This document shows positions 1-42,226 of a DNA stretch of 42,226 nucleotides, in pieces. The stretch's first letter is position 1, and each line of letters begins with the position of its first letter. This DNA is from Acidobacteriota bacterium. GTDB lineage: Bacteria > Acidobacteriota > Terriglobia > Acidiferrales > UBA7541. The stretch spans positions 1 to 42,226 of the forward strand of contig QHZB01000060.1 of the NCBI GenBank assembly GCA_003224525.1, written 5' to 3'. A program made the translations under genes and the position numbers. The notes under the pieces are model-generated. The model made no database searches, was not told the origin of the DNA, and was given only the letters and a program-made list of their open reading frames with translations.

Positions 1-450
1 GGTGTGGGGTTCAAAGATGGAATAGATCTTTTCCGCGTTGGGAACTTGCTCTCCTTCGAGCACCCGACGGCGCGCCTGGTGGATCACCCGGTCTCCCAGT
101 TTGCAGTAGTGGTTGATCTCCTTGCGGAGTTCCCCGATGGCCATTTCCGCGACCAAACCCTTGCCGCGTGCTTTGCTGGTCTGCTCCACTACCTTTCGTG
201 CACGGTTCACCACTTCTTCGGTCACGCCAATGAGTTCGCGATATTTCTTGGTTTGTCGTTCCTGCCGTTCCTTGGCCGTCATCCGTTGGATTTCTTGCAT
301 CCGGCGCCGCGCTACTCGCGTGTGATTAGAAAAGCCCTGAATACGCTGGGGAACCGCTTCCCGCAGGCGGCCGACCAAGCGCGTGACCACGCGTACGACG
401 TCCCACAACAAGGTGTTATCCGTCGGATGATGAATGTCGCTCTGTACGAC
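1..450 (-). pseudogene. ISNCY-type transposase, C-terminal part (cut off by an inserted element)
   Basis: Read on the minus strand, 1-450 is one open frame that leaves the window still open. It starts abruptly with VVQSDIHHPTDNTLLWD, followed by a basic helical stretch (RVVTRLVGRLREA and onward). In ISNCY-type DDE transposases the segment 'DTTVV.(S/T)(D/N)IH.PTD' follows directly after the first catalytic Asp. That Asp lies in the separate fragment at 3042-3495, so this is the downstream part of the same gene. No start codon of its own is visible. The family call rests on remembered motif similarity; the split is seen directly. It cannot make an active transposase while the element at 447-3045 is present. 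Confidence 0.8.
447..450. other. Left attachment-type core of the recombinase element
   Basis: CGAC occurs here and again at 3042-3045. Outside DNA (transposase) lies to the left and element DNA to the right. The exact crossover cannot be placed within the four shared bases. Confidence 0.65.
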
Positions 451-470
451 CGATCGAGCTAGATAATGCG

Positions 471-956
471 TATGATTTCGAGACTGTAACGATCTACTAC
501 CGTTGGCACCCACTCTTCAATTGGTCGCTTCCGATTCGTTCGCGACGCAAGAACCGTGACGGCGACCGCATCTATTGCGAAGTAAACGGCAAAATCTATC
601 CTATTCCGAGTTGGATGTTGAGTCCGGAGTGTTCGCAATTCTCACTCGGCCCTCCGCTGATTTCTATAAAAGCCCTCTTGGAGCTGCGCGACCTGTTCGC
701 GAGTTTGCCTCTTCCCGCCGATTGCGATAGTGCTTCGCTGCATGCAATCCCCAAGGAGGCGATAGATGAAGCGATCGGTAAAGCAACTCTCTCCGCAGAT
801 GAACCTGCCGCTCGACAATGTGCCGCACGCAGAAAATCCGGAGGAGCAATGCGAGGACCTCACCGCCGCTCTGATGGAACTCCTCATCAGCGCAGCGGAA
901 GAAAAACACGAGCAGCCAGGAAACGGAGGAGAGATGAACCCGAAGCTCACGCCTGA
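471..956 (+). CDS. DUF5372-like small protein of the recombinase element; start unclear
   Basis: This open frame resembles the small DUF5372-type protein usually encoded just upstream of large recombinases in elements of this kind. Visible stretches are TVTIYYRWHPLF, IYCEVNGKIYPIPSWMLSP and FSLGPPLISIKALLELRDL. The first in-frame ATG is at 615, in the middle of the conserved part, and the frame stays open leftward across the element boundary. Either a non-standard start is used near 471 or the start has been lost. The C-terminal third is low-complexity and basic and overlaps the recombinase frame by 191 bp. Function is unknown; it may be an accessory to recombination. Confidence 0.5.
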   Translation, partial: YDFETVTIYYRWHPLFNWSLPIRSRRKNRDGDRIYCEVNGKIYPIPSWMLSPECSQFSLGPPLISIKALLELRDLFASLPLPADCDSASLHAIPKEAIDEAIGKATLSADEPAARQCAARRKSGGAMRGPHRRSDGTPHQRSGRKTRAARKRRRDEPEAHA

Positions 957-3015
957 ACGTCTTTCTCGGAAAGCCATCGTTTATGTTCGCCAGTCTAAGC
1001 CGAGTCAATTAATCCACAACCAGGAAAGCACACGCCTACAACTCAGTCTTGCAGATCGTGCCCGTGCACTGGGTTTCCAACGCATCGTCGTGGTGGACGA
1101 AGATCTGGGACGAACAGGTTCGGGTTTGGTCGATCGCCCCGGTTTTCAACGCTTGGTCGCGGAAGGATGTAGTGGCGAAGTGGGTGCGGTATTTTGTGTG
1201 GAGGCATCGCGATTAGCACGCAACGGTCGTGACTGGCATCATCTGATCGACCTCTGCGGAATGGTCCGCGCCGTGGTGGTGGATCTCGACGGTGTTTACG
1301 ATCCAACTCTAACCAATGATCGCCTGCTGCTAGGAATGAAAGGGGCGATCAGTGAATTCGAGTTGAATCTGTTTCGACAGCGCTCAAGCGAAGCGATTCT
1401 TCAGAAAGCCCGCCGTGGCGAACTCCAAATTCTGATGCCCGTCGGTTTCTGTTGGGCACCAAGCGGGCGAATCGAAAAAGATCCCGATCAGCGTGTGCAG
1501 CAGGCCATCCAGTTGGTGTTTCGCAAAATGACCGAGTTGGGTAGCGTACGCCAAGTTCTGGTGTGGTTTCTACAAGAGAGCATTGCGCTGCCGTCATTTC
1601 CTCATGACTCGGTCGAGCGCAGGATGATTTGGAAATTGCCCGGATACGCATCTCTACACTCGATGCTGACCAATCCGATCTATGCCGGCGCCTATGTCTA
1701 CGGTAGGAGGGAAACAAGGACGAAGATCGTGGACGACCGTGCCCGCAAATCTGCGGGCCATCGCAAGCCGCAAAGCGAATGGAAGGTCTTGATCAAGGAC
1801 CATCATCCCAGTTACCTTTCCTGGGAAGAGTACGAACGAAATCAATCGATGATCACTGCCAACGGTTACATGATGAACTCCGGCGCAGAGCGCAAAGCCG
1901 GCCGTGGCGGCCGAGCGCTGTTTTCGGGGCTTCTTCGGTGCCATCGTTGCGGACGAATGATGCAAGTCAATTACCCCGGCCCTGTCGTCCGCTATGTTTG
2001 CAATTCTGCCCGCTCCCAGTACGGGGATAAAATGTGCATTTCCTTTGGTGGCTGGCGCGTAGATGAGGTGGTGTCTAAGGAGGTGTTAGCTGCGGTCAGT
2101 GGAAATGCGATCACGGCAGCCTTGGAAGCGGCAGAGCAAATGCAGCAGAAGCGACAAGATCTACGCAAGGCGATCGAGATGGAGCTTGAGCAGGCTCGCT
2201 ACGAAGCACGTTTGGCAGCTCGGCGCTACGAATCCGTAGATCCGGAACAGCGGTTGGTGGCCGCAGAATTGGAGGCTCGCTGGAATACGGTCTTGCAAAA
2301 AACGAAGGAGCTCGAAAACAAATTGCGCGAGTCTGACGACCAGAGTCAATCGGCGCCGGTGCCGAATACGCAAGTTCTCTTGAGTTTGGCGCAAGATCTT
2401 CCGGCGATTTGGAACTCGCCTTCTACTGACATGCGACTGAAGCAGCGGATCGTCCGGATTCTGATCCGCGAAATCATTGCCGACGTAGACGAGAAGAGCC
2501 GCGAAGTTGTTCTTGTAATTCACTGGGCTGGTGGGCGTCATTCCGAACTGCGTGTGAAGAAAAGTGAGACGGGTAGGAGCCGCCGCTGCACGGATTCCGA
2601 TGCGATCGAAGTCATTCGACAGATGGCTCCGAACTTTAACGACCAGCAGATCGCAGGCACGCTGAACCGGCTCAGGCTGCGCACAGGCGTGGGTAACACG
2701 TGGACCGTGAGTCGAGTTCACTCGGCTCGTTTCTATTACCACCTGCCAGTCTTTGCTCCGAATGATCGGTCCAGCGAAGTAACTCTAGAGGAGGCCGCGG
2801 AACGCCTCAATGTGAACCAATCGATTGTACGACGCATGATCGAAGAGAAGATGCTGCCAGCGCGTCAGGTGGTGGTTTGTGCGCCATGGCAGATTCCGGT
2901 GGAGGCATTGGATTCGGAAACGATTCGCAAACGAGCTACCGATTTCAAAAATCAAGCGCGACTTCCACGACGTCACAGTTGCGAAGGGCAGGAATCAATG
3001 TTTTCAGAGAGATAG
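766..3015 (+). CDS. Large serine recombinase (resolvase/recombinase/zinc-ribbon) with an N-terminal extension
   Basis: Site-specific DNA recombinase of 749 residues, inferred to move the element it sits in. The resolvase domain starts near residue 68, with catalytic Ser77 in YVRQSKPS and the Arg-rich motif EASRLARN (about 146-153). The recombinase domain follows (LTNPIYAGAYVYGR, about 301-314), then a zinc ribbon with Cys392, Cys395, Cys412 and Cys424, a coiled coil (about 450-530) and a C-terminal helix-turn-helix-like stretch (VTLEEAAERLNV, about 690). Two starts have good ribosome sites: ATG 766 (AAGGAGG upstream) and ATG 934 (GGAGGAG upstream, residue 57). Homologues usually begin at the second, and residues 1-56 look like the separate small ORF often found upstream, here in frame with no stop between. 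Confidence 0.9.
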   Translation: MKRSVKQLSPQMNLPLDNVPHAENPEEQCEDLTAALMELLISAAEEKHEQPGNGGEMNPKLTPERLSRKAIVYVRQSKPSQLIHNQESTRLQLSLADRARALGFQRIVVVDEDLGRTGSGLVDRPGFQRLVAEGCSGEVGAVFCVEASRLARNGRDWHHLIDLCGMVRAVVVDLDGVYDPTLTNDRLLLGMKGAISEFELNLFRQRSSEAILQKARRGELQILMPVGFCWAPSGRIEKDPDQRVQQAIQLVFRKMTELGSVRQVLVWFLQESIALPSFPHDSVERRMIWKLPGYASLHSMLTNPIYAGAYVYGRRETRTKIVDDRARKSAGHRKPQSEWKVLIKDHHPSYLSWEEYERNQSMITANGYMMNSGAERKAGRGGRALFSGLLRCHRCGRMMQVNYPGPVVRYVCNSARSQYGDKMCISFGGWRVDEVVSKEVLAAVSGNAITAALEAAEQMQQKRQDLRKAIEMELEQARYEARLAARRYESVDPEQRLVAAELEARWNTVLQKTKELENKLRESDDQSQSAPVPNTQVLLSLAQDLPAIWNSPSTDMRLKQRIVRILIREIIADVDEKSREVVLVIHWAGGRHSELRVKKSETGRSRRCTDSDAIEVIRQMAPNFNDQQIAGTLNRLRLRTGVGNTWTVSRVHSARFYYHLPVFAPNDRSSEVTLEEAAERLNVNQSIVRRMIEEKMLPARQVVVCAPWQIPVEALDSETIRKRATDFKNQARLPRRHSCEGQESMFSER

Positions 3016-3041
3016 CGAGGTATAGCACAATGTCGCAACAT

Positions 3042-3045
3042 CGAC
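3042..3045. other. Right attachment-type core of the recombinase element
   Basis: Second copy of the CGAC core. To its right the minus-strand transposase frame (…NRLRVDTTV) resumes. Confidence 0.65.
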
Positions 3046-3495
3046 AGTGGTATCCACCCTGAGTCGGTTGCCATCTTCCAGACCCAACTTCACCGCCGCC
3101 TGCACCACCAGCTCATTGACCGCTTTCAGCGTCTTCGGAGTCAGTCGAATAAAGGCTCGGTGGAAGGCGTGATGCTTCGGCACTGCCTGGCAGTAGAAAG
3201 TCGTGAACTGGCGCAGCGTGTATCCGTCGGCGATGCGTTCCCGCAGTTCGCGATAATGCCAGTTCTTGACGCGCATCAGTATGAAGGCGCGCAGAACCTG
3301 TGGCGGAGTTAACCCGTTGCGACCCGTCGCGGGCTTTTTCAAACCTCGTTGCAGATCGCGTCGTACTGCTTCGATCATCTCTTTTTGGTCGTCCAGAAAA
3401 TCGGAGATGGCCTGCAGCAACGGCTCCAGGGTCAGGCCTTGCTGGAGCAACTCCCAATCGGCGAAACTGATTTGGGAATTCACCGTTCTTGGCAC
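3042..3495 (-). pseudogene. ISNCY-type transposase, N-terminal part
   Basis: The frame starts at ATG 3495 (MPRTVNSQISFADWELLQQG), runs through an N-terminal DNA-binding-like region rich in charged helices (LTPPQVLRAFILMRVKNWHY, RELRERIADG) and reaches GNRLRVDTTV. The Asp of RVDTT is probably the first catalytic Asp of the DDE triad. It then enters foreign DNA and adds a short wrong tail before a stop at 3004. The rest of the enzyme is at 1-450. With the element excised the gene would be continuous. The insertion removes everything after the first catalytic residue, so this copy is inactive. Confidence 0.85.
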
Positions 3496-3556
3496 TGTTC
3501 CGTGCTCCTTTTTGGTGCTTGCAGAGAAGTCTATCCTAATGTATATAGGTATTAGG

Positions 3557-3871
3557 ATGTCAAGTAAAAAATTAGCCGGGAAGATTCAAATCACCATCGT
3601 GGCCGAGGGGCCGATTCTGCCGGGCTCGGTTTCCACGGCCAACAGCCAGTGCGGAAAGCCCAACTGCGCCTGCAAGGCCAGCCCGCCGAAACTCCACGGC
3701 ACCTACTATCGTTGGACCGGCTTCTCAAAGGGCAAGCGGACCACCAAGACCATCAGTAAGGAGGCGGCCAAAGAATGCGCGCGCAGGATCAAAAACTATC
3801 GCGCCCTCCAGGGCCAACTCGACCAGCTGGTGGAAGAGGCCTTGGAGAACGCACCCTGGAAGGAGTTGTGA
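3557..3871 (+). CDS. DUF6788-type protein carried by the insertion sequence
   Basis: Small basic protein of 104 residues (MSSKKLAGKIQITIVAEGPI). The middle contains C-x4-C-x-C (SQCGKPNCACKASPP) and GTYYRWTGFSKGKRTTKTIS; a helical tail with VEEALENAPWKEL closes it. I recognise this as the DUF6788 family, which commonly accompanies ISNCY-like transposases; the Cys cluster and basic character suggest nucleic-acid or metal binding, but its role is not known. It is divergent from the transposase, with only 61 bp between the two starts, so they share a promoter region. ATG 3539 is an alternative start six codons upstream. The ribosome site is weak for either. Confidence 0.75.
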   Translation: MSSKKLAGKIQITIVAEGPILPGSVSTANSQCGKPNCACKASPPKLHGTYYRWTGFSKGKRTTKTISKEAAKECARRIKNYRALQGQLDQLVEEALENAPWKEL

Positions 3872-3923
3872 GGAGGCTCCAGCTGCAAAAAACCTGCCCG
3901 GTCAGAGTGCGGAATGGAGGTAA

Positions 3924-3963
3924 CCAAAAAACGCATGAACCCCTGGTTTTATGCGCTCTTTTG
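3924..3963. repeat. Imperfect inverted repeat after the IS accessory gene
   Basis: Arms CCAAAAAACGCATGAACC and GGTTTTATGCGCTCTTTTGG are near-complements around a 2-base centre. It lies 50 bp after the DUF6788 stop. It may be the transcription end of that gene or part of the insertion sequence terminus; the other IS end is outside the window. Confidence 0.45.
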
Positions 3964-4066
3964 GCTTTCAAGACAGAAACTAGCTAGGCCGAAAAGAAAC
4001 GTCCTCGTTTGGCCGCCCGCTTCAGGGGCATGCCTTCTTCTTGATATACAATCGGGGCCGTGAAAA

Positions 4067-4534
4067 ATGACTGAGAGAAGAGACCCTGACCGTGGCCTGC
4101 GTCTCATCGCCGCCTTCAAACTCTTAAAAGGCTTGGCGCTGCTCGCGCTGGGCATCGGCGCGCTTAAACTTCTTCACAAGGACGTCGATGACGTGGTCGA
4201 GCACTGGATCAACATTTTCCAGGTTGATCCGCACAGTCACTACATTCAGCTGCTTCTCGCGAAGTTGTCGATGGTGGATGATCGGAGATTGAAACAACTC
4301 AGCGTAGGCACGTTCTTTTATTCAGCTATTTTTCTGACCGAAGGCATCGGCTTGGCACTGGGCAAGCGCTGGGCCGAGTATCTTACGATCGTCACGACTG
4401 CTTCCCTGCTGCCGCTCGAAGTCTACGAACTCGCCAAACATGCCAGCGTTGGCAAAGGCGTCGTACTAGTGATCAACCTCGCCGTGGTCGCCTATCTGAT
4501 CCGTGAGCTTCGCCGCTTTCCAAAGGGATCCTGA
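4067..4534 (+). CDS. DUF2127 family membrane protein
   Basis: Protein of 155 residues that matches the DUF2127 pattern: a short charged N-terminus (MTERRDPDRGLRLIAAFKLL), a first membrane span about 18-38 (KGLALLALGIGALKLL), an amphipathic loop with PHSHYIQLLL, then spans around 78-100 (FFYSAIFLTEGIGLALGKRW), 104-118 and 128-146. The RWAEYLTIV stretch is typical of the family. Biochemical role unknown. An extended -10 (TG-A-TATACA, about 4041-4049) stands upstream, so it is probably transcribed alone. No good Shine-Dalgarno is seen before the ATG. Confidence 0.85.
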   Translation: MTERRDPDRGLRLIAAFKLLKGLALLALGIGALKLLHKDVDDVVEHWINIFQVDPHSHYIQLLLAKLSMVDDRRLKQLSVGTFFYSAIFLTEGIGLALGKRWAEYLTIVTTASLLPLEVYELAKHASVGKGVVLVINLAVVAYLIRELRRFPKGS

Positions 4535-4696
4535 CGGAGCCCTCTTTCGTTTGCTTTCTGGCTGCGAGCACGAAACGCAACTCGCCTTTGTCTCACTATG
4601 ACTATTCTGCCGTCTTGACTTAGACGCGCTGGTGTCGTCTCATATTCCACTTAAACCCACCCGATTGACTCAACTGTTACCAGAGGAGTGCTCCCC

Positions 4697-6056
4697 ATGC
4701 CAAGAAATGCGAATTCCCCGCTTGCCCAACCCATGTTTGGCGAGCCCTAGTTCAACGAAGACGGGAATCCCACGCCCGATCCGACAACCTTTAGGACGCC
4801 TCATGACCCAAGCAGAGACAAGCAGCTATATAACCAGGTGCAAAGTCTCCTCACCAAAGACACCGTTAGTTTCAGTACCGCGCGCGCAAATCCCGGCGAC
4901 GTCTTGAGCCTTGCGAGTGCTCTCGGCTCGCAAGGGCCCGCCGATGTCCAGGCCATCCAAAACGCGGGGCAGATCGTCTTTCGGGCCACTGGGGATTCCG
5001 GGGCCTCCAACCCTGGGTAAGCTCGGCAATGAACTGAGCGTGGCAGATCATCTTACGAATGACTTCCACGCCTCCACCGGCGCCGACCGTCCGCTTTCTT
5101 TCCACCTGGGCGACATCATCTACAACTTCGGCGAATCTCAGTATTACTACGACCAGTTCTACGAACCATTCCGCAATTACGCAGCGCCGATCTTCGCCGT
5201 CCCCGGCAACCACGACTCGTTCATGATCCCCAATACCGCAGCCGCGGGCGCGCCACTGACGATCTTTAGCCGCAACTTTTGCGCGACGAGCCCGGGAGTC
5301 ACCCGGGAAGCCGGTTCCCCCCATCGCACGGCGATGACGCAACCCGGTGTGTACTTCACTTTGGATGCTCCCTTCGTGCGCATCATTGGCCTCTGCAGCA
5401 ACGCGCTCGAAGATCCGGGATTGATCTCCAGTCAAAAAAATCAGAAAACGAAATGGCCGGGCGTGTCGGACGATCAGCTCACTTCTTGACAGCGCAGCTA
5501 CGGAACATCAAGGCGCAGAACTACACGGGGGGCAGTCTTGATTGCCGTTCATCACCCGCCGTTCAGTTATGCGCCCACACCGAAGGCGGGAGGCGGGGGC
5601 GGCAATCACCTTGGAAATACCCTGATGCTGCGCGAGATCGATACCATCTGCAAAGCGCAAGGCGTTTACCCGCACGCCTTTCTCTCCGGACACGCGCACA
5701 ACTACCAGCGCTACACCCGCAAATTGAGTTTGGGGGAAGGAATTACAGCCTGCCTTTTATTATCGCTGGCGACGACGGATTCAATGTGAAACCGCTCGTC
5801 TATTCGCGAGGGGGGTGCGATGCCGCCTGCGCCTGCTCCTGGCACGCAAGTCCGCTATCTTGATCTCAATCCTGCGGTGCAAGCTACGGGGCTCACGATC
5901 GATCAATCCAACCAAACGAACTACGGCTATCTGCGAATCACCGTGAACGGCAAGCAGATTCGAATTGAATTTCATCCGGTGAGCAACACGGGCGCACCTC
6001 CGAATATCGATAGGGTGGTGGTGATGGACCTGGCAAGCCACACCGAGGTTCCCTAG
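4697..6056 (+). pseudogene. Metallophosphoesterase, disrupted by one stop and several frameshifts
   Basis: Remnant of a calcineurin-like phosphoesterase. The start (ATG 4697) has a good ribosome site (AGAGGAG at 4682-4688), but codon 18 is TAG (4748). All core motifs survive, in different frames: ATGDSG (about 4985), HLGDIIYN (about 5105), VPGNHD (about 5200), VHHPPF (about 5541) and LSGHAHNYQR (about 5683). Frame changes lie near 5010, 5485, 5530, 5735 and 5815. Rejoined, the pieces give a protein of about 450 residues ending with ASHTEVP at 6056. Preserved motifs mean decay is recent, or that the local sequence has indel errors. Confidence 0.85.
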
Positions 6057-6193
6057 CGAGAGAACGCCGCACGATTTTCTCGCTGGACGGTCAGCGCTCT
6101 ACTGTAAATGGGTCGCGTGCGCGGAGACACCACGGCGAATAAAAATGGCTATGGCGAATGGAAGTTCGAGAAGTTCGGCTTGGCGGCCAAATA

Positions 6194-6907
6194 CTACGGA
6201 ATCGTCAGGCTGTACCCTTCACGCACGGCCGTGGCGCTCTCCTTGCCTTGATAGCGGTAAACAACGATCAAAATCTTGTCCGCGCCTATGGCTGGGTCTC
6301 CACCCAAGGCGCTATTGGTGACGACGAAACTTAGCACGCTTTCACGAATTCTGCTCCGAAGGACATCCGTCACGTTCACCGTCCTTCCCTGCACGCCGTA
6401 ATAACCGCCGATGATTCTAAGGCTATTCCAGTCCTCCCGATCGCGGTCGCCGTAATGTGCAGGGCGGGCATCCCGATCGTGGTCCACGTTGTTCGCGGGG
6501 TAGTCGTCCCGATCGCGGTTGCCGTAATTCGCAGGGTGGTCGTCCCGATCATCACGGCGAACAGTGAACATACGGGCTTCAACGAAGCCGCCCTCGTTGT
6601 AATGGAATTCGCGTTCCTCATTCCTGCGATTTCTGGCGAAGATGTGCAGGGACTTGTCTTTTCCTACGGCGGGATCGCCGCCCATGGTTTGATTGTTCAC
6701 CGCGACTCTGCCATTCACGCCACCGCGCTCGATGAGGTCTTTGAGAATATCGGTGACGTCACTCCGCTGATTCTTGAAACCGTAGTCACCGCGCTGTATC
6801 TGCCAGCCTTCCTCCTGGGCGCCCACTCCGGCCGTGAAAAGGATGGCGCCTATGGCGAAAATGACCAAGGCAATGACGAACAGAACATATCGATTTGCAA
6901 GCTTCAT
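6194..6907 (-). CDS. Secreted protein with two similar domains joined by an Asp/Arg-rich repeat
   Basis: Protein of 237 residues with an N-terminal signal or anchor (residues 6-30, ending VGAQ). Two copies of the same small domain follow. Copy one (about 34-92) has WQIQRGDYG, DVTDILKDLIERG, NNQTMGGDPAVGKDKSLHIFAR. Copy two (about 158-230) has LRIIGGYYG, NVTDVLRSRIRE, TNSALGGDPAIGADKILIVVYRYQG. The 'GGDPA.G..K.L.V.Y' pattern resembles the DUF3395/DnaJ-C11 C-terminal domain. Between them is a tandem repeat with units like RDRDDYPAN and RDARPAHYGD. The partner or ligand is unknown. Confidence 0.75.
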   Translation of the reverse strand: MKLANRYVLFVIALVIFAIGAILFTAGVGAQEEGWQIQRGDYGFKNQRSDVTDILKDLIERGGVNGRVAVNNQTMGGDPAVGKDKSLHIFARNRRNEEREFHYNEGGFVEARMFTVRRDDRDDHPANYGNRDRDDYPANNVDHDRDARPAHYGDRDREDWNSLRIIGGYYGVQGRTVNVTDVLRSRIRESVLSFVVTNSALGGDPAIGADKILIVVYRYQGKESATAVREGYSLTIP

Positions 6908-7096
6908 TCGAGGCTCCTCCAGGGCGCAGGCCCTCTGCGTTCTTGTCCCATTTTAACTCTGGTGGTGGATCCTGGTAACTCCTAATCGAGACACGATTGT
7001 CCTGAATGTCTACAGCAGGCGGATGGCTTTTTGCGAGGCGTGTCACTGGCGCAAAGCCGGTAGCGGAGTGATTTTTCTCGCTCCATTTCCCGCTCC

Positions 7097-7108
7097 GATT
7101 TGCAAATC
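7097..7108. promoter_or_regulatory. Perfect 12-bp palindrome upstream of inositol synthase
   Basis: GATTTGCAAATC is a perfect palindrome 125 bp before the synthase start. It could be an operator; no regulator is identifiable. Confidence 0.3.
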
Positions 7109-7148
7109 CTGAGGTCTTCCCTCATCATTACTAGTTTGTTTTGAGGAC

Positions 7149-7179
7149 GCGGCAGGCTCCCGCTGCCGCAATCTTTTTC
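7149..7179 (+). terminator. Terminator-like hairpin in the inositol-synthase leader
   Basis: Stem GCGGCAG (7149-7155) pairs with CTGCCGC (7163-7169) around a 7-base loop and is followed by AATCTTTTTCT. It lies 64 bp before ATG 7233 with no gene just upstream on this strand, so it may be an attenuator. Confidence 0.45.
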
Positions 7180-7232
7180 TAGGTTCATTTTTTCTGTCGG
7201 TCGTATTGCGAGCATTCAATAAAAGGAGCGGC

Positions 7233-8546
7233 ATGGAAAAGCCTTCCAAAATAGCGCCCGCCAAGGGAAAACTCGGAGTGCTGCTTCCTGGCCTAGGGGC
7301 TGTCAGCACGACCTTCATGGCCGGAGTTGAGCTCGTCCGCAAAGGCAAGGCGCAGCCCGTGGGATCGCTCACACAGATGGGCGCCATTCGGCTGGGCAAG
7401 CGCACCGACGCACGCTCGCCGCTCATCAGGAAATTCGTTCCTCTTGCCGAGCTGAAGGACCTCACCTTTGGCGGCTGGGACATTTTCAAGGACAACGCTT
7501 ACCAGTCCGCGGCGAATGCGGGCGTCCTGAATCCTCAGGACCTGGAAAGGGTGAAACCCTTTCTCTCCACCATCAAGCCCATGAAAGCCGCGTTCGATCG
7601 CGATTTCGTGAAGCTGATCGATGGACCGAACATCAAGAAAGGCAAGAACAAGTACGAACTGGCTCTGCAGATCAAAGAAGACATCGCCGACTTCCGCAAG
7701 ACTTCGCGCGCTTCGCGGCTGGTGACCTGTTGGTGCGGTTCAACCGAATCCTTCGTTAAGCCGGAAGACGTGCACTCCACTCCGGAAAAGTTCATCGAGG
7801 CGATGAAGTCCAATCACCCGGCGATCGCGCCCTCCATGCTGTACGCCTGGGCCTCGGTTACAAGCGGCGTGCCTTTTGCCAACGGCGCGCCCAACTTGAC
7901 CGTGGATATCCCCGCGATTCAGAAGCTTGCGCACGACCACAACGTGGCTATCTGCGGAAAAGATTTCAAGACTGGTCAAACGCTGATGAAAACCATCCTT
8001 GCGCCGGGCTTCAAGGCCCGCATGCTGGGGCTCGAAGGCTGGTTCTCCACAAACATTCTCGGGAACCGCGACGGCGAAGTTTTGGAGGACCCTGGCTCAT
8101 TCAAGACCAAGGAAGAGTCCAAGCTCAGCGTTCTGGAATATATTCTCCAGCCGCAGTTGTACCCGCAGTTGTACGGCAAAATGTGCCACAAGGTGCGCAT
8201 CAACTACTACCCGCCGCGCGGTGACAACAAAGAAGGCTGGGACAACATCGACATTTTCGGCTGGCTCGGCTATCCGATGCAGATCAAAGTGGACTTCCTG
8301 TGCCGCGATTCCATTTTGGCCGCGCCGCTCGTGCTCGATCTCGTCCTGCTCCTGGACCTGGCGCAGCGCGCGGGAATGCGCGGCATTCAGGAGTGGCTCA
8401 GTTTCTACTTCAAGTCACCGATGACCGCGCCGGGGTTGTACCCCGAGCACGATCTTTTCATTCAGTCCATGAAGCTGAAGAACACGCTTCGCTGGATGAA
8501 GGGCGAGGACCTCATCACACACCTCGGCCAAGAGTATTACGACTAG
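7233..8546 (+). CDS. ino1: Inositol-3-phosphate synthase
   Basis: NAD-dependent cyclisation of glucose-6-phosphate to 1D-myo-inositol-3-phosphate, the entry step to inositol lipids and other inositol compounds. The protein has 437 residues. The nucleotide-binding loop is near the N-terminus (GVLLPGLGAVSTTFMAG). Family motifs follow: SLTQMGAIRLGKR, LVTCWCGSTE, SMLYAWASVTSGVPFANGAP, ICGKDFKTGQT with the catalytic Lys region, WFSTNILGNRDGEVL and YYPPRGDNKEGWDNID. ATG 7233 has AAGGAG seven bases upstream and fits the family start; an in-frame ATG at 7206 lacks a ribosome site. The gene stands alone, convergent with the next gene. Confidence 0.93.
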   Translation: MEKPSKIAPAKGKLGVLLPGLGAVSTTFMAGVELVRKGKAQPVGSLTQMGAIRLGKRTDARSPLIRKFVPLAELKDLTFGGWDIFKDNAYQSAANAGVLNPQDLERVKPFLSTIKPMKAAFDRDFVKLIDGPNIKKGKNKYELALQIKEDIADFRKTSRASRLVTCWCGSTESFVKPEDVHSTPEKFIEAMKSNHPAIAPSMLYAWASVTSGVPFANGAPNLTVDIPAIQKLAHDHNVAICGKDFKTGQTLMKTILAPGFKARMLGLEGWFSTNILGNRDGEVLEDPGSFKTKEESKLSVLEYILQPQLYPQLYGKMCHKVRINYYPPRGDNKEGWDNIDIFGWLGYPMQIKVDFLCRDSILAAPLVLDLVLLLDLAQRAGMRGIQEWLSFYFKSPMTAPGLYPEHDLFIQSMKLKNTLRWMKGEDLITHLGQEYYD

Positions 8547-8552
8547 ATCGAG

Positions 8553-8909
8553 CTAGCCAGCATGGGTGGCAGCGGATTTTGCATCGACGGCATCGAGCAC
8601 ACGTGAGGAGTACACCAGAGCTGCTCCGGCGTTCATGCTGACGGCGACTCCCAGCGCTTCGGCGATTTCTTCCTTTGTGGCGCCGGCTTTCAGCGCTGCG
8701 TCAGTGTGCACCACGATGCAGCCGTCGCAGCGAGTCGTCACGGCTACGGCCAGCGAAATGAGCTGACGCGTTTTTTCGCCGAGCTTGCTAATCTTGGAAT
8801 TGGCAGCGCTGAGGGTTTGATAGCCGCGAACCGTGTCGGGCGAGACCTTCATCAGGTCTCCGATGCGGGCGCCGACTTCCTTATGGTATTGATTCCAGTC
8901 CATCATCAT
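8553..8909 (-). CDS. Carboxymuconolactone decarboxylase/AhpD-like protein
   Basis: Small all-helical protein of 118 residues. It has the peroxidase-type active site Cys61-x2-Cys64-x3-His68 ([19 protein letters not shown]), followed by [18 protein letters not shown], characteristic of the AhpD/CMD fold. The paired Cys suggests thiol-disulfide or alkylhydroperoxidase activity rather than lactone decarboxylation. Three consecutive ATG codons (8909, 8906, 8903) are available; the first has GGAG upstream. A TATAAT box lies at 8949-8954. The stop is only six bases from the inositol synthase stop, so the two genes converge. Confidence 0.88.
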
Positions 8910-8948
8910 GGTTTTTTCTCCTGTTTTGTGAAGCGAGAATCGCGCGCG

Positions 8949-8977
8949 ATTATACTCCAGGGTTGCGCGAGTGTGAT
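8949..8977 (-). promoter_or_regulatory. Sigma70-type promoter of the AhpD-like gene
   Basis: On the minus strand the -10 is a perfect TATAAT (8949-8954), with a 17-base spacer to ATCACA (8972-8977), four of six -35 consensus bases. It lies 40 bp upstream of the start. Confidence 0.65.
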
Positions 8978-9091
8978 ATCTTCTCCAGTTCACCCGAGCC
9001 TGCCGCGTTGTACGGCGGTTGTTGCGGCGCGGCGCAATCCTTCCCTCGTGCGCCAGTAGAGCAGTCGAACTTATTCCAAGGAGCCGTATTC

Positions 9092-10513
9092 ATGAAGACT
9101 TCGTATAACGGGAAGGCCATACCCTCCGAAGGCAAGCCGATCGGTTACAGCGGCGGCGAACTGCAAGTGCCGGACACGCCGATTCTTCCGTTCATCGAAG
9201 GGGATGGAACGGGGCGCGACATCTGGAAAGCGTCAAGGCGAGTGTTCGACGCGGCGGTGGAGCACGCGTACGGCGGGAAGCGGCGGGTGGCGTGGTTCGA
9301 AGTCTTCGCCGGCGAGAAGGCCTTCAATGCCTTTAAGGAGTGGCTGCCGGGCGATACCGTCGACGCCATCCGCGATTTTCGAGTGGCCATCAAGGGGCCG
9401 CTGACGACTCCCGTGGGAGGAGGTATTCGCTCGTTGAACGTGGCGCTGCGGCAGGTCTTGGATCTGTATTCCTGCGAGCGGCCGGTCCGCTATTTTACGG
9501 GCGTGCCTTCTCCGGTGCGTGAGCCGGAAAAAATGGATGTATTCATCTTCCGGGAGAATACCGAGGATGTGTACATCGGAATCGAGTGGAAATCCGGCTC
9601 GCCCGAAGCGAAGAAGCTGCTGGAGTTTCTAAATAATGAAATGCTGAAGGATGGGAAGAAACAGATTCGCTGGGACTCCGGCGTGGGGGTCAAGCCGATT
9701 TCCCCTACGGGAACGAAACGGCTGGTGCGGCGGGCCATCAATTATGCGCTGGCGAACAAGCGCAAGAGCGTGACGCTGGTGCACAAGGGCAACATCCAAA
9801 AGTTTACCGAGGGCGCGTTCCGCGACTGGGGCTACGACCTGGCGCGCGAAGAGTTTCGCGGGCAGACGATCACTGAACGCGAGAGCTGGATTGTCGACAA
9901 CCTCGACAAGAATGCGGCGCTTACGGTGGAACAGAATGCGGCGCTGATCGAGCCGGGACTCGAGCAGGCCACCGACGCGTTCAAGAAGACGGTCTACGGC
10001 GAAGTGAAGCAGACGATCGACGCGATTTACGCCAGTCACGGCAAGGGAAAGTGGAAGCAGAAGCTGATGATCAACGACCGCATAGCGGATTCCGTGTTTC
10101 AGCAAGTGCTGTTGCGGCCGGATGAATACAGCGTGCTGGCGACTTCCAATTTAAATGGCGATTATTTGTCGGATGCGTGCGCAGCTCAGGTGGGAGGACT
10201 CGGCATGGCGCCGGGATCGAATATCGGCGACGGATTCGGCGTTTTTGAAGCGACGCACGGCACCGCGCCGAAATATGCGGACAAGGACGTGATTAACCCA
10301 AGTTCGGTAATGCTTTCCGGCGCGATGATGTTTGAGTTCCTGGGCTGGAAGGAAGTGGCCACGCTGATCGAGGATGGCATCGCGCGCACGATTCAACAGA
10401 AGCGGGTAACCTACGATCTCGAGCGGTTGATGCCGGGCGCGACAAAGGTGGGCACGTCGGCGTTTGCGTCAGCAATCATTGAGAATATGAAGGAGGCCGC
10501 TGTGGCTCGCTAG
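9092..10513 (+). CDS. icd: Isocitrate dehydrogenase (NADP+)
   Basis: TCA-cycle oxidative decarboxylation of isocitrate to 2-oxoglutarate with NADPH formation; 473 residues. Motifs in order: [37 protein letters not shown] with Ser114 matching the phosphorylatable Ser113 of the E. coli enzyme, [61 protein letters not shown] and [19 protein letters not shown]. The chosen start ATG 9092 has AAGGAG at 9078-9083. Malate dehydrogenase follows 79 bp downstream on the same strand and may be co-transcribed. Confidence 0.95.
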
Positions 10514-10592
10514 TTAAAAAATATTCTAAAGCAGTGACGCAGAGAGCGCAGAGGATTCTCGGAGAAGAATTTTATTGGAGACGAGGGGCGGC

Positions 10593-11534
10593 ATGAGCAG
10601 AAAAAAGGTGACGGTGGTGGGAGGCGGTTTTGTGGGATCGACCACGGCGCAGCGAATTGTGGATCTGCAGCTGGCCGACGTTGTGCTCACAGATATTCTA
10701 GACGGGCCGCCCGCAGGCAAGGCACTGGACATGGTGGAGTCCGGGCCGATCACGCGGACGGATTCGCGTGCAACCGGCGTTTCCACGGCGAGCGGGGACT
10801 ATTCCGCTACGGCGGGAAGCGACGTAGTGGTGATCACCGCGGGGTTTCCGCGCAAGCCGGGGATGAGCCGCGACGACTTGCTGAAGGCCAACTACGACGT
10901 GGTGAAGGCCGTCGTCGAGCAGATCGTGAAGCATTCGCCGAATTGCATCATCATCGTGGTGACGAATCCGCTGGATGCCATGGCGCAAGCGGCGCTCAAG
11001 GTCAGCGGTTTTCCGAAGAGCCGCGTGCTCGGGATGGCAGGGGTGCTGGATTCGGCGCGCATGAGCACGTTTGTGGCAATGGAATGCAAGGTCAGCGTGG
11101 AAAACGTGCACTCCTTTGTGCTCGGCGGGCATGGTGATGACATGGTGCCGCTGCCGAGGTATTCCACGGTGGCGGGAATTCCCCTCCCCGATCTTTTGTC
11201 GAAAGAACGCATCGAGGCAATCGTCGAGCGCACGCGCAAGGGCGGCGCTGAGATCGTCAATTTGCTGAAGACCGGCTCGGCTTACTACGCCCCGTCTGCT
11301 GCAGCGGTGGAGATGGTGGAAGCCATTCTCAAGGATAAGAAAAAGATTCTGCCCTGCGCCGTCTACCTCGACGGAGAGTACGGAATCAAAGGACTGTTCG
11401 TCGGCGTGCCCGTGAAACTTGGCGCCAAGGGCGTCGAGGAGATCATTCAGATCAAACTTACGGCCGAGGAAAATGCCGCATTGCAGAAATCCTCATCGTC
11501 GGTGCGGGAGCTAGTGGCGGTGCTTGGACTATAA
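10593..11534 (+). CDS. mdh: Malate dehydrogenase (LDH-like type)
   Basis: NAD-dependent malate/oxaloacetate interconversion in the TCA cycle; 313 residues. The Rossmann loop is at 10-15 (GGGFVG). The substrate Arg lies in [11 protein letters not shown] (Arg87, Arg93), catalytic Asp153 in VLDSAR and His180 in [10 protein letters not shown]. An Arg rather than Gln in the substrate-specificity loop separates malate from lactate dehydrogenases, and the [11 protein letters not shown] loop supports malate. ATG 10593 is chosen because the protein then begins in the usual [10 protein letters not shown] manner; an ATG six codons earlier is possible. It lies directly after icd. Confidence 0.95.
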
Positions 11535-11559
11535 GTAACCGACCACTGTCAATTTTTCC

Positions 11560-12645
11560 TTACCAACCGAAGATTTTCCCCGCGCCGTGTACCAAAGCGA
11601 GAGTGAAGCCCGCGATCACCACTTCGCCAATCGCTCCGACCGCGAACGGGCGGAGGCCCTGCTTGCGCATATCGCTGAAATTGGTGCGCAGCCCGACCCC
11701 CGCGAAAGTGAGCAGAAACGCCCAGCGCGAGAGATTGGCGAGCGCTCCCACCTGATCCTTGTTGAAGAAGTGGTAGGTCGCAAGGACCGAAATCAGCAGA
11801 AAGCCGAGAACGAACTTCGGGAATTTCTGCCACAGGAATGCCGCCTTGTTCCCTACTGCCTGCGCCTGTCCTTTACCGGCCCAATAAATGGCGTAGCCGA
11901 GAACGACGAATCCGATCATGGCGTTGCGCGTGGACTTGACGAGCACGGCGAGTTTTCCGGCAGCGTCGGAGTACAGCGCCCCCGCGGCGGTAGCCTCCGC
12001 TGTATTGTCCACGCCGAGGCCGGCCCACAAGCCGTACACGCGGTCGCTCAGATGGAGAAAGTGCCCGATTACCGGAAACGTAAAAAGAGCCAGAGCGCCG
12101 AGAGCGAGAATCGCCGCGATGGAAAAGGAAGAATCTTCATCGTCGGCTTCAATGGCCCCTTTTGTGGCGATGATGGCGCTCACTCCGCAGACGGCCGAGC
12201 CAACGGCAAGAAGCGTCGTGAGTTTGGGCTTGAGCTTGAACTGGCGGCCGAGAAAGGTCATGAACGCGAGAGAACCGGCGATTTCGATGGCCACGAGAAC
12301 GAGGCTCACGCCGCCGAGTTTCAAAATGTCGCCGAGCAGAAAGCGCGCCCCGAGCAAAACAATGCCGGCTTTGAGCCAGAATTCGTAGGTGGCCACGCCG
12401 GTACGGAAAATTTCCGGGACTCCCACTGTGTTTGAGATCACCAGGCCAAGAATGATGGCCCATAGCACGTATTCAATATTCGGAAACGTCCAGTGACGGG
12501 CCTTGGCGTAGGCGCCGACGTTTTGCTCCAGCAGTTTGCCCGCATAGCCGACGGCGGCGAGCAGCAGAACTCCAGGGATGACGCGCAGAAATCGCAGCGC
12601 CGCCTGCACTGGCTGAACCTGAGGAACGGTGATTACATCAGCCAT
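11560..12645 (-). CDS. YeiH family (UPF0324) putative sulfate exporter
   Basis: Integral membrane protein of 361 residues with about ten hydrophobic spans. Family landmarks are RVIPGVLLLAAVGYAGKLL, AIILGLVISNTVG, KAGIVLLGARFLLGDI, GSAVCGVSAIIATKGAI, GVDNTAEATAAGALYSD and AFLLTFAGVGLRTNFSDM. The family is annotated as putative sulfate exporter, without a firmly proven substrate. It is the last gene of the operon reductase, cobA, 43-residue protein, YeiH, and 30 bp follow the stop of the preceding small gene. This context favours a sulfur oxyanion (sulfite or sulfate) or a linked sulfur compound as substrate, but that is inference. It converges with mdh. Confidence 0.9.
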   Translation of the reverse strand: MADVITVPQVQPVQAALRFLRVIPGVLLLAAVGYAGKLLEQNVGAYAKARHWTFPNIEYVLWAIILGLVISNTVGVPEIFRTGVATYEFWLKAGIVLLGARFLLGDILKLGGVSLVLVAIEIAGSLAFMTFLGRQFKLKPKLTTLLAVGSAVCGVSAIIATKGAIEADDEDSSFSIAAILALGALALFTFPVIGHFLHLSDRVYGLWAGLGVDNTAEATAAGALYSDAAGKLAVLVKSTRNAMIGFVVLGYAIYWAGKGQAQAVGNKAAFLWQKFPKFVLGFLLISVLATYHFFNKDQVGALANLSRWAFLLTFAGVGLRTNFSDMRKQGLRPFAVGAIGEVVIAGFTLALVHGAGKIFGW

Positions 12646-12675
12646 GTTTCGTTATCTCCATTTTTCTAGCAATCT

Positions 12676-12807
12676 TCACCAAGAGATGTGCTTGAACACA
12701 CCGGTGCGAACCAGCAGCGCCAAAAGAAAAGCCACCAGCACTGCCCAGGTGTCGAGCGAGAGCTTCCAGCGGCTTCCCGTCTTCCCTGCTTGCACTTCTG
12801 CACTCAT
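12676..12807 (-). CDS. 43-residue single-span membrane protein in the sulfur operon
   Basis: A short frame from ATG 12807 to TGA 12676. Residues 1-18 are polar (MSAEVQAGKTGSRWKLS), followed by one membrane span (about 20-36, TWAVLVAFLLALLVRTG) and a short VFKHISW tail. It starts 18 bp after the cobA stop and ends 30 bp before the YeiH start, all on one strand, so it is almost certainly in the same transcript. Start GAGC-type ribosome site signal is only moderate. No function is recognised. Its position suggests a small partner subunit of the YeiH transporter. Confidence 0.65.
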   Translation of the reverse strand: MSAEVQAGKTGSRWKLSLDTWAVLVAFLLALLVRTGVFKHISW

Positions 12808-12825
12808 GGGTATGCTCCTGACGAT

Positions 12826-13599
12826 TTAGCTCACCGATGTTTGTTGCAAATCCGGATCTTTCCGATTCGTGTCCCAGAACTGCGCGCTGAGATCCTCAAT
12901 CTCGTGCGACGCCACGCGGCCGACAATCAACAGGGCCGGAGCCGGGAGTTTTTCTTCGCTGGCCAGTCTGGCGACATTGGACCAGCGCACTTGCTGTTGG
13001 GGACCAGTTGCCCGAGAGACAATCACGCACGGAAGGTTCGCCGGAAGCCCGCCTCCGAGCAGTCGCTCTGAAACCTCGGCATAATCTGCGCCGGGCATGT
13101 ACAGAACCAGCGTGGTTGTGCTCGTGACGCAACCCCAATCCATCGCGCTGCCGTCGATTCCGCGCGAGAACGTAGTAAGTAGAATTTGCGAGGCCACCCG
13201 GCGATCGGTGAGCGAGATTCCCGCGGCCGCCGCGGCTCCGAGTGCGGCGCTGATGCCCGGAACGATTTCATATGCAATTCCGGCTCTACGAAGGGCTTCG
13301 ATTTCTTCTCCAGCGCGCCCAAAAATCGTTGGATCGCCGCCTTTCAGCCGGACAACTTCCGGGCGCCTCCGTCCATGCGAAACCAGGAGTGCGTTGATTT
13401 CATCCTGGGCAAGGAGTTTGTGGCCAGCGCGCTTGCCCACGTTAATGATCTCGGCAGCGGGCGAAATCACCGCCAAAACAGCATCGCTGACCAGAGCATC
13501 GTGAAGGACAACGTCGGCACGAGCGAGCAGGCGTGCCGCTTTCAAGGTGAGCAGCTCGGGATCACCAGGCCCAGCGCCAATGAGATAAACTTTGCCCAT
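12826..13599 (-). CDS. cobA: Uroporphyrinogen-III C-methyltransferase
   Basis: S-adenosylmethionine-dependent methylation of uroporphyrinogen III to precorrin-2, the precursor of siroheme; 257 residues. Motifs: VYLIGAGPGDPELLTLKAARLL (SAM-binding P-loop), DVVLHDALVS, VVRLKGGDPTIFGRAGEE, YEIVPGISAALGAAAAAGISLTDR, and the C-terminal PALLIVGRV. The reductase stop codon TGA overlaps this ATG (TGATG), implying translational coupling. There is no fused dehydrogenase/ferrochelatase domain, so oxidation and iron insertion must be done by other proteins. The context is clear: it supplies cofactor for the neighbouring siroheme enzyme. Confidence 0.93.
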   Translation of the reverse strand: MGKVYLIGAGPGDPELLTLKAARLLARADVVLHDALVSDAVLAVISPAAEIINVGKRAGHKLLAQDEINALLVSHGRRRPEVVRLKGGDPTIFGRAGEEIEALRRAGIAYEIVPGISAALGAAAAAGISLTDRRVASQILLTTFSRGIDGSAMDWGCVTSTTTLVLYMPGADYAEVSERLLGGGLPANLPCVIVSRATGPQQQVRWSNVARLASEEKLPAPALLIVGRVASHEIEDLSAQFWDTNRKDPDLQQTSVS

Positions 13600-15359
13600 C
13601 ACGCCGCGCACTCGCCGCGGCCCAGCTTTAGGGAATAAGTCTCTGTGTCTCCCCAGTCCACGAAGATATCCTCGGAGGTGGCTGTCACCTCCGCCAAGGA
13701 GAGCAGCCGCTCTTTGATGGTCTTGTCCGGCGTGCGCGCCACCCACGCGGTAAATGTTTCGGCAGCCTGGCGGTCCTGCTGATAGAAACTCAGGAGCTCT
13801 CGAATAATCGCGGGGATGGGCCGGGCAGGCACAGCCATGATCTGGCGCGCGAAGCGCACCCCGTCGGCGTTCACTTTGCCGCCGAGCAAAAGCTGATAGT
13901 ACGGGGCCTGTTGTTCGCCAACCTTCCTGACGTTGCCGTAAAAACCGATATCGGCAATGTGATGATGCCCGCAGGAATTGGGGCAGCCGCTGATTTTGAT
14001 GCGCAACTTTTGGATTTCTGGATCGGTGTAATCGTTCAGCTCGCGCGAAAGAACTTCGGCCAGCGTAAGAGAGCGCGTAATCCCCAGATTGCAGGTGGTG
14101 GCTCCCGGGCATCCCGTGACGTCGGAAATAGTGCGCGCTCCGGCCGTGGCCAAATCAAGTGCGCGCAGTTCGTCGTAGATCGCGCGCACACGGTCAAAAG
14201 GAACCCACGGGATGACCAGATCCTGATTGACGGCAATGCGCACGCCGGTCAGATTGTTCTTTTCCAGAACGTCTGCGAGGCCGCGCATTTGGTCGCTGTG
14301 CAACGTTCCGGCAGAAAGCTTGACCCACACCCCGCCGTATCCGGCCTGGCGCTGAAACATCAGATTGTGCTCGGCCCAGCGGTCGTATTCAGGATCCGTT
14401 TGCGTACCAGCCGTTGAAAGAGATAAAGGGGACGGCGCGATCGTAACCAGCGACGGCTTGATAAGGGAAGGCACGGTAAATGTCTCCGCCGGAGCCTGCG
14501 AGACCTTGCGCTTTTCGGCAACCAGGCGGCGTAACTCCTCGATGCCTTTTGCGCGCAAGACGAATTTCAATCGCGCCATGAGCTTGTTCTTGCGGTTCCC
14601 CGTTTCCGTGAAAACCCGCAGGACGGCTTCGATGGTGGGAAGCAGCTCCTCTTCCGGCAGAAAATCCGTGAGAACCGCTGCCTCCGTGGGCAAACTTCCC
14701 AGACCGCCGCCGACGAGAACTTTGAAGCCACGATGCGACGTGCCGTTGTTGCCACGGACTTGCGCGATGAGGCCGACGTCGTGGATGCCGGCAACCGCGC
14801 AATCGCCGTCGTTTTCGCAGCCGGAGAGGGCGATCTTGAACTTGCGCGGCAAGTCGTGAAAATCGGGATGGCGCAGGAGGTATCGCGAGACGCCCAAAGC
14901 GTAGGGGGTGACGTCGAACGCTTCGCCGGGGCAAATTCCCGCCAACGGGCAAGCCGTGACGTTGCGCACGGTGTTACCGCAAGCCTCGCGCGTGGTCAGG
15001 CCCGCATCGGCGAGCAAGCGCATGGCGGCGCCCACATTTTCGAGTTTCACGAAATGGAACTGAATGTTTTCGCGCGTGGTGAGGTGGCCGCGGTCAGTCG
15101 AGTATTCGTCGGCAATAACCCCCAGGACGCGAAGCTGCGCGGGTGTGAGCACCCCCGCAGCGATCTTGACGCGCAGCATTTGGAAGCCCGGCTGCCGCTG
15201 GCCATAGGTGCCGTGTTTCAGGCGGAAAGGACGGAATTGTTCCGGCGTGATGGCGCCGCTTTGAAGTTCTTGGATGCGCTCTTCAAAACGGACGATCTCC
15301 GCTTCAATGGCTTCTCGACTGTGCCGTTCCTCGACTTCGGATAATGCTGCCACGATCAT
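13599..15359 (-). CDS. Siroheme/[4Fe-4S] sulfite (or nitrite) reductase
   Basis: Six-electron reduction of sulfite to sulfide (or nitrite to ammonium) with reduced ferredoxin; 586 residues. Two pseudo-symmetric halves are visible: ferrodoxin-like RLKHGTYGQRQPGFQMLRVK and LTTRENIQFHFV in the first, and HNLMFQRQAGYGGVWVKL in the second. The cluster/siroheme Cys are C-x5-C in GCPGATTCNLG and C-x3-C in GCPNSCGHHH. A start at ATG 15359 has AGGAG nine bases upstream. The preceding leader with a Cys-rich peptide and a terminator, and the linked cobA and YeiH, favour sulfite as the physiological substrate. Sequence alone does not exclude nitrite. Confidence 0.92.
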   Translation of the reverse strand: MIVAALSEVEERHSREAIEAEIVRFEERIQELQSGAITPEQFRPFRLKHGTYGQRQPGFQMLRVKIAAGVLTPAQLRVLGVIADEYSTDRGHLTTRENIQFHFVKLENVGAAMRLLADAGLTTREACGNTVRNVTACPLAGICPGEAFDVTPYALGVSRYLLRHPDFHDLPRKFKIALSGCENDGDCAVAGIHDVGLIAQVRGNNGTSHRGFKVLVGGGLGSLPTEAAVLTDFLPEEELLPTIEAVLRVFTETGNRKNKLMARLKFVLRAKGIEELRRLVAEKRKVSQAPAETFTVPSLIKPSLVTIAPSPLSLSTAGTQTDPEYDRWAEHNLMFQRQAGYGGVWVKLSAGTLHSDQMRGLADVLEKNNLTGVRIAVNQDLVIPWVPFDRVRAIYDELRALDLATAGARTISDVTGCPGATTCNLGITRSLTLAEVLSRELNDYTDPEIQKLRIKISGCPNSCGHHHIADIGFYGNVRKVGEQQAPYYQLLLGGKVNADGVRFARQIMAVPARPIPAIIRELLSFYQQDRQAAETFTAWVARTPDKTIKERLLSLAEVTATSEDIFVDWGDTETYSLKLGRGECAA

Positions 15360-15403
15360 GATTCTTGGCTCCTAGGGTTTCGATCTATGAAATATCCCCA
15401 ATC

Positions 15404-15448
15404 CAAAAGAAAAAGCCCACATAACCAGGCTCTCTGGCATGTGGGCTT
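15404..15448 (-). terminator. Intrinsic terminator (attenuator) ahead of the reductase
   Basis: Minus-strand stem AAGCCCACAT (15448-15439) pairs perfectly with ATGTGGGCTT (15422-15413), with a smaller CCAG/CTGG stem in the loop. TTTTTCTTTT follows (15413-15404). It stands 24 bases after the leader-peptide stop and 45 before the reductase start, so transcripts must read through it to express the operon. Confidence 0.88.
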
Positions 15449-15472
15449 CGGAACTTTATGATTCAGCTACCG

Positions 15473-15568
15473 CTAAGTCCGGAGACTCCTCTGGCCAGAG
15501 ATGAGTGTCGTGCAACACGCAGCGTTGCACGTGCAGGGACAACACATCGTCTGGCAACAGATCTTCAT
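15473..15568 (-). CDS. Cysteine-rich leader peptide (31 codons)
   Basis: Frame from ATG 15568 to TAG 15473. It begins MKICCQTMCCPCTC and has Cys at 4, 5, 9, 10, 12, 14, 18 and 19: eight in the first 19 codons, none afterward. An internal ATG (15547) would give 24 codons with six Cys. Neither start has a Shine-Dalgarno site. The promoter -10 ends only eight bases before ATG 15568, so the mRNA would be leaderless or nearly so. The Cys block overlaps a perfect 7-bp hairpin (GTGCAAC/GTTGCAC), and the terminator follows the stop. This layout is what a ribosome-mediated attenuator sensing Cys-tRNA would need. Expression is inferred, not shown. Confidence 0.8.
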   Translation of the reverse strand: MKICCQTMCCPCTCNAACCTTLISGQRSLRT

Positions 15569-15576
15569 CAAACTAA

Positions 15577-15605
15577 AGGATACTTTCCCGACCACCCTTT
15601 GTCAA
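15577..15605 (-). promoter_or_regulatory. Sigma70-type promoter of the sulfur operon
   Basis: Minus strand: perfect TTGACA (15605-15600), 17-base spacer, TATCCT (15582-15577, five of six consensus bases). The expected start is at about 15570-15568, at or next to the leader-peptide ATG. Confidence 0.85.
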
Positions 15606-15613
15606 AGGGTGGT
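15591..15613. promoter_or_regulatory. Perfect palindrome over the -35 box (candidate operator)
   Basis: Arms ACCACCCTTTG and CAAAGGGTGGT are 11 bp each with a single central base. The -35 hexamer lies at the centre, so a dimeric protein bound here would compete with RNA polymerase. The regulator is unknown. If transcribed from an upstream promoter it would also form a strong hairpin. Confidence 0.65.
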
Positions 15614-15632
15614 CGTGCTAAAAATTAGATGC

Positions 15633-15661
15633 ATCATACTCAAAAAAGTAATCCACGGCAA
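15633..15661 (-). promoter_or_regulatory. Possible second, upstream promoter
   Basis: Minus strand TTGCCG (15661-15656), 17-base spacer, TATGAT (15638-15633). A transcript from here would contain the palindrome as a hairpin before the leader peptide. Weaker than the downstream promoter. Confidence 0.35.
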
Positions 15662-15679
15662 CGCGGAATTATTACGGCT

Positions 15680-16477
15680 TTATTGCGGCTTTGCGGCTGC
15701 CAGTCCGATTAGCGTGGCGGTCTTGATGGAGTCCAGCTTGGGCCAGCCTTTGTCCAGATAGGGCTTGCCCAGCTTGGAGATTTGATCCTGGTCAGGACCG
15801 CTGTTGCTCGCATACTGATCGTACAGCATGTCTACCACCTTCATTCCCTGCGCATCCACCACACCAAAAGGTGAGAAGCCTTGCCGGTCGAGCCCCGCAT
15901 TGTCCGCTAAATTGATGAAAATTTGCGTCGAGCGGGTATTGGGCATGCTCGTTTTCGCGTACGTCACGTACCCGCGCTTGTTGGACTGCGTCACCGGCTC
16001 GTCTTGGATATCAGCCTTTTCCCACGCCGCTGAAACCGGTGGATAAGCGCTGATGCCAAACTGAACTATGAAGGCGGGCACCACGCGGAAGAAGCTGGCG
16101 TTGTCATAGAAGTGGTGCTTCACCAGATTGTAGAAGCGATCGGCGCCGATCGGAGCCCAGGCGCGATGGACGGTCACAACAAAATCTCCGCGCGTGGTGG
16201 TGAACTTCACCTGAAACGTGTCCGGCGCTTTGTCCTTGAGGAGCGCCGCGCGAAGAAGTGCGCGGTCGTAACCAGAGCGTGGTGCGGGCGCAGGTGCGCT
16301 TGCCGTTGCCTCCGGCTGCGCTGCTACGGCCGCTGGCGGTTCTGCCTTTGGAGCAGCCGTGGCCGCGGCCTTGGGTTGTTCCGGCGGTGGCGTTTCAGCA
16401 GTCTGCTCTTTCGCCTTACAGCCGAATAACAGCGTTCCCATTGCCACAGCCGTGACAAACCACTTTACGCGTTTCAT
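15680..16477 (-). CDS. Lipoprotein peptidyl-prolyl cis-trans isomerase (cyclophilin type)
   Basis: Prolyl isomerase that would help extracytoplasmic folding; 265 residues. A lipoprotein signal ends in LLFG-Cys20. An Ala/Pro/Glu-rich linker (about 25-68) leads to the cyclophilin domain (about 88-255). Motifs: FTTTRGDFVVTVHRAWAP, DRFYNLVKHHFYDNASFFRVVPAFIVQFG, TQIFINLADNAGLDRQGFSPFG. The Phe/Arg pair of the active site (FFRV) and the FINL segment are kept. A long linker placing the domain away from the membrane is common in acidobacterial lipoproteins. M19 dipeptidase lies upstream, 48 bp away, on the same strand, so co-transcription is likely. Confidence 0.9.
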   Translation of the reverse strand: MKRVKWFVTAVAMGTLLFGCKAKEQTAETPPPEQPKAAATAAPKAEPPAAVAAQPEATASAPAPAPRSGYDRALLRAALLKDKAPDTFQVKFTTTRGDFVVTVHRAWAPIGADRFYNLVKHHFYDNASFFRVVPAFIVQFGISAYPPVSAAWEKADIQDEPVTQSNKRGYVTYAKTSMPNTRSTQIFINLADNAGLDRQGFSPFGVVDAQGMKVVDMLYDQYASNSGPDQDQISKLGKPYLDKGWPKLDSIKTATLIGLAAAKPQ

Positions 16478-16525
16478 TTTCTAACATTCCTCCTATGCTT
16501 CCTTCTCAAATTTTCTCCGTTGCTC

Positions 16526-17746
16526 TTACTTCCCGGCATTCAGTTCGCGGCTGGCGCGTTCGACTTCCGCCATCACACGTAAAGTATTTTCGCCGAGAAT
16601 TTTCTTTACGTCACCCTCGGAGTAGCCTTTTTGCAACAGAGCTTCAGTGATTTTCGGAAGTTTCGTGGCGTCTTCCATGCCGTAAGGCATATTGGCGCCG
16701 TCGAAGTCCGAGCCCAGGCCCACGTGATCGACGCCCGCAACTTTCACGGCATGGTCGATGTGCTCGATGATCTTGCTGAATTCCACACGCGGGAGTTTGC
16801 CCTGTTCGACATACTCGCGGGTGATGCGGTCGCCCTCGATAAGCTGGCAGCCTTCGTTGTTCGCGCACCGTTTCATAACCTCGGCGCTGATAGCCTTGTT
16901 CAGCTCCGGGTCGGCTTTTTCTGCGTCGCGGAATTCCTGGCTGAGAAAGCCGACGTGGTAGTTGATCTGCACGACGCCGCCTTTCGCGGCGAGATCGTTC
17001 ATCATCTGGTCGGTCATGTTGCGGGGCACATCGCAAATGGCACGGCAGGAAGAGTGCGAAGCAATGAGCGGAGCTTTGCTGGTTTCCAGAGCATCGTAAA
17101 ATGTTTTATCGCTGACGTGGGAAATATCCACCATGATGCCAAGGCGGTTCATTTCGCGGACCACCTCCTTGCCGAAATCCGTGAGGCCATTGTGCACGGC
17201 CTTGTCCGTGGAAGAATCCGCCCATTCGTCATTGCCACTGTGGGTAAGAGTCATGTAGCGGACGCCCAGGGCCGCGTAGCTGCGCAGCACACCCAGATCG
17301 CTGTTGATCATGTGACCGCCCTCGACGCCAAGGAGCGCCGCAATTTTTCCTTGTTTGTGAGCGTCGCGGATTTCGGCCGCCGTCGTCGCCAGAATGAGAT
17401 CGTTCGAATGCTTGCGAACCTGCTCGCGCACCGCGTCGATCTGAATCAGCGCACGGTCAACGGCCTCGGGCCCCGTGATTTTGCTGGGCATCCAAATCGA
17501 AAAGAAAATGGCGCCGAGGTTGCCTTCGCGCATGCGGGGAATGTCGATGCTCCCGGTGGCGCTGCGATGTCCGAGGTCGAACTTACCGTCAAGAAAGCGC
17601 TGTGTCGTGTCGTCGTGCGTGTCCACGACGATCGAGGAGAAGTGCAGCTTGCGCGCTTTTTCAGAGATGGAATCGGCGGACACGGCAAGAATCGCAAGAC
17701 CCATAGCGGAAATCCACACAACGGCTAACAGCACGGCACGGACCAT
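16526..17746 (-). CDS. Membrane dipeptidase (peptidase family M19)
   Basis: Zinc dipeptidase of the renal-dipeptidase family, hydrolysing dipeptides (including D-residue ones) outside the cytoplasm; 406 residues. A signal peptide (1-24, ending VSADS) is followed by the first metal ligands in VVDTHDD (His44, Asp46). Further motifs are LLGVEGGHMINSDLGVLRSYAALGVRYMTLTHSGNDEWADS (Glu bridging ligand), VDISHVSDKTFYD, ASHSSCRAICDVPRNMTD and HVGLGSDFDG. The start has GGGGGAA directly upstream. It is the first gene of a probable pair with the cyclophilin lipoprotein. The precise substrate is not readable from sequence. Confidence 0.93.
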   Translation of the reverse strand: MVRAVLLAVVWISAMGLAILAVSADSISEKARKLHFSSIVVDTHDDTTQRFLDGKFDLGHRSATGSIDIPRMREGNLGAIFFSIWMPSKITGPEAVDRALIQIDAVREQVRKHSNDLILATTAAEIRDAHKQGKIAALLGVEGGHMINSDLGVLRSYAALGVRYMTLTHSGNDEWADSSTDKAVHNGLTDFGKEVVREMNRLGIMVDISHVSDKTFYDALETSKAPLIASHSSCRAICDVPRNMTDQMMNDLAAKGGVVQINYHVGFLSQEFRDAEKADPELNKAISAEVMKRCANNEGCQLIEGDRITREYVEQGKLPRVEFSKIIEHIDHAVKVAGVDHVGLGSDFDGANMPYGMEDATKLPKITEALLQKGYSEGDVKKILGENTLRVMAEVERASRELNAGK

Positions 17747-17835
17747 TTTTCCCCCAAAGGACGAAGCATAGATTGTAAACGGAATTGAGCGGAGAAAAGG
17801 CGCGAAATTTCAAGAGCAGGGCGGTGCGGACCGCG

Positions 17836-19224
17836 CTACTGCTCCTGCCGTCTCACGACCAGCATCCGAGAGCGCAGTCCCAGGGCGTTTCCAAGTGTGC
17901 CATCCGGGGATAGCACCACAAGAAAACGACAGCCGCGGCAAGCAGCACGATCACGCTGACGCGGACGCCGAAGATGGTGCGCGGGATAGTGCCCACGGCC
18001 ACCGCGATGGCCACTCCCAGGATCATCACAGATGGGTAGTAGTAGTACAAAAAAGGCCCTTTTCGGGAGTCGCGGCCCATTGAAGAAAGTTTGCCGCGAA
18101 AAGAAGAAGAAGCAATCCCTCGGGCAAGGCGGCAGTTTTCCAAAAGCGCCCAGACAGAAGATCAGTGCTGCCAAGCCGCCCCACGTGACAACGGGATTGC
18201 CAACTAGATAGGAAAGCGCGCGCTGCGGGCTCGTATTTAGCGGCCATGTGTACCAAGCAGAAGACATGAATGGGTTGCGGACATTCGTTGTGCTGATGTA
18301 CCAGATGAAACGGTGCATGGCCATCAATTCATGAACGCCGAAAGGCCGATGGAGAATCCGGCATAACGGCCAGTACGTCAGAATGTAAGACGTTATGGGC
18401 GCAACGACCAAGCCGAGTAGCAGAGTCATACGCCGATTTGTTGAATGGATTGTGCAGGGCGGGAAAGAGACGGGATGGAATCCGCAGGTGCGCGGCGTGC
18501 CATCCATAGTAGTGCCAAACTCACCAAGACCAGGCCGCAAGTGTGTCAAGCGCATTCCACTTACAGGCGCCAGCCAGCCCTATCAAAACACCAGAGCAAC
18601 AGAAAAGAAACCTTCGCCGGCCTACACTGAGATCTAGTGCAATCGCCGCGCTGTACGCCACTAAACTCCACATCAGGAAGACCATCAAGAACGCATCCAT
18701 CATGCCGACGGGCGACATCACGAAGAGAAAATTATTGAAGAGAGTCAGCCCGGCAGCAAAGGAAGCAAGGCGAGAATCGCGCAAAAGCAGAAGAGCCCAA
18801 AGATAGACGGCGGCCAAAGTCAGCGCGCCGCACAACGCAGCGGCAACTCGCCAGCCGAGAGGGTTATCCCCGGCGGCTTTCATGCCCATGGTCATAATCA
18901 TCTTCCCTAAAGGGGGCGTCGCTAAGGCGGGAGGGGGGTTGAGAGTCGAAAGGTTCTGGCTTCGGGAACAAAATAGCCCTCATCGTAGAACATCCTTGCA
19001 GGCCTGCCGATGCCGGCCAAAAAAACCAACAAGCCCACCACGCCGAGAATCAGGGCAGTGATCGCCGGACGAAGAAGAAGAATCCGCGGCAAAACGGTAG
19101 TCTCTCTTGATGGATTACCGTCCGAACTGGATTCCATGGAACCCTGCGCAAGAGCGGCCGTTTGCGGCTGTCTTGATTTTTGTTCCGGGACGAAGGAACG
19201 GTCATTCCGAAGGAGACTCCCCAT
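17836..19224 (-). pseudogene. PMT-like polyprenyl-phosphate-dependent mannosyltransferase, broken
   Basis: Pieces of a multi-span glycosyltransferase appear in succession on the minus strand. Piece one (19224-18922) has a membrane span and FYDEGYFVPEART, the acidic D-E motif of protein O-mannosyltransferase-like enzymes. Piece two (18901-18521) has ALCGALTLAAVYLWALLLLRD and SPVGMMDAFLMVFLMWSLVAYS. Piece three (18555-17836) holds RRMTLLLGLVVAPITSYILTY and YISTTNVRNPFMSSAWYTWPL, then shifts frame near 18170 and again near 18060, ending with spans and PWDCALGCWS. Frame changes also lie near 18910 and 18540. Inactive as it stands. Confidence 0.8.
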
Positions 19225-19406
19225 GCACCAATTATATCCGGGGCAGCTGGAAGCGGTTTCCTATAGCGGGCAGTCGCGGTGCGCAATATCCTAACATCCT
19301 TCTGAATGAAATCGTGTTTCTGCCATCACACCAACTACCGGAGGAACCATCCAAATCTCAACCCATTGGATCGGCAAGCGGTTGGTCAAGAACGGGTGCT
19401 GGCGGG

Positions 19407-20159
19407 TTACCCGGCAAGCCAGCCAAGAAGCGCCTGTTTCCACGCGTCGCGGTTTACTTCCGCGATGGACTCGGTCAGGGGAATGCCCTTGGGACAAGCA
19501 TGAACGCAGTTTTGCGCGTTGGCGCACTCCTGGATGCCACCCGGACCCATGAGCGCCGCAAGGCGCTCGCTTTTATTCATCGCTCCCGTAGGATGCATGT
19601 TGAACAAGCGCACCTGGCTGATGATGGCCGCGCCCACGAACTGATTATGCTCATTCACCTGTGGGCAAACCTCCAGGCAGTTCCCGCAACTGATGCAGTT
19701 CGAAAGCGGATAGCCTTTTTCCTGAATTTCGGGCGACACGCGCGGGCCTTCGCCGAGATTGTAAGTGCCATCAATGGGAATCCAAGCTTTCACGCGCTTC
19801 AGGCTTTCAAACATGAATTGGCGATCGACGGCGAGATCGCGCACCAGCGGAAACTTGGACATCGGCGCGATGCGAATGGGCTGCTCGAGTTGATCGACCA
19901 GCGCCGAACACGCCATGCGCGCCCTGCCGTTGATCAGCATCGCGCAGGACCCGCAGATCTCTTCGAGGCAATTTGAATCGTAGGAAATCGGCGTGGTCTT
20001 CTGGCCGCCGCGCGTGACGGGATTCTCGGCGATGTCGCGCAGGCAAATGATGACATTCATGGAAGGCCGCCACCGGAGAGAAAATTCCTCCCAGCGCGCG
20101 CCCTCTTTCGGTCCGGCTTGCCGTTTTACACTGACGATGACCTGTTTTGTTTCTGCCAT
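19407..20159 (-). CDS. sdhB: Succinate dehydrogenase/fumarate reductase iron-sulfur subunit
   Basis: Electron-transfer subunit of respiratory complex II, peripheral on the membrane; 250 residues. The N-terminal plant-type ferredoxin domain carries the [2Fe-2S] Cys in CLEEICGSCAMLINGRARMAC. The C-terminal domain carries CISCGNCLEVCP and CVHACPKGIPL for the [4Fe-4S] and [3Fe-4S] clusters. The operon order is sdhC, sdhA, sdhB with 49 bp before this gene. A transcript from the promoter at 22726-22754 would include it. No ribosome site of note beyond the AGGGATT before the start. Confidence 0.95.
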   Translation of the reverse strand: MAETKQVIVSVKRQAGPKEGARWEEFSLRWRPSMNVIICLRDIAENPVTRGGQKTTPISYDSNCLEEICGSCAMLINGRARMACSALVDQLEQPIRIAPMSKFPLVRDLAVDRQFMFESLKRVKAWIPIDGTYNLGEGPRVSPEIQEKGYPLSNCISCGNCLEVCPQVNEHNQFVGAAIISQVRLFNMHPTGAMNKSERLAALMGPGGIQECANAQNCVHACPKGIPLTESIAEVNRDAWKQALLGWLAG

Positions 20160-20208
20160 AATCCCTCGACCAACACCTGCTTCCGGCCCGCGGGCCGAGC
20201 TACTGTTT

Positions 20209-21993
20209 CTACTTCGCTGCGTCGTAACGGCGCGGGCGCGGCTTGATCAAAGAAATGTCCACCGGTTCGTAGGTAAGCTGGATGTCGTTGTTCACCCACT
20301 TCGCGCGCGTAGTCTTCAGCCAATTGGCGTCGTCGCGCTCCGGAAAATCCGGCTTGTAATGCGCCCCGCGAGACTCATTGCGGGCGAGCGCGCCGAGAGT
20401 GATCACCCGCGCCAGCACCATCATGTTTTCCAGTTCGCGGGCGAAGTTTAGCGTCTGGTTCGACCACTTCGCGCGGTCGCTGAGATTAATTTTCTTGGAG
20501 CGCTCCTGCAACACGCGGATCTTCGCGTCCGCCATCTCCAGGTTCTTGTTGATGCGCGTGACCGTGACGTGCTCCGTCATCACATCTCCCAGTTCGCGCC
20601 AGAGCGTGATGGGATTCTCCGAACCGTCCTGGCTGATGAGCTTCTGATTCTTTTCTTCCTGGCGCTTCCGTTCTGCGTCAAAGACCGCGGACGGCGTGGA
20701 CTCCGCCCCCTTCTCGAGATTCTTTGCGTACTTCACCGCCGCCGGACCGGCAATTCCTCCGCCAAAAATGCACGAGACCAGAGAGTTCGCTCCGAGACGG
20801 TTGGCGCCGTGATACTGGTATTCGCATTCGCCCGCCGCATAAATTCCGGGAACGTTGGTGGCCTGATCCTCGGCATTCACCCAGATGCCACCCATGGTGT
20901 AGTGCATCGCCGGGAAGACTTTCATCGGCTCAACGCGCGGATCGACGCCGCAGAATTTTTCGTAGATTTCCAGAATCCCTTCGAGCTTGCGGTCCAGCGT
21001 TTCTCGCGGGATGTGCGTCACATCCAAATACACGGCCGGCTGCCCGTCGATGCCCAGTTTTTCCTGGTACACGATGCGGTGAATCGCACGCGTGGCAATA
21101 TCGCGCGGAACCAGATTCCCGTACTTCGGATACCACTCTTCCAGGAAATAAAACCGTTGCGCCTCAGGAATGCTTCTAGGCGCGCGCTTGTCCGCGGGAC
21201 TGCGCGGCACCCACACGCGGCCGCCCTCGCCGCGTGCCGATTCGCTCATCAAGCGAAGTTTGTCTTCACCAGGAATCGCCGTCGGGTGCACCTGGATGAA
21301 TTCCCCGTTCGCGTAGTCCACGCCCTGCTGAAAGAGCGCGGCCTGCGACGAACCAGTGCATACCACCGAATTCGTCGAGCGCCCGAAGATAGCGCCGTTT
21401 CCACCGGTGGCAAAGACAAGCGCGTCCGCCGCGTACGTCTTCACTTCCATCGAGCGCAGATCCATCGCGCAAATGCCGCGGCACACGCCGCCTTTATCGA
21501 TAACCGCGGAGAGGAACGTGGCGCCTTCGAACTTCTTCACCTTGCCTTCGGATTCGTGGCGGCGCACCTGCTCGTCGAGAGCGTAGAGCAATTGCTGGCC
21601 TGTGGTCGCGCCCGCGAAAGCTGTGCGGTGATAAAGCGTGCCCCCGAACCGCCGGTAGTCGAGCAATCCTTCCGGCGTGCGGTTAAACATAACGCCCATG
21701 CGGTCCAGAAGATCGATGATGCCCGGCGCTGCCTCGCACATCCGCTTCACGAGCGGCTGATTCGCCAGAAAATCCCCGCCATAGATCGTGTCGTCGAAGT
21801 GCTTATCGACCGTGTCGCCCTCACCTTTTTGATTCTTGGCAGCGTTGATGCCGCCTTGAGCGCAAACGGAATGGGAACGCTTCACCGGCACGATCGAGAA
21901 GAGATCCACCGGGATGCCCGCCTCCGCAACGCGGATGGTGGTCATCAGGCCGGCCAAACCTCCGCCTACAACTATGATCTTTGGCTGTCTCAT
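20209..21993 (-). CDS. sdhA: Succinate dehydrogenase/fumarate reductase flavoprotein subunit
   Basis: Catalytic subunit of complex II, oxidising succinate to fumarate in the TCA cycle; 594 residues. The FAD-binding motif is at the N-terminus (IIVVGGGLAGLMT). His41 in RSHSVCAQGGINAAKN is the covalent FAD site of the family. Further motifs: FVQVHPTAIPGEDK-like stretch at IQVHPTAIPGE, RGEGGRVWVPRS, HYTMGGIWVN and GANRLGANSLVSC. The start ATG 21993 overlaps the sdhC stop (ATGA), typical of coupled subunits; an in-frame ATG at 22029 would lie inside sdhC and is less likely. Confidence 0.95.
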   Translation of the reverse strand: MRQPKIIVVGGGLAGLMTTIRVAEAGIPVDLFSIVPVKRSHSVCAQGGINAAKNQKGEGDTVDKHFDDTIYGGDFLANQPLVKRMCEAAPGIIDLLDRMGVMFNRTPEGLLDYRRFGGTLYHRTAFAGATTGQQLLYALDEQVRRHESEGKVKKFEGATFLSAVIDKGGVCRGICAMDLRSMEVKTYAADALVFATGGNGAIFGRSTNSVVCTGSSQAALFQQGVDYANGEFIQVHPTAIPGEDKLRLMSESARGEGGRVWVPRSPADKRAPRSIPEAQRFYFLEEWYPKYGNLVPRDIATRAIHRIVYQEKLGIDGQPAVYLDVTHIPRETLDRKLEGILEIYEKFCGVDPRVEPMKVFPAMHYTMGGIWVNAEDQATNVPGIYAAGECEYQYHGANRLGANSLVSCIFGGGIAGPAAVKYAKNLEKGAESTPSAVFDAERKRQEEKNQKLISQDGSENPITLWRELGDVMTEHVTVTRINKNLEMADAKIRVLQERSKKINLSDRAKWSNQTLNFARELENMMVLARVITLGALARNESRGAHYKPDFPERDDANWLKTTRAKWVNNDIQLTYEPVDISLIKPRPRRYDAAK

Positions 21994-22649
21994 TTCGTTG
22001 GTGGCAAGTAGGCAGAGAACGGATGCCAATCGAACCGGAAACTAAGAATGATCAGGATTCCGACTACGCTGAACGCAACGCCAACAAGTGCGCCAAATTG
22101 CCCCGCCGCCTGTTGCGCCCTGACGGTGGCGGCCAGCCCCCACTTGCACAAGAAATTCCAGATGCCCACGCCAAGGTGGAACGAAGAAGCGAGCACTCCC
22201 ACGACGAAGAACGTGAGGTACCACGGATTCTGCATGTCCATGGCGACGCTTTCGTAAGTGGACGTGCCATGCGTGAGCCAGCGCTCGGTGTAAAGATGCC
22301 AGCCAATATACGCAAACGCGATCAGGCCCGTGTATCTCTGCGTCACGTAGAGCCAATTCCCTACCCACGGATACGCCGATACGTTTGATTTGCCGCGCAG
22401 CCAAATGTAAATGCCGTAGCCGCCGTGAAAGAGCATCGGCAGAAAAATGCCTCCCCATTCCACGATCAGGCGGAACGGAATGGTTTGCAGTTCTTGCGAC
22501 GTCGCGTCGTACTTCGCCCGGCTGACGAGCGCGGAACTGTTGGACCAGAAATGCTCCGCCAAAAATGCGCCAACGGGAAGTAACCCGGTAAAAGAATGCA
22601 GCTTTCTGAGGAGGTAACTTGTGTCAGGCTGGGTTGTCGTCGAAGACAT
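21990..22649 (-). CDS. sdhC: Succinate dehydrogenase cytochrome b subunit
   Basis: Membrane anchor and haem-b/quinone-binding subunit of complex II; 219 residues with five hydrophobic spans. It matches the b558-type single-subunit anchor found with Bacteroidetes/Acidobacteria-type complexes. The motifs are LLRKLHSFTGLLPVGAFLAEHFWSNS, FHGGYGIYIWLRG, YVTQRYTGLIAFAYIGWHLY and FHLGVGIWNFLCKWG. His in LHSF, EHFW, FHGG, GWHL and FHLG are candidate haem ligands. It heads the operon, so no separate sdhD is needed. A strong promoter lies 77 bp upstream. Confidence 0.92.
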   Translation of the reverse strand: MSSTTTQPDTSYLLRKLHSFTGLLPVGAFLAEHFWSNSSALVSRAKYDATSQELQTIPFRLIVEWGGIFLPMLFHGGYGIYIWLRGKSNVSAYPWVGNWLYVTQRYTGLIAFAYIGWHLYTERWLTHGTSTYESVAMDMQNPWYLTFFVVGVLASSFHLGVGIWNFLCKWGLAATVRAQQAAGQFGALVGVAFSVVGILIILSFRFDWHPFSAYLPPTK

Positions 22650-22725
22650 GCCCTCTCCGCCGCGTAAGTCTCAGCCGATCGCACGGAATGACCCGGGAGG
22701 AGCGTTGAGAATCCGCGACGAAGTC

Positions 22726-22754
22726 AGTATAGGCACATGATTCCGTGTATGCAA
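22726..22754 (-). promoter_or_regulatory. Sigma70-type promoter of sdhCAB
   Basis: Minus strand TTGCAT (22754-22749), 17-base spacer, TATACT (22731-22726). It sits 77 bp upstream of the sdhC start. No operator-like palindrome is obvious. Confidence 0.75.
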
Positions 22755-22897
22755 GTTGGACTGTTCTTTCCGCGGGCACAAGCAATTCGAAATCCTCTTG
22801 CGGCGGCCACGGAAGTGCCGGAAAATAGCAGCTGACGAATGGGATTCGCCAGGCGCAAAGCTCCCCCGGCCTCGGCCCCAATATTCATCTGCTTGCC

Positions 22898-23440
22898 ATG
22901 AGCACAACACTGAGATTGGTTTCGGAGATGGAGCGCATCGCCAACGCCCTCGGCACGGAACGAGGGGAAGCGTCGCAGGTTTCTCTTTCCTCTGTGGCCG
23001 AGAAAATCGCCAAAAATCTGGGCGTCAGGAATGAAGAAGTGGCAATTCTCGCGGTTTCCACGCGCTGGCGCCACCTGTACTTTCTGATCCCGGAAACCCT
23101 GAAAAAGGTCGGTTTTATTCCACTTTCGAGCAATTCAGCCCTCGCGGCGCGCACCGCCCGCGATAGCCGGCCCGAGATCGAGAATAATTTTTCGGCCGCG
23201 AAGCACGTGACGGTGTTCGAAGGCCTGAAAAAAACCACCGGGGAAGCCGCCGAACCGATTCAGAAAATGATCAGTGCCCCGATTCTCAAGGATGGCCAGG
23301 TCATTGGCGTCATTCAAATCAGCCGGAAGGGGGCAACTGCGGCCGGCTCAGGCCCCGACTTCACCGCGGACGACCTCGGAAAAATCCTGGCGCTCTGCAA
23401 ACCTCTCGGCAAATTGCTCCACCACATCGCGGGAAAATGA
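22898..23440 (+). CDS. GAF domain protein
   Basis: A small stand-alone GAF-like sensory domain protein of 180 residues. The N-terminal helix (MSTTLRLVSEMERIANALGT) precedes the sheet-rich core with IAKNLGVRNEEVAILAV, LIPETLKKVGFIPLSSNSALAARTA, and the typical 'APILKDGQVIGVIQISRKG' edge strands (about 138-158), ending in FTADDLGKILALCKPLGKLLHHI. No output domain follows, so signalling would be through a partner. Ligand unknown. It is divergent from sdhC with 248 bp between; ATG 22898 lacks a clear ribosome site. Confidence 0.8.
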   Translation: MSTTLRLVSEMERIANALGTERGEASQVSLSSVAEKIAKNLGVRNEEVAILAVSTRWRHLYFLIPETLKKVGFIPLSSNSALAARTARDSRPEIENNFSAAKHVTVFEGLKKTTGEAAEPIQKMISAPILKDGQVIGVIQISRKGATAAGSGPDFTADDLGKILALCKPLGKLLHHIAGK

Positions 23441-23515
23441 CCCTTCCGCTCCCCGGAATTGTCATCCCACATTCATAATCTTCACGCTCCGGCGCTCTTA
23501 AGGGCCGGAATTGCG

Positions 23516-23544
23516 TTGACACTGCAATACCTTCTTGTTACTTT
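23516..23544 (+). promoter_or_regulatory. Sigma70-type promoter of the arginine decarboxylase gene
   Basis: TTGACA (23516-23521), 17-base spacer, TACTTT (23539-23544), 60 bp before the start codon. Confidence 0.7.
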
Positions 23545-23604
23545 TCCACAGCGGGAAAATTTTTCGCGCGCACACTACTCACGGAGGCACGGCAAACCGG
23601 CACC

Positions 23605-24162
23605 ATGGCGTTCGTTGCTAAGAAAATCTTCCTCACCAAAGGCGTCGGTAAACATCGTGAAAGGCTCTCGAGTTTCGAGCTCGCTCTGCGGAACGCCGGC
23701 ATTGCCGCGTGCAACATCGTGCGGGTCTCCTCTATCTTCCCTCCCAACTGCAAATTGATTTCTCGCAGCGAAGGATTGAAGCACATCAAGCCCGGGCAAG
23801 TCGCGTTCACGGTCATCAGCGAAAACTCCACCAAGGAAGCGCACCGGCTCATCGCCGCCAGCATTGGCCTGGCGCTGCCCAGCGACAAATCCATGTATGG
23901 CTATTTGTCCGAGCATCACTCGTTTGGTGAAACCGAAGAAGTCGCCGGCGAATATGCCGAAGAGCTCGCGGCGGAAATGCTCGCGACAACCTTAAACGTG
24001 GAATTCGATCCGGATTTGTCCTTTGACGAGAAAAAAGAGGTCTACCGCATCTCTAATAAGATCGTGCGCACCATGAACGTCACGCAATCCGCCGTCGGCG
24101 ACAAGCGCGGCCTGTGGACCACCGTTCTCGGCGCCGCCATCCTTATCGGTGAAGACGACTAG
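23605..24162 (+). CDS. Pyruvoyl-dependent arginine decarboxylase
   Basis: Converts arginine to agmatine using a self-generated pyruvoyl group rather than PLP; 185 residues. The self-cleavage site is Ser42-Ser43 in [12 protein letters not shown], where Ser43 becomes the pyruvoyl. [31 protein letters not shown] and [28 protein letters not shown] are the conserved core. The tail ([14 protein letters not shown]-like [20 protein letters not shown]) matches the family's end. Enzymes of this type are typical of archaea and some bacteria. Agmatine deiminase and N-carbamoylputrescine amidohydrolase within 4 kb give the full route to putrescine. A promoter is seen upstream. Confidence 0.92.
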
Positions 24163-24232
24163 CTTTCTGAATCAATTTTGTAACGGAAACGCCCGTGAAG
24201 AATGGCATTTTTGTTTTTCCGTCGCGGGGAAC

Positions 24233-24900
24233 TCAAGCGTCTACGTCGCACGCCGTCTTTAGCCACTTCTTTACTTCGCTAACGATTTGATCTGTGGATT
24301 TCAGCTCGATCCGGTGCGTAATCCGGTCCTTCTTCGCCAGTCCTCCCGTGTCGATGATGCGTTTCGGCAATTTGCCCTTGTATGCGTGAGCGCGAGTCCC
24401 AGATCAATCCGCGAATTGGTGGTCGGCTTGATTTGTGCGAACACGTGTTCGCTATACAGCGGCACAATCGTCTTGCATGGACAGGCCTTCGCATCGTCGT
24501 CAAGCGATTCGCCGAGCCTTAGCCGATCTTCATAAATCGGCTTTAGCTTCTCTTTCGGTCCCGCGTATTTTCATCCACATAGCGGACCGCCGCCTTCAAG
24601 TACGCTTGCGGCGCGTCTTCCTGCCCGCCCTCTCCTTCCGCGCGCGCCGCATTCCACCATGCGCTGCTGATGCCCATCTTATGCTTGGTCTTGAGTCAAT
24701 CGCGCCGCGACTTTTCCTCTTCCGGTCCTTCTTTCTTCACCAGCGCCATCCACTCTTCCAGCGAACGCCCCGTTTTCTCCTTCAGCTCATCAACCCACTT
24801 CTGCACCATGGCAACGCCTGGATGTACGCCATACAACGAAGCGGTTCTTGCCGCCTTTGCAATCGCTATGGCAATCTCGCCTGCCGATTCTCCACCGACG
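24233..24900 (-). pseudogene. DUF4287/DUF5655-type protein, broken
   Basis: On the minus strand a decayed gene is readable. It starts with ESAGEIAIAIAKAARTAS and MVQKWVDELKEKTGRSLEEW, hits an in-frame TGA after KSRRD (near 24705), resumes with LKTKHKMGISSAWWNAARAE and YLKAAVRYVDE, shifts frame near 24560 (GPKEKLKPIYEDRL, CPCKTIVPLYSEHVFAQIKP) and again near 24390 (KRIIDTGGLAKKDRITHRIEL), and ends at TGA 24233. This matches the small DUF4287/DUF5655 proteins that are widespread and of unknown function. It lies directly downstream of the DHS-like gene on the same strand. Confidence 0.8.
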
Positions 24901-24918
24901 CATTCCTCTGCTGCGCTT

Positions 24919-25989
24919 CTATGGTCGTGTGAAATACCCGATGCGTTCGAGCACTGCCCTGACGATCAACGGCAGCGCCACCGTGGCATCATCGAAGACT
25001 TCGGCGAAGCGCCCACCTTCTTCCGGCGGGACAAACTTGCCCCAAGAAACGGCTTCCGTGTACGTGCTGCCGCTGAGGCCGCCCCAATGGACCGGCTCCG
25101 GACAAATGCGCACGCCGTAGTTGTAGCGCTTCAGCGGGATTTTCTTGTAGCCGCGCCGCGCAAGCAGTTCCGCGTAAACGCCGAATTGTTGTGACCAATT
25201 GCGAGGGACGCCGCCGCCCACCGTTAAAATCCCCATGCGTTTCGTGGCCAGCATGGTGTCGGCAAATTTCTCAAAATCCTCGAAGGGATCGAAACGCAGC
25301 AGCGGGCGCTTTTCTTGCTGCCGGGCGATCTTGTGCAGCGCGAAGTCGATGCCCAGCTCGGAATCGCTGAATGCCGGAACAAAAATGGGAACGTTGTGCT
25401 CGAAAGCGGATTTTAGGATTCCCCGCCCCGGAAAGCTTTTGTGCAGATACTCGCCGATGCGGCGGTGGATTTTCCAACTGCAAGCGATGTCTTCCGCTTC
25501 CCACTCATTGAAGACGTGGTCCATTACCTCTTCGACGTGATCGAGGTTCGTCTCCGGCTCCAGCGAATCATAAACGCGGTTGTACCCGGCTTGGAAAAGT
25601 TCGCTGTCACCCATCTTGGGGTTGTAGCGAAAATGAGAGTAACCCGCGGCTTCGACCAGCCCGTGCGCCATGAGCGCGCCGGTCGAAACGATGGCCTTGA
25701 CAACGCCTGATTCGATAAGGTCGCAGAAAATGAGTCCCATTTTGCCGACCGTCAGGGCGCCGGATAGCGTCATCACCACAAAGCAATCCTTATCGCTCGC
25801 CATCGCTTCAAACACATCGGCGGCGTCGCCGATCTGCCGGCCGGTGAACGCCGTGTCGCCCATGGCGCGAACCAGTTCGTCGACGGTGCGGCATTTGGAT
25901 AAGTCCAGCGGGAACATCGGCCGGAGTTTGTCCTTCACTGGATCGTGGAGCACTCTCCCGGTCACAGTTTTTTCTCGCCGCTTCGCCAT
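24919..25989 (-). CDS. Deoxyhypusine-synthase-like protein (aminobutyl transferase, polyamine synthesis)
   Basis: NAD-dependent transfer of the aminobutyl group; 356 residues. Motifs: FVVMTLSGALTVGKMG and IVSTGALMAHGLVEAAGYSHFRY (NAD and amine binding), VPIFVPAFSDSELGI, GILTVGGGVPRNWSQQFG, and WGGLSGSTYTEAVSWGK with Lys318 matching human Lys329, the imine-forming residue. Bacteria lack eIF5A, so members of this family are thought to make homospermidine or guanidino-polyamines. The flanking arginine decarboxylase and agmatine deiminase/amidohydrolase genes support amine rather than protein as acceptor. The specific product cannot be told from sequence. ATG 25989 has GAGGAG upstream. Confidence 0.9.
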   Translation of the reverse strand: MAKRREKTVTGRVLHDPVKDKLRPMFPLDLSKCRTVDELVRAMGDTAFTGRQIGDAADVFEAMASDKDCFVVMTLSGALTVGKMGLIFCDLIESGVVKAIVSTGALMAHGLVEAAGYSHFRYNPKMGDSELFQAGYNRVYDSLEPETNLDHVEEVMDHVFNEWEAEDIACSWKIHRRIGEYLHKSFPGRGILKSAFEHNVPIFVPAFSDSELGIDFALHKIARQQEKRPLLRFDPFEDFEKFADTMLATKRMGILTVGGGVPRNWSQQFGVYAELLARRGYKKIPLKRYNYGVRICPEPVHWGGLSGSTYTEAVSWGKFVPPEEGGRFAEVFDDATVALPLIVRAVLERIGYFTRP

Positions 25990-26134
25990 CGCGTCTCCTC
26001 AACTGCCGATGAATCGCACGCTGCAAATAAATTTCCGCTTTGCGAATAAAATGCTAAAACGTCTCGCGGATTGATAGTACAAATACAGCGCAAAGGATAA
26101 TACAAAACACGCTCAAATATTTGTTTTTCGCTCA

Positions 26135-26150
26135 TGCTAAACTAAAAATT
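26135..26150 (+). promoter_or_regulatory. Extended -10 promoter giving a leaderless amidohydrolase mRNA
   Basis: TG-C-TAAACT (26135-26143) ends seven bases before ATG 26151. No good -35 is present at 17 bases. There is no ribosome site, consistent with a start codon at the transcript end. Confidence 0.5.
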
Positions 26151-27044
26151 ATGGCAAACAAATTTACCATCGGACTCGTGCAGATGAAATGCACGGCGAA
26201 CGCGGACGAGAATCTAGCGCGGGCCGCGGAGAAAATCCGCGAAGCGGCCGCGCGCGGCGCTCAAATCATTTCGCTGCACGAACTATTTCACGGCGAATAT
26301 TGTTGCCGCACGGAAGACCCGGAGCTTTTCAACATGGCCGAGTCCGTGCCCGGACCAACGACCGAAATCTTGACGCACATTGCAAAGGAAAAGAAAGTCG
26401 CGTTGGTCGTCTCTCTTTTCGAGCGACGAGCTCCCGGCGTTTATCACAATTCCTGCGCCGTCCTGGATGCCGACGGCTCTTTCCTCGGCAAATATCGAAA
26501 AATGCACATCCCCGACGATCCGCTGTATTACGAAAAGTTTTATTTCACGCCGGGTGATCTCGGTTTTCCCAATTTCGACACCAGGTATGCGCGCATCGGG
26601 GTGCAAGTCTGCTGGGATCAGTGGTATCCGGAGGGATCACGAATCACCGCGCTCGGCGGCGCCCAGGTGATTTTTTATCCGACGAGTATTGGCTGGCACC
26701 CGCACGAAAAATCGCAATTCGGCGCCGCGCAGCTCGAGGCGTGGCGAACTATCCAGCGCGGGCACGCCATCGCGAATGGCGTGTACGCCGCCGTGGTCAA
26801 CCGTGTCGGATTCGAAGGCAAACCCGAAAAGGGTGACCCGGGATTGGAGTTCTGGGGAAATTCCTTTGTCGCCGATCCCTTCGGCCAGGTGATCTCTGAA
26901 GCCTCCAACGCCAAAGAAGAAATCCTTGTCGTCGAATGCGACCCCGCAAAGAGCGAGGAAACGCGCCGCAACTGGCCATTTCTCCGCGACCGCCGCATCG
27001 ACGCCTATCAACCCATCCTGAACCGCTGGCTGGACAAAAAATAA
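26151..27044 (+). CDS. aguB: N-carbamoylputrescine amidohydrolase (nitrilase family)
   Basis: Hydrolyses N-carbamoylputrescine to putrescine, ammonia and CO2; 297 residues. The nitrilase catalytic triad is Glu44 (SLHELFHGEYCC), Lys117 (GKYRKMHIPDD) and Cys154 (VQVCWDQWYPE). Substrate-loop features of the AguB group are present: PGPTTEILTHIAKEKKVALVVSLFERR, YYEKFYFTPGDLG, and YPTSIGWHPHEK. The predicted neighbour is agmatine deiminase, 49 bp downstream on the same strand. ATG 26151 is chosen over an upstream in-frame ATG (26121) because the core starts at once there. Confidence 0.93.
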   Translation: MANKFTIGLVQMKCTANADENLARAAEKIREAAARGAQIISLHELFHGEYCCRTEDPELFNMAESVPGPTTEILTHIAKEKKVALVVSLFERRAPGVYHNSCAVLDADGSFLGKYRKMHIPDDPLYYEKFYFTPGDLGFPNFDTRYARIGVQVCWDQWYPEGSRITALGGAQVIFYPTSIGWHPHEKSQFGAAQLEAWRTIQRGHAIANGVYAAVVNRVGFEGKPEKGDPGLEFWGNSFVADPFGQVISEASNAKEEILVVECDPAKSEETRRNWPFLRDRRIDAYQPILNRWLDKK

Positions 27045-27093
27045 TATTGCCTTGCTCAATCGATTCGACCTTTTCCTTAAATTCGTTTTCCCA

Positions 27094-28167
27094 ATGAAGA
27101 CACCGCCGCAAAGCAAAACGCCGCACGCGCTGGGCTTCCACATGCCCGCCGAATGGGAACGCCACGAAGCGACCTGGCTCGGCTGGCCGCACGAGCTGAC
27201 CGATTGGCCCGGAAAATTTGCGCCCATTCCGTGGGCGTTTGGCGAAATCGTGCGGCACTTGGCAAAGGTTGAGCGAGTTTTTCTGCTCGTGGAAAATCGC
27301 GAATCCGAATCCCGCGTCCGCACGATTTTGAAGAAGGCAGGCGCCAATCTCGATGCGGTCGATTTCTTCCGCGTGCCGACAGATCGAGGGTGGATGCGCG
27401 ACTCAGGTCCCATTTGCGTTCACAACGAAGCCGGAGAAGTTGCGTATAACCATTTTGTATTCAATGGCTGGGCGAAGTACAAGAATCACAAGAACGATGC
27501 AGCCGTGGTCACGAAAGCCAATCAGAAACTCAAGCGCCGTTTATGGCGACCCATTCACAAGGGCCGCCGCGTCGTCCTCGAAGGCGGAAGCATCGATGTC
27601 AACGGTCGCGGAACTTTATTGACTACGGAAGAGTGCCTTCTAAGCAAAGTGCAGGAAAGAAATCCGGGTTTCACCAAAGAGGATTACGCGCAGGTCTTCC
27701 GCGAATATTTCGGCGTGACCAATGTTCTCTGGCTGAAGAATGGAATCGCCGGTGACGACACCCACGGCCATGTGGACGACCTCGCGCGGTTCGTGAATCC
27801 CGCAACGGTCGTAACCATTTTGGAAAACGACCCAAAGGATCCCAACTATGCCGCCCTTCAAGAGAATCTCGCCCTGCTGAAAACCATGAAAGATCAGGAC
27901 GGCCGCGCGCTTCGCGTGGAGACGCTGCCGATGCCAGCACCTGTCTATTTCGACGGGCAGCGGCTTCCCGCGAGTTACGCGAATTTTTACATTGCCAACA
28001 AGATCGTGATCATGCCCACTTTTAATGACCCTAACGATCGCGTTGCGCTCAATACACTTGCGGGATTGTTTCCAGATCGTGAAGTGGTGGGAATCGCCTG
28101 CCGCGATCTCGCGCTGGGTTTGGGGACCTTGCACTGCATGACGCAGCAGCAACCGGCTTCCCAGTAG
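27094..28167 (+). CDS. aguA: Agmatine deiminase
   Basis: Converts agmatine to N-carbamoylputrescine and ammonia; 357 residues, the usual family length. Motifs: GFHMPAEWERHEATWLGWPH, RVPTDRGWMRDSGPICVHN, VVLEGGSIDVNGRGTLLTTEECLL, GIAGDDTHGHVDDLARFV, PVYFDGQRLPASYANFYIANKIVIMP and, at the C-terminus, the catalytic Cys348 in LGLGTLHCMTQQQP. It forms a two-gene unit with the amidohydrolase; the two reactions are consecutive. ATG 27094 suits the family; an in-frame TTG at 27052 is less likely. No strong ribosome site, so translation may depend on the upstream gene. Confidence 0.93.
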   Translation: MKTPPQSKTPHALGFHMPAEWERHEATWLGWPHELTDWPGKFAPIPWAFGEIVRHLAKVERVFLLVENRESESRVRTILKKAGANLDAVDFFRVPTDRGWMRDSGPICVHNEAGEVAYNHFVFNGWAKYKNHKNDAAVVTKANQKLKRRLWRPIHKGRRVVLEGGSIDVNGRGTLLTTEECLLSKVQERNPGFTKEDYAQVFREYFGVTNVLWLKNGIAGDDTHGHVDDLARFVNPATVVTILENDPKDPNYAALQENLALLKTMKDQDGRALRVETLPMPAPVYFDGQRLPASYANFYIANKIVIMPTFNDPNDRVALNTLAGLFPDREVVGIACRDLALGLGTLHCMTQQQPASQ

Positions 28168-28194
28168 CGCAGCCTTTCCTTCGCGCTTCAGCGA

Positions 28195-28222
28195 TTGTCT
28201 AAACCGAAAACTCAGATACAAT
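28195..28222 (+). promoter_or_regulatory. Promoter of the GlsB/YeaQ gene
   Basis: TTGTCT (28195-28200), 16-base spacer, TACAAT (28217-28222), 22 bp before the start codon. Confidence 0.55.
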
Positions 28223-28244
28223 CCTTGCTCCCAAAGGAGGCCTC

Positions 28245-28547
28245 ATGTTCGCCGCACAAGTGCCTACACAAAGGACAGTCGGAATCTGGTTCGAATCGCA
28301 CGGCTTCGTCTCCTGGCTTCTCCTTGGCCTGATTGCCGGTTGGCTCGCGGGAAAAATTGCGCGCGGCCGCGGTTTCGGCTGCATCACGGACATTGTCCTG
28401 GGACTGATCGGGTCCTACCTCGGCGGCTGGATTTTCACGAAACTGGGAATTTTCGGCGGGGGCTTTTTGTACTCGCTGGCGGCCGCCACCCTGGGCGCCG
28501 TGATTCTCGTCTCTATCGCGCACCTTTTCAGCGGCTCGGACCGCTGA
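28245..28547 (+). CDS. GlsB/YeaQ/YmgE family membrane protein
   Basis: Small membrane protein of 100 residues, a member of the transglycosylase-associated/GlsB stress family. After a polar N-terminus, three spans follow: FVSWLLLGLIAGWLAGKIARGRGFG, DIVLGLIGSYLGGWIFTKLGIFGGG and YSLAAATLGAVILVSIAHLF. The Gly-rich helices with 'GxLAGKIARG' and 'GLIGSYLGGW' are typical. A strong ribosome site (AAAGGAGG) lies before ATG 28245. Members are often stress-induced; no function at molecular level is established. Confidence 0.9.
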   Translation: MFAAQVPTQRTVGIWFESHGFVSWLLLGLIAGWLAGKIARGRGFGCITDIVLGLIGSYLGGWIFTKLGIFGGGFLYSLAAATLGAVILVSIAHLFSGSDR

Positions 28548-28648
28548 GGCGTCCGCATTCTGCAACCTCGAGCAACAGCGTTCTCGGGGCGTGGCTGTCT
28601 GGCGTCCTGTGATACGATTCTCATTTGCGTCCCGGAGTTGACGCCTCA

Positions 28649-30316
28649 TTGAGCAAGTCCTCGCAATCCCTCACGGCTATCCCCCTTGGCGGTCTCGGCG
28701 AATTCGGCATGAACATGATGGCGCTGCGGCTCGGTGACGAGATCATGGTCATCGATGCGGGCATGATGTTCCCGGAGTCGGAACTCCTGGGCGTCGATCT
28801 GGTCATTCCCGACATCACCTACCTGAAACAGAACCGCACGCAGGTTCGCGCGATCGTGCTGACGCATGGCCATGAAGATCACATCGGGGCACTCCCGTAT
28901 ATCCTGCGCGATTTGAATGTTCCCGTGTATGGAACTCGTTTTACTCTCGCACTCGTGAAAAAACGCCTCGATGAAGCGGGGCTGGTGGAGTCGACCACGC
29001 TTCGCGAAGTAATTCCCGGGCGGCTGGTGGAGATCGGGCCGTTTGAAGTTGAGTTTATTTCTGTGACGCACAGCACGGTGGATTGCGTGGCGCTGGCGAT
29101 TCGAACGCCGCTCGGCGTGGTCATCCACACGGGCGATTTCAAAATCGATCAGACCCCCGTGGGCGGTGCGTCGTTCGATTTGCATTCCTTCGCCAAGTAT
29201 GGAAATGACGGCGTGCTGGCGCTGTTCAGCGATTCGACGAACGTGGAGCGCCCCGGATTTACGCCGTCGGAGCGGGCCATCGTTCCACGCATCGAGGAAC
29301 TGTGCCGCTCGGCGCCGCGGCGGGTGATTTTGTCCTGCTTCGCTTCGTCCATTCATCGCATTCAGCAGGTCATCGACATTGCTTCGCGGGTGAACCGAAA
29401 AGTGGCGTTCGTCGGGCGCAGCATGGTCGACAACGTGGAGATTGCGCATTCTCTCGAACTGCTAAGCATCCCCGACGGAATGGTGGTGCGGCCGCAGGAC
29501 ATTCGCGGATTCGATCCCAAGCGCATCATTATTTTGGCCAGCGGAACCCAGGCCGAGCCGATGTCGTCACTCTCACGGATCGCGGTGGACAATCACCGCT
29601 TCGTTTCCGTGGATGAAAACGACAGCGTGATTCTCTCCGCGCGCATCATTCCGGGGAACGAAAAAGCCATTTTCCGGATGCTGGACCATATGTTCCGGCG
29701 GCGCGCCCTGGTTTATTATGACAATTCAGCGGGTATCATCCACGTTTCGGGCCACGCCAGCCAGGAAGAGCAGAAAATGCTGCTGCAACTCGTGAAACCG
29801 AAATACTTCATCCCGGTACACGGGGAGTACCGGCACCTGTTCCGGCACGCCGCGCTGGCGCATCAGCTGGGAGCCGTCTCACAGGAAATTCTGCTCGTCG
29901 AGGACGGGCGGCCGATCGAATTCACGGAGGAGGGCGCACGCCGTCTCGACCCGGTGACGGCTGGCCGCGTGTGCGTGGATTCCGGCTCGCTGGAAGAAAT
30001 TGAAGAAGTTGTGATTCGCGACCGCAAGCATCTTTCCGAAGACGGCATCGTCGTACCCATCATCGCCATCGATAAGCACACCGGCAAAATGGAATCGCAT
30101 CCGGAAATCGTGACGCGGGGCCTGATGAGCGACAACGGCCAGGAATTGATCGTGGGCGCACGGCTGGTGATTATGAAGACGGTCGAGGAATCCAATGCCG
30201 AGGAAAAATCCGACTGGGGCGTCATCAAGGAAAAGATTCGCGTCGACCTGAAGCGCTACATCAACAAGCAGACTTCCAAGCGGCCGCTGATTCTTCCCGT
30301 CATTCTCGAAGTCTAG
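28649..30316 (+). CDS. rnj: Ribonuclease J
   Basis: Metallo-beta-lactamase-fold RNase with endo- and 5'-exonuclease activity in mRNA decay and rRNA maturation; 555 residues from this start. Motifs: PLGGLGEFGMNMMAL, VIPDITYL, TLTHGHEDHIGALPY (zinc ligands), HSTVDCVALAI, VIHTGDFKID, the beta-CASP part with ALFSDSTNVERPGFTPSE and SGTQAEPMSSLSRIA, and YFIPVHGEYRH. The C-terminal domain (about 450-555) is intact. The start is TTG 28649 (giving MSKSS…, GGAG upstream); TTG 28625 is possible too, but has no ribosome site. Confidence 0.92.
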   Translation: MSKSSQSLTAIPLGGLGEFGMNMMALRLGDEIMVIDAGMMFPESELLGVDLVIPDITYLKQNRTQVRAIVLTHGHEDHIGALPYILRDLNVPVYGTRFTLALVKKRLDEAGLVESTTLREVIPGRLVEIGPFEVEFISVTHSTVDCVALAIRTPLGVVIHTGDFKIDQTPVGGASFDLHSFAKYGNDGVLALFSDSTNVERPGFTPSERAIVPRIEELCRSAPRRVILSCFASSIHRIQQVIDIASRVNRKVAFVGRSMVDNVEIAHSLELLSIPDGMVVRPQDIRGFDPKRIIILASGTQAEPMSSLSRIAVDNHRFVSVDENDSVILSARIIPGNEKAIFRMLDHMFRRRALVYYDNSAGIIHVSGHASQEEQKMLLQLVKPKYFIPVHGEYRHLFRHAALAHQLGAVSQEILLVEDGRPIEFTEEGARRLDPVTAGRVCVDSGSLEEIEEVVIRDRKHLSEDGIVVPIIAIDKHTGKMESHPEIVTRGLMSDNGQELIVGARLVIMKTVEESNAEEKSDWGVIKEKIRVDLKRYINKQTSKRPLILPVILEV

Positions 30317-30983
30317 CTGCTCACCATATGCGCGCGTCGAAATATCCAGCCCTTATTGAAATCGTGTGGCCACATCCGCGAGCGCGGTTTCCGGCAGAGA
30401 GCGCTCGGAGTCAACAAGAGCGGAACCGGGGGAGACGGCATTCGCGTTGTAACCATCCAAAGGGGTGCAAGAAGCCTCCTTGGTAGTTTCACGGTCGAGC
30501 TTGGTATATTCCTTCCGGCCATCCAACCCAACCCCTCGTGTGGCCAACGCTAGCGGTGCCGGAGTTTCCGCGGGCTTATGAATGTTCCGTTAACGGACGG
30601 CTGACTAGCATCGCAGGCCTTAAAGACACCTGGTGGAAGAGCGATGACCTCGGGCGTTCTCGGAAATCAAATTGCTGTTTGATCGGCATGGCTGGAGTTT
30701 CCTGGACCACTGAGGCGGCATCGCAAGAATAGTTGAAAACCTGCGAGCGACGTCCGATTGTGGGCCGCCAAGTAGGAGCTGCGCGCTCATCGACGCCATA
30801 GCTATTCTTCACGTTGCAGGGCAAGGAGAAGGTGCGCACTCGATGCTGCAGAGTTTTTATGCGGACCTGAAGAGACGAAACATCAGCACCGGGGCGGCTC
30901 TGGATCTTGCAAGCCGTTTGAACATTACACTTTCCACCGGCTGAGCCAGAATACGCTACAATTCAAATTCTTTGGACCTGTAA
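30317..30983. other. Non-coding or degraded stretch between RNase J and the MFS gene
   Basis: No supported gene in 667 bp. A minus-strand frame (30547-30353) reads DGYNANAVSPGSALVDSERS and looks protein-like but I do not recognise it. A plus-strand frame (30843-30943) ends MLQSFYADLKRRNIS…, which may be the tail of a lost gene. TACAAT at 30957-30962 is a possible -10 for the MFS gene. Confidence 0.4.
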
Positions 30984-30998
30984 GTGGCTGCCCCTACC

Positions 30999-32264
30999 AT
31001 GGCCCACGAAGGACCCAACCGAGCCGCATTCACGTTCATCCTCATCATGGTGGCATTTGATTTTCTGGCGTTCGGCATCATTGTGCCCGTGCTCCCCGAC
31101 TTGATCCGCAGCTTTGAAGGTGGTGACTTCGCCCGCGCTTCAGCCATCACCGGCTATTTCGGATTCGCCTGGAACGCCATGCAGTTTATTTTCTCGCCCC
31201 TCCTGGGCGCCTGGTCGGATCGCTTCGGTCGCCGCCCCGTGATCCTCATCTCCTGTTTTGGCCTGAGCATCGACTACGTTTTTATGGCTCTCGCTCCGTC
31301 GCTCCGCTGGCTGTTTGTCGGCCGGATCATATCCGGCATTACCGCTTCCAACGTGGCCACAGGTTTCGCTTACATCACCGATGTCACTCCACCGGAAGAA
31401 CGGCCCCAAAAGTTCGGCTTGATCAGTGCTGCCTTCGGCCTCGGCTTCGTCATCGGTCCTGCCGTGGGCGGGTATCTTGGCAATGTCAATCTGCGGTTTC
31501 CTTTCTGGGCTGCCGCCGTGCTGAGTCTCGCCAATGCTCTCTATGGCTTATTCATCCTTCCGGAATCGCTCCCGCCGGAACGCCGATCCAAATCCGCCTG
31601 GCTCATGGGCAATCCTCTGGGCTCGATGAATCTCTTCCGGTCGCATCGAGAACTCGCGGGCCTGGCCATCGTCATGACACTCTACTATCTTGCGCACCAG
31701 TCTTTACAAACCGTCTACGTCCTCTATACCGAGTATCGCTACGCCTGGAACCAGCGCGACATTGGCTTTTCACTCGCAGTGGTAGGCGTCTCCGCGGCCG
31801 TGGTGTCCGGCGTCCTGGTTGGCCCGTTCGTGAAGCACTTTGGGGAACGCCGCAGCCTGCTTTCCGGCCTGTTCTTCGGCGTCCTCGGCTTCGCGGGTTT
31901 TGCGCTCGCCAGCCGCGGATGGATGATGCTTGCCGTCATACCGTTCATTGCCCTCTGGGGCATCGCCGCTCCTGCCACGCAATCGTTGATGTCGCGACAT
32001 GTCGACCCCTTTTCGCAGGGTAAGTTGCAAGGGGCGATCAACTCACTCCGCGCGATCACGGGTATGGCCGGCCCGATCCTCTTCACTCAGGTGTTTGCGC
32101 TGGCCATCTCGCCTGGCGGCGGCTTTCACCTACCCGGTGCTCCGTATTTCCTGGCGGCCGTGCTTCTCTTCTCCAGCCTCATGATGGCCGCCAACGTGAC
32201 GCGGCCGAGCGAAGCCGCAGCAGCCTCTTCTCAAGCAGCCACGGACATCAACGCGGCGAAGTGA
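30999..32264 (+). CDS. MFS transporter, TetA/TCR-like drug efflux type
   Basis: Major facilitator exporter of 421 residues with twelve predicted spans. The first span is FILIMVAFDFLAFGIIVPVLPDLI; the family motif A between spans 2 and 3 is GAWSDRFGRRPVIL; motif C-like GLISAAFGLGFVIGPAVGGYLG lies in span 5 as in drug:H+ antiporters. The C-terminus is an Ala/Ser-rich tail. Such TCR-like proteins export tetracyclines, but substrate is not predictable here. ATG 30999 is preferred; GTG 30984 is an alternative. No ribosome site is visible, and the gene stands alone. Confidence 0.87.
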   Translation: MAHEGPNRAAFTFILIMVAFDFLAFGIIVPVLPDLIRSFEGGDFARASAITGYFGFAWNAMQFIFSPLLGAWSDRFGRRPVILISCFGLSIDYVFMALAPSLRWLFVGRIISGITASNVATGFAYITDVTPPEERPQKFGLISAAFGLGFVIGPAVGGYLGNVNLRFPFWAAAVLSLANALYGLFILPESLPPERRSKSAWLMGNPLGSMNLFRSHRELAGLAIVMTLYYLAHQSLQTVYVLYTEYRYAWNQRDIGFSLAVVGVSAAVVSGVLVGPFVKHFGERRSLLSGLFFGVLGFAGFALASRGWMMLAVIPFIALWGIAAPATQSLMSRHVDPFSQGKLQGAINSLRAITGMAGPILFTQVFALAISPGGGFHLPGAPYFLAAVLLFSSLMMAANVTRPSEAAAASSQAATDINAAK

Positions 32265-32394
32265 GTAAGAGAGGTCCCTTCCGGCATGGTCGGGCAGGCG
32301 GGGTTGACGTGGTTCCTAGCATTTGAAGAGAGCCCCTTCACTCCCGATGGTCCCGACCAGGTCAGGACTCACAGAGGACGCTCGTCGTTCAGGA

Positions 32395-32418
32395 CAGACA
32401 CCCTTCATCGGGTGTCTG
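32395..32418. repeat. Perfect hairpin downstream of the MFS and antitoxin genes
   Basis: Arms CAGACACCC and GGGTGTCTG with a 6-base loop. Located between convergent genes; it may end transcription on either strand, but no U-run follows. Confidence 0.4.
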
Positions 32419-32463
32419 GTTAACCAAACGCTGGCGGGCCAAACGAAAGCCCTTGATCTTGCG

Positions 32464-32679
32464 CTACGCCACCCACTTCATGGTGAGTTTCTTGCGCTTC
32501 TTGGCGCAGTCGAGAAGATAGAGATCGATCAACCTCTGGTACGGAAGGCCGGTTTCGTCGGCCAGGCCTTTGAAATAGTCCACGACCTCAGGACTCAAGT
32601 TGATTCCGACGGCCTTTTTATTGTCGGCGCAGGGGTTTTTGAGCTCTTTCAATTTGGAAAAGTCATATGCCTTCTTCAT
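32464..32679 (-). CDS. BrnA-like (ribbon-helix-helix) antitoxin
   Basis: Small protein of 71 residues beginning MKKAYDFSKLKELKNP and continuing with VGINLSPEVVDYFKGLADETGLPYQRLIDLYLLDCAKKRKK, the pattern of BrnA/CopG-type antitoxins. Their ribbon-helix-helix binds the operon promoter and the rest neutralises the toxin. The start ATG 32679 lies inside the end of the toxin gene, the usual BrnT-BrnA arrangement, with TAGGAGG-like AAGGAGG at 32689-32693 as ribosome site. It appears intact while its partner is broken. Confidence 0.8.
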   Translation of the reverse strand: MKKAYDFSKLKELKNPCADNKKAVGINLSPEVVDYFKGLADETGLPYQRLIDLYLLDCAKKRKKLTMKWVA

Positions 32680-32953
32680 AAAATCGAACCTCCTTCTTGG
32701 TTGCCTTCCTTGCAGAAATGATTCGAACCATGGAATCGGTGTCCCGTTAACAGTGAACGGCGACCACGCATTCTTGCTGCTGAATTCACACCGAGGAGGA
32801 TGAAGCGGTGCCCTCCCTCGGAGTTCTCCGGATCAAAGAACAGGCGCGCATGGGGATCGTGGAAAACGCTCTGGGCTTCTTCAAACCAAACTCCGTGCTT
32901 GGTCCGATCGCCCCTATCCTTTCGTCCCAATCGAAGCGGGGATATCTAGACAC
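32663..32953 (-). pseudogene. BrnT-like toxin, inactivated
   Basis: Remnant of a BrnT ribonuclease toxin. The family start FDWDE is in one frame, then KDRGDRTKHGVWFEEAQSVFHDP and HRFILLGVNSAARM lie in the next frame, and after a second shift (near 32785) VVAVHC is followed by an in-frame TAA, then RDTDSMVRIISARKATKKEV and the end at TGA 32663. The catalytic-type elements (KHG, FEEAQ, RIISAR.A) are all recognisable. GTG 32953 is a possible start. The toxin cannot be made, yet the antitoxin frame is open. Confidence 0.8.
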
Positions 32954-33362
32954 GAGAGAGATGGCAAAGGGGCGAAAGGAAGCTGTATGCCAGGCGGCTA
33001 TAGGATAGGGCCCAAGCTGCCCTTGAGGGAGGAACACAGCCAGGATTCATCGCGCAAAGAGCACGCGATGGAGAAGAGGTTGGCTACGCCACAAAAAGCG
33101 AGAAATGCCGGGCTCCCAACAAGATGGGGTCGGGCCGCCTCCGGGCCATGACGAACGGTTGTTCGGGGTAGGTGGGGTGGAGTCATGGTCACGGAGGCGA
33201 CCGACTGTCCCGTGCGAGCATGCTCTATCACGGTTCCGGTCGCCGCAATCGAGCGTTCACCCTAATTTCGTGTCAGGTGTTTCCCCTAGTGGCCGACTGA
33301 GGCCCAAGTTCTGGTATGAGCAATGAAGTTCCGCTCCGGGATGGATACGCGGGCCGCCATTT
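32954..33362. other. Stretch without a supported gene
   Basis: Several short frames exist on both strands but none has a ribosome site, recognisable motif or plausible composition. I see no RNA gene or clear repeat. Confidence 0.4.
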
Positions 33363-33782
33363 CTATTGTGGCTTCTGATCGGGCTTTCTCACTGGCTTCG
33401 CGTCGAGGCACGGGAGAACGCCGACTTGGCTGGCAGGAGTTTGATACCTAATTTCGCCGGAGGGATCTTGAATTCCGGTGAGCCGCCACTGTTGGGGCTC
33501 GGCGGAAGAGGCTACGAAATCCAGCTCGACGGCCAAGGCGTAGTCATTCCTGATGACCAAGCGCCTCGTGACCGTGGGCTGGGTGGTCTGGGTCTCGTCC
33601 AAGACGGGATGCCCACACAGGGCGATAGCTTTGTCGGGAGTCATGCCCTGGAGAACACTTTCCTGATGCTGCTCCTTGGCCTTTTGCCTCCAGCGCGGCG
33701 AATTCATCACCACGGCCGCGGCCGTCACGATGACGACGCCAAGGACCACCACTGCTGCAGTCATCTTGTTCTCGGGCTTCAT
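33363..33782 (-). CDS. Hypothetical membrane-anchored protein
   Basis: Protein of 139 residues from ATG 33782. A hydrophobic segment near the N-terminus (TAAVVVLGVVIVTAAAVVM, about 7-25) looks like a signal anchor, placing the rest outside. The body has QGMTPDKAIALCGHP, VTRRLVIRNDYALAVELDFV, and EPQQWRLTGIQDPSGEIRY, suggesting a small beta-rich domain like those of acidobacterial proteins that begin with 'GMT...ALCG.P' (SmpA/OmlA-like). No family is named with confidence. ATG 33791 is an alternative start three codons upstream. Standing alone, with no operon partner. Confidence 0.6.
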   Translation of the reverse strand: MKPENKMTAAVVVLGVVIVTAAAVVMNSPRWRQKAKEQHQESVLQGMTPDKAIALCGHPVLDETQTTQPTVTRRLVIRNDYALAVELDFVASSAEPQQWRLTGIQDPSGEIRYQTPASQVGVLPCLDAKPVRKPDQKPQ

Positions 33783-33906
33783 GTTTGACAAGAGAATATC
33801 ACTGAAGAAGCTAGCTTTGACGGTGAACTCAACTGTGCCATTGCCCTAATCGCTGAGGCACGATAACGCTGGTATCGCGAACTTCCCTCCTTAATCCAAG
33901 TGCTAG

Positions 33907-33940
33907 CAGTAGCCCGCGCGCATCGGCGGCCGGGCTACTG
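33907..33940. repeat. Perfect 10-bp inverted repeat
   Basis: CAGTAGCCCG and CGGGCTACTG with a 14-base centre, about 160 bp before the aldehyde dehydrogenase start. No U-run on either side. Could be an operator-sized palindrome or a structured RNA element. Confidence 0.4.
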
Positions 33941-34096
33941 GAAAGAGCGGCGATAACCCTTTAGACGTCCTTGCCTCCATCCGTCCGCGGGTATAGGCTT
34001 CTTCCTTGCAGCATGCTCGCGCCTGGCGGGGCTTGAGGGGTCTTGCTCCGCACCCACCTTCTGGCAGAGCACCATCTAATAAGGAGGAATTCAAAA

Positions 34097-35572
34097 ATGG
34101 CTACCGCAACGACAGTGATGGAACGGAATGTCAAGATTGGCCCGACAAAACTTCTGATCAACGGGAAATGGGTGGACAGCGCTTCGCGAAAAACGTTCGC
34201 GACGATCAATCCGTCGACGGGTGAAGTAATTACGCAAGTGGCGGAGGCCGACGCGGCGGATGTGGACAAGGCGGTGGCGGCAGCGCGCGCGGCGTTTGAC
34301 AAGGGGCCGTGGCGAAAGATGAGTGCTTCGCAGCGCGGCGTATTGATGAACAAGCTGGCGGACCTGATCGAGAAACACGCCGATGACCTGGCGCAGCTTG
34401 AGTCACTGGACAACGGCAAGCCGTACCACGTGGCTCGGGCGGCCGATCTTCCGCTGACCATCGCGTGCTACCGCTACTACGCGGGCTGGGCGGACAAAAA
34501 TCAGGGGAAGACGATTCCCGTTAGCGGCAATTATTTTACGTACACTAAGCACGAGCCCGTGGGTGTGGTGGGGCAAATTATTCCGTGGAATTTTCCGCTG
34601 CTGATGCAGGCATGGAAACTTGGGCCGGCCCTGGCCTGCGGCTGTACCGTGGTGATGAAGCCGGCAGAGCAGACACCGCTGACGGCACTGCGTGTGGGCG
34701 AATTGATGCTGGATGCGGGGTTCCCTGAAGGCGTGGTGAACTTGCTGCCCGGCTACGGACCAACGGCCGGTGCGGCGATAGCGCGGCACATGGACGTGGA
34801 CAAAGTGGCGTTCACGGGATCGACAGAAGTGGGCCACTTGATCATGCGCGCGGCGGCCGATACCAACCTGAAGCGCGTGACCCTGGAACTCGGCGGAAAA
34901 AGCCCGAACATCGTGTTTGCCGACGCGGACATGGACCAGGCCATCGAGGGCGCACATTTTGCGCTTTTCTTCAACCAGGGACAGTGCTGCTGCGCGGGGT
35001 CGCGTCTGTACGTCGAGGAGAAAGTTTACGACCAGTTTGTGGAGAAGAGCGTGGCGCGTGCGAAGAAGCGCACCGTCGGCAATCCCTTCGACAAGAACAC
35101 CGAGCAGGGACCGCAGGTAGATCAAGACCAGTTCAACAAAGTGATGAGCTACATTGACGCCGGGAAGAAGGAGAAGGCCAAGCTGGTGACCGGCGGCAAC
35201 CGCGTGGGCGATAAGGGCTACTTCATCGAGCCAACGGTGTTTGCCGACGTGCAAGACAACATGAAGATCGCGCAAGAAGAGATCTTCGGGCCGGTCATGA
35301 CCATTCTCAAGTTCAAGGACCTAGACGAGGTCGTGGAGCGCGCCAACAAGACCATGTATGGACTCGCGGCGGCGGTCTGGACGAAAGACATCACCAAGGC
35401 GCATGCCATCGCAGACAGAGTGCGGGCGGGAACGGTGTGGGTGAATTGCTACGACGTGTTCGACGCGGGTGCTCCGTTCGGCGGCTACAAGCAGTCGGGA
35501 ATCGGGCGCGAACTCGGCGAATACGGATTGGCGAATTACACCGAGGTAAAGACCGTCACCATCAAACTATGA
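34097..35572 (+). CDS. Aldehyde dehydrogenase family protein
   Basis: NAD(P)-dependent oxidation of an aldehyde to a carboxylate; 491 residues, the normal family length. The Rossmann part shows [33 protein letters not shown] and [21 protein letters not shown] (catalytic Glu and oxyanion region), then [18 protein letters not shown] with the catalytic Cys, [15 protein letters not shown], and [26 protein letters not shown] at the end. The start ATG 34097 has AAGGAGGAA eight bases upstream; an earlier ATG (34043) is not needed. The QIIPWNFP and [11 protein letters not shown] stretches resemble betaine/retinal-type dehydrogenases. Substrate unknown. Confidence 0.93.
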
Positions 35573-36780
35573 GCGAACCGACAGGGCTCGAAGCACCCGC
35601 AGGGGCACGATTTATCGTGCCCCTGCGTTTTCTTGCGGCTGCTGGGGCGCTGGCAGCATCGTACTTTTTCGTGGCACAAGCCGGTTATGGGCAATCCAAT
35701 TCAGAATCGGGCATTGCGCAGCGTCACCTACAACATTTGCGCCATGGAATTAATTTGAGCGAGTGGTTTGCGCAGGTTTACGACCAGAAGGGCTACACCA
35801 AGGAACACTTTGAAACGTGGAATACCGCGCAGGATATCGCGCTCATTAAATCGATGGGATTCGATCACGTGCGGTTGAGCGTGAATCCCCAGCCGATGTT
35901 CCGGCGCGGACAGGCCGACCGAATTCCTGCGGATTATTTGGGGTATCTCGACAGTGCGCTGCAGATGATCCTCGACCGTGGACTGGCCGTCATTATTGAC
36001 GTTCATCCCGAAAGTGACTTCAAACAGAAACTCGTTGCGGAGGATAGCTTTGTCGAACAGTTCGAGGATTACTGGCGTCAGCTCGCACGGCATTATTCTT
36101 CCACGAATCCCGACCTCGTTTCCTTCGAGATTCTGAACGAACCGGAATTTCACGATCGCTATCGGTGGCAGGGAGTTCAATCGAAGCTGGCGGTGGCGAT
36201 TCGCGAAGGGGCGCCGCAGCATACGATTATTGTTGCGGGAGCGTACTGGTCTTCGGAGAATGAGCTGTTGTTTTTCGATCCTTTGCGAGATTCGAACATC
36301 ATCTACAACTTTCATTTCTACGATCCGCACATCTTCACGCACCAAGGCGCGACCTGGAGCACGAATTACGTGCACTACCTGAAAGAACTGCCGTATCCTT
36401 CGACTCCCGAGAATGTGCAGCAGGCCGCTGCGCTCCTGCCTGATGCGGTGAATCGTTTGCAAGCGATTCATTACGGACTAGACCGCTGGAACGCCTCGCG
36501 CATCGACGGCGAAATCGGCCAGGTGGCCGCGTGGGCTAAGCGCTGGAAGGTGCCTGTTACCTGCAACGAGTTTGGCGTCTATCGTAAAGCAGCGAATCCG
36601 CAGGATCGCGCGGCGTGGATTTCCGACGTGCGCACGACGCTGGAAAAATATTCCATCGGCTGGACGATGTGGGATTACAGCGGCGGCTTCGGCGTGGTGA
36701 GGAAACAAGACGGACAACCCGTGCCTGATGAAGTGACCGTGAAAGCGCTCGGGCGAATCATGCCGCCAGCGAGCCACTAG
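35569..36780 (+). CDS. Secreted glycoside hydrolase family 5 (cellulase-type)
   Basis: Putative endo-beta-glucanase or related glycosidase, secreted; 403 residues from ATG 35569, which overlaps the aldehyde dehydrogenase stop (ATGA). A signal peptide follows (about 18-42, [20 protein letters not shown]). The GH5 fold shows [31 protein letters not shown], acid/base Glu191 in [10 protein letters not shown] and nucleophile Glu334 in [11 protein letters not shown], then [14 protein letters not shown] terminator hairpin covers codons 11-20, so GTG 35617 is an alternative start that still leaves the signal peptide intact. Its role with an aldehyde dehydrogenase is unclear. Confidence 0.88.
35598..35632 (+). 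terminator. Strong intrinsic terminator inside the GH5 5' end
   Basis: CGCAGGGGCACGAT pairs perfectly with ATCGTGCCCCTGCG (14 bp, 2-base loop), followed by TTTTCTT. It lies 26 bp after the aldehyde dehydrogenase stop and would end most of its transcripts before GH5. Confidence 0.85.
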
Positions 36781-36866
36781 AAGTGCGGGGTGGCGCTATT
36801 TCGAGAAGGCCCTCTCCAAGCTCACAGACAAACCTGCGAATGGGCGTTCTGTTCTACAATCCCGCC

Positions 36867-37355
36867 ATGGCGTTCACGCTCCGTTCGTACGAGCCGCACG
36901 ATTTCGCCGCGCTGCATAAACTGGACCAAGCGTGCTTCCCGGCAGGAATTTCCTACTCGAAGACGACATTGCGCTACTTTTTGACGCTGGCGTCAGCGGA
37001 CTGCGTCGTCGCGGTGGAGGGAATTCACGTCGCTGGCTTCGTCCTGTCGGAAGAGAACCCGCCATTGGCGCACATCATCACGCTGGATGTAGACGAGCGG
37101 CAGAGGAGGAACGGTGTCGGGACCGCCCTGCTACAACGGCTGGAGTCGAATCTTTCCGCGCGGGGAGTGCGGTCGGTTTTGCTGGAGACCGCCATCGACA
37201 ACGAAGCGGCGGTTGCCTTCTGGCAACGCCACGGCTATCGTATCGAAGCGACTTTGAAGCGCTATTATTTGGGCCGCCTTGACGCTTACGAGATGCGCAA
37301 GCTCTTGCTGCCGCCCGCGTCTAAAACCGATAAGCGTCCGGGAGAAAAGAATTGA
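36867..37355 (+). CDS. GNAT family N-acetyltransferase (RimI-like)
   Basis: Acyl-CoA-dependent acetyltransferase of 162 residues from ATG 36867. The acetyl-CoA site is in LDVDERQRRNGVGTALLQRL (Q/R-x-x-G-x-G/A), with LLETAIDNEAAVAFWQRHGYR as motif B and a short tail. This resembles RimI-type protein N-alpha-acetyltransferases, but substrate is open. It overlaps the next gene by four bases (TTGA), so the pair uppP is coupled. Upstream GTG 36783 would add 28 unsupported residues. Confidence 0.85.
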   Translation: MAFTLRSYEPHDFAALHKLDQACFPAGISYSKTTLRYFLTLASADCVVAVEGIHVAGFVLSEENPPLAHIITLDVDERQRRNGVGTALLQRLESNLSARGVRSVLLETAIDNEAAVAFWQRHGYRIEATLKRYYLGRLDAYEMRKLLLPPASKTDKRPGEKN

Positions 37356-38245
37356 ATGATTACGTCGTGTCCCTGCTGTTAGGAATCGTTGAAGGGCTGA
37401 CGGAATTTTTGCCCGTGAGCTCGACGGCACATCTGCGGCTGTCGGAAGCGCTGCTGCATATCGATCTTGCCAGCGGCTACTGGAAGATGTACTCGATCGT
37501 GATTCAGCTCGGCGCCATTCTCACGCTGCCGATCTATTTCTGGCAGCGCTTCGTCAAACTCATGTCTACGTTTCCGAGAGGTGAACGCGGCGACCGCACT
37601 TTCCTGACTCACCCACTCAGCCTGGTGCTGATGGCTTTCGTTGTGACCTCTGTCCCGTCTCTATTGTTGATCAAGATCATCGGTAAGCACCTTGAAAGCC
37701 CTTATGTTATCGGGACCTCGCTGCTCATCGGCGGGATCGGCATGTGGATTGTGGACGAGTTGAACTCCGAGTCGGAAACAGCGGGATTGGGCGCTACGGG
37801 AACGCGTATTCACACCTGGCACATGGAGGACATGAGCATGGCCCAGGCGATCTGGATAGGCGTCTGCCAGATTTTCTCGGCCGTCTTTCCGGGGACATCG
37901 CGATCGATGTCGACCATCGCAGGCGGCCAACTGGCCGGAATGTCGCGGGCATCGGCGCTGGAGTTTTCGTTCTTCTTGTCTTTTCCCACGATGGTCGCGG
38001 CGACGGGTTATACCCTTTTGAAGTCACTTCTCGGGAAGGGAGAGAATCCGGTTGGCGTGTCGCAGATTGACGCGCATGGATGGGTGGTATTGGCGATCGG
38101 GTTCGTGGTTTCGTTCGTCGTGGCCTATGGCTCGGTGGCATGGTTCATGGGATGGGTAAAGCGGCGCGGGTTCGCACCGTTTGCGCTATACCGAATTATT
38201 TTGGGCACGGCGGTTTTATATTGGGCATCGCGATTGGGGGGATAG
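37352..38245 (+). CDS. uppP: Undecaprenyl-diphosphatase
   Basis: Dephosphorylates undecaprenyl pyrophosphate to recycle the lipid carrier for peptidoglycan; integral membrane, 297 residues, about eight spans. Signature motifs are LGIVEGLTEFLPVSSTAHL at the N-terminus and SAVFPGTSRSMSTIAGGQLAGMSR (about 170-195) with the catalytic Ser/Arg. The start is TTG 37352, with a ribosome site (GGGAGAA) and an overlap of four bases with the GNAT stop. The predicted C-terminus has WFMGWVKRRGFAPFALYRI, typical of the family. Confidence 0.95.
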   Translation: MNDYVVSLLLGIVEGLTEFLPVSSTAHLRLSEALLHIDLASGYWKMYSIVIQLGAILTLPIYFWQRFVKLMSTFPRGERGDRTFLTHPLSLVLMAFVVTSVPSLLLIKIIGKHLESPYVIGTSLLIGGIGMWIVDELNSESETAGLGATGTRIHTWHMEDMSMAQAIWIGVCQIFSAVFPGTSRSMSTIAGGQLAGMSRASALEFSFFLSFPTMVAATGYTLLKSLLGKGENPVGVSQIDAHGWVVLAIGFVVSFVVAYGSVAWFMGWVKRRGFAPFALYRIILGTAVLYWASRLGG

Positions 38246-38428
38246 CTGGCTACGGCATTCACCCTCCTTCTCTTGTGGTAATTGCAAACACGCACTTTGA
38301 AAGTATTTGTTATCGAAGGGCTTCCGTTTGGTATCATCGTGCTGTTCGGGAGGTCCTCCAGGCGGGATTACGCTAGCGCCAGCCCCCGCCGCGACACTCA
38401 GCCTTCCCCAAAAAGCTGAGGAGATTTT
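38246..38428. other. FtsK upstream region
   Basis: 182 bp without a gene. It must hold the ftsK promoter, but I cannot place one with confidence. A good ribosome site (GAGGAG) ends it, seven bases before GTG 38429. Confidence 0.4.
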
Positions 38429-40828
<2,400 letters not shown>

Positions 40829-40885
40829 GAGAATGTTTCCGGTGTTCAGTGTTCCGTATCCAGTCCACCCATAAGAGGGTCCACC

Positions 40886-41696
40886 ATGAGGAACCAGCCA
40901 TCGCAACGTTCCTAATCGGACTGGCAGTGGCATCAACGCCCGGGCCGCTGCAGGGGCAACAGTTCGAGTACGCCAAGCAGGCGGAGTTTGACGAAAAGGG
41001 AAACATCTACGTGAGCTCAGATCAAGGGAAGCTCATTTGGGTGGGAGATACGAAGCATTGCTCGGAAGCTCGTGTCGCCAACGATCAACAGACGGTTGGG
41101 TGTCGAGCAATGCAAGGTCAGGAGCACAGCAACTCTTTGCCGTCGCTACAGTTGGAAATTTATCGAAAAGGTGGCCATAAGGAAATCATTCAACCGGGAG
41201 CACTGATTCTGGAATGGCATTTTTGGAAAGACGGTAAAGAGATAGCTGTCTATTATGGAGCGCAATTCACCAGGGAACATATGGTCTGTACGATACAGCA
41301 ACCGCTCGCCTGATCGAGAAACTGGCCGAGCCATCCGACGAGAGATTGCTTCCTGAATGGGCTAAGGGCCAGGCGCTGATACGAGACGAGTCTGTTCCCA
41401 TGTCCGCTGCCCTCAACGAAGAGCGAACGAAATGGATCGGGAAGATCTTAAGGTTAAGGCAAATCAGCACGATCGAGCCCGGCATGCGCAGGAGCGACTT
41501 GCTCAGAGTATTTAAAACGGAAGGCGGTCTTTCGAATCCAACACAGCGAACGTATGTGTACATCGAATGTTCGTACATCAGAGTAAGCGTTCGCTTCAAG
41601 GCAGCGACTACCGAAAGTCCGGGGCTGGGGGAAAACCCGGACGATATTATCGAGTCCATCTCACAACCGTATCTGGGATGGAGTGTAATGGACTAA
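40886..41696 (+). pseudogene. Secreted hypothetical protein, frameshifted
   Basis: Two halves of one secreted protein. The ATG at 40886 is out of frame with a clear signal peptide (PAIATFLIGLAVAST) by one base. The first half continues to 41313; its body has YAKQAEFDEKGNIYVS and ILEWHFWKDGKEIAVYYG. Near 41285 the frame shifts, and the sequence continues as YGLYDTATARLIEKLAEPSDERLLPEW into the ORF at 41346, ending at PYLGWSVMD, stop 41694-41696. I recognise the conserved style of a hypothetical family found in Acidobacteriota ('ENPDDIIESIS.PYL.WSVMD'). Function unknown. Confidence 0.65.
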
Positions 41697-41745
41697 ACAG
41701 TTCAGCGAGAACTTACGCACTTTCCGTCCCATCCCACAAGCCGAA

Positions 41746-41774
41746 TTGACAGTGCTGGCTATCGTCTCTAAAAT
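41746..41774 (+). promoter_or_regulatory. Sigma70-type promoter of tRNA-Phe
   Basis: Perfect TTGACA (41746-41751), 17-base spacer, TAAAAT (41769-41774), 16 bp upstream of the mature tRNA. Confidence 0.8.
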
Positions 41775-41790
41775 TGAAAAGTTCAGTAAA

Positions 41791-41865
41791 GCCGGGGTAG
41801 CTCATTGGTAGAGCGCCGCCCTGAAAAGGCGGGCGTAGCCAGTTCGATTCTGGCCCCCGGCACCA
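41791..41865 (+). tRNA. tRNA-Phe (anticodon GAA)
   Basis: Acceptor GCCGGGG (41791-41797) pairs with CCCCGGC (41855-41861), followed by encoded ACCA. The D arm is GCTC-ATTGGTA-GAGC. The anticodon arm is CCGCC-CTGAAAA-GGCGG, loop anticodon GAA. The T arm is GCCAG-TTCGATT-CTGGC. Every stem is fully paired. Confidence 0.95.
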
Positions 41866-42084
41866 GTTTTGTTTTTTCTTCGCCACACTTCTCACCTCCG
41901 CCCAGGTAGACTAAATTTGCGCCTTGGTGCAAATCCAGCCTCCGCAACCATACGAATTTGTGAGTTGTCGCCCTAGAGATTTGAGTTGAGAGAATTGCAC
42001 CTGGCAACCCCACCTTCGACGAGGGAGGAACCTGCTGAGTAATCGACAGTTTCTTCTGGTCTGCCCGTAAGCTTACTGAGAAAG

Positions 42085-42108
42085 GCCGGCTCTTTTCACC
42101 AAGCCGGC
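42085..42108 (-). terminator. Intrinsic terminator of the gene at the right edge
   Basis: Minus strand stem GCCGGCT/AGCCGGC with a 10-base loop, followed by CTTTCTC. It follows the stop at 42123 by 15 bases. The U-run is weak. Confidence 0.5.
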
Positions 42109-42122
42109 AAAGCGGGGCTCAG

Positions 42123-42226
42123 TCACGCAGCTTGCGGATTAATTCCAGACCTGATGATCGCAGCACAGCCACAGCCGCAGAGACTGTAAGCTTCGTCTGT
42201 GAGTTCCGGACCACCGCGCTATAATT
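42123..42226 (-). CDS. C-terminal end of an unidentified gene (partial)
   Basis: An open minus-strand frame enters from the right edge and ends at TGA 42123. The visible 33 residues (…VVRNSQTKLTVSAAVAVL…LELIRKLRD) look protein-like, and a terminator follows directly, so this is probably the tail of a real gene. Too little is present to name it. Confidence 0.5.

Follow-up and report, generated by a model that had tools for sequence, protein, structure and literature searches.

A candidate cysteine attenuator with a probably leaderless leader peptide upstream of a sulfite-reductase operon in Acidobacteriota

INTRODUCTION

Attenuators of the trp, his and thr type consist of a translated leader with sensor codons and a set of alternative RNA pairings, i.e. 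a protector (1:2), an antiterminator (2:3) and an intrinsic terminator (3:4). The term ribosome-mediated transcription attenuator is used here as in the accessible parts of PMC1262725 and PMC8079986. For cysteine, leader peptides with Cys runs near the stop codon have been reported from Mycobacterium, P. acnes and B. longum, which according to the accessible text lack conserved terminator hairpins (Seliverstov 2005, PMC1262725). Mycobacterial Cys-rich leaderless upstream ORFs at cysA2 and nirA were proposed, in the portion of the paper available, as the first candidates for Cys-directed attenuation (Shell 2015, PMC4633059), and the effect of mycobacterial polycysteine leaderless ORFs is placed at the level of translation (Canestrari 2020, as summarised in the accessible parts of PMC9031893 and PMC13236596). 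In the accessible parts of the respective papers, eight leader peptides are described in S. lividans, several of them leaderless and with terminators (PMC8079986), trpL of S. meliloti starts at its own AUG (PMC7298713), and leaderless initiation is given for the ilvBNC attenuator of C. glutamicum (PMC11857589). Leaderless attenuators and Cys leader peptides are already known from actinobacteria. For Acidobacteria, almost no predicted attenuator has an associated function, as far as the accessible text goes (Naville and Gautheret 2010, PMC2965389). In the open-licence literature that we searched, which leaves most subscription papers outside, we found neither a complete terminator-type Cys attenuator nor an attenuator like the present one in Acidobacteria.

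Here we describe a leader upstream of an acidobacterial siroheme-reductase operon that, judged from its sequence and that of its relatives, is very probably a ribosome-mediated transcription attenuator sensing charged Cys-tRNA. As far as our search extends, a terminator-type Cys attenuator that is spread through an acidobacterial class, and whose common layout is combined with different sensor codons, is new. An earlier note on this DNA had called the leaderless peptide unusual for such a mechanism. This was too strong, as leaderless leader peptides have been described in S. meliloti, S. lividans and mycobacteria.

RESULTS AND DISCUSSION

Layout of the leader and comparison with known systems

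The window, i.e. the whole stretch of DNA that we analysed, comprises 42,226 nt of the Acidobacteriota bacterium contig QHZB01000060.1 (GCA_003224525.1, positions 1 to 42,226 of the forward strand). On the minus strand, where all features of the window given below are located, the leader sits between a peptidyl-prolyl isomerase gene (15680-16477) and the siroheme-reductase operon. The first gene of the latter, sir (13599-15359), encodes a sulfite/nitrite reductase of the NirA/Sir type that is recognised by both NirA and sulfite-reductase models, with scores below their curated cut-offs. It is followed by a uroporphyrinogen-III C-methyltransferase gene of the operon (12826-13623, profile match, coordinates as cut for the search) and by a gene for a YeiH-type putative sulfate/sulfite exporter (11560-12645, profile match below the curated cut-off).

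The promoter of the leader has the -35 hexamer TTGACA (15600-15605) and, after a spacer of 17 nt, the -10 hexamer TATCCT (15577-15582), which lies 8 nt 5' of an ATG, a spacing kept in relatives. The leader ORF MKICCQTMCCPCTCNAACCTTLISGQRSLRT (15473-15568, ATG at 15568) has 31 codons and ends with TAG (15475-15473); its AUG is not preceded by a Shine-Dalgarno sequence. Cys codons are found at positions 4, 5, 9, 10, 12, 14, 18 and 19 and nowhere later, so that the sensor stretch covers 15512-15559. This Cys content exceeds chance: with Cys as frequent as in nine ORFs of the window, the probability of at least 8 Cys in 31 codons is ~6e-9 (uncorrected for the number of frames). The ORF is followed, 24 nt past its stop, by a terminator with a perfect 10-bp stem, made up of the 5' arm AAGCCCACAT (15448-15439) and the 3' arm ATGTGGGCTT (15422-15413), and a U-run (15414-15405). 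All these elements, from the promoter to the terminator, had been proposed in the earlier note and were confirmed when we cut them again by coordinate. The reductase gene has its own Shine-Dalgarno sequence, AGGAG (15369-15373), 3' of the terminator. In a promoter scan the leader promoter scores 10/12, with three promoter-like sites in a 1.2-kb stretch compared to 0.4 expected. A terminator scan reports the leader hairpin in a shifted register, with two candidates compared to 1.2 by chance; since this count is near chance, the scan alone is little proof.

Four RNA segments can be assigned. Segment 1 (GCCAGA, 15550-15555, codons 5-6), whose helix goes on with GATG (15548-15545), pairs with UCUGGC at codons 24-25 in segment 2 (CATCTCTGGC, 15494-15503; CAUCUCUGGC, codons 22-25, in the alignments). 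Segment 2 can pair either with segment 1 as protector or with segment 3 (GCCAGAGA, 15431-15438, ascending arm and loop of the terminator) as antiterminator; segment 3 was assigned from the sequence and from pairing tests. Just past the last Cys codons, the complementarity that had been claimed between TCTCTGGC (15501-15494) and GCCAGAGA (15438-15431) in the arm and loop of the terminator is indeed present. Sequence and folding give an inner antiterminator helix, in which an arm overlapping the stop codon (TCTCCGGACTT, 15475-15485) pairs with AAGTTCCGAAG (15446-15456). Segment 4 reads CUGG...GUGGG in the alignments of the genus leaders. The earlier set of pairings thus held for the antiterminator and the terminator, and had overlooked the 1:2 protector hairpin; with segment 1 the classical 1:2 / 2:3 / 3:4 set is complete.

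With the trp/his/thr-type attenuators this leader shares the ORF with sensor codons, the terminator, an antiterminator exclusive with it and a protector, the last being individually weak in half of 68 leaders (see below). It differs from them in that it senses Cys, has no Shine-Dalgarno sequence, starts next to its promoter, and has both segments 1 and 2 in the coding frame, the former at codons 5-6 and the latter 5' of the stop. A Cys-rich short ORF before sulfur genes, including nirA, is common to the mycobacterial and actinobacterial Cys leaders and to the present one, and a leaderless start is known in mycobacteria. However, the actinobacterial Cys runs lie near the stop, whereas the Cys codons in leaders of the present type end 12-13 codons before it (at codon 19 of 31 in the window), and a conserved terminator and antiterminator are found here in contrast to the translation-level effect without a conserved terminator hairpin there. 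Judged by sequence, the window leader is therefore outside the mycobacterial group as described in the accessible part of PMC1262725. In the leaderless attenuators of S. lividans and S. meliloti, a leader peptide is translated from an AUG at the 5' end and followed by a terminator, as is probable here, but with other sensors (Leu, Trp, Ile, Thr, Met, Ala); as far as the source is accessible, the eight S. lividans leaders include none for Cys. Searching Rfam 15 at the gathering score, we found no family at the window leader or at the leaders of 20 related loci; for the window leader at E up to 10, two weak sub-threshold hits appeared, one to the terminator stem and one to an inverted repeat.

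Conservation within the genus

We searched for the reductase protein in 36 genomes of the acidobacterial genus to which Ca. Acidiferrum also belongs, the window's own genome among them. A match was found in 31 genomes and the loci were retrieved for 30; read after reorientation, 29 of these 30 have kept the layout of the leader. Thus the in silico check that the earlier note had proposed for its attenuation reading, a Cys-rich frame and a terminator in homologous leaders, turned out in its favour. The 29 leaders have Cys-rich ORFs of 30-33 codons with in-frame length changes only, and their leader frame holds 6.6 Cys on average (compared to 1.1 in each other frame). The distance between leader stop and a TTCCGA motif is 11 to 21 nt (17-21 nt in all but one of the 29), and the terminator follows. 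The -35 hexamer is TTGACA or TTGACT, at 37-39 nt from the ATG, in 28 of the 28 leaders with enough upstream sequence (L030, at a contig edge, was left out of the promoter tests). The first four bases of segment 1 are invariant in all 29. Two pairings of the earlier note fared less evenly. The 7-bp hairpin of the Cys codons (GTGCAAC/GTTGCAC) is kept in part, with 73.8% of cells paired, and one of its pairs is broken in 21 of the 29 relatives; the pairing of CTCCGGA with TCCGAAG is conserved, as part only of a longer mismatched helix between UCUCCGGACUU, which runs into the leader stop codon in the genus alignments, and its partner AAGUUCCGAAG. The same leader precedes two groups of reductases, with 79-100% and 35-43% identity to that of the window.

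The 30th locus (L020, genome G016; 1161-1353, plus strand) carries a Cys-rich frame that has diverged, together with segments similar to those of the others, and matches a covariance model built from the Cys leaders (R1, see below) with E = 1.3e-4. Its promoter-like site is located much further upstream, so that it may have a longer 5' region and may not be leaderless; we left it out of the 29-leader alignment. A scan of named species genomes with the leader pattern gave 27 stretches, 23 of which come from records titled Acidobacteria, Terriglobia or Ca. Acidiferrum. A record titled Betaproteobacteria (L038, CAJCHZ010000039.1) carries the leader and is probably mislabelled. The hits in Noviherbaspirillum (L042), Brocadia (L055) and Chloroflexi (L056) lack the surroundings of the leader, and the best R1 match in their genomes is only E 0.82 and to the terminator part only; on both grounds we took them as chance.

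Start of the leader RNA

Start sites were compared in 103 leaders, taking the upstream-most in-frame ATG as leader start. Among the 102 with enough upstream sequence (29 of the set represent one orthologous leader and are thus non-independent), 52 show a promoter-like site of at least 8/12 within 60 nt 5' of the ATG. In 47 of these 52, the -10 ends 6-11 nt 5' of the ATG, compared to ~2% of shuffled sequences at 5-11 nt. Shine-Dalgarno matches 5' of the 102 leader starts are no better than in shuffles. Both the promoter spacing and the absent Shine-Dalgarno sequence fit a leaderless start.

A 12-bp perfect inverted repeat, CGACCACCCTTT-GAC-AAAGGGTGGTCG (15589-15615, minus strand), encloses the -35 hexamer of the window leader. 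Further upstream, the block GATTACTTTTTTGNNTNNNATGCATCTAA (15625-15653, minus strand) is conserved before many genus leaders and occurs once in the window's own genome, even with up to 3 mismatches allowed; it is a candidate for either a regulator site or an upstream promoter. In relatives the arms of the repeat change and their complementarity stays (native -12.21 compared to -9.06 for permuted partners, 0/20,000), with 8 of 28 leaders individually at p<0.05. Its mismatches lean to T/G (13 TG and 2 GT compared to 4 AC), i.e. to wobble pairs on the leader strand, as if it were an RNA hairpin. The repeat could be either an operator or a sign that the RNA of the same attenuator starts further upstream, is not leaderless and carries the repeat as a 5' hairpin. 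The kept complementarity, the direction of the mismatches and the conserved block just upstream all speak for the upstream start; the fixed distance of the -35 TTGACA and the -10 to the ATG, the family-wide position of the -10 described above and the weakness of the repeat in several NirA-type leaders speak against it, and we consider such a start unlikely.

Alternative folds, co-variation and proposed mechanism

The minimum-energy fold of the whole leader contains the 1:2 and 3:4 helices (-71 kcal/mol, z -5.6), while the stretch from segment 2 to segment 3 alone folds as antiterminator (-24.2, z -2.0). The terminator is conserved in the alignment of the 29 genus leaders, and the antiterminator is mutually exclusive with it. 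Across these leaders, the pairs of 1:2 and 3:4 form in 95.1% of cells, compared to 29-55% with slid partners, and the same values are obtained for the antiterminator pairs (95.1% compared to 29-55%). The mean energies are -27.0 (1:2), -25.4 (2:3) and -22.7 (3:4). Looking for compensatory changes in the 2:3 pairs of the 29 leaders we found none, the antiterminator core being invariant within the genus, and co-variation was therefore sought in more distant leaders. In 68 leaders (L094, to which the terminator pattern has no fit, was left out), native partners pair better than permuted ones both for 2:3 (-14.22 compared to -13.10) and for 1:2 (-15.35 compared to -12.97), each with 0/20,000 permutations and kinship ignored; the 39 leaders outside the reductase set alone gave -15.76 compared to -13.35 (0/20,000). 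Only 34 of the 68 individually beat 95% of shuffles for the 1:2 duplex. The alternative pairings are thus conserved and co-varying across the 68 leaders, as the covariation check of the earlier note had called for.

From these features we infer the following mechanism. The RNA would begin at the AUG or a few bases 5' of it, and a ribosome would translate the leader peptide. With enough Cys the ribosome would get to the stop codon and cover the inner antiterminator arm; segment 1 would pair with segment 2, the terminator would form, and transcription would stop short of the reductase gene. Under a shortage of Cys-tRNA, the ribosome would stall on the Cys codons 4-19 and keep segment 1 away, so that the free segment 2 could pair with the emerging segment 3, the terminator could not close, and the sulfite-reductase/siroheme operon would be transcribed.

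A switch at the level of translation, as in mycobacteria, would do without the hairpin: the speed of the ribosome on the Cys codons would alter access to the reductase start or the delivery of ribosomes. This reading draws on the Cys-rich leaderless ORFs before mycobacterial nirA and cysA2 (accessible part of PMC4633059), whose Cys-responsive action is called translation attenuation in the accessible part of PMC13236596. Nevertheless, the terminator with its U-run and the mutually exclusive antiterminator are conserved and co-varying, and between the terminator and the reductase start lies an AGGAG that serves the reductase gene itself. Both points make translation attenuation a distinctly improbable account of this leader.

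Ribosome position in a folding model

We modelled transcription attenuation in the 29 genus leaders in the state before the terminator 3' arm is made: RNA covered or passed by the ribosome was removed, and the hold of upstream RNA on the terminator 5' arm and segment 3 was computed. The mean antiterminator value is 0.74-0.75 with the A site at codons 2-19, then falls to 0.60 at codon 20, to 0.37 at codon 21 and to 0.15-0.33 from codon 22 to the stop; the window's own leader is an exception to this drop at codon 24 (0.56). Cys codons end at number 18 in 18 leaders and at 19 in seven; the last one is 17 or 21 in one leader each and 27 in a further two, so that three leaders (L025, L032, L033) have a Cys codon past the edge (21 or 27). 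In the model, the sensor codons thus mostly end where a stall begins to cover segment 2, and lengthening or shortening the footprint by 3 nt shifts this edge by a single codon. By folding, segment 2 is freed by a stall on the sensor codons but not by a ribosome that has come to the stop.

We also compared these two positions in 51 further Cys leaders. In 48 of them the antiterminator value is higher for a stall at the last sensor Cys than for a ribosome at the stop (mean 0.67 compared to 0.24), which is supportive and not decisive, since a later ribosome covers more RNA anyway. Counting against the model, the antiterminator value of the cut RNA is 0.67 even without any ribosome. At equilibrium the terminator is favoured in the full-length RNA wherever the ribosome stalls (0.88-1.0 across all states tested; 1.0 in the window), so that the switch would have to be kinetic. 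Known attenuators likewise switch kinetically.

A wider family with different putative sensor amino acids

At E <= 0.1, the covariance model R1 has matches in 67 of the 95 genomes searched from the order. Of 399 genomes sampled from the class, 99 match (E <= 0.001); a sample of 396 genomes from the phylum has 12 with a match, all inside the class. As R1 was built from Cys leaders, its yield leans towards these. We read 80 further hits, picked mostly by rank from longer lists; one of them (L147), which forms the end of a gene, was discarded as false. In 62 of the remaining 79 loci picked in this way, the gene behind the leader is a sulfur or Cys gene: sulfurtransferase/rhodanese (18), NirA (17), CysD (13), CysG (5), TauE (3), YeiH (2), and one each of CysK, a sulfate-binding protein, SsuA and a peroxiredoxin. 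One locus precedes an O-acetylhomoserine sulfhydrylase and has a Met/Cys frame. The other 16 belong to different pathways: ilvB (10), ilvD (1), aspartokinase (2), asd (2) and DAHP synthase (1). Gene labels come from short motifs, except that of L092 (profile); 22 proteins were checked with profiles and 20 fit, while L140, for which an ORF other than that with the motif was tested, and L149 had no match in the NCBIfam profile search.

In these 79 loci, taken as stated from longer lists, the sensor residues track the controlled pathway. The peptides called by our script among the loci read contain 2-10 Cys before sulfur or Cys genes (59/59) and 0-2 Cys before genes of other pathways (15/15); in two of the latter (L112 and L160) the script chose the wrong frame, and the right frames have no Cys. 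For L104, L137, L146, L154 and L156 it gave no ATG-started peptide; in a second listing of frames, those of L137 and L156 are rich in Cys and use other starts, and that of L146 is free of Cys. In L091, which is cut by Ns, the script finds 2 Cys and a longer frame 4. Ile/Val/Leu leaders precede ilvB (IVVVRLV) and ilvD (VGVLLLIGVSVVLLI), and the DAHP synthase leader shows SYWFRF (Tyr-Trp-Phe). Among the matches listed, the window's own genome has Cys leaders on C10 (the window leader), C388 and C486 (both cysD) and C117 (sulfurtransferase), as well as the aromatic leader on C227.

The exchange of sensor residues also bears on the possibility that a Cys-rich nascent peptide senses metal, sulfide or redox and arrests the ribosome, with Cys-tRNA not being the signal. 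Cys clusters can generally bind metals or be oxidised; but the number and spacing of Cys vary widely (3-10 per leader among the 29 genus leaders), and in related leaders the residues change with the pathway, so that we give nascent-peptide sensing very little credence. That the ORF makes a functional Cys-rich microprotein, the terminator being incidental, is hardly credible: its frame is conserved and varies in length by whole codons only (30-33 codons), but its C-terminal part is conserved as pairing RNA segments, and distant leaders alter residues yet keep the pairing.

Candidate Cys switches of this kind lie before sulfur genes in numerous genomes of a single acidobacterial class. They would mark the genes behind them, e.g. 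rhodaneses and the YeiH and TauE types, as part of Cys supply, which offers functional hints, and their common layout with different sensor codons opens a way to ask how attenuators shift specificity. When several leaders for other amino acids are aligned over their full length, their AUG, CCAGA, UCUGG and GCCAG terminator fall in line with the Cys model. Terminator-only R1 matches of 12-29 bits also occur, and an R1 search with the 5' part alone of two ilvB leaders gave no match for either. As these 5' parts do not score by themselves, one ancestor of the Cys and Ile/Val/Leu leaders is plausible only. We lean slightly towards the broader view that one modular leaderless scaffold (GCCAGA / UCUGGC / GCCAG terminator) runs much of the amino-acid control in the class, its shared core having been fitted with different sensor codons. 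Its Cys regulon would take in sulfate and sulfonate uptake, CysD, the reductase, siroheme, CysK and sulfite export, next to branches for Ile/Val/Leu, Thr and aromatic amino acids, all of them arisen by duplication from a common ancestor.

Thr- and Met-rich leaders with the stretches STSTTVSTRIT or TMTMTTMAM are found before aspartokinase (L145, 1523-1685; L160, 1517-1676) and recall the E. coli thr leader in their make-up. In the window's own genome, a 17-codon leader (MICVAHSYWFRFSGPPD) and a terminator precede DAHP synthase (L094, 2030-2161, minus strand; G000:C227:75029-75160), a candidate aromatic amino-acid attenuator by its sequence. Finally, a SAM riboswitch (L123, 2737-2850, plus strand; Rfam RF00162, 66.1 bits) is located ~1 kb from an asd leader, so that control by riboswitch and by attenuator appears to coexist in the same family of genomes.
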